Positions 1 through 64,000 of a stretch of 64,000 nt of DNA are shown one piece after another (positions within the stretch are counted from its first letter, which is position 1; every line of letters begins with the position of its first letter). The stretch covers positions 62,001-126,000 of the forward strand of contig JAFGIX010000054.1 of assembly GCA_016929395.1 (NCBI GenBank). The letters are read 5' to 3'. Under the pieces are notes generated by a model, which was not told the DNA's origin, did no database searches, and was given only the letters and a program-made list of their open reading frames with translations. Source of the stretch: Candidatus Zymogenus saltonus. GTDB taxonomy: Bacteria; Desulfobacterota; Zymogenia; Zymogenales; Zymogenaceae. Position numbers and translations under genes: made by a program.

Positions 1-121
1 TTTTTTAGAGGGTCGAGCCTAATACCAATTGAGACAGATGTCCTTTCCATGACCTTCTTATATATATGTGTGGTTTGGGCAATACATCTAAAAACCGCTT
101 AAATGAGCGCAAATACACGAA

Positions 122-775
122 ATGATCCGCCTCTATCACGTATATAAAAATTACGGCACCGGAGTCGACGCCCTTTCCGATATAAATCTTCACGTGGACA
201 GAGGGGAGTTCGTCTTTATCACCGGGCCCAGCGGGGCCGGTAAAACCACGCTTTTGAAGCTCCTCTTCATGGCGGAGAGGGCGACAAAAGGGCAGATATT
301 GATAAACGATCTTAATATCGAGACGTTAAAGAGGAGGAAGATCCCGTATCTCAGGAGGGCCATAGGAGTTGTATTTCAGGATTTTAAGCTCCTGAACTCC
401 ATTACCGTTCTCGACAACGTCTCGTTCCCCCTGGAGGTGCTGGGACTGCCGAGGCGGGAGATAAGAAAAAGGGTTATGAGGGTGCTTAAATTTGTCGGAT
501 TGAACAAGAAATATAAACATTATCCCCTGGAGCTTTCGGGCGGTGAACAACAGCGGGTGGCGATTGCGAGGGCAGTGGTTAACGAGCCCCCCATACTCCT
601 TGCCGACGAGCCTACCGGGAATCTCGATTCCGAGCTTACCCTCGACATAATCAGGCTTTTGGACTACATACACAAGAGGGGAGCCACGGTAATCATGGCG
701 ACTCACAACAAGGATATCGTCGAGCGGTTTCACAAGAGGCTTGTGTCTCTCGATCGGGGAAGGATTGCAAATTAG
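122..775 (+). CDS. ftsE: FtsE, cell-division ABC transporter ATPase
   Basis: This is the cytoplasmic ATPase of the FtsEX complex, which couples ATP hydrolysis to activation of peptidoglycan hydrolases at the division site. The 217-residue protein has the family's usual length. Walker [10 protein letters not shown] lies at residues 35-43, the Q-loop glutamine near 86, the LSGGE signature at 138-142 and Walker B ILLADEP at 158-164, followed by TGNLD. The next gene, ftsX, begins on the base after this stop, so the two are co-translated. The EnvC-like activator and a processing protease follow in the same direction. LolD/MacB-type ATPases look similar, but the immediately adjacent FtsX settles the assignment. 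Confidence 0.95.
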
Positions 776-1675
776 ATGTTATTGACGAGGATTTCTTATT
801 TTCTAAGAAAGACCTTCTCAAATATCAGGGCGTATCCTCTGGTTAATCTCCTTTCAATTACGACAATTTCGATAGCTTTATTTATCTTTTTTACATATCT
901 GCTTTTATACATAAATTTAAACGAGCTTCTTATCAGCTTGGGGGAGGAGGTTCAGATTACGGCCTATCTCGCCGACTTCCTCTCGGACGAGGCGGCCGAC
1001 GGGCTTGAAAAAGACATCCTCGAAATCAAGGAGGTCGAGGGGGCAACATATATTTCCAAAGAAGACGCCCTCAAATATCTCGGGGAGATTTTTTCCGGTC
1101 AGGGCGATGTCCTGGAGGGGCTCTCGAAAAATCCCCTCCCGGCGTCGTTCGAGGTGAAGCTCAAAAAAAGATTCAGGACGCCCGAGGACGTGGCCCTCGT
1201 GGCGAAGAAGATCGAAAGAATGAACGGCGTGGATGACGTCGTGTTCGCCAGGGAGTGGCTCTCCAGGTTCTACGAGGTCCAAAAGATCGTGAAGGTAGCG
1301 GGTATTATCATCGGGGTTGTGCTGTCCGTGGCGGTGATCGCCATAATAGCCATAACAATAAAGCTCACCCTCTACGCCAAGAGGGACGAGATTGACATAA
1401 TGAAGCTCGTGGGGGGGACAAACTCCTTCATCAAGATTCCCATGATCTTCGAGGGGATGATGCAGGGATTTTTGGGGTCCGTAATAGCCGTTGGGGCGCT
1501 CTTTTTGACTTATCGCTATTTTATGGAACATTATTACAAGGATGTTGGTCTCTTCTTTGGGGGAATCGAGGTTAATTTCTTTGATCCTGAGATCATTATT
1601 TATTTCTTCATCTTCGGGATCTCACTCGGATTATTCGGGAGCATTATCTCCTTCGGCAGGATGCTGAAGACTTAG
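776..1675 (+). CDS. ftsX: FtsX, cell-division ABC transporter permease
   Basis: Membrane partner of FtsE. The 299-residue protein has one transmembrane segment near residues 20-45, a periplasmic domain of about 120 residues, and three further membrane segments near 172-195, 215-245 and 270-292. That is the FtsX/FtsX-ECD layout, in which the first extracellular loop binds the hydrolase activator. The motif KLVGGTN in the cytoplasmic loop after the second membrane segment is typical of the FtsX permease domain. It abuts ftsE with no gap, and the EnvC-like gene begins 22 bases after its stop, which fits a three-gene division module. Confidence 0.94.
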   Translation: MLLTRISYFLRKTFSNIRAYPLVNLLSITTISIALFIFFTYLLLYINLNELLISLGEEVQITAYLADFLSDEAADGLEKDILEIKEVEGATYISKEDALKYLGEIFSGQGDVLEGLSKNPLPASFEVKLKKRFRTPEDVALVAKKIERMNGVDDVVFAREWLSRFYEVQKIVKVAGIIIGVVLSVAVIAIIAITIKLTLYAKRDEIDIMKLVGGTNSFIKIPMIFEGMMQGFLGSVIAVGALFLTYRYFMEHYYKDVGLFFGGIEVNFFDPEIIIYFFIFGISLGLFGSIISFGRMLKT

Positions 1676-1696
1676 AACCATTTTATCAGATGGGGT

Positions 1697-2905
1697 ATGG
1701 TTGTTTCTGAAAAAAAACGTCACCTGTTCCTGTTTGCAATCATTTTTTCGGCAGGGCTTCTTTTGTCTCCAGGCTTCGGGGCGGCGGACAGCATCGGGAA
1801 AAAGAAGGGAGAACTGACCGAGATTGAGAAGAAGATAAAAGAGAAGAAGGGGGAGATAAATAAGACCAAGAAGAAGGAGAAATCTATTATCGGGGAGATC
1901 TCCCGGATGGACAGGGAGCTGAAAAAGAACGAAAAGGAGATCTCGTATATCGGCTACAAGATAGACAACACGACGTCCTCTATAGAGGACCTCGAGGCAA
2001 AGAAGGCGCGGCTCGAGGAAAATATGGGGAAGATGCAGGCGGTAATCGGGGATAGGCTCGTCGCCTTCTACAAGCTCGGCGGCGCGGGGTATCTGCCGGC
2101 CCTCTTTTCCGCCGAGGACTATTCCGACGTGAAGAGGAGGGGGAAATATCTCTCCAAGGTAATAGAGGCGGACAGGCGGCTCTTTTTCGTGTATAAGTCA
2201 AACGCGGACGCCCATGCAGAGACGATCGACAGTCTGAAGAAGAAGAGGGGAGAACTGGCCCTGCTCAAAGAGGATGTGGTCATAAAGGAGGTAAAGCTAA
2301 AGAAGGGAAAGGAGGAGAAGAATAAATATCTAGATAACGTGCGGAAGGAGAAGTCTTCTTATGAATCTGCGCTGGAGGAGCTCGAGAGGTCGAAAAAGAG
2401 GCTGACCGCCCTGATAGAGAGGCTTAACCGGGAGAGGGAGGCTAGGGAGAGGAAAAAGGGGATCAGTCACGCCCATTCATCCCCCGGGGCGGGAGGATAT
2501 TTCGCGAACCTCAAGGGGAGGCTCCCCTATCCCGTCAACGGGAGGGTGGTGACGAGCTACGGCAAGGGGAAAGACCCGAAGTACGAAAACCCGATATTCA
2601 ACAAGGGAATCGAGATAGAGGCTCCCGAGGGAGTGAAGTTCATCTCCGTTGCCAAGGGGGAGGTGATCTACGCCGACTACTTCCCCGGCTACGGGAATCT
2701 CATCATAGTCGATCACGGCGACAGCTACTACACCGTATACGGCCACGCAAAGTCGCTCTACAAGGGGGTGGGGGCCAAGGTGGCGGCGGGTGAAGCGATA
2801 GGGTCTGTGGGGGACACGGGATCCCTCAAGGGAGCCTGCCTCTATTTCGAGATTCGCCATCATACACAGACGACAAACCCTTCTGGTTGGTTGGTAAAAA
2901 AGTAA
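1697..2905 (+). CDS. EnvC-like murein hydrolase activator with degenerate LytM domain
   Basis: Probably a periplasmic activator of cell-wall amidases, driven by FtsEX. The 402-residue protein has an N-terminal hydrophobic signal (about 9-30), a long lysine/glutamate-rich coiled coil (about 35-255) and a C-terminal M23/LytM-like domain (about 275-400). The zinc ligands of active M23 peptidases are missing: the HxGxD motif reads NKGIE at 302-306, and the HxH of the final motif reads CLY at 381-383; only the histidine of YGH at 350 is kept. Loss of the active site is the rule in E. coli EnvC, which activates amidases rather than cutting. The position just after ftsX supports this role. Activation of an amidase is inferred; no amidase gene is in the window. 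Confidence 0.88.
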   Translation: MVVSEKKRHLFLFAIIFSAGLLLSPGFGAADSIGKKKGELTEIEKKIKEKKGEINKTKKKEKSIIGEISRMDRELKKNEKEISYIGYKIDNTTSSIEDLEAKKARLEENMGKMQAVIGDRLVAFYKLGGAGYLPALFSAEDYSDVKRRGKYLSKVIEADRRLFFVYKSNADAHAETIDSLKKKRGELALLKEDVVIKEVKLKKGKEEKNKYLDNVRKEKSSYESALEELERSKKRLTALIERLNREREARERKKGISHAHSSPGAGGYFANLKGRLPYPVNGRVVTSYGKGKDPKYENPIFNKGIEIEAPEGVKFISVAKGEVIYADYFPGYGNLIIVDHGDSYYTVYGHAKSLYKGVGAKVAAGEAIGSVGDTGSLKGACLYFEIRHHTQTTNPSGWLVKK

Positions 2906-2957
2906 AAAAGGATTTTTAAGAAATCACTGTTTAAAATGATAGAAAGGGGAATTGGAT

Positions 2958-4226
2958 ATGACAATAAAAAAAGGAAAGTTTAGGTTTGTTCTGCTTCTGA
3001 CCCTGATTTTTATGGTCGGGGTGTCTCTGGGGAAGGGACTGGACAACGTCCTGGCCGAATCGGACAACATCTACAAGGAGCTCGAGATATTCACGAACGC
3101 CCTGAACCTGATCAGGGAAAACTACGTGGAGGAGGTTGACACAAAGAAACTGATTACCGGAGCAATCAGCGGAATGGTTACGGCCTTAGACGAGCACAGC
3201 TCATACATAACCTCTGACAAGTTCAATAATTTCCTGGATGACACGAAGGGGAGCTTCGGCGGCCTCGGTATCATAATCAGCATCGTCGATGAGACGTTGA
3301 CTGTTATATCGCCCATAGAAGACACCCCCGCATGGCGGGCGGGACTGAAATCGGGCGACAAGATCATAACGATCGACGGGGTCTCCACGAAGGGAATCGA
3401 CATCTTGGAGGCGCAGAAAAAGCTTAAGGGCAAAAAGGGGACGAAGGTCACCATCGCGATAATTAGGAAGGGATTTACAAAGCCCAAGAATATAACCATC
3501 ACAAGGGAGATAATCAAGCTCAAGAGCGTCAAACATGAGGTGTACGACAACAACGTGGTGTATATACGCATAACCCACTTCATAGAGACCACCACGGAGG
3601 ATTTCAAAAAGGCCCTTGACGATGCGGAGAGTAAGACAAATGGAAACCTCAAGGGTATAATTCTCGACCTCAGAGACGATCCGGGCGGTCTCCTCTCGAA
3701 ATCGGTCGAAATCTGCGACATGTTCGTGGACGATGGGACGATCGTCTATACGGAGGGGAGGGTCGCCGGAAGCAGGATGATTTTCAAGGCCCACAGGCTT
3801 GGGACACTCCCGGAGATACCGATGGTGATATTGATCAACGGCGGCAGCGCCAGCGCATCGGAGATCGTGGCGGGAAGCCTGAAGGACCACGGGAGGGCGA
3901 TCCTGATCGGCACCAAGAGCTTCGGAAAGGGCTCGGTCCAGACGATAATCCCCATGTCTGACGGCTCCGGGATAAAGCTTACGACGGCAAAATATTACAC
4001 CCCCAGCGGAGTGTCGATACACGGCGAGGGAATCGAACCTAACATCGTTGTGGAAGTTCCGGAGACGGAGGAGGGGGAAGAATCGATTATAGACGCCGGG
4101 GAGGAAGAGAAGATCGAGGGAGAGAAAGATGAAAAGAAGCCGGACATCCAGCTGGACAAGGCAAAAGAGGTTATAAACAATTGGAACAAGTATGAAAATA
4201 TTCTGAAGGTTGATTTGAAAAAATAG
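2958..4226 (+). CDS. S41 C-terminal processing protease (CtpA/Prc family)
   Basis: Periplasmic serine protease that trims the C-termini of envelope proteins. The start is placed at ATG 2958, which lies 8 bases after the ribosome binding site AGAAAGGGG; a TTG six bases earlier is too close to it. An N-terminal membrane/signal segment (about 8-26) is followed by a PDZ domain (about 98-185) and the S41 catalytic domain. The GGSASASEI motif carries the catalytic serine near residue 299, and the lysine of SFGKGSVQ near 324 completes the dyad. A charged Glu/Lys tail ends the protein. It sits 46 bases after the EnvC-like gene, a neighbourhood common in deltaproteobacterial genomes, so a division or cell-wall substrate is plausible. 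Confidence 0.93.
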   Translation: MTIKKGKFRFVLLLTLIFMVGVSLGKGLDNVLAESDNIYKELEIFTNALNLIRENYVEEVDTKKLITGAISGMVTALDEHSSYITSDKFNNFLDDTKGSFGGLGIIISIVDETLTVISPIEDTPAWRAGLKSGDKIITIDGVSTKGIDILEAQKKLKGKKGTKVTIAIIRKGFTKPKNITITREIIKLKSVKHEVYDNNVVYIRITHFIETTTEDFKKALDDAESKTNGNLKGIILDLRDDPGGLLSKSVEICDMFVDDGTIVYTEGRVAGSRMIFKAHRLGTLPEIPMVILINGGSASASEIVAGSLKDHGRAILIGTKSFGKGSVQTIIPMSDGSGIKLTTAKYYTPSGVSIHGEGIEPNIVVEVPETEEGEESIIDAGEEEKIEGEKDEKKPDIQLDKAKEVINNWNKYENILKVDLKK

Positions 4227-4240
4227 CTTCTGTGCTCTAA

Positions 4241-5551
4241 ATGACAAAGAAAAAAGCCAAAAACAAAAATAAGGGGGAGCGGGCGGCCAAGACTCCAAAG
4301 ACGGCCATCCGCTCCCCCAAAAAAAAGCCGAAAAACAGGGTAAAGGGCTTGATAGAGACAAAGGGGAGATACATCGCGCTCTCGGCCCTTTTGCTTTGCG
4401 TTATAGTCGCGCTTATCTTTGTGGCGGTCGGCCTGATAAGAAAGAGGGTGGAGCCGGTATTCCCCGGGCTATCCATTACCGGAACCCCGGTTCATCCGAC
4501 GGACGGCGTTTTCAAGATCGAGCGCGATATCCTGGCGGTCAACGAGGAGATCACCGGCTCCCTCTTGGATCTCGGGTACTCGGAATCTTCTCTCAAAAGC
4601 TCCGATGAAAAGGCCAAGGTGGTCGGGGCGGTTCACTTCAGGGAGATTTCAGAGAGCTATTCCCTCAAAGGGGGCGATGATAAAGGGGAGATCCTCGAAT
4701 TTTTATCGGGGAGGTTGGAGGGCTTCGGGGACGATGTCTCCGTCAGGGAGACGGATGTTGCCGGCGGTGGATTCTACTTCGACTTCTACGTCTACGACTA
4801 CCAGGTAAGGAGGCTGACGTTTTTAACATCCTCCTCAAAGGCCCCCAAGATTACAATACCCCCGGTCGTGAAGCCGGCCCCTAAAATCGCCATCATAATG
4901 GACGACATGGGGATAAGCAGGGGCTTTATAAAAGAGCTCCTCGCGCTTAAGTACCCGGTGACCGTTTCCGTTCTGCCCCATCAGCCCTCTACCTATTACG
5001 TGGCGGACCTCGCCCATAAGAAGGGCGCCGAGGTGATGCTTCACCTCCCGATGGAGCCGATAGATTACCCGAACAAGAACCCGGGGCCGGGGGCGCTCTT
5101 TACCTATATGGATGGGGACACCTTCAAGAACAGCCTCGCATCAGACCTCGCCTCCGTCCCCCATGTCGCAGGCGTCAACAATCACATGGGCTCGCGCCTG
5201 ACCCAGGACGAGGAGAAGATGAGACTTGTGCTTGACGAGATTGGAAAGAGGGGGCTCTTCTTCGTGGATTCGAGGACAACCCACCTTACGGTTGCCTATC
5301 GGCTGGCTGTGAGTATGGGGGTTCCGGCAATAGAGAGGTCGGTCTTTCTCGACAACGAGAACGACCTGAACGCCGTAAGGGGCAGACTCAACGAGCTGAT
5401 AGCCGTGGCGAAGAGGGACGGCAGGGCCTTAGGGATATGTCACCCCAGGTCGGAGACGATAAGGGCGCTGAAGTCGATGGAGCCGGCCCTGACCTCGGGA
5501 GCGGTCAAGGTCGTCACGGTCAAGGAGCTTTTAAAGGCAAAAAAATATTAG
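4241..5551 (+). CDS. Divergent polysaccharide deacetylase family protein (DUF610/YibQ-like)
   Basis: The 436-residue protein has a very basic N-terminus (KKKAKNKNK type), one membrane anchor at about 45-66, a linker and a C-terminal NodB-like (beta/alpha)7 domain from about residue 210. Visible motifs are IAIIMDDMG, EVMLHLPMEP, NNHMGSR, FFVDSRTT and GICHPR, the hallmarks of the divergent polysaccharide deacetylase (YibQ) family. Family members are envelope-associated; the exact substrate is not known. In many genomes this gene follows envC and the processing protease, as here (15-base gap). The putative metal-ligand residues (DD, HLP, NNHMGS) look retained, so activity is possible. A specific deacetylase reaction is not claimed. 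Confidence 0.85.
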   Translation: MTKKKAKNKNKGERAAKTPKTAIRSPKKKPKNRVKGLIETKGRYIALSALLLCVIVALIFVAVGLIRKRVEPVFPGLSITGTPVHPTDGVFKIERDILAVNEEITGSLLDLGYSESSLKSSDEKAKVVGAVHFREISESYSLKGGDDKGEILEFLSGRLEGFGDDVSVRETDVAGGGFYFDFYVYDYQVRRLTFLTSSSKAPKITIPPVVKPAPKIAIIMDDMGISRGFIKELLALKYPVTVSVLPHQPSTYYVADLAHKKGAEVMLHLPMEPIDYPNKNPGPGALFTYMDGDTFKNSLASDLASVPHVAGVNNHMGSRLTQDEEKMRLVLDEIGKRGLFFVDSRTTHLTVAYRLAVSMGVPAIERSVFLDNENDLNAVRGRLNELIAVAKRDGRALGICHPRSETIRALKSMEPALTSGAVKVVTVKELLKAKKY

Positions 5552-5568
5552 ATTGAGCGGGAGGGAAT

Positions 5569-6183
5569 ATGGAGAACTTCTTAGATCTTTTGGTGGACGG
5601 CGGTCCCCTTATGATCCCGATACTTTTGTGTTCCGTAATTGCGCTGGGAGTCTTCCTGGAGAGGGTCTTTTATCTGAGGAGGAAGAAGATCATTCCCTCT
5701 GAGCTTGTAATTAAGGTTGAGGAGCTTGTAAAAGAGGGGCGGATAAACGATGTGACGAGCATCTTGAGAAGAGATCGCTCGCCCATGGCGAGGATATTTC
5801 TGGCCGCCGTGAAGAACTTCGGCAAGAAGAGGGAGGTCATAAAGGAGTCGGTGGAGGAGGTGGGGGGACAGGAGGCTGAGTACCTGGAGAAGTACGTCGG
5901 GGTGCTCTCCGTTATCGCCCAGATAAGCCCCCTCTTGGGTCTTCTGGGCACCGTCCAGGGGATGATAAAAGTGTTCAACAAGATCATGTCGGTCGGGGTC
6001 GGGGATCCCTCGCAGCTCGCGGACGGCATCTCAGTGGCGCTGGTGACCACGGCGGCGGGGCTGACGGTGGCCATTCCCACGCTCATCGGATACCACTACC
6101 TGATAGGGAGGGCGAGCGACCTCACCTCGGAGATGCAGCTTTACACCATAAGCCTCGTCGACATCATCAAGGGGGAGGATTAA
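5569..6183 (+). CDS. MotA/TolQ/ExbB proton channel family protein
   Basis: Inner-membrane subunit of a proton-driven motor that energises the outer membrane. The 204 residues form three membrane segments at about 12-32, 120-145 and 158-180; the last two contain the family signature around LLGLLGTVQGMI and VALVTTAAGLTVAIP. The start is supported by GGGAGGG nine bases before the ATG. The ExbD/TolR partner follows 87 bases later. Neither TonB nor TolA, TolB and Pal is adjacent, so the choice between an Exb and a Tol role cannot be made from the neighbourhood. Confidence 0.92.
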   Translation: MENFLDLLVDGGPLMIPILLCSVIALGVFLERVFYLRRKKIIPSELVIKVEELVKEGRINDVTSILRRDRSPMARIFLAAVKNFGKKREVIKESVEEVGGQEAEYLEKYVGVLSVIAQISPLLGLLGTVQGMIKVFNKIMSVGVGDPSQLADGISVALVTTAAGLTVAIPTLIGYHYLIGRASDLTSEMQLYTISLVDIIKGED

Positions 6184-6269
6184 GGCGTATTGGGGTATGG
6201 GATTAAGATCGTTTTTTAGCCCCCAATCCCTTAACAGCCGTTTTTTGCCGATTTATTTGGAAGAAAGAG

Positions 6270-6683
6270 ATGAATTTCAAGAAAAATAACAGAAAGAAGG
6301 ATGCCGTGAGCGTAAACCTCACCTCCCTTATTGACGTGGTTCTCCTGCTCCTCATCTTCTTTATGATATCGACCACCTTTGTCCTGACGCCGGGGCTGAA
6401 GGTGGACCTCCCCGAGTCTACGGTCGAGGAGGTTCCCCAGGAGAAGGAGGATATTATCGTTTTTGTGACCGAGGACAACAGGATAAAGCTGGGGGAGGAG
6501 TTCTACACGTATGAGGGGCTTTACGAGGAGCTCTTGAAGCAGAAAAAAGAGAAACCGAAGGCGAACCTGATCATTCAGGCGGATGAAAAAGCAAACCACG
6601 GGACCGTCGTCGAGGTGATGGACGACGCCAAGAGGACAGGTTTTTCGAGGCTCTCCATAGCCACGGAGAGGAGGGGGGAGTAG
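6270..6683 (+). CDS. ExbD/TolR biopolymer transport protein
   Basis: Partner of the preceding TolQ/ExbB channel. The 137-residue protein has a short cytoplasmic tail, a single membrane helix at about 17-40 beginning LTSLIDVVLLLLIFFM, which holds the conserved aspartate needed for proton transfer, and a periplasmic domain ending SIATERRGE. Length and layout match ExbD/TolR. The gene is the last of the plus-strand envelope block; a 535-base gap with no recognisable gene follows. Confidence 0.92.
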   Translation: MNFKKNNRKKDAVSVNLTSLIDVVLLLLIFFMISTTFVLTPGLKVDLPESTVEEVPQEKEDIIVFVTEDNRIKLGEEFYTYEGLYEELLKQKKEKPKANLIIQADEKANHGTVVEVMDDAKRTGFSRLSIATERRGE

Positions 6684-7218
6684 GGCCGTTTTTTGGTTTC
6701 AAATTGTTGGCCGGCGGTATTTAAATGTTTGGCCCGGGTTTTTGTGACACTTTTTATTCCCAAGACAGAAAAGGGGCGGGTATTCTCGGGACTCTCAAAG
6801 CCGTGATGAACAAAGGATATAAAAAACAAACAACCAAATATATATAAGCGGGGTTCCGACCTTCCCCGTCCCCAATATAAAGAATAGATGCCGCAGTCAT
6901 CTATGGCTTTCAAAGGACATTCAGCACTCTTGGCGTTCCCTTTAAACCCATTAGCGTAGGCAGCCCGTCGGTCCCTTAACGCCCCCCTTCCCCCCACCTT
7001 CCGCTCTCCCCATTCTCCCCTTGCCTTTTTCCCTGGTCGATGAGCGTTGGCAATCTTTCGGCCCATCCCCCTCTCCCTTTTACCCCCCTCCCCCCCCTCC
7101 CTCCTCTTCCATCCAAGCGATAAACCTTGGTGGCCGGTCGGAGCCGATGCGTCTTTCCTCTAACCCATTAAAAATGACGGCCGACCTTGACCTTTCCAGC
7201 CCCCTCTTAAAACGCACC
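6684..7218. other. Gene-free convergent gap with long polypyrimidine tract
   Basis: I see no convincing gene here. Between about 6979 and 7112 the plus strand is almost pure C/T, including runs of eight or nine C, so the minus strand is G/A-rich just downstream of the minus-strand gene that ends at 7219. No clear intrinsic terminator is visible for either converging gene. Confidence 0.6.
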
Positions 7219-7644
7219 CTAATCCTTGATCTTAAGCTCCGCCCCGCACCTCCTGCAGTAGCGGGTGATCTCCTTTTTATCGTTGATCTTAAAGACGTCG
7301 TCGATCACCTCGCAGTTAGGGCAGAGGTCCCAGTTTTTGAACAAGATCTGGTCATCGATGGTCTTGATAAATTTTATCTCGGGGAACTTGAGCCAGAAGA
7401 GGTTTTCGCCCTTTCTTAGGTCGCCGTCTTTGCAGGTCTCGGAAAAGAGGAATCCCCCGGCGCCAATGGAAAAAGCCCCGTGAGGCAAGGAAATTTCCAT
7501 CTTCTCTTGGTCAAATGTGCCTTCCTTTTCAAGCTTTGGGGGCGTAACGCCCTCGCAGATCGTAATCTTGATTCCCATCCTTCTCTCGTACAGGGTGGTT
7601 AAAAATAGATTGGGAATATTATCAGAATAGACAGTGATAGTCAA
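7219..7644 (-). CDS. Hypothetical protein with C-terminal zinc ribbon
   Basis: A 141-residue protein I do not recognise. The C-terminal third carries CPNC (about 108-111) and CRRC (about 130-133), spaced as in a two-knuckle zinc ribbon. The N-terminal part is beta-rich, without a signal peptide or membrane segment, so it is probably cytoplasmic. The start is uncertain: the first usable codon is a TTG with no visible ribosome binding site, and the next in-frame ATG (about residue 23) has AGAGAAGG directly against it. It stands alone, divergent from the M28 peptidase gene, so its neighbours give no clue to function. Confidence 0.62.
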   Translation of the reverse strand: MTITVYSDNIPNLFLTTLYERRMGIKITICEGVTPPKLEKEGTFDQEKMEISLPHGAFSIGAGGFLFSETCKDGDLRKGENLFWLKFPEIKFIKTIDDQILFKNWDLCPNCEVIDDVFKINDKKEITRYCRRCGAELKIKD

Positions 7645-7722
7645 GGTTTTGGGTGTTTTAATGTGGATTTTCTCGTCTCTTTTTTGATATATATAAAAAG
7701 ATTTACCCTTCCATTTAAAACC

Positions 7723-7751
7723 TTTTCAGAAGGATGGATATAGTCTATAAT
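7723..7751 (+). promoter_or_regulatory. Possible sigma70 promoter of the M28 peptidase gene
   Basis: TTTTCA, a 17-base spacer, then TATAAT. The -10 box is consensus but the -35 is weak. It lies 27 bases before the ATG at 7778. Confidence 0.4.
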
Positions 7752-7777
7752 CGAGAGGTTTTTCACTCAAGGTTGTT

Positions 7778-8638
7778 ATGAAGTTTAGGCATATCATTAA
7801 GACATTGGTCATTTTCCTTTTTGCGGCCGCGGTATTCGCAGTGCCGATCTGCGGGCAGGAGGCGGAGCACCTCTCCGCGATCTGGGAAGAGTTTACCGAT
7901 ATCCCCCGATCAAGGGGCGATCGGTGCACGGACATAGTCGGAATATTCAAGCGGCTCGGGGCAAATGAGATCCACGTCGAGAGGATCGAGGGGGGAAACG
8001 GCTGTCCTGGGAACATCATCGTCCCGATCGATTCAAATAGGGAGGACGGCGGAGGAGCGGGTGGGTGTATCATTGTCTCCTCCCACCTCGACATGAAGGG
8101 GGAGGGCGTCGGCGCCCTGGATAATTACAGCGGCGTCTTGATGATGGCGGCCCTTTACAAGGAGATCAAAGGGTGTGAGCTCAAACACGATTTTCTATTC
8201 ATCGCCTTCGACAGGGAGGAGGAGGGTCTGTTGGGGTCGAAGGCCTTTGTAAAGGGGAGCAGATATAAGCCGGGGAAGATTCACGCGGTGATAAACTTCG
8301 ACTGCCTCGGCATTACGCTTCCCCACCCCTGGCCGGAGGGGTCTTCAGATTCTCTGGAAGAGCTTTTTGTGGATGTGGGTGAGAAATTCGGGCACGATCT
8401 CTCCCCGGTCTCCATAAGCTATGTCCGTACCGATTCCGTCCCCTTTCTTAAGGCGGGAATCCCCGCCATAACGCTTGACGGCATAATGCCTTACGATGTC
8501 TTTATCCTCGACTCGAAATTTGACGACCCCTCGGTTGTCGATCGGAACGTCTTTTTCCAAAGCTACAATATTCTTTTAGAGTATATCCTTGAGGTGGATT
8601 CACTCCTTGAGTCGCCGGATGCGAAAAGCGTGAAGTAG
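7778..8638 (+). CDS. M28-family zinc aminopeptidase, exported
   Basis: A di-zinc metallopeptidase of the M28 fold that probably removes N-terminal residues from peptides in the periplasm. An N-terminal hydrophobic segment (about 6-24, ending FAVPICGQ) looks like a signal peptide. Zinc-binding motifs are in order: SSHLDMKG (histidine and aspartate), ALDNYSGV (bridging aspartate), and FDREEEGLLGS (the Glu-Glu pair with the general base). At 286 residues it is the compact catalytic domain without a PA or PDZ extension. The AAGG ribosome binding site lies about seven bases before the ATG. It stands as a single gene. Confidence 0.85.
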   Translation: MKFRHIIKTLVIFLFAAAVFAVPICGQEAEHLSAIWEEFTDIPRSRGDRCTDIVGIFKRLGANEIHVERIEGGNGCPGNIIVPIDSNREDGGGAGGCIIVSSHLDMKGEGVGALDNYSGVLMMAALYKEIKGCELKHDFLFIAFDREEEGLLGSKAFVKGSRYKPGKIHAVINFDCLGITLPHPWPEGSSDSLEELFVDVGEKFGHDLSPVSISYVRTDSVPFLKAGIPAITLDGIMPYDVFILDSKFDDPSVVDRNVFFQSYNILLEYILEVDSLLESPDAKSVK

Positions 8639-8917
8639 GGCGGAAGAATCGCATCGGCCCGCGATGGTGGGGCTGTCTATCTTATTTGGAGGCGGATTAT
8701 AATACCACGCAGGATATAGCTGTAAATTATTGAATTTATTGAAATCGTTGAAATTGGGGGCATTTTTAAAGGCTGCATTAAAAAAAGCGTACCATTTAGG
8801 TAAAGAATATCTTAAAATGGGGTATAAATTTCTTATGTTATGATCGAGTCCTCTCGGGCGTATCCGAGGGATTTCATATCTGAGAGTTAGGGTTTTTTAT
8901 GTTGTAAGGAGGGGAAA

Positions 8918-9334
8918 ATGGAATTCTGGAGCAGCGAAAAGGAGCCGATAGAGGCCTTTTTGAAGTTGTTCGACAAGTGCATGAAGGACAAGGAGCTGGG
9001 CGAAAGCATCAAAAAGATAAATCAATTGATCTGGTTTGACTACACCCAGGACGGCCCGGAGTGCTCCTTCTGGGTGGACTGCCGCGGGGGTAATGTTTCG
9101 TCGGGACAGGGAAGGCCGAAGGAAGAACCGGATTTTACGATGATCCTTTCCGCGGACGACGCCCACCGGTCCTGGTCAAACAAGCTGAGCCCGGTTATGG
9201 CAATAACGAAAAAGAAGGTCATCGTCAAGGGCTCCGCAGCGGGCCTTTTGAAGCTTGCTCCCAAGCTCAAGAATGTGGCGGTTATTTACAACGAGGTCCT
9301 TGACGAGCTCGGCTGGGGTGACAAGAAGCTGTAG
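8918..9334 (+). CDS. SCP2 sterol-binding domain protein
   Basis: A 138-residue protein made almost wholly of one SCP2-like lipid-binding fold. The pattern of a beta-hairpin with WVDCRGG, then DFTMILSADDAHR and a C-terminal GSAAGLLKLAPKLKNV helix matches bacterial SCP2 proteins, which bind acyl or sterol-like ligands in the cytoplasm. There is no signal peptide. A strong site, AAGGAGGGG, precedes the ATG by about six bases. About 280 gene-free bases separate it from the peptidase upstream. The ligand is not evident from the sequence. Confidence 0.82.
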   Translation: MEFWSSEKEPIEAFLKLFDKCMKDKELGESIKKINQLIWFDYTQDGPECSFWVDCRGGNVSSGQGRPKEEPDFTMILSADDAHRSWSNKLSPVMAITKKKVIVKGSAAGLLKLAPKLKNVAVIYNEVLDELGWGDKKL

Positions 9335-9710
9335 GGGTCTTCAACCTTCTTAAACGGGGGAGCTTCAATGGAAAAATTTAAATAGTAGTATAAGCGTTCA
9401 TCGTGGAGCAGAGTCCGCCAGGGCCGAGGTTTTCTCGGCGAAAGCGGACGATCGGCCTTTTGAGTTAAAATGGGACATTTGCTTCTGTCGGGCATGGCGC
9501 TTAAATTTTAAAAACGGGGGCTGCCGTAAAAAGGCAAGCCCCCGATGATCTCTATCACTGCCCTGTAAATCCCTTAAAAAGATTGTTTAGAACCTTCTAG
9601 TCCTCCCGATATTCGGGCCGAAGAGAATCTGGAAAAAGGGACTCAGGCTCGAAATTTATATCTCCAAACAAGACAAATAGTGATTCCGCCACCTGCTTGT
9701 TTAATGGTTT
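9335..9710. other. Gene-free gap between convergent genes
   Basis: No gene seen. It holds one clear hairpin (9515-9544), described separately, which serves the minus-strand gene to the right. Confidence 0.6.
9511..9544 (-). terminator. Intrinsic terminator of the minus-strand secreted-protein gene
   Basis: On the minus strand CGGGGGCTTGCC, a short loop, and GGCAGCCCCCG pair with one bulged base. A run of T and then TTTAAAATTT follows on that strand. It lies about 170 bases beyond the stop at 9711. Confidence 0.75.
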
Positions 9711-10475
9711 TTACTTGACGTTCACCACTATCTTCTCTACGAGGTCGAGGCCCGTGGTCATCTTCGAGGTGTCTTCATACAGGTCTCCGCTCTCCCCGTC
9801 GGGGCTGGAGTGTCCGATGAGCTTCATCTCGTAGCTCTCGGTCTTTGAAGTCAGGTCAATCTCCACCGAATAGACGACGGCGGGCTGCCCCCCCGCATAA
9901 AGACCTCCCGTATAGCCCGGGTCTCCCTGCTTTGCGTCCTCGGTATAAAAATCGTTGAAATCACCGGAGTTGTTGAACTCGGCCACGATGATGAATTTAG
10001 TCAGGGTCTCGGGGACCTTTGTAACGAGTGAAAAGCTCGCCTTCGGGCTGGCCGATGTGATAGCGTCGGGGAGGGGATTGGCTTTAGTAGGAAGGTATAA
10101 TCCGTCTTCATAGACAACGCCTCTCTTGTGTGCCCAGTAAGGGAGCGAGGACTTTCTCCTGACCTTCTCGATCGGCACGCCCTCTCCGGGAGTCTTTCTC
10201 CAATCCTGGGTTCCAACCCTTTTGGTCACATAAATTGTTTCGATATAATTGCCGTCGGTGTCTTCGATCCAAACGGCTATTTGCGGGGTTGTTTTAATTT
10301 TAAAAAACTTCATTACCTTGAGCATATGGGTGTAGTGCTTACCGCCTTCGACAACGAGGGTTATATCCATGCCGGTTTTGTTTTCGCCCGAGGTTATGAC
10401 TATCTCTTTAGAATTGCATGTGGATACACAAAAAGCCGCTAAAATCAGTGCTGTTATAAATAGACCTTTTTTCAC
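9711..10475 (-). CDS. Secreted or lipid-anchored hypothetical protein (DUF2271-like)
   Basis: A 254-residue exported protein. The N-terminus (KKGLFITALILAAFC) is a signal sequence. A Cys in VSTCN could be a lipidation site, although Thr at -1 is unusual, so lipidation is uncertain. The remainder is beta-rich: IAVWIEDTDGNYIETIYVTK, a tryptophan-bearing loop, YSVEIDLTS and a C-terminal KIVVNVK strand. This resembles the DUF2271 family of periplasmic proteins, whose role is unknown. An AAGGAGG site precedes the ATG, and a terminator follows. Upstream on the same strand are the G-rich repeat region and the MglA-like gene. No function is proposed. Confidence 0.7.
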   Translation of the reverse strand: MKKGLFITALILAAFCVSTCNSKEIVITSGENKTGMDITLVVEGGKHYTHMLKVMKFFKIKTTPQIAVWIEDTDGNYIETIYVTKRVGTQDWRKTPGEGVPIEKVRRKSSLPYWAHKRGVVYEDGLYLPTKANPLPDAITSASPKASFSLVTKVPETLTKFIIVAEFNNSGDFNDFYTEDAKQGDPGYTGGLYAGGQPAVVYSVEIDLTSKTESYEMKLIGHSSPDGESGDLYEDTSKMTTGLDLVEKIVVNVK

Positions 10476-10500
10476 AAATTCCTCCTTTAATCCTTATTGG

Positions 10501-10865
10501 TTAATAATTATGGTGCCTTAAATGACATGAAAGCCAATTTTTGCTTAAAAAAACGGCCGGCCCCCCAAAATGTGTCCGGCCTACTTCAAAGGCCATCCCC
10601 TCTAAAAAATGTCGGGCCAAATAAAAACGGCCGGCCCCTCTGAAATTGGCCACCCCCCCCAACTGCCCTGCCCCCCTGAAATTTGTCCATCCCCTAAAAA
10701 TGCCCAACTCCCCCAACATTGGCCATCCCCCAAAAGTATCGGCTCCTCCCCCCCAAATTTGATCTCCCTACCCCCCCTAAAATTGCCCACTACCTCGAAA
10801 TTGCTCCGCTAAAAAGTGCCTGGTTCTCAAAATCTCCCTGCCCCCCAAATCAGACTATCCCCCTT
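10501..10865 (-). repeat. Degenerate G-rich low-complexity array
   Basis: Read on the minus strand, this gap alternates G runs of 4-8 with A/T tracts such as CAATTT, ACATTTT and GCCGTTTTT, repeating about every 17-30 bases for roughly 350 bases. Recurrent words are GGGGATGG, GGCCAATTTCAG and GGGGCCGGCCG. Open frames through it translate to repetitive Gly/Arg/Phe strings and look non-coding. It lies directly 3' of the MglA-like gene (stop at 10890) and 5' of the secreted-protein gene on the same strand. Confidence 0.6.
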
Positions 10866-10889
10866 TTTTGATAAAGAAGAACGATCTAT

Positions 10890-11486
10890 CTACGCGAACC
10901 TGTTTCTGTTTACCCTGATAATCTCGGAGGACACCTTGTTTAGGGTCTCCATGATATTCGTGCCTGTAATGGCGATGGATGAGAAGTCCGGATTGTTCCT
11001 CGGGTTCAAGGCATCTCTCAGCTTTTCAATGGAGGCGACGTTTGGAAGGTCGCGCTTGTTGTACTGGATAACGGTGGGGAAGATCTTGGGGTCCTGGCGA
11101 TAGTGCATGAGGATCTCGTCCAAGTCCGCCCTGGAGTAGATATTTTCCGCCATCTTGTCTTCCTGGGAGTCGGAGACGAAGACAACGCCGTCCGCCCCCC
11201 TCATCACAAGCCTCCTGGTCTCCTCGTATTTGACCTGGCCCGGGACGGTGTAAAGCTCGAATCGAATTTTAATTCGACCGCCGCGTATCTTCGCCGATGT
11301 GGTAACGTCAAAAAAATCGAAGAAGAGCGTCCTGTCCTCCTGAGTGTTGATGGACATGAATCGTCCCTTTACCTCGGGCGAAAGGCGGGTGTGAATGTAT
11401 CGGAGGTTTGTGGTCTTTCCCCCCTGGCTCGGACCGAAGTAGACGATCTTCATGATCATCTCTTTTTTTTGAAAGTTGACTCGCAT
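10890..11486 (-). CDS. MglA-type Ras-like GTPase
   Basis: Small cytoplasmic GTPase of the MglA family, known as a polarity and gliding-motility switch in Myxococcus and as a polarity factor elsewhere. The P-loop GPSQGGKTTN falls at about residues 18-27, the switch II region reads YTVPGQVKY, and the base-specificity motif NKRD is at about 142-145. The Phe/Tyr-Val-Pro-Gly-Gln form, instead of DTAGQ, is characteristic of MglA proteins. The longer start is kept because family members carry a similar short strand before the P-loop. At 198 residues the length is normal. No MglB-type activator lies alongside, which is unusual, so its regulator must be elsewhere. Confidence 0.88.
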   Translation of the reverse strand: MRVNFQKKEMIMKIVYFGPSQGGKTTNLRYIHTRLSPEVKGRFMSINTQEDRTLFFDFFDVTTSAKIRGGRIKIRFELYTVPGQVKYEETRRLVMRGADGVVFVSDSQEDKMAENIYSRADLDEILMHYRQDPKIFPTVIQYNKRDLPNVASIEKLRDALNPRNNPDFSSIAITGTNIMETLNKVSSEIIRVNRNRFA

Positions 11487-11638
11487 AGACGGAGTAAATC
11501 TTTAGAAAATTTAGGAAATTATACAATAAAATCAATCTTATGTAAATACTAAAACTTAAATAAATTTTGGCATTTGATAAAGTCTTTCTGAGACGATAAA
11601 CCGCAAAATGAGTTGTACATATTCAAAGGCGGTTTTTG

Positions 11639-11668
11639 TTGACAATTGCAGGATCCCTAAACTATAAT
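11639..11668 (+). promoter_or_regulatory. Consensus sigma70 promoter of the L,D-transpeptidase gene
   Basis: TTGACA, an 18-base spacer, TATAAT: both hexamers are perfect. Transcription would begin near 11675, about 50 bases before the ATG at 11727. Confidence 0.8.
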
Positions 11669-11726
11669 ACCCGGAACGGCCAAATTGGACGGGGAACGAT
11701 AGAGGAAATAAGAAAAGGATTTATAT

Positions 11727-12878
11727 ATGGTGTTTTTTAAAAATAGGACAATGATGAATAAAAGGTCTGTTTTAAGGTGGTTCAGCATCGCTGTTTCGTG
11801 TCTTTTGGTTTATGCCCTTCTTTTTCTCTCCGGGTGCGGCTCGCCGATAATTCCGAGGAAATCAAAGCCGATGGTGAATGTGTATAACGGCGCCAGGGCG
11901 TACTGCACAAAGGTGGGTGTGAAGGGACTCGCCAGAGAGGTGAACAAGAAGCTGGTGGAGAATGAATACATCGTTGGAGAGCCGAAGAACCTCGCCGATT
12001 ACAGGGTGGAGACGGAGATAATATTCAATCCGGTGGATGAAGATTACGCAAAGGATGTTTTTGATATTGTGAAGGTGGGAAAACTCCTCCCTCAGGAGGA
12101 GGTCTCGGAGGGGAGCGTTCAGATAATCCTCGGAATGGACGCCGTGGTGCCGACGTTCGAGACCCTGAAGGTGGAGAATAAAATTCTGGTGTTGAATTCC
12201 ACAAGGCGAAAGGGGCTTGCGAAGAGTATAGCGGTGACGATCGACCATAATCTTTCAAAAAAATACATGTTTTACACCCCGGACGACGCGGATCGCTACT
12301 TCCACGAGACGGTGATATATTATCCCCCGAATCTCTCGGATGTGGCCAAAGAGGTCAGGGAGGCCGTGGGTTATGGAGAGATGAAGGAGGTTGAGAACCT
12401 GAAGGATGTGGTCGTTGTCTTGGGGCTCGAATTCGATCCAAGGACCAAGGCGAGGCTGGGCCTTGACAAGGATGAGAATCTCCCCGAAGTCAGGATTATA
12501 ATCAAGAAGACCGATTTCATGCTCAGGGGGTATGACCTCTCGGGCAGCCTACTCTTTGAATATCCGGTCTCCATCGGCAAAAACCCCGACCTTGAGGACA
12601 AGAAGGAGATGGGGGACAACCGCACACCGGAGGGGACGTTCAAGGTGGTCTCCATAGAGGACAGCTCCTCGTGGGTATTCGAGGGGGAATACGCCTACGG
12701 CCCCTGGTTTATCAGGCTTGCCACCCAGCCGTGGACGGGGATCGGCATACACGGGACCAACGAGCCGGAAAAGATAGGGATGCCGGTATCGAGGGGCTGT
12801 ATAAGGCTTCACAACGAGCATCTCGAAAAACTGATGAAGGTTGTTAAGATCGGCTCGACCGTGGAGATTCGTCACTGA
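11727..12878 (+). CDS. L,D-transpeptidase (YkuD domain) lipoprotein
   Basis: Periplasmic, lipid-anchored enzyme expected to make 3-3 crosslinks in peptidoglycan or to attach proteins to it. An N-terminal hydrophobic stretch ends in the lipobox LSGC (cysteine near residue 37). Residues 40-240 form an uncharacterised alpha/beta region, and the YkuD domain fills the C-terminal part from about 255. The catalytic motif is HGT at 342-344 followed by SRGCIRL with the nucleophile Cys358. AAAAGGA lies seven bases before the chosen ATG. The gene is transcribed alone from a consensus promoter. The domain assignment is sure; the reaction partner is not. Confidence 0.88.
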   Translation: MVFFKNRTMMNKRSVLRWFSIAVSCLLVYALLFLSGCGSPIIPRKSKPMVNVYNGARAYCTKVGVKGLAREVNKKLVENEYIVGEPKNLADYRVETEIIFNPVDEDYAKDVFDIVKVGKLLPQEEVSEGSVQIILGMDAVVPTFETLKVENKILVLNSTRRKGLAKSIAVTIDHNLSKKYMFYTPDDADRYFHETVIYYPPNLSDVAKEVREAVGYGEMKEVENLKDVVVVLGLEFDPRTKARLGLDKDENLPEVRIIIKKTDFMLRGYDLSGSLLFEYPVSIGKNPDLEDKKEMGDNRTPEGTFKVVSIEDSSSWVFEGEYAYGPWFIRLATQPWTGIGIHGTNEPEKIGMPVSRGCIRLHNEHLEKLMKVVKIGSTVEIRH

Positions 12879-12945
12879 TTTATTCCGGTCGGGGGGGGGC
12901 TGGGGAAAGGTGGAGCGGAGAAAAATCATTTTTGATGTCCATTTC

Positions 12946-12975
12946 TTGACATGGTCGGTTGGGTCGTTGTATTTT
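12946..12975 (+). promoter_or_regulatory. Sigma70 promoter of the kdsB-pyrG-kdsA operon
   Basis: TTGACA, an 18-base spacer and TATTTT, ending about 65 bases before the first kdsB start. The -35 is perfect and the -10 matches four of six positions. Confidence 0.6.
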
Positions 12976-13040
12976 ATGGCTTAAGGCAAAAATCTTGGAG
13001 GAGACATCTTTTAAAGACATGGTTGGGATTGAAGAGCTGA

Positions 13041-16338
<3,298 letters not shown>

Positions 16339-16472
16339 TATAGATCACAGAAAAATATTATAATACAATATATCGTTTCCTAAATAGAGCTATACACAAC
16401 ATAATGTTATTTTATCTAATTTTAAAAATTGTAAGAAATATTAAGATTGTTTAATTTCAGGCCATCTTTTAC

Positions 16473-16501
16473 TTGACAAAGCATTTAGGTTATAATAATA
16501 T
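16473..16501 (+). promoter_or_regulatory. Sigma70 promoter of the lipoprotein pair
   Basis: TTGACA, a 17-base spacer, TAATAT, in an AT-rich gap. It would give an untranslated leader of about 95 bases before ATG 16603. Confidence 0.75.
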
Positions 16502-16602
16502 TATCTAATGTGAGGGGGGGAGAGAAGAAAAGGTATTATTTTTTCAGGGTTTTTTGGGAGAATTATTTTCTAACATTTCCGTGAAAGGAGGTGAAAGACC
16601 TG

Positions 16603-16920
16603 ATGAGGAAAATTTTTGCAGGTATTCTCATTGTTGCTTTTGTGGCATCTTTATCTGTGGGGTGCTGTTACTGTGGAGCCATGAGAGCCATTGCTGATGC
16701 GGATGCGGCGGTAGCCCAGTGCAACAGCAAGGGAACAATCACGAACGCACCGTACGAAACTTGCAGCGCCAGTGCCTATCTTGGTGGCGCCAAGGAAGTA
16801 GTAGGTGATTGTGACTGGTGTCAAGCTCTTGAATGGGCTAACAAGTCCAAGAGCATGGCGGATGCAGCATTGGCTGCTCCCCCGAGGGCAGTTTCACCCT
16901 GCTTGTCAATGATGTATTAA
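16603..16920 (+). CDS. Small cysteine-rich exported (lipo)protein
   Basis: I do not recognise this 105-residue protein. The start is the ATG at 16603, eight bases after AAAGGAGGTGA; a GTG inside that site is rejected. A signal segment (residues 4-20) ends at SVGC, a possible lipobox although Ser is unusual at -3. The mature part has eight cysteines (21, 22, 24, 40, 54, 70, 73 and 100), including CDWC followed by a helix rich in Ala and Lys. The OmpA-like lipoprotein 20 bases downstream has a similar CTPC plus alanine-rich helix, so the two may be related or act together. A strong promoter and ribosome binding site suggest an abundant envelope protein. Confidence 0.7.
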   Translation: MRKIFAGILIVAFVASLSVGCCYCGAMRAIADADAAVAQCNSKGTITNAPYETCSASAYLGGAKEVVGDCDWCQALEWANKSKSMADAALAAPPRAVSPCLSMMY

Positions 16921-16940
16921 AAAAATGGAGGTAATTATAA

Positions 16941-17564
16941 ATGAAGGGTAAAGTCCTTGTAGCCGTTATGGCTGCAGCGGCTCTGGCGCTTCTGGTGGGG
17001 TGTGGAGGAGTTACCTCCGGACCAAGCTACGATGCGCTTAACGCCGCTAAAGCTGATTTTGAGAAGGCCACGGCACTGGGCATGAAGGCCTGTACTCCCT
17101 GCGAGTACGCAATTGCCGAGGCCGAGCTTGAGTTTGCTGAGCATCACCTCAACGAGCTCAAGATCGATCGCTTCAGGATGCACCTGGCGAAGGCAAACGC
17201 GATGATCGCCGAGGGCGTAGACAAGCTGAAGCTCTGTAAGGTCATTTATTTTGACTTTGATAAGTATGCCATCAGACCTGAATTCTATCCAATCCTCTAT
17301 CATATGGCTCAGACCATGCTGAAGTATGAGGATGTCAACGTGGAAGTTCAGGGACATACTTGTTCTATCGGAACCGAGAAATACAACTGCTGGCTCGGTC
17401 AGAAGAGAGCGGACAGTGTAAAAGGCGCTCTTACGCTCTACGAAGTGCCTGAAGAGAGGCTTACGACCGTCAGCTGGGGCGAGTATATGCCCGCTGAGAG
17501 CAACGCCACAGAGGCCGGTAGGATCAAAAACAGAAGAGTTGAGTTCGATATCATTTACAAATAA
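16941..17564 (+). CDS. OmpA-family (Pal-like) peptidoglycan-binding lipoprotein
   Basis: Outer-membrane lipoprotein expected to hold the peptidoglycan. The signal peptide ends in the lipobox LVGC (cysteine at 21). A helical region with CTPCEYAIAEAELEFAEHHL (about 50-70) resembles the repeat found in deltaproteobacterial OmpA-type lipoproteins. The OmpA-C domain (about 100-207) shows YFDFDKYAIRPE, VEVQGHT and the terminal NRRVEF with its diaminopimelate-binding arginine. Two extra cysteines in CSIGTEKYNC could form a disulfide. It is cotranscribed with the cysteine-rich gene before it and ends at an intrinsic terminator. It could supply the Pal function missing next to the TolQR pair, but that is a guess. 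Confidence 0.88.
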   Translation: MKGKVLVAVMAAAALALLVGCGGVTSGPSYDALNAAKADFEKATALGMKACTPCEYAIAEAELEFAEHHLNELKIDRFRMHLAKANAMIAEGVDKLKLCKVIYFDFDKYAIRPEFYPILYHMAQTMLKYEDVNVEVQGHTCSIGTEKYNCWLGQKRADSVKGALTLYEVPEERLTTVSWGEYMPAESNATEAGRIKNRRVEFDIIYK

Positions 17565-17583
17565 AAGCATCTGATCTGTTTTT

Positions 17584-17622
17584 GGGGGAAAGGGGGTAAT
17601 ACTCCTTCCCCCATTTTTTTTG
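17584..17622 (+). terminator. Intrinsic terminator after the lipoprotein pair
   Basis: GGGGGAA and, after a loop, TTCCCCC pair, extended by further G-C pairs, and are followed by ATTTTTTTT. Confidence 0.85.
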
Positions 17623-17670
17623 AGCGAACCTGAAAGAAAAAGAGTGGTCTAATGTAAGGGGGCTTAAAAG

Positions 17671-18531
17671 GTGGGAAGAAGCAAGGATATTGTCGGCGAA
17701 ATCCAAAAGCGCTCCGGGATTATTCTCCTGCCTGACGGGTCTTCGATAAGGTCGATAGGTCTTGAGGAATCTATAAAGGTATCGAAGATTTGCGATACGC
17801 CCAGAAGGGAGGTAGAGATCGAGGCCCTGAGTCGAGATATAGTCCCCACAAGGTATATCAGAAATTTAGGGACCCTCGGAATCGTGGGGCAGATGAAGCT
17901 CCTAAAGTCTCTTGTCGCCGTGGTAGGAATCGGCGGCCTCGGGGGCACGGTGGTCAGAAGCTTGGCCAGGCTGGGTGTGGGGGGCCTCATCCTCGTCGAC
18001 TGCGATACATTTTCCGAGGACAACCTCAACCGCCAGGAGATGTCGACGGAAAAAGCGGTCGGGAGGGCGAAGGTGGAGGTGGCGACCGAAGAGGTCGGGA
18101 GGATAAACGGCGCCGTCGACGTTGAGGTCGTAAAGCTAAGGGCCGAAGAAGGAGAATTGATCGAAATCCTTAAAAGTGCCGATGTGGCCGTCGACGCCCT
18201 CGATAATATCCTCTCGAGGTTCGCCCTGCAGAGGGCGGCAAAGGCCCTAAAAATCCCCCTTGTTCATGGCTCGGTGGCCGGCTTCGTGGGGCAGGTCTCG
18301 ACCATCCTCCCGGGTGACAAGGGCTATTCGGTCATCTACGGAGATGAGGATGAGCTCCCGGAGAGGGGCGTGGAAACCGGCCTCGGAAACCTCCCTGGAG
18401 TCGTCGGAGCCGTCGCCTCGATCCAATCCGTCGAGGTCTTGAAGATCATCACCGGCCTGGGCGAGCCATTGAGAGGAAAACAGCTCTTTTTCGATCTTGA
18501 AAGCTCTGTTTTTGAAATCTTTGCGCATTAA
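17671..18531 (+). CDS. ThiF/MoeB/HesA-family adenylyltransferase-like protein
   Basis: An E1-like protein that in this family adenylates the C-terminus of a ubiquitin-fold sulfur carrier. The Rossmann motif GIGGLGG is at 86-92, the aspartate of LVDCD at 110, and DNLNRQ at 117-122 supplies the conserved Asn/Arg. The two CxxC zinc pairs usual in MoeB/ThiF are absent: the region that normally carries the first pair reads YSVIYGDEDELPERG. The 65-residue N-terminal extension starts with a short beta-like stretch I cannot assign. The start is GTG, eight bases after TAAGGGGG. No sulfur-carrier gene is nearby; a TPR lipoprotein follows 9 bases later. It is a HesA-type outlier rather than classical MoeB. 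Confidence 0.8.
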   Translation: MGRSKDIVGEIQKRSGIILLPDGSSIRSIGLEESIKVSKICDTPRREVEIEALSRDIVPTRYIRNLGTLGIVGQMKLLKSLVAVVGIGGLGGTVVRSLARLGVGGLILVDCDTFSEDNLNRQEMSTEKAVGRAKVEVATEEVGRINGAVDVEVVKLRAEEGELIEILKSADVAVDALDNILSRFALQRAAKALKIPLVHGSVAGFVGQVSTILPGDKGYSVIYGDEDELPERGVETGLGNLPGVVGAVASIQSVEVLKIITGLGEPLRGKQLFFDLESSVFEIFAH

Positions 18532-18540
18532 GGGGAACTT

Positions 18541-19026
18541 ATGAAAAGATCTCTATTTACAGTTCTTTTATTATGTTTTTTTCTGGCAACCTGCGTTACG
18601 GTGAATCCGCTACTCGAGGATGCAGAGACGTCCTTTAACTACGGAAAGAAGCTCATGGGAGACGGCAAGCTCTCCTTTGCCGTTATCGAGTTTAAAAAGG
18701 CGATGGATAATTACGACAAGGCGGGACATACATTCACAGCCTTCAGCATCTACCCGTATATCGCCGGCGCTTACTATCTCGGCGGCAACGTCGATGCCGC
18801 ACTATCGACGTACATGGAGGCCCTTGACTACGCAAAAAAACACCCGGAAGGGGTATCGAAGGAAGACCAGGCCAAGCAGGCGTTTGAAATGGCGGGACTT
18901 CTGAAAGAGCTGGGGAGAATCGATTATGCGAAAAGTGTCTACGGCTATGCCTATTCGATCTATATAGAGCTGGACGACCTCGAGGGGGCATCGAGGGTGG
19001 AAGAGGAGCTGAACTCCCTTGAGTAG
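18541..19026 (+). CDS. TPR-repeat protein, probable lipoprotein
   Basis: A 161-residue exported protein with an N-terminal hydrophobic stretch ending LATC (possible lipobox), then about three tetratricopeptide-type helical pairs: NYGKKLMGDGKLSFAVIEFK, AGAYYLGGNVDAALSTYMEA and AGLLKELGRIDYAKSVYGYA. AGGGG lies about five bases before the ATG. It starts 9 bases after the ThiF/HesA-like gene and so is probably co-transcribed, yet the two would sit on opposite sides of the inner membrane. The partner is unknown. Confidence 0.78.
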   Translation: MKRSLFTVLLLCFFLATCVTVNPLLEDAETSFNYGKKLMGDGKLSFAVIEFKKAMDNYDKAGHTFTAFSIYPYIAGAYYLGGNVDAALSTYMEALDYAKKHPEGVSKEDQAKQAFEMAGLLKELGRIDYAKSVYGYAYSIYIELDDLEGASRVEEELNSLE

Positions 19027-19528
19027 GGGGACATCGTGTTTGTTTTGAACCTACTTCTCTCCGATGTTTCCGTTGGACGAGGAATTACGTGATTTCAATC
19101 GGAAGTCCCAATTGGATATTTAAATATAGCCTCAGCGAATTTTAATGACGGCCCCCCGCCGGCCCTACATTGAGACGATGACGAAATTTCGTCGGCCGAC
19201 TTGATTAAGAAAATCGGCGGGCAAAAAGTAAAAAAGGGATAATACGCTGTCCGTCCTGTTCTCCCGCACCCCGATTGAAAACCTATCCATGAATCAAGAA
19301 TCTTGATTCATGAAAAGAAAGGGATTCTAAATGGATTGAGTGGATCAACCTGTCGCCGGCTTTTCGCCGTTTTCCCGTTTTGTAGAATGTCAGGAAGGGA
19401 CTGCCAAAAATGTTTTCAAACTCAGACACTAAATATTTCCTCTCCCCTGTTTTCGACTTTCAATATGTGAGCGGAAAACCCTAACCGCATAAATGCCCCC
19501 GTAGGCTTAAAAACCTCAACTCCTCCGC
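19027..19528. other. Gene-free gap between convergent genes with a 25-base palindrome
   Basis: No gene seen. At 19288-19312 there is a perfect inverted repeat with 12-base arms (CATGAATCAAGA and its complement) around one central base. It is not followed by a T run on either strand, so it is not a typical intrinsic terminator; it may be a protein-binding site or a cruciform. Confidence 0.55.
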
Positions 19529-20503
19529 TCAAATATCGCTGTACGACAGCTTTATCACCCTCTTAGGCCTCCAGCTGTAGCGTATGCCGTGCTCCTTGAA
19601 GAACTCATCCGGTATCCTCTGCCACGTGTCGTTCATGTCGGAGACGATCTTATCCATCGGAAGTCCCAGGGTAAGCCCTGCCAAAAAGGTCTTGAATATC
19701 TTGAACCTCATCTCCAGAAAACTGCCCGCCCCCGTGGTGAGGACAAAGAGGGAGGGATTGCCGTTCCTCATCTTGAGAAGCTCCTTCTGGAAGTGCCCCT
19801 GGCTGGTGCAGGAGAGGCCGACTATGATCTGAAAGCCGGGATAGGGGACAACCATGTCGATGTCCTGGGTGTTCGGCCTGAGATAGTAGTGGGTGGCGGA
19901 CTCGCTGACGATGTCTCCCTCGTAGCCGTGAAGCTGTTTCTTCGGAATCCTTATCGGGTCCGACTGCATCCTGAACGGCTCGTCGAGGCCGTCGCTGTGG
20001 AGCGCCCAGCCGTTCCCGTAGCGGGAGTGGGAGTAGACGAAGACGACCTCCCTCTCTCCCAGGGCCTTTATCAGATCCTCCCTGTTGTTTACCACAACCG
20101 CATCGATAATTATATCCCTGCCGTAGAGCTTCACCGGGGCGGTGTATTCCCCAACGAATATTTTCAGGAGGTCTCCCCCTCCCTTTTCATCGTAAAAGCC
20201 GTTTACGAGGTCCTCCGTCCCGATGGCGAGGGCGATCGTCAGCCTCCCGTCCTCGAAGAGCTTTTCGTAGTAGGGCGGCAGGGACTCGGGAGGAGCCCCC
20301 TTGAGCCTTTCCATGGAGCCTTCGAGCCCCTCGGCGATGATGTAATTTAGAAAGACTCCGTACCCCGGGGAATACGGGGGAATGTATTCGGTCTTCTTGG
20401 GGGGTGTTGCGCACCCGGAAACTATTAAGATAAGAGTCGTTAAAGCCAAAAAGATTTTAAGCCTCGCAATTTTCAATTTGCCGATAGATTCCAATTTTGT
20501 CAC
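19529..20503 (-). CDS. Lipoprotein of unknown function, possible caspase-fold (clan CD) peptidase
   Basis: A 324-residue protein with a signal segment (about 16-30) and lipobox VSGC (Cys31). It matches no family I can name with confidence. Two elements suggest a caspase-like fold: a hydrophobic strand ending in a histidine, VVFVYSHSRYGNG (His159), and a second strand ending in a cysteine, IIVGLSC (Cys232). This strand-His then strand-Cys order, with a Gly-rich loop after the histidine, is that of CHAT, gingipain and legumain peptidases. The fold is inferred from pattern only. It stands alone between convergent and divergent neighbours. Confidence 0.7.
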   Translation of the reverse strand: MTKLESIGKLKIARLKIFLALTTLILIVSGCATPPKKTEYIPPYSPGYGVFLNYIIAEGLEGSMERLKGAPPESLPPYYEKLFEDGRLTIALAIGTEDLVNGFYDEKGGGDLLKIFVGEYTAPVKLYGRDIIIDAVVVNNREDLIKALGEREVVFVYSHSRYGNGWALHSDGLDEPFRMQSDPIRIPKKQLHGYEGDIVSESATHYYLRPNTQDIDMVVPYPGFQIIVGLSCTSQGHFQKELLKMRNGNPSLFVLTTGAGSFLEMRFKIFKTFLAGLTLGLPMDKIVSDMNDTWQRIPDEFFKEHGIRYSWRPKRVIKLSYSDI

Positions 20504-20730
20504 CTTTTTTACCTGCCTGTTTTCTGTTAATTACGGTTTCCCTTGAATCAGATCGCACCTTTCCCTATCTACAATGCCTTACTCCCCTCTCCCACTTCCC
20601 CTCCCTCCCCCTCCACACCACATTGCCCGGCCCCCCCTTTTGAAAAAAACGGTTTTCTTTTTGTGCGATCTCTGATACTATTCTATATGTTGTGTTTTTA
20701 TAAGTCAAGAGGGAGCGGGAAAGGTAAAGA

Positions 20731-21885
20731 ATGGCTTTTGAAAAAAGACTTTTGAAAAAAGGAGGCGGACTTCACCACGGAGTCCTGCTCTTTGGGACAA
20801 TCTTTCTCTTAATCGTAGTTTTTGTTCCCGGGTGCGTGCCCCTGAGGGAGGTGGGCGTCCCCGGGGAGGTTGTCGAGGAGGAGAGGGAGTTCACCCTTCT
20901 GGCGGTGGGCGACATAAACCTCGGCAGGAAGGCGGGGAAGATCATCCTCGAGGGGAAGACCGACTACGCCTTTGAGAAGACCAAGGATATAATCTCCGGG
21001 GCGGACATCGCCTTCGCCAACCTCGAGAGCACCATATCCGACCAGGGAGGCGAGACAAAGAGCGGGGTGTGGCGCTTCACGGCGCCGCCGGACGCGGCAA
21101 ACAGCCTCAAAAACGCCGGATTCGACATCGTCTCCATGGCCAACAACCACATCTGGGACTACGGAAAGGAAGCCCTCTTCGAGACGATAGAACACTTGGA
21201 TAAAGTGGAGATATTGAGCGTGGGGGTCGGCGAAGACCTCGACCACGCCTACGCCCCAGTGATAATGGAGGTGAACGGTATAAAGGTTGCCTTTCTGGCG
21301 GTGGCCAATATCTTCAACTACGGCGAGTACCCGGACCACAAGGCCTTCAAGTATCTCGCGTGGCTGAACAAGGAGACGCTGAAGGAAAGGCTGGGGCCGA
21401 AGATAAGAGAGGCCAAGGAGCAGGCCGACGTGGTCGTGGTGAGCGCCCACTGGGACTGGGAGTACAAAGACAGGCCGTGCGAACTGACCGTTGACCTCGC
21501 CCACGGGATTGCCGACTGCGGGGCGGACATAATCCTGGGTCACCACCCACACGTCCCCCAGGGGTTCGAGGTCTACAACGGGACCTTTATCGTATACTCG
21601 CTGGGCAACTTCGCCTTCCACCAGAGCTCGGAGCACTCCAGGTGGAAGAAGCTGAGCATCATCCTTGTACTCACCGTCACAAAGGACGGCGTCAAGTCGT
21701 TCGAGATGATCCCTGTCAAGGTGGGCTATCAGCCCGAGTTGGCCGAGGGTGAGCTGGCAGAAGAGATCATCTCCCACGTCTGGGATATCTCCTACTCCGT
21801 GGATTTCTTCGACAGAAAGGACGATGCACAAAAGCTCCCCTACGGCGGCGGGCTGAGCGAAGGGTCGGAGGCGCCGGTCGATTGA
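20731..21885 (+). CDS. CapA-family (PGA_cap) metallophosphatase-like lipoprotein
   Basis: The family is named for the poly-gamma-glutamate capsule protein CapA and has a calcineurin-like metallophosphatase fold. The N-terminus has a hydrophobic segment and lipobox VPGC. Motifs run in order: LLAVGDINLGR, FANLEST, SMANNHIWDYG, SAHWDWEY, LGHHPHVPQG and YSLGNFAF; the metal-binding Asp, Asn and His residues are intact. GGGAAAGG lies before the ATG. No capB or capC ligase genes are near, so polyglutamate synthesis is not implied; many CapA relatives occur alone with unknown substrates. Confidence 0.85.
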   Translation: MAFEKRLLKKGGGLHHGVLLFGTIFLLIVVFVPGCVPLREVGVPGEVVEEEREFTLLAVGDINLGRKAGKIILEGKTDYAFEKTKDIISGADIAFANLESTISDQGGETKSGVWRFTAPPDAANSLKNAGFDIVSMANNHIWDYGKEALFETIEHLDKVEILSVGVGEDLDHAYAPVIMEVNGIKVAFLAVANIFNYGEYPDHKAFKYLAWLNKETLKERLGPKIREAKEQADVVVVSAHWDWEYKDRPCELTVDLAHGIADCGADIILGHHPHVPQGFEVYNGTFIVYSLGNFAFHQSSEHSRWKKLSIILVLTVTKDGVKSFEMIPVKVGYQPELAEGELAEEIISHVWDISYSVDFFDRKDDAQKLPYGGGLSEGSEAPVD

Positions 21886-22094
21886 GCTTATCCGTTTTTA
21901 CGGGGGGAGGGGGACGATCCTTTAGGAATGGTTTCAAGATTTGTGGTATACTGATACAATATTGAATATGCGGGGATAAAAACTTGGTTTTGGGGAGAAT
22001 ATATTTGTCTCCCACGGTTGGGGCGAATTTATAAATCCATACAAATTCTCTGATATCGCCTCAAGATATTGTAACTAAATAAGGAAAATTTATT

Positions 22095-24497
22095 TTGAGC
22101 GAAGGAAATTTTTATCTCGGAAAAGAGTACGATCCGAAGACGGATAAGGTTACAGACAACCAGATCACCTACGACCCGAAAGACCTCAACACCCACGGCG
22201 TAATCCTCGGGATGACCGGATCGGGAAAGACGGGGCTTTCCATGATAATGCTCGAGGAGGCGGCGCTTCAGGGAATCCCCCAGATTATCATCGACCCGAA
22301 GGGGGAGATGGCAAACTTGCTGCTTACCTTTCCCGACTACAGGCCTGAGGACTACCTCCCCTGGATAGACCCGTCCCAGATCAAGGGGGGTGAAGGGGGG
22401 CTCGAGGAGGAGGCGAAATCGACAGCCGCCCTCTGGAAGAAGGGCCACGGGGAGTGGGGGATTACGCCCGACAGGATCAGGAAGCTGAAGGACACGTGCG
22501 ATTTTACCGTCTTCACCCCCGGAAGCGCCGCCGCGGTCCCGGTAAACGTCCTCAGCTCCTTCAGAATCCCCAAGGGGGGCGGCGGAGACGAGGAGAGGAT
22601 GAGGGATCTCATCTCCGGTTCGGTCTCGGCGCTCCTGTCCCTTGTGGGCATCGAGGCGGATCCGATCAAGAGCCGCGAGCACATCCTCCTCTCCAAGATA
22701 TGGGAGGACTGCTGGGAGCGTGGCCAGGACCTCAATCTCGAAAAGATAATAACCTTTATCGCGGACCCTCCCATGAAGAAGGTCGGGGTCTTCGATCTCG
22801 AGACATTCTACCCGAGGTCGGAGCGGTTCGAGCTGGCCATGTCCCTGAACAACATCGTGGCCTCGCCGACGTTCGAGGCGTGGCGGAAGGGCCCGCCCCT
22901 CTCCATAGACCTCTTGTTGAGGCCGAACGGCAACAAGCCTGGGGTTTCCATCTTCTACATAGCCCACCTCAACGAGGACGAGCGGCAGTTTTTCGTAACG
23001 ATCCTCCTCTCGAATCTGATCTCCTGGATGATGGGACAGGAGGGGACGAGCGAGTTGAGGACGATGGTCTACGTGGACGAGGCGCTGGGAATGCTCCCGC
23101 CCCATCCGAAAGACCCCCCGACCAAGAAGCCGATCATGACCCTCCTGAAACAGGCGAGGGCCTTCGGGGTGGGTCTGCTCTTGGCGACCCAGAACCCGGT
23201 AGACCTGGACTACAAGGCGTTGACGAACGCCGGCACATGGTTCATAGGGAGGCTCCAGACGAAGCAGGACAAGGGTCGCCTCATCGAGGGATTGTCTTAT
23301 GCCTCCAAGGCCGCCCCGCCGGCAGACGTGCTCGACGACCTTATCTCGGGCCTCAAAAAGAGGGTGTTTTTGTGCCACAACGTCCACGAGAAGGCCCCCG
23401 TCCTCTTCCAAACCCGGTGGGCCATCTCCTACCTGAGGGGGCCGATCTCCAAGGGGAGGCTCAAGGACCTCCCGGCCGCCTACTTACCGGATGCCGCTTC
23501 CGTCCCGGAGAAGGCGGATGAAACCACAGCCGGAGAAACCCTTCTCCCCACGCCCCCGAAGATCGAGGGAGTGCCCAATTTTTTCATCGCCCCCAACAGC
23601 GACGCATACCCTACCTTCGCAAACCTTGTCCCGACGAAAGAGACCACGGACGAGAAGGGATTCAGCATGGTGCCCGCGATCATGGCGAGGGCCGAGGCGA
23701 AGTTCGACGTGGAGAAGAAAAATATCTCCCAAAAGAGGGAGATCGCAAAGGTCATCTTCCCCCTCGGGGAGAGGGAGGGGGGATGGGATGAAGCGATTGG
23801 AATCCCGACGGGCGAAGACGGGGAGGGTCAGATCAGAGACGATCTCCCGATTCCGAAGGAGAACGTCGTCGGCTTCAAGCCTATACCCCAATGGTGTGTC
23901 AAGAAGGGGATATTGAAGAAGATATCGGATGATTTCATAGATCACCTGTTCATCGGAGAGAAGGCAACCCTCTTTAAAAATTCCAATTTCGACGCGCTGT
24001 CCGAGTTCGGCGAAAAGAGGGAGGACTTTGTAGAGAGGCTTAAAGGTATCGCCGAGGATGCGGTTGATGCCGAGGTGGAAAAGATCGCCGATAAATATAG
24101 AACGAAGATTGACACGATCGAGAAGAGGATAAAGAAGGAGGAGCGGGAGCTCAACATGCGGGAAATGGAGTACAGCGAGAGGAAGAGGGAGGAGTTCCTG
24201 TCCGCGGGGGAGACTATCCTCGGCCTCGTTTTGGGGAAGAGGAGAAGCGGTCTAACAACGGCGACCTCCAAGAGGAGGATGACCAGAAAGGCGAAGGGGA
24301 TGATGGAGAGCACCGAGGCCGAGATAACGGAGTTCAAGGAGGAGCTGAAGCAACTGACCTATGAGCTGGAGGCCGAGATAGATTCCATAAAGGAGGACGC
24401 CCTGAAAAAGACGGAGGAGATCGAGCAGGTCGATATTACGCTTGAGAAAAACGACATTTACCTCCTGGATTTCGGAATTTTGTGGATTCCCCTTTAA
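22095..24497 (+). CDS. HerA/DUF87-like P-loop ATPase with C-terminal coiled coil
   Basis: An 800-residue ATPase resembling the HerA/FtsK superfamily. The start is TTG, preceded at seven bases by AAGGAAAA. Walker A GMTGSGKT lies at about residues 40-47 and IIDPKGEM follows. A Walker B-like strand TMVYVDEALGM is near 330, with LATQNP and an arginine-rich segment after it, as in HerA-type proteins. Residues about 640-780 form a Glu/Lys-rich coiled coil. Archaeal HerA works with the NurA nuclease in DNA end resection; no NurA-like gene is present, and bacterial relatives of this long form are not characterised. A role in DNA or protein translocation is possible. It appears to be transcribed alone. 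Confidence 0.75.
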   Translation: MSEGNFYLGKEYDPKTDKVTDNQITYDPKDLNTHGVILGMTGSGKTGLSMIMLEEAALQGIPQIIIDPKGEMANLLLTFPDYRPEDYLPWIDPSQIKGGEGGLEEEAKSTAALWKKGHGEWGITPDRIRKLKDTCDFTVFTPGSAAAVPVNVLSSFRIPKGGGGDEERMRDLISGSVSALLSLVGIEADPIKSREHILLSKIWEDCWERGQDLNLEKIITFIADPPMKKVGVFDLETFYPRSERFELAMSLNNIVASPTFEAWRKGPPLSIDLLLRPNGNKPGVSIFYIAHLNEDERQFFVTILLSNLISWMMGQEGTSELRTMVYVDEALGMLPPHPKDPPTKKPIMTLLKQARAFGVGLLLATQNPVDLDYKALTNAGTWFIGRLQTKQDKGRLIEGLSYASKAAPPADVLDDLISGLKKRVFLCHNVHEKAPVLFQTRWAISYLRGPISKGRLKDLPAAYLPDAASVPEKADETTAGETLLPTPPKIEGVPNFFIAPNSDAYPTFANLVPTKETTDEKGFSMVPAIMARAEAKFDVEKKNISQKREIAKVIFPLGEREGGWDEAIGIPTGEDGEGQIRDDLPIPKENVVGFKPIPQWCVKKGILKKISDDFIDHLFIGEKATLFKNSNFDALSEFGEKREDFVERLKGIAEDAVDAEVEKIADKYRTKIDTIEKRIKKEERELNMREMEYSERKREEFLSAGETILGLVLGKRRSGLTTATSKRRMTRKAKGMMESTEAEITEFKEELKQLTYELEAEIDSIKEDALKKTEEIEQVDITLEKNDIYLLDFGILWIPL

Positions 24498-24512
24498 TGG
24501 TACGAATATTCT

Positions 24513-24540
24513 TTGTTGTCCGTAATATAAGTAGTATAAT
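24513..24540 (+). promoter_or_regulatory. Possible sigma70 promoter of the TPR gene
   Basis: TTGTTG, a 16-base spacer, TATAAT, about 70 bases before the ATG at 24613. Confidence 0.5.
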
Positions 24541-24612
24541 TGCAGATAGAAAATTTCCCTGAACTGCTGCCACGAAAGGCCCTGAATTTTTTTTCGAGAG
24601 GTTTTTCAACAA

Positions 24613-25476
24613 ATGGATGATCTTGACAAGATATTGGATACGGCCGGGGAGTTGATAGATCTAAACTTTCACACCCAAGCGCTGGCGCTATTGAAAGAGA
24701 CTGTGAAGAGATTTCCGGACGATCCCGACATCTACTATCTGATGGGGTGTTCCGCCTTAAACTTGAAGGAGGGGGAAGAGGCTTTCTATTATTTCTCGAT
24801 CGCAAACGAACTCTCTTACGGCGACGCCGACGTCCTATCGGGGCTTTCCGACGCCTCCCTCCTCCTGGATCGGAACGACCTGGCCAAGAAATTTATTTTG
24901 GAGGCGCTCAACTACGAGCCGGATAATATCTCCGTTCAGATATCCTTCGGGCATTTTTTGGAAAGGGAGGAGCGCTTTTCCGAGGCGGTGGAGCACTACA
25001 GAACGCTGAAGTCTCAGGACCCAGAAAACAGCTATATCAACGCGAGGCTTGGCTACACCCTGATGAACATGGGAATGTTCGAAGACGCCGCCGTTGAGAT
25101 CTCCCGCTACCTTTCCGACAGCCCCACGGACGGCGATTGGGAGTTCCAGCTGGGAATATGCTACGGCTACATGGGCATGATCGACGAAGCCTTCAACACG
25201 TTTAAACACCTCACCGCGAATAATCCGGACGACCCCCTGACCCGGGCCTACTTGGCCCTCTCCATGGCGGAGAGGGGGTGGATCGTCGAGGCAAGGGAGG
25301 AGATAACGAAGGCGCTTCGCATGGATCCTCAAAACCAGCGGGTAAACGAGATATACGACGATATAATGGGAAGGGACGAGGGCGGGGATTTTTCGGGAAA
25401 GTCGGGCAACGCCGAAATGCTCCTTTTCATGTTGCTTCTAATGGGTGTAATAAAAGAGAGGGGGAGAAGGGGATAG
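24613..25476 (+). CDS. Tetratricopeptide-repeat protein
   Basis: A 287-residue protein with about six TPR units starting at residue 15, for example LALLKETVKRFPDDPDIYYL and LGYTLMNMGMFEDAAVEISR. There is no signal peptide or membrane segment, so it is likely a cytoplasmic scaffold. A short C-terminal hydrophobic stretch (MLLFMLLLMGVI) precedes a basic tail and could be a weak membrane anchor. It is followed by a long G-rich non-coding tract. Function is unknown; TPR domains bind other proteins. Confidence 0.8.
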   Translation: MDDLDKILDTAGELIDLNFHTQALALLKETVKRFPDDPDIYYLMGCSALNLKEGEEAFYYFSIANELSYGDADVLSGLSDASLLLDRNDLAKKFILEALNYEPDNISVQISFGHFLEREERFSEAVEHYRTLKSQDPENSYINARLGYTLMNMGMFEDAAVEISRYLSDSPTDGDWEFQLGICYGYMGMIDEAFNTFKHLTANNPDDPLTRAYLALSMAERGWIVEAREEITKALRMDPQNQRVNEIYDDIMGRDEGGDFSGKSGNAEMLLFMLLLMGVIKERGRRG

Positions 25477-25932
25477 CGTGTCTAAATTGCTTTGATCGGC
25501 CATTCCGATATTTAGGGGGTTTGGCCTCAATTTATAAAATCACCGATCAGGGAATGGGGAGTATATTCAGGCCGACTGACAGCAGCATGTTGGTGACGTA
25601 GGTAGGTTGTGGGGTTATTAGAGGATTGGGGACGGAGGCAAGTCGAGGATTAGGAGGCCGGATGAGTGGTAAGTTGGGGGATTCAGGCAAGTGGGGGATG
25701 GGGTTGATTAGGACAGCGGCAAGTCGATGGGGGGAGTAGGGAGTCGGTAACGTCTGCAGTTTAGGGGCTGGTAGTAATTTAGGGAAAGCAGAAAGTTGAG
25801 TGAGTCGGCCGGTAGGTGGTGTGGTGGATTCAGCCGTACCTTTGAGTTGGATCGAGGGGGTGAGGGGTAGTCTTATAAAGCGGAGTAGTTGTTTATTGCA
25901 GTTGTTGAACTAAACTCGGCTTCTGTTGTTGT
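25477..25932 (+). repeat. G-rich, C-poor low-complexity tract downstream of the TPR gene
   Basis: No gene seen. From about 25590 to 25880 the plus strand is strongly G-rich and C-poor, with irregularly repeated words such as GGCAAGT, GGGGGATTCAGGCAAG, GGATTAGGA and GGTAGGTGG. It resembles the tracts at 10.5-10.9 kb (minus strand) and 63.2-63.6 kb (plus strand). Confidence 0.55.
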
Positions 25933-25959
25933 AAAAAGCGGGCTTTCCCCCGCTTTTTT
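25933..25959. terminator. Bidirectional intrinsic terminator
   Basis: AAAAAGCGGG, a short loop and CCCGCTTTTTT form an eight-pair stem flanked by A and T runs, so it can serve both the plus-strand TPR transcript and the minus-strand PLP-enzyme transcript that ends at 26158. Confidence 0.85.
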
Positions 25960-26157
25960 GTTATGCTGAATTGTCTTGAAATACCGGCCTTACCCCGGCC
26001 TTTGATCCGCCGCCGAATGAAACCGTTTTCTCTCCCAAATCCCCATAACTTGGATGATATTACATTCGGCTTTAGCAGCCGCTCTCTCGGTTTAAAACCA
26101 TCTCCCCTCAAATCCCAACAACATCCCTGTCTCGACCGAAGGATTTCAATACCGTTG

Positions 26158-27375
26158 CTAAACTCCCTCCAGCGCCTGTTTGAGATCGTCGATCAGGTCA
26201 TCCGCGTCCTCTATTCCCACGCTCAGCCGGTATATCCCATCACCCATTAGCTTTGTGTATTTCTCCTTCTGGGCGTTGTTGAACACCACCATGTCCTCGA
26301 AGAAAAAGAACGTGGGCAGAAAAAAGATCAGGGACTGGTCGTGTCCCAGAGAAACTGCGTGGGTGATGATCTTCAGCCTGCTCAGAAAATCGAAGTTCTC
26401 CATGAGCTCGCATTTCAGGTTGAAGTTCAACATCCCCGAGAAACCGGTCATCTGTTTCTTAGCGAGTTCGTGCTGGGGATGACTTTCAAGCCCGGGGTAG
26501 CGGACGATGTTCACCTTTTCGTGGGACTGAAGAAACTTCGCCACCTTCATGGCGTTATCGGAGTGCTTTTTCATCCTCAAGGGGAGCGTCACCGAGCCCC
26601 GCAGGACGAGCCACGCGTTAAAGGGGCTTATACATGCCCCCAGGTGGACTATCCCCGCCTCCCTAACCTCCTTAAGAAAGGATTTTTTCCCTATTACGGC
26701 GCCGGCCAGGGAGTCGCCGTGGCCGTTGATATATTTGGTTGCGCTGTGGATCACTACATCGGCCCCAAGCACCAACGGTTTTTGGTTGACCAGCCCCGAC
26801 CATGTGCTGTCGACAACGAGGAGTGCGCCGACCGAATGGGCGATTTTGGCGATCTCTTCGATGTCGCTGATCGATACTATTGGGTTTCCGGGGGTCTCGA
26901 TGTAGACCACCTTTGTGTCTTTCCTGACCGCCGCCCTGACCTCTTCGGTATCCATAGTGTCCACGAGGCTCACGTCCACGCCGAAGCGTTTGAGGTGAAA
27001 GCCCAGGAGCTTCTGCGTCCCGGTGTAACACACCTCCGAAGCCACGATGTGATCCCCGGCGTTCAGTAGAGTCCACAAGACGGCGGAGATCGCCCCCATC
27101 CCGCTGGCGGACACCACGCAGTCCTCTCCCCCCTCCAGCTCGGCCAGCTTCTCCTCGAGATGACGGGGGGTGACGCTGTGCTCGCGGGTGTAGTTGAATT
27201 TGTCGAGGTTGTCCCAATCCAACACCTTCATGATCTCCTCCACGTCCGTGGGCAATTCATACGAGTTTGCCATGTGTATTGGACGCCGGATCGCCTTTGA
27301 ATCGGTGTCCGTGCCCTCCCCCGAGTGTACACATAGAGTGTCGAATCGCAGCTTTTTGTCTGAATTTTCAACCAC
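26158..27375 (-). CDS. Trans-sulfuration PLP enzyme (cystathionine gamma-synthase/lyase family)
   Basis: A 405-residue fold-type I PLP enzyme of the Cys/Met metabolism family. The cofactor lysine is Lys214 in HSATKYINGHGD, which is near-diagnostic. Other motifs are SASGMGAISAVL, YIETPGNP and VVDSTWSG. The start is GTG with CAGGAGA six bases before it. The family includes cystathionine gamma-synthase, cystathionine gamma-lyase, methionine gamma-lyase and O-acetylhomoserine sulfhydrylase; sequence alone does not separate them, and no methionine genes lie nearby. The loop after the lysine (GDSLAGAVIG) suits a synthase or lyase equally. Confidence 0.88.
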   Translation of the reverse strand: MVENSDKKLRFDTLCVHSGEGTDTDSKAIRRPIHMANSYELPTDVEEIMKVLDWDNLDKFNYTREHSVTPRHLEEKLAELEGGEDCVVSASGMGAISAVLWTLLNAGDHIVASEVCYTGTQKLLGFHLKRFGVDVSLVDTMDTEEVRAAVRKDTKVVYIETPGNPIVSISDIEEIAKIAHSVGALLVVDSTWSGLVNQKPLVLGADVVIHSATKYINGHGDSLAGAVIGKKSFLKEVREAGIVHLGACISPFNAWLVLRGSVTLPLRMKKHSDNAMKVAKFLQSHEKVNIVRYPGLESHPQHELAKKQMTGFSGMLNFNLKCELMENFDFLSRLKIITHAVSLGHDQSLIFFLPTFFFFEDMVVFNNAQKEKYTKLMGDGIYRLSVGIEDADDLIDDLKQALEGV

Positions 27376-27610
27376 GAGTATCTCCTGTTAAAAGGTACTT
27401 TTCCCTTATAGCAGAAAAAGCCGGATCGGGCAATATTGTTTTGTATCGTTTCAATTTTATCTGCAAAAAGTATTTTTATATTGGTTTGGAAAAGAATATT
27501 TGAAATAAAAGTTTCTATTTGATACTATTAATTTGCAAAATAAGAATATCACTACTTTTTTTAGTAAATTATCTACTGCAATTTTGAATCTAATCGGGGG
27601 AAGGTAGTTT

Positions 27611-30600
27611 ATGGAAGCGCTCGAAAAACTGAAGGAAGAAAACTTCCAGCTCAAAAAAAAGATAGAAGACCTGACAAGGGAGCTTGATAAACACATAATA
27701 TCCAAGAGGGAGAAGGAGACGATCCTTCAGGCGGTGGAGGATTCCCTCGGGGGAATTGCGATAATCGATAGGGACTGGAAGTTGAAGTATGTCAATTCCG
27801 CCGTGGTTAAAATGTGGAATTATGATTACGGTGGAGAAATGATAGGGAGGGATTTTGTTGAGTTTTTCACCGAAAGGAGTGAAGAGGACTTGAATACGGC
27901 CATTGAGGACATTTCGGAGAATGGTTATTGGCAGGGGGAGCTTATTGGGAGGAGGAAGGATGGATCGACGTTTTTCGTCTTGATGTCACAGTCCGCGGTA
28001 AAAGATGAGGGGAGAGATGTATCGGCCATCGTTGCATCATGTATCGAAACCACCGAATATAAAAAGGCTTTGAGGGACGTCGTAGAGTCTGAGATGCGCT
28101 ACCGGATAACCATGGATCACCTGGGCGACATCATATTTGTTCTTAATACAAATTTAGATATAGTCCTTGTAAACAGTGTTATGGTTGATTGGTACAGAGA
28201 TCTTGGATTGAAAAGAAAAAAGATGATAGGTAAAAACGTCTTTGATCTCCTTCCATTTCTGCCCGATAAGATAAGGGAAGAATGCAGGGCCGTCTTTGAT
28301 ACCGGCCAGACCATCGTTAGAGAGGATGAATTTTCTATTGAGGGAAATAGATATATAATGGATATGAGGATTATTCCCATCATAGATGGCGGGGAGGTAA
28401 ATCGTATTGTCACTGTGATGAGGGATATAACGGTCAAAAAGGTAGTGGAGGAAGAGTTCCTCAGGTCTGAGGAGAAGTACAGACTGATCGCCGACAACGT
28501 CCCCGTGGGGATTTTTATTCATGTCAACGGGGAGATTATATATTGCGGAAGGGAGGGCGCCCACCTTCTCGGATACGATGAGCCGGAAGAGCTTGTGGGG
28601 AGAAACGTCATAGAGTTCATTCATGAAGACAGCAGGGAGCTGACGATAGAGCGGGCGAGCCGGAGGGCCAAGGGGGAGGATGTGCCGTCGGGCTACGAAA
28701 TCAAGATGATCAAAAAGAACGGCGAGGTCATTCCTATATTAATCTACGGTAATACCCTGGAATATCTGGGAGAGAACGCCATTCAGGGCGTCATCATCGA
28801 CATAAGCGAAAGAAAAAAGGTCGAGGAGGAGCGGGAGAAGCTCCTTGTTCAACTTAAGGATTCGGAGGAGAGATATAGGACCTTAATCGAGACGTCCAAT
28901 GATGTAATATGCGTCGTCAAGTATGACAAAATCGCGTTTTTCAACAAGAGACTCCCGGACATGTTGGGATTTACCGAGGATGAGATAAAAAGGATGAACT
29001 TTGTAAATTTTATTCATCCCGACGATATTGAGATGGTTAGAGATATGCACCTGAGGAGAATGAGGGGCGAGGGTGTGCCGTCTACTTATGAATTTCGGGG
29101 AGTCAAGAGAAACGGTGATGTTATCCCCGTTGAGATCAACGTGGCAACGATCGAGTGGGAGGGGGGACCGGCGGCCCTCTGCTTTATAAGGAATATCAAG
29201 GAGCGCAAGGAGGCCGAAGAGGCGCTCCGTGAATCGGAGGGAAAGTGGAGAAACCTCTTTGAGAACTCCATAGATTCCGTTTTTACCGTTGATGTCAAGG
29301 GAAACTTTACCTCGGCGAATCCGGCGATGGAAGCCCTTACCGGCTACAAAATCGATGAGCTGATAGGGAGAAGCTTCAAGGAGTTGTTGATCCCGGAAGA
29401 AGTGGATAAGGTTCTGGAGACGTACAATATTCTTTATCGCGCGGGTATGCCCGTAAAGGATTTCGTTCTCACCGCCGTCAGGAAAGACGGGGAGAAACGG
29501 TTGGTTGAGGGGAATTCCAACGTGATAAAAAAGGGTGAAGATATAATCGGTTTTCAGGGGACTTTTGGTGATATCACGGAAAAAAGGAAGACCGAAGAGG
29601 CCTTGGTGGAGTCGGAGAAAAAATACAGGGATCTCGTGGAAAACATAGATGATATGATTTATATAGCGGATGGAGAAGGTAAATTTAAGTTTTATAACAA
29701 GGCACTCGTTGAATTTGCAGGCTATACCGAGGAGGACTTTGTGGGCAAGAATTTCAAGGATCTCATTACCCCTGAATCTTATGAATATGCCGCAGAGATA
29801 TTTAAAAGACAGCTTCGAGGTGAAGACGTGGGAACCTTCGAGTTTCAGTTTATAGACAACAAAGGCAATTTGAAGGTCTCCGAAATGCGAGAGAGGTTGA
29901 TATGGGAGGGTGACAGGATAATAGAGGTTCATGGAATAGGGAGGGATATTACCGAGAGGAGAATGGCCGAAGAGATGATCAGGGAGTCGGAAGAAAAGTT
30001 CAGAAATATGTTTGAATCCTCCAAGGATGTCATTTACCTTACCAATATCGAGGGAGAGTTTTTGGACATCAATCCTGCGGCCGAGGAGATTTTTGGATAC
30101 GGTATCGAAGAGCTTAAGGATAGGAATGTAAAGGATCTTTACAAGAACAAGAAGGATAGGGACAACTTCCAGAGAGAAATTCAAGAAAAGGGATTTGTAA
30201 AGGACTACAGCATAGTGTTTAAGAAAAAGGACGGAACAGCGTTAGATTGTCTCTTGACATCGACCTTGAGAAGGGGCAAGGATGGGAGTATCGTCGGATA
30301 TCAGGGAATTATCAGGGACATTACGGAGAGAAAACAGCTGGAGGAGCAGCTCCTCAGGGCGCAGAAGATGAAGGCGATCGGCACCCTTGCGGGCGGGATG
30401 GCGCATAACTTCAACAACATACTCGTGGGAATCATGGGTTATTCGGAATATCTGCTGGGAAAGAGAAAAGAGGGTGATCCAGACTATAAGGCCCTAAAGA
30501 CCATTCATGAAAGCACGGTGAAGGCGTCGGAGTTGACGCGTCAGCTGCTGAATATCGCCCGGGGCGGAGACTACAAACGGGTCAAGGTAAATATGAACTC

Positions 30601-31489
30601 CGTGGTCAAGAGGGTAATCCCCCTTGTGACTGGAACGATTGACAAGACGATAGAGGTGGTAGTCAATCTTGAAAAGAAACTCTGTACGGCGGAAGGCGAT
30701 GTTGGACAGCTTGAGCAATGCCTCCTGAATCTGTGTATAAACTCCAGGGACGCCATGCCCGGAGGAGGCAAGATCATAATCGAGACGAATAATCAGATCG
30801 TCGACGAACATTTCGTCAAAACCCACCTTGACGCCAAGGTCGGGAATTACGTTGTGCTGTCGGTAACGGACACCGGAACCGGAATAGCCCCGGACATCAT
30901 AGATCACATCTTCGAGCCTTTCTTTACGACGAAAAAACATGCCGGGGGATCAGGGATGGGACTCGCAACGGTTTACGGCATCGTGAAAAACCTCCAGGGG
31001 ATTATCACCGTGTACAGTGAGGTGGGAGAAGGAACTACCTTTCGGCTCTATTTCCCCGCCATCGAAGAAGAGGTTGAAGAGAACGACTTGACTTATGAAG
31101 ATGCATCTTTGGGGGGGGATGAGACAATACTCCTTGTGGATGACGAGAAGGTCGTAAGAGATATGTGGGGAGAAATACTAAATGAGCTCGGGTATGAGGT
31201 CATTATCTCCGAGGGGGGCAAAGAGGTGATAGATATAATCGAGGAGAAAGGAAAGGAGATCGACCTGATTATCCTCGATGTAGTCATGCCGGACATGGGC
31301 GGCGGGGAGATATTGGAAAAGGTCAAGGAGATGGAGCCCGACATAAGGGTCCTTCTGTCTTCCGGTTACAGCGAAAACGGACAGGTCGGCGATATAATCA
31401 AGGCCGGCGCCGACGGTTTCATTCAGAAACCGGTCTCCATACTGAACCTGACTAAAAAGATCAGGGAGATTTTTAATCATGGAGATTGA
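27611..31489 (+). CDS. Hybrid sensor histidine kinase with seven PAS domains
   Basis: A 1292-residue cytoplasmic signalling protein with no membrane segment. After a short coiled coil, seven PAS or PAS/PAC units follow at roughly 40-150, 160-275, 285-405, 415-540, 545-660, 665-785 and 790-910; each ends in a DITERK-type linker. The HisKA helix reads GGMAHNFNNIL with phospho-acceptor His932, where most relatives have AHDFNNIL. The HATPase domain has NLCINSRDAMP, DTGTGI and GGSGMGLATVYGIV. A C-terminal receiver carries Asp1223 in ILDVVMPD. The ribosome binding site GGGGGAAGG precedes the ATG. No response regulator gene is adjacent, so its output partner is elsewhere. Cytoplasmic multi-PAS kinases often sense redox state or small ligands. 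Confidence 0.93.
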   Translation: MEALEKLKEENFQLKKKIEDLTRELDKHIISKREKETILQAVEDSLGGIAIIDRDWKLKYVNSAVVKMWNYDYGGEMIGRDFVEFFTERSEEDLNTAIEDISENGYWQGELIGRRKDGSTFFVLMSQSAVKDEGRDVSAIVASCIETTEYKKALRDVVESEMRYRITMDHLGDIIFVLNTNLDIVLVNSVMVDWYRDLGLKRKKMIGKNVFDLLPFLPDKIREECRAVFDTGQTIVREDEFSIEGNRYIMDMRIIPIIDGGEVNRIVTVMRDITVKKVVEEEFLRSEEKYRLIADNVPVGIFIHVNGEIIYCGREGAHLLGYDEPEELVGRNVIEFIHEDSRELTIERASRRAKGEDVPSGYEIKMIKKNGEVIPILIYGNTLEYLGENAIQGVIIDISERKKVEEEREKLLVQLKDSEERYRTLIETSNDVICVVKYDKIAFFNKRLPDMLGFTEDEIKRMNFVNFIHPDDIEMVRDMHLRRMRGEGVPSTYEFRGVKRNGDVIPVEINVATIEWEGGPAALCFIRNIKERKEAEEALRESEGKWRNLFENSIDSVFTVDVKGNFTSANPAMEALTGYKIDELIGRSFKELLIPEEVDKVLETYNILYRAGMPVKDFVLTAVRKDGEKRLVEGNSNVIKKGEDIIGFQGTFGDITEKRKTEEALVESEKKYRDLVENIDDMIYIADGEGKFKFYNKALVEFAGYTEEDFVGKNFKDLITPESYEYAAEIFKRQLRGEDVGTFEFQFIDNKGNLKVSEMRERLIWEGDRIIEVHGIGRDITERRMAEEMIRESEEKFRNMFESSKDVIYLTNIEGEFLDINPAAEEIFGYGIEELKDRNVKDLYKNKKDRDNFQREIQEKGFVKDYSIVFKKKDGTALDCLLTSTLRRGKDGSIVGYQGIIRDITERKQLEEQLLRAQKMKAIGTLAGGMAHNFNNILVGIMGYSEYLLGKRKEGDPDYKALKTIHESTVKASELTRQLLNIARGGDYKRVKVNMNSVVKRVIPLVTGTIDKTIEVVVNLEKKLCTAEGDVGQLEQCLLNLCINSRDAMPGGGKIIIETNNQIVDEHFVKTHLDAKVGNYVVLSVTDTGTGIAPDIIDHIFEPFFTTKKHAGGSGMGLATVYGIVKNLQGIITVYSEVGEGTTFRLYFPAIEEEVEENDLTYEDASLGGDETILLVDDEKVVRDMWGEILNELGYEVIISEGGKEVIDIIEEKGKEIDLIILDVVMPDMGGGEILEKVKEMEPDIRVLLSSGYSENGQVGDIIKAGADGFIQKPVSILNLTKKIREIFNHGD

Positions 31490-32057
31490 AGAAGCCGTTG
31501 TTTTGCTGTTTTAGCCTTCCTGCCGTGCCCAAATGTTTTTACCGCTTCAAGATAGGTTCCGACTCACGAATCGAATTATCGGAGGGATCAACCCTCAGGG
31601 TCAACTTGAGATCATTTCCGACTGATAAAGACTTCTTTTGATGATACTCTGTTCAATTTATTCAGCTGTTTCGTGCCCGAGAGAAAGGCGGTTTTTTTAG
31701 AATCTGATTCATTTAAACAATGCGGACTTTAAAGTCCGTCCGCCATTCTTTTCCCTTGATGGTGCGGGAAGCCTTTTTAAAGGCCGAGGAAATCGGCCGT
31801 TTTGGGGCTTGGTGTGTCAAGGCCAGTATTTTAAGGCGCTCGGTCCATTCTGTGAAGCCGCCTCTATTAAAGATAGAAGGGTAATCAATTTTCCATAAGC
31901 TCCAATCGATGGCCTCTCAAAACAGGTTTTTAACAGCCTCTTTGCAATTGCTTTAGCCATTGGTGCGGACAAGAGATCGGAAGTGGACAAGAAACATCAA
32001 GGAGACATTTACTCGATACAAGAGAGACGCCCTTACGATAATGAGGCATGATTGCCC
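31490..32057. other. Gene-free gap between convergent genes
   Basis: No gene recognised. It contains a 16-base palindrome, CGGACTTTAAAGTCCG (31723-31738), and a hairpin GGCCGA-loop-TCGGCC (31782-31798) followed by GTTTT, which may end plus-strand transcription from the kinase gene about 300 bases upstream. Confidence 0.5.
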
Positions 32058-33056
32058 TCAACAGATTCGGGGAAGCTCCTCGCCGTAGGGCATCTCCACC
32101 ACCCTCTCTCCTCCGAAGCAGGTCTTTAAAAAAACCGAAACCGCCCTGCGCTTAACAGCCCTTCCTATGATCTCGGCGTTTTCACCCCCACTTGTCGCCC
32201 TCAATATCTCGAGGGCCTTTTCGGCGTCGCTCGCGGAAACGAAAACCAGAAGCTTCCCCTCGTTGGCAACAGAAAGGGGATCGAGGCCCAGCATCTCGCA
32301 GGCGGCTCTGACCTCCGCCCTTACGGGGATATTATCCTCGTAAAGCTCCGTGGTCACCCCGTGATCCCCGGAGAGCTCCACCAGGGTCGCCGCCACGCCC
32401 CCCCGGGTCGGGTCCCTCATGGCGTGGATATCGACCCCCCCGTCCAAAAGCGCCTTGACGTAGGGCCAGACCGGCGCGCTGTCCGATTCGATCTCGATGT
32501 CGAAATCGATCCCCTTCCGCCTGCTCATCACCGCTATCCCGTGCTCCGCTATCGGGCCGTTGATCAGGACGGCGTCCCCCTCTTTTATGCCGAGGTTTCC
32601 CATATCATGACGGCGAATCCCTATTCCGGCGGTGTTCACGAAGAGCTGATCCGCATCCCCCCTCGCCACCACCTTTGTGTCGCCTGTTATTATGGAGACG
32701 CTGCACTCCGCTGCCGCCCTTCCGGCCGACTCGACAATTCGCCTCAGGGTGTCCATCTCAAGGCCTTCCTCGATGATCAGAGAAAAAGATACGGCGACAG
32801 GCTCCGCGCCCGACACCGCCAGGTCGTTTACCGTGCCGTGAATGCTCAGGCTCCCGATATTCCCCCCGTTAAAGAAGAGGGGTTTTACCACAAAGGAGTC
32901 GGTGGTGAAGTAGAGATCTTCCGCCCCGGGGACCCTTGCCGCGTCGGGGAGGGCGGAAACGCTGCCCCCTATCGATGGAACGATGATCTCCTCGACGAGC
33001 TCCCGCGTCAATACCCCGCCGCCGCCGTGGGCCAATACTATTCTCTTTTTCTCCAT
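32058..33056 (-). CDS. hypE: Hydrogenase maturation factor HypE (carbamoyl dehydratase)
   Basis: Accepts a carbamoyl group from HypF on its C-terminal cysteine and dehydrates it to thiocyanate, the source of the cyanide ligands of the [NiFe] centre. The 332-residue protein ends in PRIC, the invariant HypE tail with the acceptor cysteine at 332. The AIRS-type ATP-binding fold shows AHGGGG near the start, TTDSFVV, and HDMGNLGIKEGD; MRDPTRGGVA marks the C-terminal domain. AAGGCGAG precedes the ATG. It is the last gene of the minus-strand hydrogenase operon, 118 bases after hypF. Confidence 0.96.
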   Translation of the reverse strand: MEKKRIVLAHGGGGVLTRELVEEIIVPSIGGSVSALPDAARVPGAEDLYFTTDSFVVKPLFFNGGNIGSLSIHGTVNDLAVSGAEPVAVSFSLIIEEGLEMDTLRRIVESAGRAAAECSVSIITGDTKVVARGDADQLFVNTAGIGIRRHDMGNLGIKEGDAVLINGPIAEHGIAVMSRRKGIDFDIEIESDSAPVWPYVKALLDGGVDIHAMRDPTRGGVAATLVELSGDHGVTTELYEDNIPVRAEVRAACEMLGLDPLSVANEGKLLVFVSASDAEKALEILRATSGGENAEIIGRAVKRRAVSVFLKTCFGGERVVEMPYGEELPRIC

Positions 33057-33174
33057 ATTCTCGCCTTTCTAAAGGGAACTCCAGTTGAATATTTAAATAC
33101 TGTAGTTTATTAAAAAACGCCGAAGGCCAATCCCGCCCGTTGCCGACCCCCTTTTTTTAAGGGGGCCTCCCGGC

Positions 33175-35463
33175 TTACCTGTTCCTCCACGCGGCGACGG
33201 CCGCCTGCCCTAGAGCGATGCCGCCGTCCCCGGCCGGAACCCGGCCGTTCAGCATGACGTCAAAGCCGTCCTCCATTAGAATTTTCACCAGGCGCTCCGT
33301 CAGAAAGCGGTTTATGAAGACGCCACCTGAGAGGGCTACTGCCGATATAGATGCAGCGTCCCTGAGTCTCTTTGTCATATCGAGGGTAAATTCGGCCACG
33401 GAGTTGTGAAAGCGGGCCGATACCACCGGGGCGCCGACTCCCCTCCTTATGTCGTCGACGATACCCCTGATGATGCCGTTCGTCTCGACGAAGGCAACAC
33501 CGTTTTCAGACTCAACTATCTCGGCGGGGTAGTGTCCCTCCTCTCCCGGCTCCCTCTCGGCTGTCGCCTCCAGTTCCATCGGCGCCTGGGAGTGGTAGGT
33601 GTTTATCGTGCATATGCCAATAAGGGCCGAAACGGCGTCGAAGAGGCGCCCCACGCCGGTCGTTAGGGGGCTGTTTACCCCTTTTCCCATCATATCTGTC
33701 ATCAGCAAAACCTCCCCATCGTCAAGGGAGGGGAGAAGCTCCCGATAGAGGGAGGGAGCCTCGTCTCCAAATGCCCTCAATAAATATACATAGGCCATCC
33801 TGTCGGGCCTCCTCGCCGCGGCGTCCCCGCCCGGCTGGGGGACTGGGGCGATGTGTCCAACCCTCTCGAATTCTTCGAGATCACAGATCAAAAACTCCCC
33901 TCCCCAAAGGGCGCCGTCCGTGCCTAGGCCGAGGCCGTCGAAAGAAACGCCTATGACCTTATCGGTGTATCCGGTCTCCGCAAGGACCGACGCGATGTGG
34001 GCGTGGTGGTGCTGGACCGGAACCGGAATAAGGCCCGATTCCTTGACAAAGCGGGTGGAGAGATAGTCGGGGTGGAGGTCGTGGGCGATATACTTAGGCC
34101 TAACCTCGAGGATGCCCTTCAAGTGGCCGGTTGCTTCCAAGAAGGCCTCGTATGCCGAGACGTTCTGGAGGTCTCCTATGTGGTGGCTCAAAAATACGTT
34201 TTCACCGCGGGTCAGCCCCACTGTGTTATTCAGCTCCGCCCCCACGGACAATATCTCGCCGCCGGACGTGTCGACGGGAATCTTCACCGGAAACGGTGCG
34301 TAGCCGCGCGACCTCCTGATGAACCTGTTTTTTCCGGCGATGAACCTTGAGACGGAGTCGTCCGTCCTGATGTGGATATCCCTGTCGTGCACCAGAAAGA
34401 AGTCGGCCAAAAATCCCAGCCTCTCCTTCGCGTCGGCGTTCCCGTAGGCGATAGGCTCGTCCTTCTGGTTTCCGCTGGTCATGACGAGGATGTCAAGCGG
34501 ACTTTTTAACAGGAGGTGGTGGAGCGGCGTGTACGGGAGCATCAGACCGAAGGAGGCGCTGTTCGGGGCGATCTCCTCCGGGAGTTTGCTGTCCGCCCTC
34601 TTCTTCAGGAGGAGGACCGGCCTCTCGGTGCCGACAAGTATCTCTTCCGCAGAATCGGGGACCTCCGCTATCCTCCTTATCGCGGCCATGTCTCTTGCCA
34701 TCAGGGCGAATGGCTTCTTGTCCCTCTCTTTTCTCCTGCGAAGCTTTACCACCGCCTCGTCGTTTTCGGCGTCGCAGGCGAGGTGAAATCCCCCCAGACC
34801 CTTGACGGCGAGAATCTTCCCCTCCGAGAGGAGCTGAACCGCATGATCTATCGGATTTTCACAAATTATCTTGTTGCCATTTCGGTTGAGGAGCTCCACT
34901 TTGGGTCCGCAGACGGGGCAGCAGGTCGGCTCGGCGTGAAACCTCCGGTTTTTCGGGTCTTCGTATTCACGCCTGCACTCCGGGCACATCTCGAAGGTCG
35001 CCATCGTCGTCCTGGCGCGGTCGTAAGGGATGTCCTTGATTATGGTGTACCTTGGGCCGCAGTTCGTGCAGTTGATGAAGGGGTATCTGTATCTCCTGTC
35101 CTCCGGGTCGTTCATCTCTTTGAGACAATCGGCGCAGGTGGCGATGTCGGGGGAGATCAAAACGCTCCTCACGCCCGTGTTTTTACTCTCGACTATGACG
35201 AACTCCCCGTTTTTAATGCCTGTCGGCGTCAGGGTGTCTGTCCTGACGCTCTCGATCTTAGTCAGGGGGGGCGGCTCCGTCTCGAACCTATTAAGGAACG
35301 CCGAGATTGCGGCGTCATCCCCCTCGACCTCCACGGTGACCCCCTTCGAGTCGTTCAGGACGAATCCCCCAAGCCCCAGGCCGGAGGCGAGGTTGTAGAC
35401 GAAGGGCCTGAATCCGACCCCCTGCACGATCCCCGTTACGTTTACTCTAATCCGCTTTATCAT
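33175..35463 (-). CDS. hypF: Carbamoyltransferase HypF
   Basis: Activates carbamoyl phosphate and transfers the carbamoyl group to HypE. The start is placed at ATG 35463, giving 762 residues beginning IKRIRVNVTG; a TTG 45 bases upstream is less likely. Domain order is canonical: acylphosphatase (GIVQGVGFRPFVYN, about 10-23), two C4 zinc fingers (CADC, NCTNC, CPEC, CCPVC, about 105-200), the YrdC-like domain and the Kae1-like transferase domain with HHHAHIASV and FDGLGLGTDG. The C-terminal ALSGGVFINR segment completes it. It follows hypD after a 222-base gap that may hold a separate signal. Confidence 0.97.
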   Translation of the reverse strand: MIKRIRVNVTGIVQGVGFRPFVYNLASGLGLGGFVLNDSKGVTVEVEGDDAAISAFLNRFETEPPPLTKIESVRTDTLTPTGIKNGEFVIVESKNTGVRSVLISPDIATCADCLKEMNDPEDRRYRYPFINCTNCGPRYTIIKDIPYDRARTTMATFEMCPECRREYEDPKNRRFHAEPTCCPVCGPKVELLNRNGNKIICENPIDHAVQLLSEGKILAVKGLGGFHLACDAENDEAVVKLRRRKERDKKPFALMARDMAAIRRIAEVPDSAEEILVGTERPVLLLKKRADSKLPEEIAPNSASFGLMLPYTPLHHLLLKSPLDILVMTSGNQKDEPIAYGNADAKERLGFLADFFLVHDRDIHIRTDDSVSRFIAGKNRFIRRSRGYAPFPVKIPVDTSGGEILSVGAELNNTVGLTRGENVFLSHHIGDLQNVSAYEAFLEATGHLKGILEVRPKYIAHDLHPDYLSTRFVKESGLIPVPVQHHHAHIASVLAETGYTDKVIGVSFDGLGLGTDGALWGGEFLICDLEEFERVGHIAPVPQPGGDAAARRPDRMAYVYLLRAFGDEAPSLYRELLPSLDDGEVLLMTDMMGKGVNSPLTTGVGRLFDAVSALIGICTINTYHSQAPMELEATAEREPGEEGHYPAEIVESENGVAFVETNGIIRGIVDDIRRGVGAPVVSARFHNSVAEFTLDMTKRLRDAASISAVALSGGVFINRFLTERLVKILMEDGFDVMLNGRVPAGDGGIALGQAAVAAWRNR

Positions 35464-35685
35464 AGTAAGGTCAAAGTAGTCTGTTAAAATAGTCCCACGC
35501 CGATCCAATGGGAATCATAAATAGAATCCCCCCTTCCAACGGAAGATCAAATATGTCAACGGTCTCCACCGTAAGAAACCGATGTTCTCCCAAATCTTAT
35601 TTAATGGCTTAAAAAGTTGTTATAGATATTGATCAGTTCCGGGATCATTATAATATTGATATGATTAAAATGATATGAATAATAA

Positions 35686-36774
35686 TCAGCGGTATTTGTA
35701 AAACGCGCTGCAGGCCCCCTCGGATGAGACCATGCAGGGCCCCACGGGATTTCTTGGGTTGCATACGCTTCCGAAGAGTGGGCACTCGTCGGGGCTCATC
35801 ACCCCTTTTAAGATTTCACCGCAGGAGCATCTCTCGTCCTCTTTTGATTCGATTTCCGGGACGTTGAACCTCTCAAGGGCGTCGAAAGATCTATGTTCGG
35901 AGTTGAAGACGAGGCCGCTCTCCGGTATCTCCCCCAGTCCCCGCCATGTGGCGTTCGCCCTGTCGAAGACCCCGTCCATCACTGTCCTGGCGTTCGGGTT
36001 TCCCTCCTCCTTCACCGCCCTTTTGTATTGGATTTCGACATCGAATCTCTCCTCAACTATCTGGTCAATCGTCATCAGTATCCCCTCGAGTATATCCAGA
36101 GGCTCGAATCCGGTAATCACCGCCGCCCGCCCCTTCTCCGGGATGATGGAGTAGGCACCGGCTCCGAGGATTATGCTCACGTGGCCGGGGCACAGAAACC
36201 CGTCCACGTTGATTTTCGGGTCGTCCAAGAGTATCTTAATGGCGGGGGGGATGACCTTGTGAACCGAGAAGACGGAGAAGTTTGTAAGGCCCCTCTTTTT
36301 CGCCGACATCACCGCCGCGGCGACCGTGGGCGACGTGGTCTCAAAGCCGATCCCCAAAAGCACGACCTCCGCTTCCGCCTTCTCTTCGGCCAGGGAGACG
36401 GCGTTTAAGGGGGATGAAACGACCGCTATATTTGCGCCGTCGCTTCTCATCATCTCGAGGGAGGCCCCGTCCGTCCCAGGGACCCTCATCATATCCCCGA
36501 AGGTCGTAAATATCACGCCCTTCTCCTTTGCCAGAAAGAGCGCCCTGTCTATATCTTGTATCGATGTGACGCAGACCGGACAGCCTGGGCCGGAGACGAG
36601 CCTGACGTTCTCCGGCAGAAGGCTTTTGATCCCGAACCGGTTTATCGAGTGGGTGTGGGTTCCGCACACCTCCATGATCGATATATTGCTTTTAAGCCTC
36701 TCGGAGCGTCTTTTTATCGCCGAAACGAGACCCTTGGCGATCTTCGGGTCCCTGTACTCGTCAATAAATTTCAT
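35686..36774 (-). CDS. hypD: Hydrogenase formation protein HypD
   Basis: Iron-sulfur scaffold on which, with HypC, the Fe(CN)2CO unit is built. The 362-residue protein carries the conserved motifs MEVCGTHTHSINR, SGPGCPVCVT, GFETTSP and CPGHVSIILGA, and a cysteine-rich C-terminus (CSCGEIL, CPLFGSVC, GPCMVSSEGAC) that binds the [4Fe-4S] cluster. Its start overlaps the end of hypC by 14 bases, which fits their direct physical partnership. Confidence 0.97.
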   Translation of the reverse strand: MKFIDEYRDPKIAKGLVSAIKRRSERLKSNISIMEVCGTHTHSINRFGIKSLLPENVRLVSGPGCPVCVTSIQDIDRALFLAKEKGVIFTTFGDMMRVPGTDGASLEMMRSDGANIAVVSSPLNAVSLAEEKAEAEVVLLGIGFETTSPTVAAAVMSAKKRGLTNFSVFSVHKVIPPAIKILLDDPKINVDGFLCPGHVSIILGAGAYSIIPEKGRAAVITGFEPLDILEGILMTIDQIVEERFDVEIQYKRAVKEEGNPNARTVMDGVFDRANATWRGLGEIPESGLVFNSEHRSFDALERFNVPEIESKEDERCSCGEILKGVMSPDECPLFGSVCNPRNPVGPCMVSSEGACSAFYKYR

Positions 36775-36991
36775 TGTCTATCAGCTCCTGCAGGAAAGAG
36801 AGCTTCTCCTTTGCCAGCTCCTCGTCTATCTTGTGGATGGCAAAGCCCACGTGGCAGACCACGTAATCTCCCACCTCAACCTCTTCGTCGACGAGGTCGA
36901 GGGAGGCCTCCCTCTTGACGCCCCCCACCTCGATAACGGCGTAGTTGTCCTTGTCGATCGAGATTATTTTTCCGGGAAATGCGATACACAT
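36761..36991 (-). CDS. hypC: Hydrogenase assembly chaperone HypC
   Basis: A 76-residue chaperone that carries the iron unit to the large subunit. It begins MCIAFPGKI, the obligatory N-terminal cysteine at position 2 that binds iron and the large-subunit precursor. GGAGAAAA precedes the ATG. The gene lies 12 bases after hypA; hypB, which usually sits between these two, is missing. Confidence 0.96.
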   Translation of the reverse strand: MCIAFPGKIISIDKDNYAVIEVGGVKREASLDLVDEEVEVGDYVVCHVGFAIHKIDEELAKEKLSFLQELIDNEIY

Positions 36992-37003
36992 ATCTATTTT
37001 CTC

Positions 37004-37351
37004 CTAATCCACGTCCATCTCAAGAAGTTGCAGCTCCTCCGTCCCCCCCACTACCTGCACCTCGTCCGCCCCGCACCCGGGACACTTTGTAAACTCAAAC
37101 CTGCCTACTTCATACTCTTTATTGCACTTAAAACAATATATTATAACGGGAAGTATCTTGAACTCAAGGGTCGCCCCGAACGCAACCGTCCCCTCCGACT
37201 GAACCTTGAACGCCAGTTCGAGCGCCTTCGGTTCTATGTGGGTCATGCGCCCAAAGGAGAGCCTCATCAAGCTGACCTTTTTAAATCCGTGGGTTGCGGA
37301 ATGTTCCTCCACGATTTTTATCAGCGACTGTATCAGGGAAACCTCATGCAT
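37004..37351 (-). CDS. hypA: Nickel metallochaperone HypA
   Basis: Delivers nickel to the hydrogenase large subunit. The 115 residues start MHEVSLIQSL, with the nickel-binding His2, and the zinc site consists of CFKC and CPGC about 15 residues apart. Its ATG lies within the last codons of the hyaD-like protease gene, an eight-base overlap that suggests coupled translation. HypA normally works with the GTPase HypB, which is not encoded here. Confidence 0.95.
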   Translation of the reverse strand: MHEVSLIQSLIKIVEEHSATHGFKKVSLMRLSFGRMTHIEPKALELAFKVQSEGTVAFGATLEFKILPVIIYCFKCNKEYEVGRFEFTKCPGCGADEVQVVGGTEELQLLEMDVD

Positions 37352-37865
37352 CGTCTGTCTTTACGCTTTCCGGGACTATGTTGAGATTGGACAGCTCCTT
37401 CAAGAGGAGCTCCTCGGCTTTCGGAAATTTTTCCCTCATGAGCGGCGTCATCTTTAGGTCCAAATCGCCGCCGTATTCCTTCGGCACTATGCAGAGGAAC
37501 ACGACCTCGGGGCAGCTGTCCATCATCTCGGCCTGAATCAGGATATCAACGAACTCCACCTCGTGGGCGGAGGTCGGCTCCGGCATGTTCAGCTCCATCT
37601 CTTCCCTGCTGAAGCGATAGAGGGAGCCGGGGTCGTCGTCGGCCTTCAAGACGTCTATTACGATGAGGTGTTTCGTGCTCGTTACGATGTCCAGAAGCCC
37701 GAAGCCGAGGGTGCCGCCGTCCACCAGCATAACGTCGTCGGGAAGTCGGTAGCGTTTGCCGAACCACCTGACGAAGTGAACGCCGAAGCCCTCGTCGGCG
37801 AGGAGTATGTTGCCGAGTCCCATCACGGTGATATTTACGGGTTCGGCCTGATATAAGTTGTTCAT
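37344..37865 (-). CDS. hyaD: Hydrogenase maturation endopeptidase (HyaD/HybD family)
   Basis: Cleaves the C-terminal tail of the large subunit after nickel insertion; the tail here would be the 15 residues after DPCMACAVH of HyaB. The 173-residue protein has the nickel-sensing motif VMGLGNILLADEGFG with its conserved Glu, and DVLKADDDPG and AHEVEFVDIL further on, the second and third ligand regions of the family. The start is uncertain: family members begin about 13 residues further in, but no better-placed ribosome binding site is visible. The gene is separated from hyaC by a terminator hairpin. Confidence 0.92.
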   Translation of the reverse strand: MNNLYQAEPVNITVMGLGNILLADEGFGVHFVRWFGKRYRLPDDVMLVDGGTLGFGLLDIVTSTKHLIVIDVLKADDDPGSLYRFSREEMELNMPEPTSAHEVEFVDILIQAEMMDSCPEVVFLCIVPKEYGGDLDLKMTPLMREKFPKAEELLLKELSNLNIVPESVKTDDA

Positions 37866-37887
37866 AGCTTATCAAAAAAGCCGATTG

Positions 37888-37913
37888 AAAAAGGGGGATA
37901 TAAAATATCCCCC
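37888..37913 (-). terminator. Intra-operon intrinsic terminator between hyaC and hyaD
   Basis: On the minus strand GGGGGATAT, a three-base loop and ATATCCCCC form a perfect nine-pair stem followed at once by TTTTT. It lies 40 bases after the hyaC stop and 23 bases before the hyaD start, so it can separate expression of the structural and maturation genes. Confidence 0.8.
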
Positions 37914-37953
37914 ATTAGCACATTACATTAAAAGTTGTGTTCAGGCAAGAGGA

Positions 37954-38616
37954 CTATTTCTTTTTCTCGAACATCAGCCCGTTGATCATAGAAGATATGG
38001 TCCCGTCTTTCTTTACGGCATCCGTCCAGAACGCCATGTAGACGTGGACCAAGAAATAAAGAATAAACAGCCACATCAGGATGTGGTGGATGAACTTCAC
38101 CGTCGCAAGCCCCAACACATTTTGGAACGGTTTGACAAAGAAGTAGAAGAAGCTTATCAATCCCTTGTCGTAACCGGATCCGGTGAGGATAAGGCCCGTT
38201 ATGACTATGAAAAGGATCATAACCATAAGTCCCAGATATGCGAGGGACTGGAGCGGCGCATAGGCGTATTTCTCTTCGGGCTTTTCATTGGAGATGAGGG
38301 CGTAAAACTTGATCTGCTTTACGAAATTTTCAAAGTCGAGAAAAGCCAAGAAATCTCTCCAGTCGGCATGGAACCTGGAAAAGAACGCCAGGTACAGTCT
38401 CCAGACGAAAAGTATGGAGAGGAGTATGCCGAAGAAGATGTGGAGAAAGCGAATCTCACCCATCAAGAACTTATCCATCGTTTCACCGGCGGAGATGCTG
38501 AAGGGCCTTCCGATATAGAAGCCGGTAGCTATCAGGACGGTAATCGAGATGACGATCATCCAGTGATTCACCCTTATGGCTGCTGACCACTTCTTTGTGG
38601 ATTCAACGTTTTCCAC
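37954..38616 (-). CDS. hyaC: [NiFe] hydrogenase b-type cytochrome subunit
   Basis: Membrane diheme cytochrome b that passes electrons from the hydrogenase small subunit to quinone. The start is GTG with AGGAGG six bases before it. The 220-residue protein has four membrane segments (about 18-38, 55-75, 130-150 and 180-200) and histidines in membrane positions: RVNHWMIV, FLHIFFGI and KFIHHILMWLF. Its place right after the large subunit (14 bases) identifies it as HyaC-type rather than a formate dehydrogenase gamma subunit. Confidence 0.92.
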   Translation of the reverse strand: MENVESTKKWSAAIRVNHWMIVISITVLIATGFYIGRPFSISAGETMDKFLMGEIRFLHIFFGILLSILFVWRLYLAFFSRFHADWRDFLAFLDFENFVKQIKFYALISNEKPEEKYAYAPLQSLAYLGLMVMILFIVITGLILTGSGYDKGLISFFYFFVKPFQNVLGLATVKFIHHILMWLFILYFLVHVYMAFWTDAVKKDGTISSMINGLMFEKKK

Positions 38617-38630
38617 GGCTACCTCCTTTT

Positions 38631-40298
38631 TTAAGCTACCTTAAATTTTTTGATCTCTTTGGTCTTCGTGTCTATGATGTGAACGGCGCACGCCATACAG
38701 GGATCGAACGAGTGAATTGTCCTCAATATTTCCAGCGGCTGATTTACGTTTGCCATTTTTGTTCCGATGAGGGACTCCTCGTAAGGTCCCCGGTTCTCGG
38801 ACTTGTCCCTCGGCGAAACGTTCCAGGTAGAGGGAACGATCGCCTGGTAGTTTGAGATAACCTTGTTCTCGATATTGATCCAGTGGCCCAGCGCCCCCCT
38901 CGGGACGGCGGTGAGACCCCGGCCCTTGCCATTCTTGGGCACCTTGCACCTTGTCCAGGTCCTGGTGTCTCCGCTCTTGATGTTGTCCACAAGCTCGTTC
39001 AACCAGTTCTCGGCGTAGTCGGCGACAAGCTTGGTCTCCAGGGCCCTTGCGGCCGTTCTGCCCAGTGTCGAGAAAAGGACCGTGGCTGGAAGCCCGGTGG
39101 TCTTCAGGGTGAAGTTCACAAGCTCCGTAATCTTCTCGTCACCCTGGGCGAATCCTACGACGAAGCGGGCGAGGGGGCCGACCTCGTGGGGCAGGCCGTC
39201 ATACCTCGGGGCCTTGGACCATGTGTACTTCTCGTCGCCCTTGATGTGGCCGTCCTCGCCGAAGCCGGTGTACTCGGGCTCCGTCTTGCCGTTGTAGGGG
39301 TGCAGCGCCTCGTCTCCCTTGTACCAGGAGTGGGTGACCTCTTCGGTTATCTTCTCCTCGTTAAGCTCCATCGGATTTGCGATGTCGAGGTTCTGAATGA
39401 CCCCCTTCGGGAGGAGGGTCTTTGTCCAGCCGTCGTCCAGCGGGAATCCCCCGTATGCGAGGTAGTTTCCGACTCCCCTTCCGACGCCCTTGAGTCCCTC
39501 GTCGGCGTAGGCCGCGCCCGCGATCAATACGTCGGGGATATAGGCGGTGTCCACAAACTTCTTCATCTCATTCAGCCTGAATTTGTATTCACCCAGTCTC
39601 TGGGGATCAAGCATGTCCATCACGGAGGTTACGCCGCCGACCACCAGGGTCTGGGGGTGCGGGTTCTTGCCGCCGAAGACCGCCATCATCTGCGCCCCCA
39701 GCTTTGATACCGCCAGGGCGTCGAGATAGTGGGAGGTGATAACCAGGTTCGCCTCGGGAGACAGCTTGTAAGAGGGATTGCCCCAGTATGCATTCGCGAA
39801 GGGTCCCAGACGCCCCGATTCCACAAACTTGGTGATCCTCGCCTGGACCGACTTGTAGTGAGTCTCGGAGCAGTTGTAGGGATTATCGCAGACGCTCTTT
39901 GCCAGCTCAACTGCCTTTCTCGGATTGGCCGATAGGGCGCTTACGATGTCCACCCAGTCGAGGCCGTGAAGGTGATAGAAGTGCATTATGTGGTCTGTAA
40001 TGTACTGGGACGCCTTGATGAGGTTCCTTATGAGCCTTGCGTTTTTCGGGGGCCTTACCCCGAAGGCGTCTTCACATGCCAGGATGGATGCTTCGTAATG
40101 GGAGTAGGTACACACACCGCAAAACCGCTGGGTTATGAGCCCCGCATCCCTCGGGTCCCTCCCCTTTAGGATGGTCTCGAAGCCCCTCCAGAGCGTAATC
40201 GTGCTCCAAGCGTCCTTTATGGTGTTTCCTTCCACCTCAGCCTCTATCCTTAAATGTCCTTCTATCCTTGTAATTGGATCTACAATGATTCTTGACAT
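38631..40298 (-). CDS. hyaB: [NiFe] hydrogenase large subunit, group 1
   Basis: Catalytic subunit that oxidises H2 at the Ni-Fe(CN)2CO centre. The 555-residue protein has the L1 motif RFCGVC (Cys60, Cys63) and the L2 motif DPCMACAVH (Cys534, Cys537, His540). A 15-residue tail follows His540 and would be removed by the HyaD-type protease, as in all enzymes that need this step. The N-terminal DPITRIEGHLRI is characteristic. AGGAGAG precedes the ATG. Together with the cytochrome b and the Tat-type small subunit it forms a membrane-bound uptake hydrogenase. Confidence 0.98.
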   Translation of the reverse strand: MSRIIVDPITRIEGHLRIEAEVEGNTIKDAWSTITLWRGFETILKGRDPRDAGLITQRFCGVCTYSHYEASILACEDAFGVRPPKNARLIRNLIKASQYITDHIMHFYHLHGLDWVDIVSALSANPRKAVELAKSVCDNPYNCSETHYKSVQARITKFVESGRLGPFANAYWGNPSYKLSPEANLVITSHYLDALAVSKLGAQMMAVFGGKNPHPQTLVVGGVTSVMDMLDPQRLGEYKFRLNEMKKFVDTAYIPDVLIAGAAYADEGLKGVGRGVGNYLAYGGFPLDDGWTKTLLPKGVIQNLDIANPMELNEEKITEEVTHSWYKGDEALHPYNGKTEPEYTGFGEDGHIKGDEKYTWSKAPRYDGLPHEVGPLARFVVGFAQGDEKITELVNFTLKTTGLPATVLFSTLGRTAARALETKLVADYAENWLNELVDNIKSGDTRTWTRCKVPKNGKGRGLTAVPRGALGHWINIENKVISNYQAIVPSTWNVSPRDKSENRGPYEESLIGTKMANVNQPLEILRTIHSFDPCMACAVHIIDTKTKEIKKFKVA

Positions 40299-40334
40299 AT
40301 TCTCTCTCCTATAATTCTACTGTTAACCTGAAGC

Positions 40335-41543
40335 CTACTTTTTAGCCTTGCCCTTTTTGGGCTCTTCTTCGCCGCTCTTCCTCCAGACCGTTGCGCCGGC
40401 GTGGGCGGCGAGCCCTATGGCCGCAACTCCCGTGGCGATCGCGCCGACCCTGTCGACGGTGGACTCAATTCCAAAGCCCGGGATGTGTTTGTCGGCGATA
40501 GGCTTCTCCAGCGGTGCCATGGCGTCCCAGAAATCGGGCTCTGTGCAGCCCATGCATCCGTGTCCGGCCATGATCGGCCAAGACATCCTGTCGTTGAAGC
40601 GAAGCTTGGGGCAGTTGGAGTAGGTGTAAGGTCCCTTGCATCCCATCTTGTAGAGGCACCAGCCTTTGATGGCTCCCTCGTCTCCCCATTCCTCCACGAA
40701 CTCGCCCGCATCGTAGTGGGCCCTCCTCTCGCAGTTGTCGTGGATCTTCATCCCGTACGCCCAAATGGGTCTCCCCAGCCCGTCGGTGGGAGGAAGGGCT
40801 CCAAAGAGGAGGTAGTAAAGAACGGTCCCGGTAAAGTTGACGCCGTTCGGCGGACAGCCGGGGATATTTACAGTACTTATCCCCAATGCGTCGCCGACAC
40901 CCTTGGCGTTGGTCGGGTTGGGAGAGGCCGCCTGGACGTTCCCGAAAGACGAGCAGCTCCCGATGCAGATCGTAGCCGCCGCCCTTTTGGTTACCTCCTT
41001 GGTTACCTCGTAACCGGTTTTTCCCTGGGGTCCCAGCGTCAAGAACTTGCCGTCCATGCCCATAGGAATGGCGCCCTCTACAACGCAGATGTACCTGCCG
41101 TCGAAGGTATCCATCGCATTGTGGAGATTCTCCTCCGCCTGGTAACCGGCTGCCGCCATGACCGTCTCGTGGTATTCGAGGGAAATTGTTTCGAGGAGGA
41201 TGTCATCCACGTTCGGGTAGGAGTTTCTCAGAAACGCCTCGCTGCACCCGGTACACTCCGCCAAATGGAGCCATATGACGGGGAGACGGCTGAAGTTTTC
41301 CGCCGCCCGGGCCACCATCGGGCTAAATGCCTTGGGGAGCATCAATGCGGTGGTCATCACGGAAGACCATTTGATGAAGTCCCTTCTCGATACCCCGTAA
41401 TCCTTCAGGGTTTGACGAAGGTCAAATTTGGGCTCCGGCAATTCCCTTTCCATCCGATCCATCGTTGCCTCGCAGTATTCCATCAATCCTTCATACTGCT
41501 TTTCGATCAGATGGGTATACTTGGAGTCTTTTGAATTACCCAT
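40335..41543 (-). CDS. hyaA: [NiFe] hydrogenase small subunit with Tat signal
   Basis: Electron-transfer subunit with three iron-sulfur clusters. The twin-arginine motif SRRDFIK (Arg53-Arg54) follows an unusually long 50-residue N-terminal region. The proximal cluster ligands start at CTGC (Cys97, Cys100) with GSCSS and GCPPN; the distal and medial ligands are HDNC, CLYKMGC, NCPKL and HGCMGC. The proximal motif is CTGC, not the CTCC of the oxygen-tolerant enzymes, so a standard four-cysteine, oxygen-sensitive cluster is expected. A C-terminal membrane anchor (about 365-388) precedes a basic tail. AAAGGA lies six bases before the ATG. It is the first structural gene of the operon. Confidence 0.97.
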   Translation of the reverse strand: MGNSKDSKYTHLIEKQYEGLMEYCEATMDRMERELPEPKFDLRQTLKDYGVSRRDFIKWSSVMTTALMLPKAFSPMVARAAENFSRLPVIWLHLAECTGCSEAFLRNSYPNVDDILLETISLEYHETVMAAAGYQAEENLHNAMDTFDGRYICVVEGAIPMGMDGKFLTLGPQGKTGYEVTKEVTKRAAATICIGSCSSFGNVQAASPNPTNAKGVGDALGISTVNIPGCPPNGVNFTGTVLYYLLFGALPPTDGLGRPIWAYGMKIHDNCERRAHYDAGEFVEEWGDEGAIKGWCLYKMGCKGPYTYSNCPKLRFNDRMSWPIMAGHGCMGCTEPDFWDAMAPLEKPIADKHIPGFGIESTVDRVGAIATGVAAIGLAAHAGATVWRKSGEEEPKKGKAKK

Positions 41544-41788
41544 AACTTATCCTTTCATTTATTATATAAAAAATTGACCCTTCTTCTACTTTATCGAAGA
41601 ACCTGCTTTTAGTGCTTAAGGAAATATTAGATACTTTCAAATACCCTTTTACTTTTAAACAGAACATTTTCCATTCTGGTAAAAAACGGCAGATTTGTAT
41701 GAGGGAGAGAGTAATTGGAACTCGAATAGCTAATCTTATTTAGGGCGAAGGAGCGGCGTGAGTTTACAAATCCATAAAAAATGAAAGC

Positions 41789-41815
41789 AGAATAAACGTT
41801 GATAAGCTTTGTCAA
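41789..41815 (-). promoter_or_regulatory. Possible second promoter close to hyaA
   Basis: On the minus strand TTGACA, a 15-base spacer and TATTCT; the short spacer makes it weak. It would start transcription about 240 bases before the hyaA ATG, downstream of the leader hairpin at 41911-41939. Confidence 0.3.
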
Positions 41816-41910
41816 ATAAAAAAGGCAAAACGCGGAAATTCTTCTAAAGGCAGTAAGTTCAATGCAATTAAATGAACTTTTGGAAAGATGAAGTTGATAT
41901 GGTGTTGTAT

Positions 41911-41939
41911 AAAAATGAAATCGCACAGAGACAGTGCGA
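41911..41939 (-). terminator. Terminator-like hairpin in the hydrogenase leader
   Basis: On the minus strand TCGCAC, a seven-base loop and GTGCGA are followed by TTTCATTTTT. With the structured RNA immediately upstream, this could act as an attenuator or end a free-standing small RNA. Confidence 0.55.
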
Positions 41940-42119
41940 CCATAGATAAAGGCATCCATAATAAATTCTCCTTTCCAAACACGGGAGGCTTAGCCGTTTC
42001 CCGCCAAACCCTATCGTCCTTCCACCGTAGGCGGTATTCTTTAAGGTTTTCCTTAAAGCTATAGAGAAATTCTCTATAGTCCCCCGCCCTTAGGTAAAAA
42101 GGATCGGAAAATTCTTTGT
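41940..42119 (-). ncRNA. Structured leader RNA upstream of the hydrogenase operon (candidate riboswitch)
   Basis: From the predicted transcription start near 42119 the minus strand contains, in order: CTATAGAG/CTCTATAG (eight pairs, five-base loop, 42059-42079); CTTTAAGG/CCTTAAAG (eight pairs, AAAA loop, 42039-42058); CCGCC-TAC-GGTGG; and CGGGA/TCCCG enclosing GGC-TAA-GCC. It then gives GGAAAGGAG, eight bases and ATG at 41959, and a terminator-like hairpin. G-rich GGGCGGGGG near the 5' end could pair alternatively with CCGCC. I could not match conserved cores of the riboswitch classes I know. The frame opened by the ATG (110 codons to 41627) is AT-rich and does not look like a normal protein, so a leader peptide or no protein at all are both possible. 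Confidence 0.6.
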
Positions 42120-42125
42120 TAGAGC

Positions 42126-42154
42126 ATATTAGAGAAGGAGAGTCGTGTTGTCAA
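42126..42154 (-). promoter_or_regulatory. Sigma70 promoter upstream of the hydrogenase leader
   Basis: On the minus strand TTGACA (42154-42149), a 17-base spacer and TAATAT (42131-42126). Spacing is ideal and the -35 is perfect. It reads into the structured leader and then the hyaA operon. Confidence 0.75.
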
Positions 42155-42613
42155 GCATTTTTTGGCTTGGTGCCACTTTTTTTATGGGAAAGTAACGCTA
42201 AACTCTTTGGCGTGAAAAGTTTATTTAACAACGCATCGAGCACCGGCTGGGATCGAGAAGTAAATCCAGAACAAGTTACCCTTGGGGTGTTGTCTTCAAG
42301 CATCGCCCCTCTTCCTTCCGCCGGCCGTTATCCTGCGCAAATCGCCGACCTTTTCAATCTTTCGACACTCTGTCTCCTCGAAGAATGGATGACAATATCA
42401 AATTGGCATTTACACACCACCCTGGTCCTGTCTAAAAACCAACAGATAATCCATCCCGTTACAACCCTAAATTTAGCTAAAAAGGATAACAGAGTCACCT
42501 ATTTGCCTTTGGTCAAAAGGAAAGGGGTACTATTTGTAGGGATAACATTACAACGGAAGGAAAATGGTATGTTGAGGTGGATCTCGCAGTAATAATAGAT
42601 GAACCGATAAACG
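42155..42613. other. Gene-free stretch upstream of the hydrogenase promoter
   Basis: I see no supported gene. A plus-strand open frame of 158 codons starts with TTG at 42116 inside the minus-strand promoter, lacks a ribosome binding site and shows no recognisable domain, so it is treated as chance. Confidence 0.55.
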
Positions 42614-42661
42614 AGACAGGCACATGAGAAGCCTTATTCAGTGCTAAACATGTGCCTGTCT
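42614..42661 (-). terminator. Long inverted repeat after the STAS-like gene
   Basis: AGACAGGCACATG and its exact complement, 13 bases each, are separated by 22 bases. It begins 11 bases beyond the stop at 42672. Without a T run it may be a Rho-assisted end or an RNA-stabilising hairpin rather than a strict intrinsic terminator. Confidence 0.5.
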
Positions 42662-42671
42662 GATTATGTCG

Positions 42672-43064
42672 CTATTCGTCAAGCCAGGCTACTGCCGCTG
42701 CCTCATTGTCGAACTGTCTCAGTATTGTTGTCAGACCGGAAGTATCTGCTGATTCATCCATTCTGAATTTCACCAGCTTGGAATCGAGAATTTCCGCGGA
42801 CTTGCTGGCTCCTCTCTTAACCAGAGAGTCCTGCACCTTTGCGGTAACCGCAATGGCCTCTTTGGTTGGAGTTTTGAAATTCCTTAAATCGGCAAGAATG
42901 GTGTATCCCCGTTTAAGCTTATCAACAGCTTTCATGGAATCAGCATAAACATCCGGCACATCATCCATATTTTTCCAGAAACCAATGAGCGTGAAGTAGA
43001 TTCTGTTTTTCGCCTGGTCAACGCCGACCTCGTAGAATTCGGTTTTTCCAATTATTTCTTTCAT
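42672..43064 (-). CDS. STAS/SpoIIAA-like small protein
   Basis: A 130-residue protein whose alternating strands and helices (VGVDQAKNRIYFTLIGFWKN, YTILADLRNFKTPTKE, GLTTILRQFDNEAAAVAWL) resemble SpoIIAA/STAS-like domains. There is no obvious phosphorylatable serine in the DxS position of anti-sigma antagonists, so a regulatory role is uncertain. The start is ATG 43064, six bases after AAAGGAG; a start 21 bases upstream would place the ribosome binding site inside the gene. It is transcribed alone from a promoter overlapped by a palindrome. Confidence 0.7.
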   Translation of the reverse strand: MKEIIGKTEFYEVGVDQAKNRIYFTLIGFWKNMDDVPDVYADSMKAVDKLKRGYTILADLRNFKTPTKEAIAVTAKVQDSLVKRGASKSAEILDSKLVKFRMDESADTSGLTTILRQFDNEAAAVAWLDE

Positions 43065-43093
43065 TTTGACTCCTTTAGAAAACAATTTATTTT

Positions 43094-43128
43094 ATTCTAC
43101 TACGCGTTGTCGTACATTGTCAATGTAC
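43094..43128 (-). promoter_or_regulatory. Promoter with overlapping palindromic operator
   Basis: On the minus strand TTGACA (43123-43118), an 18-base spacer and TAGAAT (43099-43094). The palindrome GTACATTG-T-CAATGTAC at 43112-43128 has perfect eight-base arms and covers the -35 box, the classic place for a repressor to block RNA polymerase. Confidence 0.65.
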
Positions 43129-43531
43129 AGACTTAATTATTTGAAATTATTATGTAAAATAATGTCAGAGATTTTTGTACAAAAGTATGAACTGAAAGAT
43201 TTTATTTATCCATTGTTCATCGAATAGAGAATTAAGACGGCCGGTTCAATCCCTCTTGCAGGATCTCTTTAATCGGGGATTTCCCAAATTCTTCAATTGC
43301 ACCAATGCCGTTTACGATCACTCACCTTGGAGCGATCCTTACACATTTCCCATTTTAAAGACTTCTTTTTCAAATCCCCGTTTATCGAATCCTCCGTTTG
43401 TGTCTCTTGCTGAAATTCTCCTGAACTGAATCCCTGGCGCTGTAAGGCAGAGATGAAAGAAATGCATATATGCTATTTGTAATAGGAATATTTTTAAGGT
43501 TTTCTAAAGATAGGGAATTGGAGCCGAAAAA
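43129..43531. other. Gene-free stretch
   Basis: AT-rich upstream region of the STAS-like gene and downstream region of the hydrolase gene. I see no gene and no clear terminator. Confidence 0.5.
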
Positions 43532-44494
43532 CTAAATCAGCTCTATGAGGCCACCGGTGCGCCTGATCCTCCCGTCGGCGGCCAATTTCTGGACGTGGCT
43601 CTCGGTTATGCCGGCTCCGGGGAAGAACCTCATAATCTCCATCTTGAACATCAGGTCGACGAGCGTAACAAAGGTTTTTGGGCCGTCCTTGAGTATCCCG
43701 ATCATCTTTTCCTCCCTGGCGAGAAGTCTATCCCTTACCTTCATGATCTTTTCATAAGGATTTGTGATTATCTCTCCGTGGGAGGGGAGAATGACCTTGG
43801 GGGACTTCGCCTCCATCTTGTCGAGGCTTTCGAGATAGCCTGTGACCCCGCCAGACGCCGGGGTGTACCAGGCCACGATATCCCCGACCAGATCCCCCCC
43901 GCACATGATTCCCGTCTTCTCGTCGAAAAGGGAGATGTGCCCCGGCGAGTGGCCCGGCGTCAAGATCACCTCGAGGCAGTATCCCCCCAACTTGATAACA
44001 TCCCCCTCCGTCAGTTTTCCCGTGGATTCGGCGCCTAACATGGGACACCCGAAGTCGATGAAAAAACGCATGAGGTCTTTCATCGCCGTCGCCTTTCCCC
44101 CCTTTTCCGAGTAATTTTTTTTCGCAAGCTCGATGTCGAAGGTGCCTATGAGGCCCAGGGGATTTGAGGCGTTTTCGTAGTCCTCTTCGTGGATCAATAT
44201 TTCCGGCCTTGCTCCGTCGAGAAACTGGCCGGTTCCGCCCATGTGGTCAGGGTGGGAGTGGGACAAAACGAGGATTTTGAGATTCTCAACGGAAAGGCCC
44301 ATATTGGAAATAGCGTCCCTGACGAGCCTAACCGCCTCCTCTTTTCCGCAGCCGACGTCTATCATCGAAAAGCCGCCGTCATACTCCTTGATTACAAATA
44401 CGTTTGCGGAGCTCGGCCACATGGGGTCTTTCGGCCGAAGCATGAAGAAATCATCGGTTATCTTTTCTATGACGAGGCCGCCGTCCTCTGACAT
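43532..44494 (-). CDS. Metallo-beta-lactamase-fold hydrolase
   Basis: A 320-residue MBL-fold enzyme. The metal-binding signature is LVLSHSHPDHMGG (HxHxDH at about 77-82); LTPGHSPGHISLF gives the next histidine and CGGDLVGD the bridging aspartate, and LPSHGE near 240 the last histidine. The C-terminal 70 residues look like the winged-helix extension common in beta-lactamase-like hydrolases of the glyoxalase II or LACTB2 branch. There is no signal peptide, so it acts in the cytoplasm. The substrate cannot be read from the sequence; thioesters or cyclic nucleotides are typical. It stands alone. Confidence 0.85.
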   Translation of the reverse strand: MSEDGGLVIEKITDDFFMLRPKDPMWPSSANVFVIKEYDGGFSMIDVGCGKEEAVRLVRDAISNMGLSVENLKILVLSHSHPDHMGGTGQFLDGARPEILIHEEDYENASNPLGLIGTFDIELAKKNYSEKGGKATAMKDLMRFFIDFGCPMLGAESTGKLTEGDVIKLGGYCLEVILTPGHSPGHISLFDEKTGIMCGGDLVGDIVAWYTPASGGVTGYLESLDKMEAKSPKVILPSHGEIITNPYEKIMKVRDRLLAREEKMIGILKDGPKTFVTLVDLMFKMEIMRFFPGAGITESHVQKLAADGRIRRTGGLIELI

Positions 44495-44624
44495 TTTCGC
44501 TCTATAAAAAAATATCTAATGACAGATTACTGCAAATAAATCGGGAGGGGCCAAAGTGCGCCGATTTCGTAGACTGAGTTTGAATGTAACAATTCCACCC
44601 TCTGACCGGCACGCTTTTTTTGGG

Positions 44625-44685
44625 AAGACCGCTCTCTCCCCCCCTCCTCCTTACCTCCCTCCTCCCCTCTCTGACAAACCCTCTT
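44625..44685 (-). repeat. Short polypyrimidine (plus strand) tract after the RND gene
   Basis: The plus strand is almost entirely C and T, so the sense strand of the RND gene that has just ended at 44700 is G/A-rich, as at several other gene ends in this window. Confidence 0.5.
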
Positions 44686-44699
44686 GGACCATAAAGAAG

Positions 44700-47600
44700 T
44701 TACTTTATTTTAGCCTCTTCCCTTCCCTTTATGGTGAACTTATCAAAGAACTCGTAGACTACCGGGATGAGGTAAATTGTAAAGACGGCCGAGAAGAGAA
44801 CGCCCCCCATTGTCACGAAGGCCATGGCCGTCCTGTGGCCGGCTTCTGCGCCCCCCAGGGCCTGGGGGATGATCGCAAAGGCTATGGCGAGGTTCGCCAT
44901 GATGATCGGCCTTAACCTTACGGGAGAGGCTTCAACTATCGCTTCTCTACAGCTCATTCCGCCGTCCCTCAAGATGGAGGTATAGTCCAGGATAAGTATG
45001 GCGTTGTTGACAACGATCCCCACAAGCATTATCATCGCCATGAGGGAGAGCATGTTTATGGTCTGCCCGCCGACGAAGAGCCCAACGGCGGTTCCTATGA
45101 GACCCAGGGGAAGCGTCAGCATTATAGTTATGGGGTGAACAAAAGATTCGAGGATCGCCGCCAGTACGATATACGTGAGGATTACGGCGAGGAGGAGCGC
45201 CTGATAGAGGGAGGCAAAGGACTCCGCCTTTGTCTCGCTCTGTCCTCCGAGCTTGAACGCATACCCCTCAGGGGTATCGATCTTTTTGGCCTCATCTTCG
45301 ATCTTCTTCTCAAATTCGCCCACGGTTCCCGATCCCACGTTCGCCATGACCTCTACCAGGTCCTGGCGATTGTGCCTTTTGATCTCCGACTCCCCCCTGC
45401 CCAAAAACACTTCCCCCAGCTGCTCTATGGGGACCATCCCCTTGGGCGTTTTTATCCTTATTTCGCCGAAGACATCCTCTTCGCTCCTGTCCTCCTCGGA
45501 GAGTCGCACCTTTATGTCGTATTCCTCTCCCCCCTCCTTGTAGAGGGACGGGACGATCCCCTCGTAGGACGCCCTGAGAATTGTGTATATGTCCGAAGAG
45601 TTCACACCGTAGCTGGCTATTTTGAACCTGTCCGGAATGAACCTGATTTCTGGGGATGGGAGCTTCTCCGATGTCTCCACGTCCACGAGCCCCTCCATAT
45701 CCTTGACGATCTCCTCCATCTCCCCCGCAAGGGCTGAAATAGTCTTTATATCCGGGCCCGTGACGTTTAAGACGAGATCTGCTTCAGCCTCTCCCCCTCC
45801 GGACTCCTCCATTATGCCGATATCCGCCCCCGGTATGTTCGCCAGATCATATCTGATCTTGTTGACGAAATCCTTTGTCAGAATGTCCCTCTCGGATATG
45901 TCGACAAGCCTCAATATTAATTGACCCTCGTTGACTCCCTTATTCTCTCCGCCGACCGTGCTGAATAAGGTTTCAATCTCCTCATATTTTCCGACTATGC
46001 CGGAGATCTCCCCGATAACCTCTTCAGTCTCTTCAATCCTGACTCCGGGTGGAAGCTCTACGTTTATGCTTAAATAGCCCCTGTCGCTGTATGGGAAAAA
46101 TTCCCCCCCGACAAGAGCTATGAGAAAGAAAGAGAAGAACAAAATTCCCACGGTGGCCATGACGGCCTTCTTTTTGTTTTTGAGACACCAGTTGAGGGAT
46201 GACCTGTATTTGAGAACCAGGTTGTCGTAGCCCTTATCCCACCTCTCGAAGAATAAGAGAAGTCTCTTATTGACGGCGGAGACGTATTTCAGTTGAGAAA
46301 ACTTGAGGGAGATTGCCCCCTTTTTCTTTTGGCCCAAGAGCTTCGAGGCGAGCATCGGCGTCATCGTGAAGGAGACGAGAAGGGAAAAGATCGTTGCGAA
46401 CACAACGGTAAGCCCGAACTGCTTGAAGAACTGCCCCACAATCCCGCTCATGAAGGCGATGGGGGTAAAGACCATGATGTTTGTCAGGGTGGAGGCCCCC
46501 ACCGCGATGGCAACCTCCGATGTCCCCTTGATGGCGGCTTCCTTCGGCGGCTCCCCCGCCTTGATGTGCCTGTTTATGCTTTCGAGAATGATGATGTCGT
46601 TTGTGGCGAGGATACCGATCGATATACCCAGCGCCATAAGCGTGATTACGTTTATCGTAAAGCCCGCAAAATATATGAGAATGAAGGTCGCAATGATGCT
46701 GGTGGGGAGGTCCAGCGTGGCAATCAATGTGCTCCAGATGTTGTGCAGAAAAATATAGAGGAAAAAGGCGGTTATGATAATCCCGAGGATGAGGTTTATT
46801 ATAACATCGTTTACGGAATCCACGATAAACGCCGACAGGTCTCTCGCAATCCCTATCTCGTATCCCTCCGGCATGGTCTGCCTCAGCTCATATATGGCCT
46901 GGAAAACCTCCGCCGCGATCAATACTGTGTTGGCGTCGGATCGCTTCGAGATGGCGATTCCCACCGAGGGTTTCCCCTGAAATTTTGCCGATTCCCTCCT
47001 CTCCGCAAATCCATCCACTATCTCGGCGATATCGGACAGACGCACCGAGGCTCCCGTGGGGGTGGCTATGGTTGTGTTCTTGATATCTTCAATCGATGTA
47101 AACTCGCCGGAGACCCTAAGCACAAACTCTTCGTCCTTCGATGTAAGACGTCCCAGGGGGACGTCCTTGTTCTCGGCCCCGATAAGATTTGCAAATTCCG
47201 TGATGGTGAGGTTGTGGCGGATAAGGGCCTCCCGGGAGACGTTGACCTGAATCTCCCTGACGAGTCCGCCCACGACCTCCACCGAGGCCAGGCCGTCGAT
47301 CTTGTTTAACCTGTCCCTGACCGTTGTGTCGACGTATTCGTAGACTTCGTTCAGGGGGCTGTCCGCGGAGATGGAAAGGTTCATGATCGGCAGTGCGTTG
47401 ATGTCGAATTTTACTATCTCGGGCTGCTCTATGTCCTCGGGCAAGTCTGAAAGTATTGCGTCGACCTTGTCCTTTACCTCTATCGACGCGAGGTCCACAT
47501 CCACGCCCAGCTCAAATTCAATCAAGATAATGGATACGCCTTCTCTGGATGTGGAGTCGAGATTCTTTACGTTGCTTACGCTGCTTATCTCGTCCTCGAT

Positions 47601-47798
47601 CTTTTCCGTGACCTGGCTCTTCACTTCGGAGGGGCCCGCCCCCGGATATATCGTTGTGATGGTCAGATAAGGAAAATCGATATTAGGGAAAAGGTCAACG
47701 GTGAGGCGCGAATATGAGAAAATTCCCAGAACGACAAAGACCAGAATGAGCATAACCGTGGTAACTGATCTTCTAACCGCAAAAGCTGTCCATTTCAT
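44700..47798 (-). CDS. RND-family efflux pump, inner-membrane subunit
   Basis: A 1032-residue resistance-nodulation-division transporter, the normal length for AcrB-type pumps. It begins with a membrane helix after WTAFAVRRSVTTVM; two large periplasmic loops (about 35-335 and 560-860) and two sets of five further helices follow. The proton-relay motif in the fourth helix is unusual: LVDD or LVDN of relatives reads LATND (residues 397-401), so the first aspartate is threonine and an aspartate occurs two positions later. Helix 10 has GIVVNNAILILDY. The start directly follows the stop of the adaptor gene. Substrate is unknown; drugs or lipids are typical. No outer-membrane TolC partner is adjacent. 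Confidence 0.93.
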   Translation of the reverse strand: MKWTAFAVRRSVTTVMLILVFVVLGIFSYSRLTVDLFPNIDFPYLTITTIYPGAGPSEVKSQVTEKIEDEISSVSNVKNLDSTSREGVSIILIEFELGVDVDLASIEVKDKVDAILSDLPEDIEQPEIVKFDINALPIMNLSISADSPLNEVYEYVDTTVRDRLNKIDGLASVEVVGGLVREIQVNVSREALIRHNLTITEFANLIGAENKDVPLGRLTSKDEEFVLRVSGEFTSIEDIKNTTIATPTGASVRLSDIAEIVDGFAERRESAKFQGKPSVGIAISKRSDANTVLIAAEVFQAIYELRQTMPEGYEIGIARDLSAFIVDSVNDVIINLILGIIITAFFLYIFLHNIWSTLIATLDLPTSIIATFILIYFAGFTINVITLMALGISIGILATNDIIILESINRHIKAGEPPKEAAIKGTSEVAIAVGASTLTNIMVFTPIAFMSGIVGQFFKQFGLTVVFATIFSLLVSFTMTPMLASKLLGQKKKGAISLKFSQLKYVSAVNKRLLLFFERWDKGYDNLVLKYRSSLNWCLKNKKKAVMATVGILFFSFFLIALVGGEFFPYSDRGYLSINVELPPGVRIEETEEVIGEISGIVGKYEEIETLFSTVGGENKGVNEGQLILRLVDISERDILTKDFVNKIRYDLANIPGADIGIMEESGGGEAEADLVLNVTGPDIKTISALAGEMEEIVKDMEGLVDVETSEKLPSPEIRFIPDRFKIASYGVNSSDIYTILRASYEGIVPSLYKEGGEEYDIKVRLSEEDRSEEDVFGEIRIKTPKGMVPIEQLGEVFLGRGESEIKRHNRQDLVEVMANVGSGTVGEFEKKIEDEAKKIDTPEGYAFKLGGQSETKAESFASLYQALLLAVILTYIVLAAILESFVHPITIMLTLPLGLIGTAVGLFVGGQTINMLSLMAMIMLVGIVVNNAILILDYTSILRDGGMSCREAIVEASPVRLRPIIMANLAIAFAIIPQALGGAEAGHRTAMAFVTMGGVLFSAVFTIYLIPVVYEFFDKFTIKGREEAKIK

Positions 47799-48926
47799 CT
47801 ATTTATCCTTGTTGTGAATGAGCACGAGATTTTCTTCATCCGAAAGCCTGTTCTGGCCCCGAATTACAACCCTGTCCCCGACCTTCAATCCCTCCTTCAC
47901 CTCGGTGTTCTCGTCGTTTTCCCATCCCGACACTACCTTCTTCTTTACGGCCTTGCTCTCGCTGTTTACGACGAATACAAAGGTCTCGTCGCCCGTTTCC
48001 ACCAGGGCCTTTTTCGGTATGATAAGGACATCTTCCGCGGAATATATGAGGATCTCAAGATTGGTGATTGTTCCGGGCTTGAGGAGACCTTCGTTGTTAT
48101 CCAGAAGGATTTTGGCCTCGAACAGCCCGGTGTTCTTGTTCGCCGAAAGGGAGATCGTCTCCACCTCCCCCGTCACCGTAACGGTTTTTTCGGGGGTCTT
48201 AAGGACGACCCTTGCGGGCTGCCCCTTCTTGATAAAGAGGGCCCTGCTTGAGCTGATGTTGAGCTCCACCCTCACCTTATCGATAATGGCGACCGTTGCG
48301 ATTATCTCTCCCGACACAATCGGATCACCCTCGCTTACGGTTATCTCCGTTACGATCCCGTCAATAGGAGAAGAAATCTTGACACTGTCCTTTGAGGCAT
48401 CATAATCGGCCCTGGCGACTTCGTAGGTTGTCAGGGCGATTTCGTATTCGCTCTTGGAGACGGCTCCGACCTCGTAAAGCTCCTTTACCCTTTGGTAGTT
48501 TCTCAAAGCCTGGAGATATGTCGCCTTGTCCTGACGGTAGTGTCCCGTTGACATTCCCGGGTCATCGGGATTGAGGGAGACGATTACATCCCCCTTTTTT
48601 ACCTTGTCCCCTTCACCGAAATGTATCTTTGTGACACGGGTGGTTAAATTGGTTGTTAGCTCGGACTGAAGCATCCCCCTTATCGTGCCGGAGAAGGATC
48701 TGTACACCTCTAAACTCCCAATTTTTGCCTCCGCCACGTCCACGGGAATGCCGCTTTCCCCCTGTATCTTGTCTATAGACTTGACCTCCTCTTTCACGAG
48801 ATAGCCGTAGATCCTGACGGCGAAGAATAATACTATAAAAAGGGCTATTAACCCAATCCCGATTCTTGTCATGGAGAGTCGTGAAAACCTCTCCTTAATC
48901 CTGTCTATTAGTTTTGAAACGTTCAT
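47799..48926 (-). CDS. RND efflux periplasmic adaptor subunit (membrane fusion protein)
   Basis: Links the RND pump to the outer-membrane channel. The 375-residue protein has an N-terminal membrane anchor (about 21-43), a split lipoyl domain (GEGDKVKKGDVIVSL early and ISSPIDGIVTEITVSEGDPI later) around a short alpha-hairpin, a beta-barrel domain and a membrane-proximal domain with IIPKKALVETGDETFVFV. No lipobox is seen, so it is held by the N-terminal helix. It is transcribed first and its stop directly precedes the pump start. Confidence 0.92.
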   Translation of the reverse strand: MNVSKLIDRIKERFSRLSMTRIGIGLIALFIVLFFAVRIYGYLVKEEVKSIDKIQGESGIPVDVAEAKIGSLEVYRSFSGTIRGMLQSELTTNLTTRVTKIHFGEGDKVKKGDVIVSLNPDDPGMSTGHYRQDKATYLQALRNYQRVKELYEVGAVSKSEYEIALTTYEVARADYDASKDSVKISSPIDGIVTEITVSEGDPIVSGEIIATVAIIDKVRVELNISSSRALFIKKGQPARVVLKTPEKTVTVTGEVETISLSANKNTGLFEAKILLDNNEGLLKPGTITNLEILIYSAEDVLIIPKKALVETGDETFVFVVNSESKAVKKKVVSGWENDENTEVKEGLKVGDRVVIRGQNRLSDEENLVLIHNKDK

Positions 48927-49233
48927 TTTTTTTCAACTTTCCTTCCTGTTAGCTTCCCTATCCATAAATAAAATAGAGACATTATTATGGATGATATTCG
49001 TTGTCCTTGATTAAACAATATATGATACCAGATTTTCCCCCGCTGTGAAATCAAAAAAGTATTTTCGAGCCTTAAAAAAATTGGCGGTGGATAAAAAGAT
49101 GGTTCCTATCATAAACTCGATAAAATCGCAGGGGCTGAGACACCGTGAAGTAAAAGAAAATACTGTCCTTCGCATACTTGCCTTGATTTTCTAAAAAAAA
49201 CGCATTATGAATGGCACTTCATTCATTTTTTTC
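48927..49233. other. Gene-free stretch upstream of the adaptor gene
   Basis: No gene seen. It should contain the adaptor promoter, but I cannot assign convincing -35 and -10 boxes. Confidence 0.5.
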
Positions 49234-49261
49234 TTGACAAGCCTTATTTATTTGGTAAAAT
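49234..49261 (+). promoter_or_regulatory. Strong sigma70 promoter of a candidate small RNA
   Basis: TTGACA, a 16-base spacer, TAAAAT. No protein-coding gene lies within 3 kb downstream on this strand. Confidence 0.75.
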
Positions 49262-49267
49262 AAACTT

Positions 49268-49392
49268 GAAAATAAATAAAACTTCCCCACCCCCATCTTA
49301 AAGGATTGCACGCGGAAGAGATAATGTCTCACTATTTCCCGTTGAGTTGACTTCTTGAGACATAGAAACGAATAAAGGATGGGGGTTTTTTT
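49268..49392 (+). ncRNA. Candidate small RNA of about 125 nt
   Basis: The transcript predicted from the promoter just upstream ends at a U run after GGATGGGGG. A ten-pair closing stem forms between CCCCCATCTT (49290-49299) and AAGGATGGGGG (about 49375-49385), with one G-U pair, followed by TTTTTTT. An inner stem TGTCTC/GAGACA (about 49325-49361) encloses a 26-base loop. Three GGA triplets (AAGGATT, CGGAAG, AAGGATG) could be CsrA/RsmA sites. There is no open frame with a ribosome binding site. I do not recognise the family. Confidence 0.6.
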
Positions 49393-49762
49393 ATGCCTTT
49401 TGTTGTATTGTTTTACAATACTTGCCATATACGCCATATTCGTTCGTATTCATTCGATGTATCGGGAGCGTTTTCTCCCCGCACCTTAAAAGAATCTTCC
49501 CCCTCACGTTAATTCTTACAGAAGATCCACCGCCGTAAAGCCGCGGATTTTTTGGACGCTTTAATTAAATACGACCGTTAGACTTTTCTGCTAAAATGGT
49601 GGAAGAATTGTCTCCCCGAGAAGGTAGACTTGCGGCCGGTCTGATATCGCGTTACCGACCGGGCGACTGACGATAGGCATATTTTTATAATATATACGTG
49701 TCGGCTGACCGTTTCCACTTCCGTGCCCAAGTATTTTTAAAACCGTGCCGTTTTAAACCTTT
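49393..49762. other. Gene-free stretch downstream of the small-RNA candidate
   Basis: No gene or terminator recognised for the minus-strand gene that ends at 49763. A 72-codon minus-strand frame across 49219-49437 overlaps the small RNA and is considered chance. Confidence 0.5.
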
Positions 49763-52591
49763 TTATCCCCTATCCCTCAACTTGATTTGAGCGATTACCT
49801 CTTTGGCCTTGCTGGCGAGCGCCCTGTCACCCCTCTCGGCAAGCGTCGTTAGGCTCGGCAAGGATTTTTTTGTGCCGATCTTCCAGAGGGCCTTTAAGAC
49901 GGCGTTCTGAACGATTTGGTCTTCCCCCTTTTTGCCGGCGGATCTTACCTTATTTGACAGCTTGTCCAGCCATTTTTTATCGGGAGTAATGAGATCCAAA
50001 AGGATGTCCTCGACCCTCTTTTCAGTGGAGATATGCACGTTGCCTATGAGGCTTAAGGTGTTGATCGCCTCGGCCTTGAATTCTAATATCTGGTTTTTGT
50101 CGACAACATTTTTCACTGTGCTCTCGTCTATATTTAAAATATTGAGCAGTTCGATGAGCACCCTCTGCGATTTAAGGGAGAATTTTCCGATGCACTCGAC
50201 GGCGCGTCGACGTACCCGGATGTTTGGATCTCTCAATGCCCTTAAAAGAGTCGGCTCCGCCGCCGGCCCCTGAAGCGTGCTTATGGTGTTTACGGCCTCT
50301 TCCCGAACCCTCGGCTTTGAATGCCTGAGGAAACCCGAGATCAGATCTATTTGACCGCCCCCCCCGATCTTGGACATAACGGCCAGCGCATTGCGATAAA
50401 GGTACCAAGGGTTCGAGGGATTCTTGAGGATGCCGACTATTTCATTTATTGCGAAGTCGCCCATCTTTATCAATGTGTTGACCGCGGAGGACCTTACGGT
50501 CTTGTCCTTGCTGTCCATAAGGGTTTGAACCAAGAGATGAACGCCGTATGTTCCCAAAAGCTCGATCGTATTTTCGATCTGAGCCCTTGACCCGCTCTTC
50601 TCGTCTCTAAACTTCTCCTCCAGCGAATCGATCGAGTCTTCCCAGATAAATTTGATCGGTTCCTGAAGAGGCAAAAAGGTGCTCTTTCTTAAGCGGGGAT
50701 AAAGCTCGAATTTTGCCTCTACGGACTTGGTGATCAAGGAGATCAGGTCGTATTCCTCCTGCTCCAGAAGGTCGGGCAATATTCGCCTGAAAAGCCTGAC
50801 CAACAGGAGGACGTCGTCTTCCGTTACGGCCTCGTAGAACTTTTCCATGTAGAAAGAGGGATTTTCCCTGAATTCCTTGACGAGGGTCAGGGTATTGACG
50901 TGGTCTTTTACGGCCTCGGGCAGCTCTTCAAATTTCAGAATACTGTAAAAATAGAGCTGCTCGAAAAATCTCTCGCTCCCCTCGATCCCCTCGAGAACGA
51001 CCCTCTGAGACACCCACTTGAGAATTCTCTTGACGCCCTCCATGCGGGCCAGAAGCGCCGGATGGCCCGGTTTCTCCTTTAATTCCTCGCTGATCTTGGT
51101 GAGCTCCTCAAAAACGTACTTGGAGGTCGGCAGGAGAATCTGCATCGGGAAGGACTTCACTATTATCTGCTCCAGGTCTTCGGCCTCGATCACCGCAACG
51201 TGCTTTGCGATCACGTGGCAGTTGACGACGATATCCTTCAGCATGTGAGGCTCCCTTAAGGGTCTCACGATGTCCTGAACGATACGGATTTTCATGGCCT
51301 GGATCTCTTCCTCGCTTTTTCCCCTGAACATGGGCAGGACTTTCAAGTCTTTCGCGAGCCTCTGGATGGCCATCTCCACCCGCCAGGGAAGCTTCAGTTC
51401 GAGGATGATCATGTCGTCCATGAAGACCGTGGATACCTCGGTGACTTCCTTTTCGACCAGGGCGTTGGTGAGGAGGCTTCCCACCTCTCCCGATTCACCT
51501 TTGTCCACGGCGGGGTCGCTCATGATATCGATGAAATTGTTGAACTCGTTGAGGGTGAGGGTCTTCTTCATGGAAAAGCTGACGAGGCTCTTTCGGTTGA
51601 AGTACTCCTTAAACTTTGGTATAAAGATAGACGCCTGCTCCGATCCGATCAATCCCCTCAGGCTGACCTGATCTTCAAGGATACCCGAGATCAATACGTC
51701 GGAGCGCTCCTTCGATTCCTGATTCAGGAGGGTCAGGTCTGGTCTTTCTCCGACCGCCGCCTGAAACTCGTTGTATATGCCCTCTTTCGCATCCCTGCTT
51801 CCGGGGTGATCCGGTGCATAGTAGCCGGAGCGGAGCATTGCCTTGACCAGATCCAGAATAAATGCAACTACGGGCTCCATTCGCCCCCGCTCTTGAGAGC
51901 TGAACTCTTTCTTTACCCTGTCGGCCATAGGTGCCGGAAGAGGGACGGTCGATTCGGGTTCCTTTTTCTCTATCTTTTTTACCGTGTCACGGTCGCGGAT
52001 CAGCCTCTTCAGCCTTTCAATTCTATCCCCCGTCAGGGTCGAAGGGAGTCCGGCCTCTTGGGCCCTCTTTATCAGCTCCCTCTCGTAGGCCGTGGAGATC
52101 CTGCTGCGGCCCCTGATCTCCGTCTCGGATTGTTGTGTTGGGGCAAGGGGGGTGTCTGCGCTTTGTAATCTGTCCAGGAATTGCGTTTCCCCCTGGGGAA
52201 GGTGTATTGCTTCATGTTTCACGGTGTCGGCCCCGGCCTTGTCACTTGAGGAAAATCCCAGCATTTCGGAATACGTCTTGCTTCGCTTCAGGTTTCCCTC
52301 GAGTCTTCTTATGGTTTCCCACTGTCCGCTGTTGAAGTGCAGGGTCATTCCCATCTTTCGTCCCGTTGTCTCGGCCCTCTTTTTATCGACGGAAGACGCC
52401 ACCCTGCACTGTACCACGAATGGCTCCGGGACGTCGGGGATGATAAGCGTCAACAAGACGGGAGTATTTACGGGCGGGGGCGTTGAAGTTGGGGCAAAAA
52501 GCCTTGAGTTAACGATCTCGCTCTGATATTGGTTGAAAAACGCCTTAGGAGAAGAGTAGCGAAGTTTCAGCTTTTTTACTGCCAAGGCCAT
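49763..52591 (-). CDS. Large PilZ-like and HEAT-repeat protein
   Basis: A 942-residue cytoplasmic protein. The first 105 residues (KKLKLRYSSPKAFFNQY, VLLTLIIPDVPEPFVVQCRV, GRKMGMTLHF) have the strand pattern of PilZ-like domains common in Deltaproteobacteria, but no RxxxR motif for cyclic-di-GMP is evident. A charged linker follows, then a long helical middle (about 230-690) of unknown type. Residues about 700-940 form HEAT-type repeats, for example QIENTIELLGTYGVHLLVQT and KTVRSSAVNTLIKMGDFAIN. GAGGATTT precedes the ATG. It is transcribed alone from a consensus promoter. Its role may be scaffolding in polarity or motility, which is inference. Confidence 0.75.
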   Translation of the reverse strand: MALAVKKLKLRYSSPKAFFNQYQSEIVNSRLFAPTSTPPPVNTPVLLTLIIPDVPEPFVVQCRVASSVDKKRAETTGRKMGMTLHFNSGQWETIRRLEGNLKRSKTYSEMLGFSSSDKAGADTVKHEAIHLPQGETQFLDRLQSADTPLAPTQQSETEIRGRSRISTAYERELIKRAQEAGLPSTLTGDRIERLKRLIRDRDTVKKIEKKEPESTVPLPAPMADRVKKEFSSQERGRMEPVVAFILDLVKAMLRSGYYAPDHPGSRDAKEGIYNEFQAAVGERPDLTLLNQESKERSDVLISGILEDQVSLRGLIGSEQASIFIPKFKEYFNRKSLVSFSMKKTLTLNEFNNFIDIMSDPAVDKGESGEVGSLLTNALVEKEVTEVSTVFMDDMIILELKLPWRVEMAIQRLAKDLKVLPMFRGKSEEEIQAMKIRIVQDIVRPLREPHMLKDIVVNCHVIAKHVAVIEAEDLEQIIVKSFPMQILLPTSKYVFEELTKISEELKEKPGHPALLARMEGVKRILKWVSQRVVLEGIEGSERFFEQLYFYSILKFEELPEAVKDHVNTLTLVKEFRENPSFYMEKFYEAVTEDDVLLLVRLFRRILPDLLEQEEYDLISLITKSVEAKFELYPRLRKSTFLPLQEPIKFIWEDSIDSLEEKFRDEKSGSRAQIENTIELLGTYGVHLLVQTLMDSKDKTVRSSAVNTLIKMGDFAINEIVGILKNPSNPWYLYRNALAVMSKIGGGGQIDLISGFLRHSKPRVREEAVNTISTLQGPAAEPTLLRALRDPNIRVRRRAVECIGKFSLKSQRVLIELLNILNIDESTVKNVVDKNQILEFKAEAINTLSLIGNVHISTEKRVEDILLDLITPDKKWLDKLSNKVRSAGKKGEDQIVQNAVLKALWKIGTKKSLPSLTTLAERGDRALASKAKEVIAQIKLRDRG

Positions 52592-52997
52592 GAAAAATCC
52601 TCGCTTGCGGCAAGTGGCTTGTTTCTGACGAAATCGTTCTTTATTTTGTCGACGGTGTCCTTAAACACAATTCCTGAATGTTTCGGTCATCACTTCAGGC
52701 AATGGGATATTTGAATTTTATTCTATCGTGGAATTGGGCTGTCAAAAAGCGCGCTTAATCACATTATTTTATTTAGATTTTACATCATTGTCAATCAATA
52801 AGGAATCAACGCTGCATTATCGATGTGTAAAATAGCGACGTGGAAATTGGATGCGAGGCGCCCGGGATTCTATGCTCTCTTTTCTGCTTTTAAAATTTTT
52901 AATCGAAAGCATTAAGTTTGGTAATAAAAGCTTGAATTCACTTTGCATTTTTGATATTTTTGTTAAGAATTTTTAAACTCTTTATGTGGAGGTTGCT
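52592..52997. other. Divergent intergenic region
   Basis: Holds the minus-strand promoter above. For the plus-strand V4R gene, TTGAAT, 17 bases and TATTTT (about 52932-52960) is a weak candidate. Nothing else is seen. Confidence 0.5.
52766..52794 (-). promoter_or_regulatory. Sigma70 promoter of the PilZ-like/HEAT gene
   Basis: On the minus strand TTGACA (52794-52789), a 17-base spacer and TAAAAT (52771-52766). The leader would be about 170 bases. Confidence 0.7.
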
Positions 52998-53618
52998 ATG
53001 GTGTTCAAAGATATGTTGCCGAATCAAGTGTTTCATCTTGCTATGATTACTGGTGAAGAAGTACTGGGGAAAAAGGGTTTAAACGCCTTGTTAAACTATA
53101 CCAAGCTGCAAAAATTCATCGACAACTACCCGCCTTACAATATGGATTTAGAATATACTTCGGAGGAATTTAATCGACTAATGGCGGGTTTTATTGCCAT
53201 TCTTGGAGAGAAGGGCGCAAGGCCGATAATGTTCCGCGCTGGTGTCAGGGTTTTTGAGATAACTCATGAACAATTCCCGGACCTTTTTAATATTGACGGG
53301 ATAGAACCGGAAAAAAGGTCCCCTGAAAAAATGTTTGACGAGTTTAAGAGGATATACCAAATAATAGTTGACGCTTCAATAGCCATCTATGGGGAGGTCT
53401 ACAAATTCTACGATTGTGAAGAGGGTGCAACTTTGGAGATGTCGCCCTGCCTTTGGTGTGTCGGATTAAAGACGGAAAAGCCGATATGTTTCGCGCAGGT
53501 GGGATTTCAATACGGCGTAACCCGATGGATTTTAGGCAAGACCGTAAAGATAGAGGAAACCGAATGTATCGCCTGTGGAGACGATAAATGCAAGTTTGTA
53601 ATTCACAGGCCCGAATAG
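52998..53618 (+). CDS. V4R-domain (4-vinyl reductase-like) protein
   Basis: A 206-residue protein whose second half matches the V4R small-molecule-binding domain: YKFYDCEEGATLEMSPCLWC, CFAQVGFQYGVTRWILGK and the terminal ECIACGDDKCKFVIH, where Cys and His residues may bind metal or ligand. V4R domains occur in bacteriochlorophyll-related proteins and in hydrocarbon-responsive regulators. No DNA-binding or kinase domain is attached here; the N-terminal 100 residues are an undefined helical region. The start is ATG 52998, five bases after GGAGG, rather than the GTG within that site. It may be a stand-alone sensor. Confidence 0.8.
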   Translation: MVFKDMLPNQVFHLAMITGEEVLGKKGLNALLNYTKLQKFIDNYPPYNMDLEYTSEEFNRLMAGFIAILGEKGARPIMFRAGVRVFEITHEQFPDLFNIDGIEPEKRSPEKMFDEFKRIYQIIVDASIAIYGEVYKFYDCEEGATLEMSPCLWCVGLKTEKPICFAQVGFQYGVTRWILGKTVKIEETECIACGDDKCKFVIHRPE

Positions 53619-53734
53619 CTCAACTTTCCTTTTAGATTCATATCGCTTAGATTTATCACTACATCATAAAGGAGTCTTCTGAAAGGTAATAATAGGCTGT
53701 CCTATTTTTAGCTCAACTGTTGGTGGAGAAAAAA

Positions 53735-54307
53735 ATGGAAAAACGGAGTTTTATGAACAGATTCATCATCCCTGTTTTGATCGTCTTCGTCGTAATGTCC
53801 GTATCGTGGATTGTCTACAACCTCTCGTGGCGGCTCGACAACGACACGATTCATCAACTCCTCGCCGACATCTCCGGAACTCTGCTCTTCATTTCGATCA
53901 CCTTTGGCGTCATTGTCGTCTATTCCATGGCGTTTTTCAGGAGGGCGTCGCTTTTGGAGAGAGTGATCGCCTCCTTCGTCAATCCCGCAATCTGGGTAAT
54001 AAAGGAGGTCTTCAGGATGTTCACCTCCTTTTCAATTACGGAGTCCCTCTATTTTGCGGCAAATCCGCTGGTCGTCTGGCTGGTGTTGGGGACGATAACC
54101 CAGATGGGATTGCTGGAGATAATCTTGAGGTGGAGGCTCAAGAGGCGCGGAGAAAAAGTCAAGGTCTTCAACATCCCCGCGATTCTGGCGTTTGCCCTGG
54201 GCCTCTTTCTGGTGATAGTCCTCTATGCATGGGGGAGGGGCGAAAACGTCTTCAGCTTCTATCTCGAGATGTACAGGGCGATCTTTGGGGCCGGCGTGGG
54301 GATCTAA
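53735..54307 (+). CDS. Hypothetical four-helix inner-membrane protein
   Basis: I do not recognise this 190-residue protein. It has membrane segments at about 9-30, 45-70, 105-130 and 150-172, with a basic stretch RWRLKRRGEKVK in the last cytoplasmic loop. The start is the ATG near 53735, six bases after GGTGGAG, in preference to a TTG 15 bases upstream. No family motif is visible. It lies between the V4R gene and the sulfatase on the same strand but is separated from both by more than 100 bases. Confidence 0.7.
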   Translation: MEKRSFMNRFIIPVLIVFVVMSVSWIVYNLSWRLDNDTIHQLLADISGTLLFISITFGVIVVYSMAFFRRASLLERVIASFVNPAIWVIKEVFRMFTSFSITESLYFAANPLVVWLVLGTITQMGLLEIILRWRLKRRGEKVKVFNIPAILAFALGLFLVIVLYAWGRGENVFSFYLEMYRAIFGAGVGI

Positions 54308-54385
54308 ACAGAATTTTTAACGGTAAATGAAAGGAAAAGAGAATAGAGACATTATGTTAAAAGGTGTTTAAAAGAGGGATTAGAT

Positions 54386-54412
54386 GTCATTCCCGTGAAA
54401 ACGGGAATCCAG
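54386..54412. repeat. Single copy of a GTCATTCCCG-type hairpin repeat
   Basis: GTCATTCCCGTGAAAACGGG followed by AATCCAG forms ATTCCCGT/ACGGGAAT with a four-base loop. It belongs to the same intergenic family as the copies at 60311-60548. Confidence 0.75.
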
Positions 54413-54575
54413 CAGATACTATATTACTATTCTGGAGTCATTTGTATCGCTGAGGATGATAAAACAGAAATGGAATCGAGAAGCATTGGGTATTTTGAAG
54501 AGGGACCATTTTGGGGTTTTTTGAGAGGGCTTTTATCGCGGGAGAGTTAGAAAACTTGTTGGTCGAGGTAATAAA

Positions 54576-55994
54576 ATGTCTGACGATAAAAAGAGAGAGT
54601 TTTTTAATAACTTCATTTCCAGAAGGGATGTTCTGAAGGCGGCCGGGGCCGCGTCCGCCGCGGGGATGATGGGACTTATGCTCCCCGGGATTGCAAAAGA
54701 TGCCTTCGCCTCTCCCTTTCCCAAGGGAAAACCGAATATATTATTTATCCTGAGCGACAACTGCAATGCGGACTTCATGGGATTTGTGGGGCACCCCTTC
54801 CTCAAGACTCCCAATCTCGACAGGCTGGCGAGGGAGGGGGTAGTCTTCGACCGGGCCTTTTGTACCACCGGTCTTTGCAGCCCCAGCCGGGCGAACTTCC
54901 TGACCGGCACATACCCCACAACCCACGGGGTCAAGAACAACCACACCCCCTGGACGGGCCAGAAGACGATCTTCATGGAGTATCTCAAGGACGCCGGCTA
55001 CGACACCGCGTTCGTAGGGAAGTTCCACCTGCCGGGGAAGGGGCTCCCCGACCTGCCGTTTCTCGATCTCTTCATGTCATTCACCCAGAAGGAGAACCAG
55101 GGGAGCTACTACAACTGCCCCCTCGTGGTGAACGGGGTGCCGACCCCATCGAGAAAGGAATATTTGATCGAGGAGACAACCGACTGGGCACTCGACTTCA
55201 TGAATCAAAAGAGGGGAAACCCGTTCTGCCTCTACCTCTCCTACAAGACCGCCCACTTCCCGTTCCTCCCGCCGAAGGATCTGGCGGGAATCTACAAAGA
55301 CGAAGAAGTTAATCTTCCCAAGGAGGTCGACTCGTGGCTGGGGAGGACCAACGGGAACGTCTTCGAGGGGACGATGGTGGGATCCTTGCCCGCCCTCTAC
55401 CGGAGGTACTGCGAGGCGATCACCGGCATGGACAGGGAGATCGGGCGGGTCTTGGCGAAGATCGACGAGATGGGCATCGGGGAAAACACGATTGTGGTCT
55501 ACGCCTCCGACAACGGCTACATGTGGGGCGAGCACAGGATAATAGGGATTAACTGGCCCTACGAGGAGTCGATCAGGCTCCCGTTCATCGTCCGTTGCCC
55601 CTGGCTCGTAAAAGACCCCGGTGCGACGAGGCCGCAGATGATCCTGAACGTCGACCTCGCCCCGACGCTCCTCGATATTGCCGGGCTTCCGATACCGGAG
55701 GATATCGAGGGGGACAGCTTCATCCCGTTCCTGGTGGACGGCTCTGAGTCGGGGCGAAAGGCTTGGCTCTTTGAGTACTTTAAGTATTTCCCCGAGAACG
55801 TCCCGAACATCTACGGCCTGAGGACCGAGACCCACAAGTACTTCGAGTTCGAGAAGGGGATGAAGCCTAAACTCTACGATCTCGTCAACGACCCGAAGGA
55901 GAACAACAACCTTTTCGGCACGCCGGAGGGGGAGGCGCTTCTTCCCGGGTTGAAAGCGATGCTCGAGGAGCTTAAGGTCGTGAAGACCATGTAG
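54576..55994 (+). CDS. Sulfatase, Tat-exported, cysteine type
   Basis: A 472-residue type I sulfatase. The N-terminus carries the twin-arginine-like motif SRRDVLK and a hydrophobic alanine-rich segment (about 20-48), so export through Tat is likely. The catalytic motif CSPSR with TG soon after (about residues 109-117) holds the cysteine that must be converted to formylglycine. Metal-binding elements ILSDNCNAD at the start and ASDNGYMWGEH later are present. No formylglycine-generating enzyme or anaerobic sulfatase-maturating enzyme is in the window. The substrate is unknown; it faces an amidohydrolase/oxidoreductase set on the opposite strand. Confidence 0.9.
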   Translation: MSDDKKREFFNNFISRRDVLKAAGAASAAGMMGLMLPGIAKDAFASPFPKGKPNILFILSDNCNADFMGFVGHPFLKTPNLDRLAREGVVFDRAFCTTGLCSPSRANFLTGTYPTTHGVKNNHTPWTGQKTIFMEYLKDAGYDTAFVGKFHLPGKGLPDLPFLDLFMSFTQKENQGSYYNCPLVVNGVPTPSRKEYLIEETTDWALDFMNQKRGNPFCLYLSYKTAHFPFLPPKDLAGIYKDEEVNLPKEVDSWLGRTNGNVFEGTMVGSLPALYRRYCEAITGMDREIGRVLAKIDEMGIGENTIVVYASDNGYMWGEHRIIGINWPYEESIRLPFIVRCPWLVKDPGATRPQMILNVDLAPTLLDIAGLPIPEDIEGDSFIPFLVDGSESGRKAWLFEYFKYFPENVPNIYGLRTETHKYFEFEKGMKPKLYDLVNDPKENNNLFGTPEGEALLPGLKAMLEELKVVKTM

Positions 55995-56370
55995 GTTGCC
56001 GTCGGGTCGTCGTCGGTCAATATCGAGAAAGAATGGGAATTGAGATATGTCGTGTAAAGAACAACCTGGAGGATTTTTGCCCGCTGGCATGTTGACGGGC
56101 CTATTGATATGGGGTGATCTCTAAATAGGCAGGCCGGTGGAGGGAGTGGCGATGTTTTGTACGTTCAAAGCCCGGGGAGGTTCCCTCCGGGCTTTTTATA
56201 AAAAGGTGTATTCCGCCTGTTTGTCATGCAACCGAGTGCGGGAGAGGGCGGGCGCCCTACTACTTCCGCGTCCGCCAATCCATAGCAGGTTTGGATTTGT
56301 CACCTGAACTGATTAGAAAATAGTGCAGTCATCCGACTGAAAACGGTTTCCTTAAAACACGAAGTCGGCT
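55995..56370. other. Convergent gap after the sulfatase
   Basis: No gene seen. It contains the intrinsic terminator at 56167-56197. Confidence 0.55.
56167..56197 (+). terminator. Intrinsic terminator downstream of the sulfatase
   Basis: AAAGCCC pairs with GGGCTTT and encloses GGAGG-TTC-CCTCC; TTTTT follows. It is the only strong terminator between the two convergent units. Confidence 0.85.
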
Positions 56371-57138
56371 CTAATCCGATCCGGGCGCTATCCCCGCTAT
56401 CTTGAGAAAGTTCCTGAAGATCACAACTCCGTCCCCATGTCGCATCGAGGAGTACTCCGGGTGAAACTGAACCCCGTAAATCGGTTTCGTCTTGTGCCTC
56501 ATCATCTGAACGCGGCATGTCTTCCCTACGCCGAGTAAGATAAAATCCTCCGGCAGCGGATCCACCTGGAGCTCGTGCCAGAAATACGTCCTTATGGGGG
56601 ATGACAATCCCTCGAGGATCGGGTCCTCGGCCACGAGCTCAACCTCGATAAAGCCCTTCTCGACCGTCCCCAAGGGGACGATCTCCGACCCGTAGGCCTT
56701 ACCGATAAACTGGTGCCCCCCGCAAATCCCTAAGACCGGAAGCTCCGTCTCCCTTAAGAAACTAAACAGTCCCTCCATTTTCTCGAAGTCGTAGGTGGAG
56801 AGGGGCTGCTTGTATCCGGATAGAATAACCGCCGCAGGTTTGTGGGAGTCGACTAACTCCTTCGTTACGTCGAGGAAATGGACGATAACGATGTTGACGT
56901 CCGTCTCCTCGTCGAGGAAGCTTCCCGGCCCCCTCCACTCCAGCGGCCACGAGTCGTTCGAGCCCATATCCACCAGAACTACGGTCTTGAGGTCCTTGTC
57001 GATCTCTGCCGGCGTCCAGAGGGCGTTCGTGAAGACCCTCGGCGGCACCTTGTATATCTCTATTATCCCTATCCACGCCGCCACTAAAACGACCGCAACG
57101 GCGGCGGCGATTTTGACCGAAAACTTTTTCATCTTCAT
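56371..57138 (-). CDS. Class I glutamine amidotransferase-like protein with N-terminal membrane anchor
   Basis: A 255-residue protein with an N-terminal hydrophobic segment (about 8-25) that anchors or exports it, followed by a GATase-1 domain. The nucleophile elbow GICGGHQFIG holds the cysteine near 138, and GVQFHPEYSS supplies His and Glu near 230. AAGGACTG precedes the ATG, which lies 9 bases after the Gfo/Idh stop, so the two are in one operon. An exported amidotransferase is unusual, since glutamine-dependent transfer normally happens in the cytoplasm; a gamma-glutamyl hydrolase-like activity is an alternative. Confidence 0.8.
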   Translation of the reverse strand: MKMKKFSVKIAAAVAVVLVAAWIGIIEIYKVPPRVFTNALWTPAEIDKDLKTVVLVDMGSNDSWPLEWRGPGSFLDEETDVNIVIVHFLDVTKELVDSHKPAAVILSGYKQPLSTYDFEKMEGLFSFLRETELPVLGICGGHQFIGKAYGSEIVPLGTVEKGFIEVELVAEDPILEGLSSPIRTYFWHELQVDPLPEDFILLGVGKTCRVQMMRHKTKPIYGVQFHPEYSSMRHGDGVVIFRNFLKIAGIAPGSD

Positions 57139-57147
57139 AATCAGTCC

Positions 57148-58380
57148 TTAAATATTATTCTCTTTCACGTTCTCATTTAATAGTCCGTCTATGTCGATAA
57201 CGCTCCCCCTCTTGATCGACTCCTCGGCGGCGGCACCCACGACTATCGACCAGAAACCCTCCTCGGCCGTGGCGGCGTTGGTCTCTTTTCCCTCGATGTT
57301 GTCGACGAACTCCACGTGCTCGTAGTAGGTGGCCCCGTTGTGCCCGCTCCCCTCGATGTATGCGGGGTAGCAGGGGGCCGAGACCTTCGAGGGTCTCAGC
57401 TCACCGCAGTTGATCTCGAGCCGGCTCTTTGATCTTGATATTGGCGACAGCGGCAGAAAGTCCTCGTTCTCCGAGGCCAGAAGGCGCCCCTCGTCCCCGC
57501 AGAGGATTATCTCCTCGTAGAGCATGGGGGAGAACATGCAGAGTGTGAAGTTCGCCCTTATCCCGTTTTCGTATATCACCGTGACGTAGGCGTTGTCGAT
57601 GATGTCCGACTTCTCGCCGCCGTACTCGAAGTCGATGAAGTTGACCGCCATGCTTCCCGTGGCGAAGACCTTCTTCGGCCTCGATCTTGCGAAGAGGTTC
57701 ATCAGGTCGAAGTAGTGGCAGCATTTTTCCACGAGGGTTCCGCCGGAGTATTTCGAGAACTTGTTCCATTGGTCGACCTTGTCCAGAAAGGGTATCCGCT
57801 GTTCGAGGACGTTGATCGTCTTGATATCGCCGATAGATTTTCTGACCAGCGCCTCGTGGATCGCTTCCACGCATATCGCCTTGTATCGATACTGGAGGCC
57901 GAGCTGGAAGACCGCCTTGTACGTTTTCGCGATCTCCGCTATCTCCCTGGCGTCAGGGATCGTCGTCGCCATCGGCTTTTCGAGGAGGATGTGCTTTCCC
58001 GACTTGGCCGCCTCCCTCACCACGTCGATGTGGGTGTAGTTCGGGGTGGAGATGATCAGCCCGTCCACATCAGGGTCGCTGCAGGCGTCCTTTAGGGAGT
58101 CGTATATCTTCAGGGTACGGCCGGGGGCGAGCATCGAGAACTCCCCCTTCGTCTTTTCGATGCAGATGTTGTTCGTGTCGTAGATGCCGTGGATCGTTCC
58201 CCGCCCCTCGAGGAGCGTGATCTTCATGTGCTCCCTCCCCATCAGCCCCGCCCCGATGATGTTGAACCTGTACTTCGGCTCCGGGAACGAGAAGAGGTAC
58301 TTGTCCTTGTCGGCCAGGTATTGGAAGCCCGGGTTTAGAGACAGAAATCTGCTTTTGAACTCCTTTCCCTCCTTTTTCAT
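57148..58380 (-). CDS. Gfo/Idh/MocA-family NAD(P)-dependent oxidoreductase
   Basis: A 410-residue dehydrogenase, probably acting on a sugar or inositol-like substrate. The start is ATG 58380 with GGGGAG close before it; a start 48 bases upstream is rejected. The Rossmann motif is IIGAGLMGREH and the conserved EKPM motif (LLEKPMAT) follows at about 145. HYFDLMNLF resembles the family's substrate-site histidine region. It is cotranscribed with the amidotransferase downstream and follows the amidohydrolase with a 188-base gap that contains a promoter-like site. Confidence 0.88.
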   Translation of the reverse strand: MKKEGKEFKSRFLSLNPGFQYLADKDKYLFSFPEPKYRFNIIGAGLMGREHMKITLLEGRGTIHGIYDTNNICIEKTKGEFSMLAPGRTLKIYDSLKDACSDPDVDGLIISTPNYTHIDVVREAAKSGKHILLEKPMATTIPDAREIAEIAKTYKAVFQLGLQYRYKAICVEAIHEALVRKSIGDIKTINVLEQRIPFLDKVDQWNKFSKYSGGTLVEKCCHYFDLMNLFARSRPKKVFATGSMAVNFIDFEYGGEKSDIIDNAYVTVIYENGIRANFTLCMFSPMLYEEIILCGDEGRLLASENEDFLPLSPISRSKSRLEINCGELRPSKVSAPCYPAYIEGSGHNGATYYEHVEFVDNIEGKETNAATAEEGFWSIVVGAAAEESIKRGSVIDIDGLLNENVKENNI

Positions 58381-58429
58381 AAGACTCCCCTTTATATATA
58401 TGATATTAATTTGCAGGATATGATTCAAG

Positions 58430-58458
58430 ACAATATATCGTTTTCGATTTTATGTCAA
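58430..58458 (-). promoter_or_regulatory. Possible promoter of the Gfo/Idh gene
   Basis: On the minus strand TTGACA (58458-58453), then TATTGT after 17 bases, or TATATT after 15. It lies 50 bases before the start codon. Confidence 0.5.
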
Positions 58459-58568
58459 GGAAAAACGGCTCGTGCCTCCCGTGAGAGAAGTACAGAATTG
58501 TATTCTTCTCACCGGCCGGAGTGAAGGAGTCTGACGGGATCGAAGCTAAAAGACGTTTTGGAAAGCTT

Positions 58569-60299
58569 TTAATTCCTCCTCAGGACCTCCCCCGCCATGA
58601 CGCCCCTCTGGTAACCCTCCGGCGTAACCACCGGCTTCCCGTTTATGATAACGTACTCTATCCCGTCAGGGAAATTCGCCGGCTCGTAGAAGGTGGAGTT
58701 GCTCCTGAGCCGATTCCAGTCGATCACCAGTATGTCCGCGCAGAAGCCCTCGGTGATCCGCCCCCTTCGCGGGATGCCTAACTGTTTTGCCGGAAGGGAA
58801 GTACACTTCCTTATCCCCTCGGCGATGCTCAATCCCCCCTTCCCCTTGGCGTAGAGGTCGAGGAACCTGGGGAAGCAGTCGTAGAAGACGTGGGCCGGAC
58901 GACCCAATCCCAACAGGATCGTGTCGGTCACGATCGAGACCTCCGGATGTAAAAGGGCGTATCGCATTGAGCGGGCCACCAGCGGGTCGTCCGGGACGGT
59001 AGGGGTGTGGAATACCATGACCCTCCCCGACTCCTCTGTCAATAAATCGCACATGACGTCGAAGGGGTGCTTCTTCAGCTCCCTTCCCAGCTCCGGGAAC
59101 GACCTCCCCTCCATGTAGCGGTTCTTCTCGCTCGGCACGGTCATCACCCTGACGCCCCCCCACCCGGTCATCTTGAAGTAGTTCATCGACCACCCGGCCC
59201 TGTCCGTGTGGGGCCAGTCCGGCTCCCCCTTCTCGATGTCCTTTTTTATCTCCGCCCTCGTCTTGGCGTCCGATATTCTTTCGAGGGCCTTCTCCCTTCC
59301 CCCCTCCAGAACCCAGGGGGGGAAGAAGGCGAATAGCTCCGTGAAGCCCTGGGACGTGGGGACTACGTCCGCCCCCACGGGGAGTCCATCCGCTATCGCG
59401 TTATCTATCGGCTTGAACTGCCCCTTGAGCCCCAGCTCGATAGGTATCGGGACGCCGACCTTGTTGTAGAAGAGCGACGCCCCCTGCATGAATCCCTTCA
59501 CGAGGGGGGTGATATATTTTGTGTAGGGCTGCCAGTATATGTGGGAGATCTGGACCCGGATGTCGTTCTTTCTGCCGACGGTCAATACCTCATCGATCGA
59601 GTTGGGCAGCGTATGGCAGTAGCTCCTGAGATGGGAGGTGAAGACCCCGCCGTACTTCGACAGGACCTTGCCCATATCCAAAAGCTCCTCGGTGTTGCTC
59701 TGGGAGCCGGGGAAGTATTGGAGCCCGGTCGACATTCCGAAGGCGCCCTCCTCCATCGTCCTTTCGAGGAGGGAAGCCATCCTCTTTTTCTCGTCGGCCG
59801 CAAGGAGCCTCCTCACCGGGCCCGCCGCCGAGAGGCGTAGGATACCGTGGGGGGCGAGCATCCCCATATTTAATATTATGCCCCGCTTCTCTATGTTGCT
59901 CAAAAACTCGGAGAGTCCCCACGTGCGACCGTCCGTCTCGACCCGGCGCATGACGAAGGCCTCGTTGTAGGCGACGATGTCCTTTCGGTTCTCCTCCGTC
60001 ACCGGCGCCGCCCCCAGGCCGCAGTTCCCCCCGATGCAGGTGGTTATTCCTTGCATCACCATAGGCATCAGGATATCCTCGTGCTCCTCGAGGTTGACCG
60101 AGAGGTCTGCGTGGCTGTGGATGTCGACAAAGCCGGGCGTGACAAGCTTTCCCTTTGCGTCTATTGTTTTCACAGCCACCGCGTCGGCCAGGTCTCCCAC
60201 CTCTTCGATCTTTCCGTTCAGTACCGCAAGATCGGCCTTGAAAGGATCAGCCCCCGTGCCGTCGACGACCGTTCCCCCCCTGATTATCAGGTCGTACAT
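58569..60299 (-). CDS. Amidohydrolase of the N-acyl-D-amino-acid deacylase type
   Basis: A 576-residue metal-dependent amidohydrolase. It begins YDLIIRGGTVVDGTG, and the metal-binding GFVDIHSHADLS (HxH near 60) is typical. FTSHLRSY and VQISHIYW supply further metal-ligand histidines, and GRITEGFCADILVIDW ends the barrel. This pattern matches D-aminoacylase and N-acyl-D-glutamate deacylase relatives. GGAG lies seven bases before the ATG. Together with the oxidoreductase and amidotransferase downstream it suggests use of an amide-bearing compound, but the substrate is not defined. Confidence 0.85.
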   Translation of the reverse strand: MYDLIIRGGTVVDGTGADPFKADLAVLNGKIEEVGDLADAVAVKTIDAKGKLVTPGFVDIHSHADLSVNLEEHEDILMPMVMQGITTCIGGNCGLGAAPVTEENRKDIVAYNEAFVMRRVETDGRTWGLSEFLSNIEKRGIILNMGMLAPHGILRLSAAGPVRRLLAADEKKRMASLLERTMEEGAFGMSTGLQYFPGSQSNTEELLDMGKVLSKYGGVFTSHLRSYCHTLPNSIDEVLTVGRKNDIRVQISHIYWQPYTKYITPLVKGFMQGASLFYNKVGVPIPIELGLKGQFKPIDNAIADGLPVGADVVPTSQGFTELFAFFPPWVLEGGREKALERISDAKTRAEIKKDIEKGEPDWPHTDRAGWSMNYFKMTGWGGVRVMTVPSEKNRYMEGRSFPELGRELKKHPFDVMCDLLTEESGRVMVFHTPTVPDDPLVARSMRYALLHPEVSIVTDTILLGLGRPAHVFYDCFPRFLDLYAKGKGGLSIAEGIRKCTSLPAKQLGIPRRGRITEGFCADILVIDWNRLRSNSTFYEPANFPDGIEYVIINGKPVVTPEGYQRGVMAGEVLRRN

Positions 60300-60310
60300 G
60301 TTTTATCTCC

Positions 60311-60548
60311 ATATTTTTCTGGATTCCCGCTTCCCAAGGGAACCGCAATTATTCCGTCATTCCCAACTTGATTGGGAATCCAGTTGACATTTTGTCTGGA
60401 TTCCCGTTTCCACGGGAATGACAATAAGGATATTTTTCCGGATTCCCATTTTCACTGGAACCGCAATTATTCCGTCATTCCCAACTTGATTGGGAATCCA
60501 GTCGATATTTTGTCTGGATTCCCGTTTTTTACGGGAGTGGTCAATGAC
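60311..60548. repeat. Tandemly duplicated ~118-bp unit of TGGATTCCC hairpins
   Basis: Two direct copies (60311-60429 and 60430-60548) each contain three hairpin elements built on GGATTCCC/GGGAATCC. The words CCGCAATTATTCCGTCATTC and CAACTTGATTGGGAATCCAG recur exactly, 118 bases apart. The remaining half-units have diverged by a few bases, so this is a past tandem duplication of an intergenic palindromic element. A related single copy is at 54386-54412. Confidence 0.85.
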
Positions 60549-60566
60549 AAATAATTCAAAAAGTCC

Positions 60567-60594
60567 TTGCCAAAAAGCGTATTAGGCATATAAT
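60567..60594 (+). promoter_or_regulatory. Sigma70 promoter of the YihY-type gene
   Basis: TTGCCA, a 16-base spacer, TATAAT, 55 bases before the ATG at 60649. Confidence 0.6.
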
Positions 60595-60648
60595 TGTTTA
60601 ATAAGGCCGAGTATACTCTAAAATTATTGTTCAAGTAAAGGGGAAATC

Positions 60649-62037
60649 ATGTTCAAGGGGACGCTCTTGAAGATTCAAAAGCGGATCACCAATATCCTCA
60701 CCATGAAGATCACCTCCTCCCACGAGGGAGAGATCACGGTGGAGAGCTTCATCAAGAGGGAGTGGAATACCATCAAGCTCATATATCAGACGCTGGTGGG
60801 TAGAAACGTGTCGATCAGGGCCGCCGCCCTCACCTTCACCACCCTCATATCTCTGATTCCAATGCTCGCCTTCGCGTTTTCCATCCTTAACGCCCTCAAG
60901 GTGAACTACAAGGCAAAGGAATATATCATTGAAAGGATACCCGGACTGAGCGATGTAGCCAGCACCGTCATCAACTATATCGACAACACCAACTTCGCCA
61001 CTCTGGGGTCGATTGGGCTTGTGGTCACGTTCACGGCGGTTTACTTTGCCCTCGGCTCTTTCGAGCAGACCATAAACAACATATGGGGAATTCGTCAGAA
61101 GCGCCCCTTGCTCGCCAGGACTTCCTACTATACGAGCATCGTCGTCCTTTCACCCATAATAATATTCTTTTCCATCGGCCTGAACACCATGATGGAGAGC
61201 AACACCATAGTCGAGAAGCTCTCCGAGATATTCATCTTTTCAACCCTGTTGAAGATATTTTTCAGGTTGCTCCCTTATTTCGTGATATGGCTTCTCTTCA
61301 CCTTCATCTATAAGGTGATTCCAAACACAAGGGTTAAGCTCACGTCCGCCCTCTTCGGCTCGGTGGTAGGCGGAACCCTATGGCAGCTTACCCTATATTT
61401 TTATACAAAGTTCCAGTTCGGTCTCGCCCGGTACAAGATCATATATTCGGTCTTCGCATCGATACCTTTCTTCATGGTGTGGCTCTACCTGAGCTGGCTT
61501 ATGATAATCCTCGGGGCCGTGGCGGCGTATATCCATCAGAACTACGGGGGTTTTCGGAGCTACGCGGCAACGGAGAGGGTCAGCTTCTCCTTCAGGGAAC
61601 GCCTAGCCCTGAGGATCTTTATGGCGATTGCCGTCAACTTCCACGAGGGGAGAGAACCCCTTGGCTCCGAAGAGCTGTCCGAGTTTCTCGACATCCCCGT
61701 CCACCTTATAAACGACGTCCTCTTCGTCCTGATAAGCGAGGGGCTGATATCCCAGATGGCCAACGACGAAGGGGGGTATCTGCCGGTAAAAGACCTGTCG
61801 AAGATACGGTTTACGGACGTCATGGAGGCGTTGAGAGAGAACGGCGAAAATCCCCAGGAGCATATCGCCAAGGCGGAAAAGGGTTTTCTCTCGGAGACAA
61901 TAGAAGAGATACTAAAGGACGCCCGGATAAAATACAAGGACGTTACGTTCGACGATCTCTGCAAGGCCCACGCCAAGGAGTACGCGGCGGAGATTAAAAA
62001 GTCAATCAAGAAGATTGAGGAGACGGCTGGCAAATAG
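60649..62037 (+). CDS. YihY/BrkB-family inner-membrane protein
   Basis: A 462-residue integral membrane protein of the family once mislabelled RNase BN. After a 45-residue cytoplasmic N-terminus, six membrane segments follow between about 60 and 300; family motifs RAAALTFTTLISLIPML, YFALGSFEQTINNIWG and MVWLYLSWLMIILGA are present. A C-terminal cytoplasmic extension of about 150 residues (SFRERLALRIFMAIAV, LSEFLDIPVHLINDVL) resembles a winged-helix domain, as in longer family members. AAAGGGG lies before the ATG. Function of the family is not established. Confidence 0.9.
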   Translation: MFKGTLLKIQKRITNILTMKITSSHEGEITVESFIKREWNTIKLIYQTLVGRNVSIRAAALTFTTLISLIPMLAFAFSILNALKVNYKAKEYIIERIPGLSDVASTVINYIDNTNFATLGSIGLVVTFTAVYFALGSFEQTINNIWGIRQKRPLLARTSYYTSIVVLSPIIIFFSIGLNTMMESNTIVEKLSEIFIFSTLLKIFFRLLPYFVIWLLFTFIYKVIPNTRVKLTSALFGSVVGGTLWQLTLYFYTKFQFGLARYKIIYSVFASIPFFMVWLYLSWLMIILGAVAAYIHQNYGGFRSYAATERVSFSFRERLALRIFMAIAVNFHEGREPLGSEELSEFLDIPVHLINDVLFVLISEGLISQMANDEGGYLPVKDLSKIRFTDVMEALRENGENPQEHIAKAEKGFLSETIEEILKDARIKYKDVTFDDLCKAHAKEYAAEIKKSIKKIEETAGK

Positions 62038-62038
62038 G

Positions 62039-62257
62039 ATGAAAAAGGGCAAAGAAAAGTCGATGGAGAGAGATAAGGCATCAAAGGGGATGGATAAAGA
62101 TATTCTGGACAGCGGCAGCGATGACGATATGGTCATTCCGCTCTGCTTCGGTGAGCTGAGCCGAAGAGACGCGGAGGGGATCAAGGAGCTTTGGGAGAAG
62201 ACCTGGTCAGCCGATTCGAGGTTCAGCAGGAAATCCAAGGGGGACGACAAGGATTAA
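62039..62257 (+). CDS. Small charged hypothetical protein
   Basis: A 72-residue acidic/basic protein with no recognisable domain; the middle (VIPLCFGELSRRDAEGIKELW) is helical and the only conserved-looking part. The ATG lies one base after the YihY-type stop, suggesting translational coupling, but no good ribosome binding site is visible; an inner ATG at 62063 is an alternative. It could be a chance frame. Confidence 0.4.
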   Translation: MKKGKEKSMERDKASKGMDKDILDSGSDDDMVIPLCFGELSRRDAEGIKELWEKTWSADSRFSRKSKGDDKD

Positions 62258-62577
62258 TTGATTAACGGGGGGGCTGACAGGGGACAATCAATGGGGGGGT
62301 AGGGGTGAATGATGGGGAGGGATTGGTCTTTTTGTCTTATTCTTTTGCAAAACACGATTGTCTGATATATAATATACAGGGGAAAGAGCAAAAAGGGCTG
62401 GACAGATACCCCGCAATGTGTTATAAAAATGTCCTGTTTTCAAATGTGTGGGGGGGGTCGGCGGGGTCGGCGGGGTCGGCAGTTTTAAATTTCTGGATTT
62501 TTTGAATTTTATTCAAATTTTACTTAATATAGCAAACTTATTAAAAAGAAGCTCAAGGCATTATATATTAGTTATCG
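62258..62577 (+). other. Gene-free G-rich stretch with tandem repeat
   Basis: No gene seen. The beginning is G-rich on the plus strand (GGGGGGG runs). At 62454-62480 the nine-base unit GGGGTCGGC occurs three times in tandem. An AT-rich segment before 62578 probably carries the kinase promoter, but no clear boxes are seen. Confidence 0.55.
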
Positions 62578-63222
62578 ATGCATAAGGCCAGGTACATCGC
62601 CCTCGAAGGCCCCATCGGCGTGGGAAAGACATCTCTGGCCGCACTTCTGGCGAACGAGTTTTCCGCCAGGACGCTCTTTGAAAATGCGGAAGAAAACCCG
62701 TTTTTGAAGGATTTTTACCGGGACCGAAGGAAAAACGGTTTCAAGACACAGCTCTTTTTTCTCCTTTCGCGATACCAGCAGCAGCTTGAGCTTGCCCAGT
62801 CGGACCTGTTCAACAGGATCACCGTATCCGACTACATCTTCGCAAAGGACAGGATCTTCGCCCACATCAACCTCGACGAGCACGAGATAGCCCTCTACGA
62901 AGAGCTGTACCGCATCCTCGACCCGAAGGTTCCTAATCCCGACCTCGTGATCTACCTTCAGGCCGACCTGGATGTCATCTTGAGAAGGATCAGGAGGAGG
63001 GGATATTCATACGAGAGGGGCGTTGACCCCGAGTATCTCGAAAGGGTAATCTCGGCTTACAACGAGTTCTTCTTTAACTACAGCGAGACCCCGCTTCTGG
63101 TCATCAGCACAAACAAGGTCGATTTCGTTGCGAACGAGGGGGATTTCAGGGAACTGGTAAAAGAGGTAAAAAAATTCAGATCGGGTACCCAATATTTTGT
63201 GCCGCTTGGATCCAAGCCTTAG
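62578..63222 (+). CDS. Deoxynucleoside kinase
   Basis: Phosphorylates deoxynucleosides in the salvage pathway. The P-loop EGPIGVGKTSL starts near residue 10. TVSDYIFAKDRIFA (about 81-94) matches the substrate-binding DR-motif region and ILRRIRRRGYSYERG the lid (about 135-150). At 214 residues it is the stand-alone domain; in related bacteria the same domain is sometimes fused to FolK. The next gene, panB, is a usual neighbour in Deltaproteobacteria, although here a 578-base gap and a terminator separate the two. Confidence 0.9.
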   Translation: MHKARYIALEGPIGVGKTSLAALLANEFSARTLFENAEENPFLKDFYRDRRKNGFKTQLFFLLSRYQQQLELAQSDLFNRITVSDYIFAKDRIFAHINLDEHEIALYEELYRILDPKVPNPDLVIYLQADLDVILRRIRRRGYSYERGVDPEYLERVISAYNEFFFNYSETPLLVISTNKVDFVANEGDFRELVKEVKKFRSGTQYFVPLGSKP

Positions 63223-63724
63223 CCGAAATATCGATATTTACGGCGGAGGGCGGACTGGGACGGACACAATAACGGCAGACAGATATTGGATATCGGGATA
63301 TCGGGATATCGATATTTGTCTTAAGGGGCTTTGGGAAGATAGATAAGTGCTTGGGAGAGAGGGGTCAGGGAAAGAGGATTTCAGGGAGAAGGGATTTCAG
63401 AGAGGCGGGATTACAATTTTGAGTATGTGTGGGAGAGGCCATTAAGAATGCGTGGGAAAGGATGTTTGGGAGAGATACTCAGATACAGGGGAGCGGGGAC
63501 GAGAGAAGCACTGATGCCGAATAACCCTTGTAATTCGACAGCGAAGAGATCGTTCGATTCAGACATTTGAGGTGAGACAAAGGGCGGTTTTATAAGAGAG
63601 ATTTCAATACAGGGACTTCAGGCAATTATCTTCCGGGCTCAAATCAAGAAAAAAATCCGAGATAAAAGGTATCGGCCTGCCGCTATTAAGGGCGTAAATT
63701 AAGGAAATCAAGTTATTTCATCAA
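63223..63724 (+). repeat. G-rich low-complexity tract downstream of the kinase gene
   Basis: No gene seen. It holds a 14-base palindrome AAATATCGATATTT (63226-63239), a short tandem GGGATATC array (63288-63310), and from about 63320 to 63600 a G-rich, C-poor tract with recurring AGGGATTTCAG, GGGAGAG and GGGAAAG words, similar to the tracts at 10.5 and 25.6 kb. A terminator closes the region, so the whole stretch may be transcribed. Confidence 0.55.
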
Positions 63725-63756
63725 CCCCCCGTGTCCAATGGCACGGGGGGTTTTTT
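63725..63756 (+). terminator. Intrinsic terminator upstream of panB
   Basis: CCCCCCGTG and CACGGGGGG form a nine-pair stem with an eight-base loop, followed by TTTTTT. It separates panB from the transcript of the kinase gene. Confidence 0.9.
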
Positions 63757-63800
63757 ATTTTGGGACTTTTAGCCGATTCTATGGAAAAGGAGGAATTGAG

Positions 63801-64000
63801 ATGACGAGGAAAGTTACAATTCTGGACCTGAAGAAGATGAAGGACGAGGGTGAGAAGATCACCATGATTACGGCGTACGACTTCTGTTTTTCCAAGATAT
63901 TTTCGGATGCGGGGGTGGATGTAATTCTCGTGGGCGACAGCGCCGCAAACGTCGTCTGCGGGATGGAATCCACGCTTCCCATCACCATGGACGATATGCT
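63801..64000 (+). CDS. panB: 3-methyl-2-oxobutanoate hydroxymethyltransferase (5' part, cut by the window end)
   Basis: First enzyme of pantothenate synthesis; it adds a hydroxymethyl group from methylene-tetrahydrofolate to ketoisovalerate. Only the first 66 residues are in the window. They match PanB closely: [34 protein letters not shown] and [14 protein letters not shown], the last containing the metal-binding aspartate. AGGAGG lies seven bases before the ATG. The gene begins 45 bases after a strong terminator, so a promoter must lie in that short space or transcription must pass the terminator. Confidence 0.95.

Follow-up and report, generated by a model that had tools for sequence, protein, structure and literature searches.

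A Moco riboswitch in the leader of the only [NiFe] hydrogenase operon of Candidatus Zymogenus saltonus, with predicted OFF control by the cofactor

The only [NiFe] hydrogenase operon of Candidatus Zymogenus saltonus is preceded by a member of the Moco RNA family (RF01055), a known sensor of the molybdenum or tungsten cofactor, and the same class of RNA occupies this position in related bacteria. We propose that it acts in cis, as a riboswitch of the P3-less subtype in the operon's leader, and that the cofactor would shut the hydrogenase off in a cofactor-sparing logic, a reading to which we give a probability of about 0.7. The conserved position suggests that the hydrogenase is made when the metal cofactor of formate dehydrogenase (FDH) is scarce. 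Such a role would bring conserved [NiFe] hydrogenase operons, whose enzymes do not require the cofactor, into the Moco/Tuco riboswitch regulon, with a predicted sign. If this is true, the trace supply of tungsten or molybdenum would determine, in anaerobic sediments, how far electrons are carried as H2 and how far as formate.

Identity and architecture of the leader RNA

A cmscan search against Rfam of the window, the whole 64-kb stretch of DNA analysed, returned a single match above threshold. This was RF01055, the Moco/Tuco riboswitch, matched over its full length (1-135) with 68.1 bits and E = 2.8e-14, where the curated cut-off is 36 bits; FsrA, RMST_3 and tsr24 appeared as sub-threshold chance matches and were rejected as the class of this leader. 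An earlier note, made from the DNA letters, had described the region as a structured leader that its author could not match to the molybdenum cofactor class, and had proposed a cmscan including RF01055. That search has now supplied the class. The TTGACA-17-TAATAT pattern, the hairpins, the GC-rich stems and the T-rich-tailed TCGCAC/GTGCGA hairpin that the note listed are all found on the minus strand (Table 1), and the leader is indeed structured. Its fold reaches -62.6 kcal/mol, whereas 200 dinucleotide-shuffled versions average -40.7 +/- 3.8 (z = -5.8) and none of them folded as low.

The alignment to RF01055 accounts for the parts of the leader. Conserved P1, P2, P4, P5 and the core UUUGGAAAGG are all present, a GAAA at 42000-41997 sits on P4, and the P2 flanks CCTAAG and TACGG on the receptor side align to the consensus; a tertiary contact is predicted. 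The two adjacent hairpins, of eight to nine pairs each, are an insertion at the variable end of P2, with arms CTATAGAGA/TCTCTATAG (42079-42059) and CTTTAAGG/CCTTAAAG (42058-42039), and the GC-rich hairpins are the P2 apical stem (GGGCGG/CCGCCT) and P4. The note had also drawn attention to GGAAAGGAG, eight bases before an ATG at 41959. It is present as described, but it corresponds to the Rfam consensus UUUGGAAAGGaG, the conserved 3' core and P1 strand, and the hydrogenase start lies about 400 nt further on. By this alignment, GGAAAGGAG is aptamer core and not primarily a ribosome-binding site.

In the alignment of the window copy the P3 columns are deleted, and a short joint takes the place of P3 in all five Moco RNAs of the genome; a regular-expression test for P3 matched all 142 Moco RNAs of our census and hence did not discriminate. 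P3-less Moco RNAs have been associated with the tungsten cofactor (Regulski et al. 2008, PMC2408646). P3 is absent here as in the variants proposed to sense that cofactor, and the tungsten form is more likely to be the ligand than the molybdenum form; the TupABC-like tungstate transporter and the aldehyde:ferredoxin oxidoreductase genes of the genome are indirect pointers in the same direction.

On the 5' side, TTGACA (42154-42149) and TAATAT (42131-42126) are separated by a 17-nt spacer. By itself this pattern is not above chance in a local scan (one found, 1.7 expected); every one of the six hydrogenase leaders, however, has a TTGAC(A/T) element 29-37 nt upstream of its aptamer. A second conserved element, TTGACAAAGCT, lies in the 400-nt leader at 41795-41830 (minus strand) and at the same place in L035, and thus in both Zymogenus genomes, without a good -10. 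It is a possible internal promoter or regulator site, and transcription of hyaA may start from an internal promoter inside the leader.

Table 1. Features of the hydrogenase leader and operon in the window
Feature	Position	Strand	Basis or remark
Sigma-70-type promoter TTGACA-17-TAATAT	42126..42154	minus	local pattern scan; upstream element in six leaders
Moco/Tuco riboswitch aptamer RF01055, P3-less, P2 extended	41952..42121	minus	cmscan
P1 5' strand GAATTTTCC	42106..42114	minus	RF01055 alignment and fold
Two adjacent hairpins, P2 extension, peripheral	42039..42079	minus	alignment, fold, sister comparison
P4 stem with GAAA tetraloop	41987..42010	minus	alignment, covariation
GGAAAGGAG, conserved aptamer core/P1 strand, also Shine-Dalgarno-like	41968..41976	minus	Rfam consensus; invariant in G000-G003 leaders
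P1 3' strand GGAGAATTT	41963..41971	minus	RF01055 alignment and fold
Intrinsic-terminator-like hairpin GTCGCAC..GTGCGAT with T-rich tail, beyond P1 (OFF-type geometry)	41909..41941	minus	hairpin scoring; arms kept in sister
110-aa leader reading frame	41627..41959	minus	ORF list; starts 8 nt after GGAG, runs through terminator
[NiFe] hydrogenase small subunit, TAT-type signal	40335..41543	minus	TIGR00391, PF14720
[NiFe] hydrogenase large subunit	38631..40298	minus	PF00374
Hydrogenase cytochrome b subunit	37954..38616	minus	TIGR02125
Maturation protease	37344-37865	minus	part of block 35686..37865
hypA	37004-37351	minus	part of maturation block
hypC-like	36761-36991	minus	read from sequence MCIAFPGKI
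hypD	35686-36774	minus	part of maturation block

The operon and other Moco RNAs of the genome

Downstream of the RNA the order is hyaA, hyaB, cytochrome b, protease, hypA, hypC, hypD and more maturation genes. A genome search found no [NiFe] hydrogenase large subunit other than that of this operon; the closest named relative of the small subunit is from Candidatus Zymogenus sp. CSMAG_2390. All of these are structural or maturation genes of the hydrogenase, none of them makes, imports or uses Moco/Tuco, and the cofactor has no part in [NiFe] hydrogenases. The gene target is the unusual feature of the window copy, target type being a habit of known members and not a structural criterion.

The genome encodes four AOR-family (aldehyde:ferredoxin oxidoreductase) genes and the tungstate transporter TupABC. 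Besides the hydrogenase leader, its Moco RNAs precede the TupABC-type transporter with moe/moa genes, an NAD-type aldehyde dehydrogenase and, as a tandem pair, an AOR. The tandem pair (L034:5088-5199 and L034:5290-5401, contig C28) consists of a low-scoring variant of the aptamer (39-41 bits, core TTGCAAAGGAAG, P4 without a GAAA loop), each copy with its own strong terminator, in which the P1 3' strand serves as one of the arms (-23.6 and -30.9 kcal/mol). A selenocysteine (TGA) FDH operon with a cytochrome b subunit, at L270:8401-14714, adjoins an AOR homologue; this FDH is the cofactor-needing functional counterpart of the hydrogenase. A Moco RNA was looked for near this FDH operon and none was found.

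Conservation of the pairing

A Moco RNA stands directly ahead of the orthologous hydrogenase in all four family genomes examined, at distances of 409, 427, 300 and 216 nt; these are the present genome (G000), the Zymogenus sister species (G001), G002 and G003. The earlier note had proposed looking for conservation and compensatory changes, and both are found. The 3' half of the aptamer matches the sister species at 95.5% of positions, whereas identity falls to 49% upstream of the promoter and to 49-67% in the surroundings, and is only 52.7% in the P2 extension. Across the six hydrogenase leaders 91.7% of P4 cells are paired, with 11 both-sided changes in six species, and the P4 covariation score of 0.633 was reached by none of 500 shuffles.

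The association is not a property of the whole hydrogenase clade, a possibility that we discarded when, among the 30 genomes with the closest hydrogenases, a Moco RNA lay directly ahead in two only, G042 and the Zymogenus sister already counted (G039, the same as G001; contig L035/L055). The census covered 142 Moco RNAs, most of them from 395 sampled genomes of the phylum, and added one further case, G102. G042 and G102 share one other family, yet the tree places their hydrogenases at a great distance from each other, G102 being a long branch. The pairing therefore probably arose, or spread, more than once.

In G002 (contig C85, L037) the FDH and hydrogenase operons are arranged head-to-tail with FDH upstream, each with its own Moco RNA, and ON-type terminator geometry is seen at the FDH copy only, not at the hydrogenase one. 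In G003 the FDH operon is divergent from the hydrogenase operon.

Terminator geometry and predicted direction of control

In each leader the strongest terminator-like hairpin was located relative to P1, and the leader was called ON where the P1 3' strand is an arm of the terminator and OFF where the terminator lies beyond P1. Where the P1 3' strand forms the terminator's 5' arm, a ligand-stabilised P1 must prevent termination, so that the cofactor means ON. Four leaders have this arrangement, two at AOR genes of the present genome and two at FDH genes, in G002 and G196. The 87 OFF-type leaders, in which the loop or 3' arm of the terminator is often complementary to the aptamer core, include those of transport and biosynthesis genes and both hydrogenase leaders that were scored, the window's and that of G102. 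From a survey of 142 leaders, classifiable terminators at AOR/FDH genes are four ON and none OFF, and those at all other genes are one ON and 87 OFF (Fisher p = 1.8e-6, a value that overstates the evidence because leaders within one lineage are not independent); several AOR/FDH leaders have no classifiable terminator.

The G102 hydrogenase leader is a textbook OFF platform, with a terminator GGCCATTACC..GGGTGCTGGCC followed by TTTTTT; the inner segment of this terminator, CCTTCCGATATACGGG, is complementary to CCCGTACTTGGAAAGG in the aptamer core, which gives a clear antiterminator. In the window a control layout is present, with the promoter upstream, a terminator-like hairpin downstream and the hydrogenase operon next on the same strand; this hairpin is separate from P1, beginning 31 nt downstream of the first base of the P1 3' strand. 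The sister species retains the arms in a hairpin that is 20 nt longer, and because the arms are kept despite this change the window terminator is likely to be functional. The G002, G003 and G042 leaders, half of the hydrogenase set, have no clear intrinsic terminator. Because the window and G102 leaders both have OFF geometry, we infer that the cofactor turns the hydrogenase off.

No antiterminator above chance was detected in the window leader (z = +0.6, -0.4 and +0.8 against shuffled sequence), and pairing of the core or aptamer with the window terminator, considered for this role, was no better than in shuffles. A long-range "anti-core" CTTTCCAAA located after the terminator occurs in both G000 and G001, but it was set aside as non-significant for Zymogenus-family hydrogenase leaders; such pairing reaches significance chiefly in two aldehyde dehydrogenase leaders, G000a and G003b. 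The Moco RNA before the NAD-type aldehyde dehydrogenase (L032 minus strand, leader of ORF 8470-10077) is found in three family genomes. In the present genome it is followed by a 16-pair complement to its aptamer core (TTTTCCTTTCCAAACA; z = -4.9 against shuffles), with no intrinsic terminator.

Proposed mechanism and alternatives

We propose that when the tungsten (or molybdenum) pyranopterin cofactor is plentiful the aptamer would close P1, and the terminator hairpin just behind it would stop transcription and keep the hydrogenase off; when the cofactor is short, P1 would open and RNA polymerase would read into hyaAB-cytb-protease-hypACD. The sequences show the identity of the aptamer, its conserved position and the geometry of the terminator, whereas the ligand, the direction, the coupling in the window copy and the physiological role are part of the proposal. 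The purpose of such a switch may be to spare cofactor. FDH and AOR need it and carry ON-type switches in this lineage, and the hydrogenase, being cofactor-independent, would take over their electron-carrier role. The general rule would be that with cofactor present the tungsten enzymes are on, and with cofactor absent uptake, synthesis and cofactor-free stand-ins are on. A broader version, in which a single RNA class switches interspecies electron carriers in the Zymogenus relatives, ON at FDH/AOR and OFF at the sole [NiFe] hydrogenase, with tungsten setting formate versus H2, is more tentative, and we rate it at somewhat less than an even chance; the NAD-type aldehyde dehydrogenase would perhaps be a further OFF target.

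The main rival concerns how the aptamer is coupled to termination and leaves the OFF outcome the same. The cofactor would hide GGAAAGGAG in P1, and without cofactor a ribosome on the leader ORF starting at 41959 would cover the hairpin at 41941-41919 and block termination. Occlusion of a ribosome site by P1 is an established Moco RNA platform (PMC2408646), and GGAG followed at the same spacing by a start codon is present in G000 (ATG) and G001 (GTG), in hydrogenase and tungstate-transporter leaders alike, with a frame that crosses the terminator; an ATG is also found in G003 and G102. Yet the core is Shine-Dalgarno-like in nearly all members of the family, start codons at this position are only mildly enriched (33 against 19-26 in neighbouring windows, 54 leaders), G002 and G042 have none there, and the peptide is not clearly conserved and matches no family. 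We consider ribosome coupling unlikely. The 110-aa frame has no Pfam match, limited similarity to the sister species and a broken frame; we rejected it as a real protein and regard it as at most a regulatory leader ORF.

That the cofactor instead turns the hydrogenase on, raising it together with FDH as in a formate-hydrogen system, would fit the adjacency of the two operons in G002 and their divergent arrangement in G003, and Song et al. (2017) propose a balance of FDH and hydrogenase through Moco RNA in E. limosum, direction not given (PMC5651825). We hold it to be improbable, since the clear ON cases use the P1 3' strand as a terminator arm, the G000 and G102 hydrogenase leaders do not, and G102 carries OFF-type antiterminator complementarity. 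Least probable is constitutive termination, with the leader a free-standing small RNA and the hydrogenase expressed from another promoter. The earlier note had offered a free-standing small RNA as an option beside a riboswitch or attenuator. The terminator-like hairpin, some 180 nt downstream of the promoter, would agree with it, as would the additional TTGACA-like sequence that the leaders of G000 and G001 contain, but the strong full-length match is to a cis-regulatory family, placement before the same operon is kept in six genomes and the second TTGACA has no good -10 partner. The small RNA is thus not supported, and the note's other option, a riboswitch or attenuator controlling hydrogenase, is supported by the Moco aptamer, the terminator-like hairpin and the conserved place before the same operon in relatives.

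Relation to known systems

The window RNA shares with the Moco RNA described by Regulski et al. (2008) its aptamer sequence and secondary structure, the P4 GAAA tetraloop, the core UUUGGAAAGGAG, the promoter-aptamer-platform layout and the P3-less subtype linked to the tungsten cofactor (PMC2408646). It differs in its enlarged P2 and in its target, a [NiFe] hydrogenase without Moco/Tuco use; hydrogenase is not mentioned in the main text of that paper. A Moco RNA before a hydrogenase cluster is already known, in Eubacterium limosum (ELIM_c3126-c3132), where cofactor availability was suggested to balance hydrogenase with FDH (Song et al. 2017, PMC5651825). That case concerns one organism of a different phylum, with hydrogenase type and direction unstated and no comparative or platform analysis, whereas the present set comprises [NiFe] hydrogenases in six genomes with OFF geometry in the two leaders scored. 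Among the open-access papers searched, none described a conserved Moco RNA ahead of a [NiFe] hydrogenase, or opposite terminator geometries at hydrogenase versus FDH/AOR.

In Pelobacter carbinolicus, Moco riboswitches have been reported ahead of aorA1-aorA3, and tungstate increases two of these AORs, the response expected of an ON switch, but leaves the hydrogenase of that organism unaffected (PMC3543383, PMC4275255). The RNA class is the same, and there it sits on genes of tungsten enzymes, which unlike the hydrogenase use the cofactor.

The cobalamin riboswitch offers an analogy of logic only. It represses metE, whose product stands in without needing the cofactor, and so there too a cofactor sensor silences a substitute; the RNA class, the ligand and the enzymes are all different. 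Because ON-type and OFF-type copies of a single aptamer class occur within this genome, the control mechanism of the poorly characterised Moco riboswitches becomes testable side by side.

Other targets in the census

Four loci of family f34 (L185, L219, L240 and L241) have OFF-type Moco RNAs before xanthine-dehydrogenase-family molybdenum enzymes, opposite to AOR/FDH. The geometry at these Mo-hydroxylase leaders rules out a rule by which all Mo/W enzymes carry ON switches; one speculation that would fit it is that the P3-less aptamer reads tungsten and that these enzymes are molybdenum alternatives. Several AOR leaders, among them L267 (G042) and L194 (G134), repeat the Shine-Dalgarno sequence (GGAGAGC/GGAGAG) 25-35 nt beyond P1, where it is complementary to the P1 5' strand (GCTCTCC); this looks like a translational ON platform. 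Directly behind the Moco RNAs L220, L204 and others are Porin_O_P-type outer-membrane porins, which are candidate tungstate or molybdate porins.
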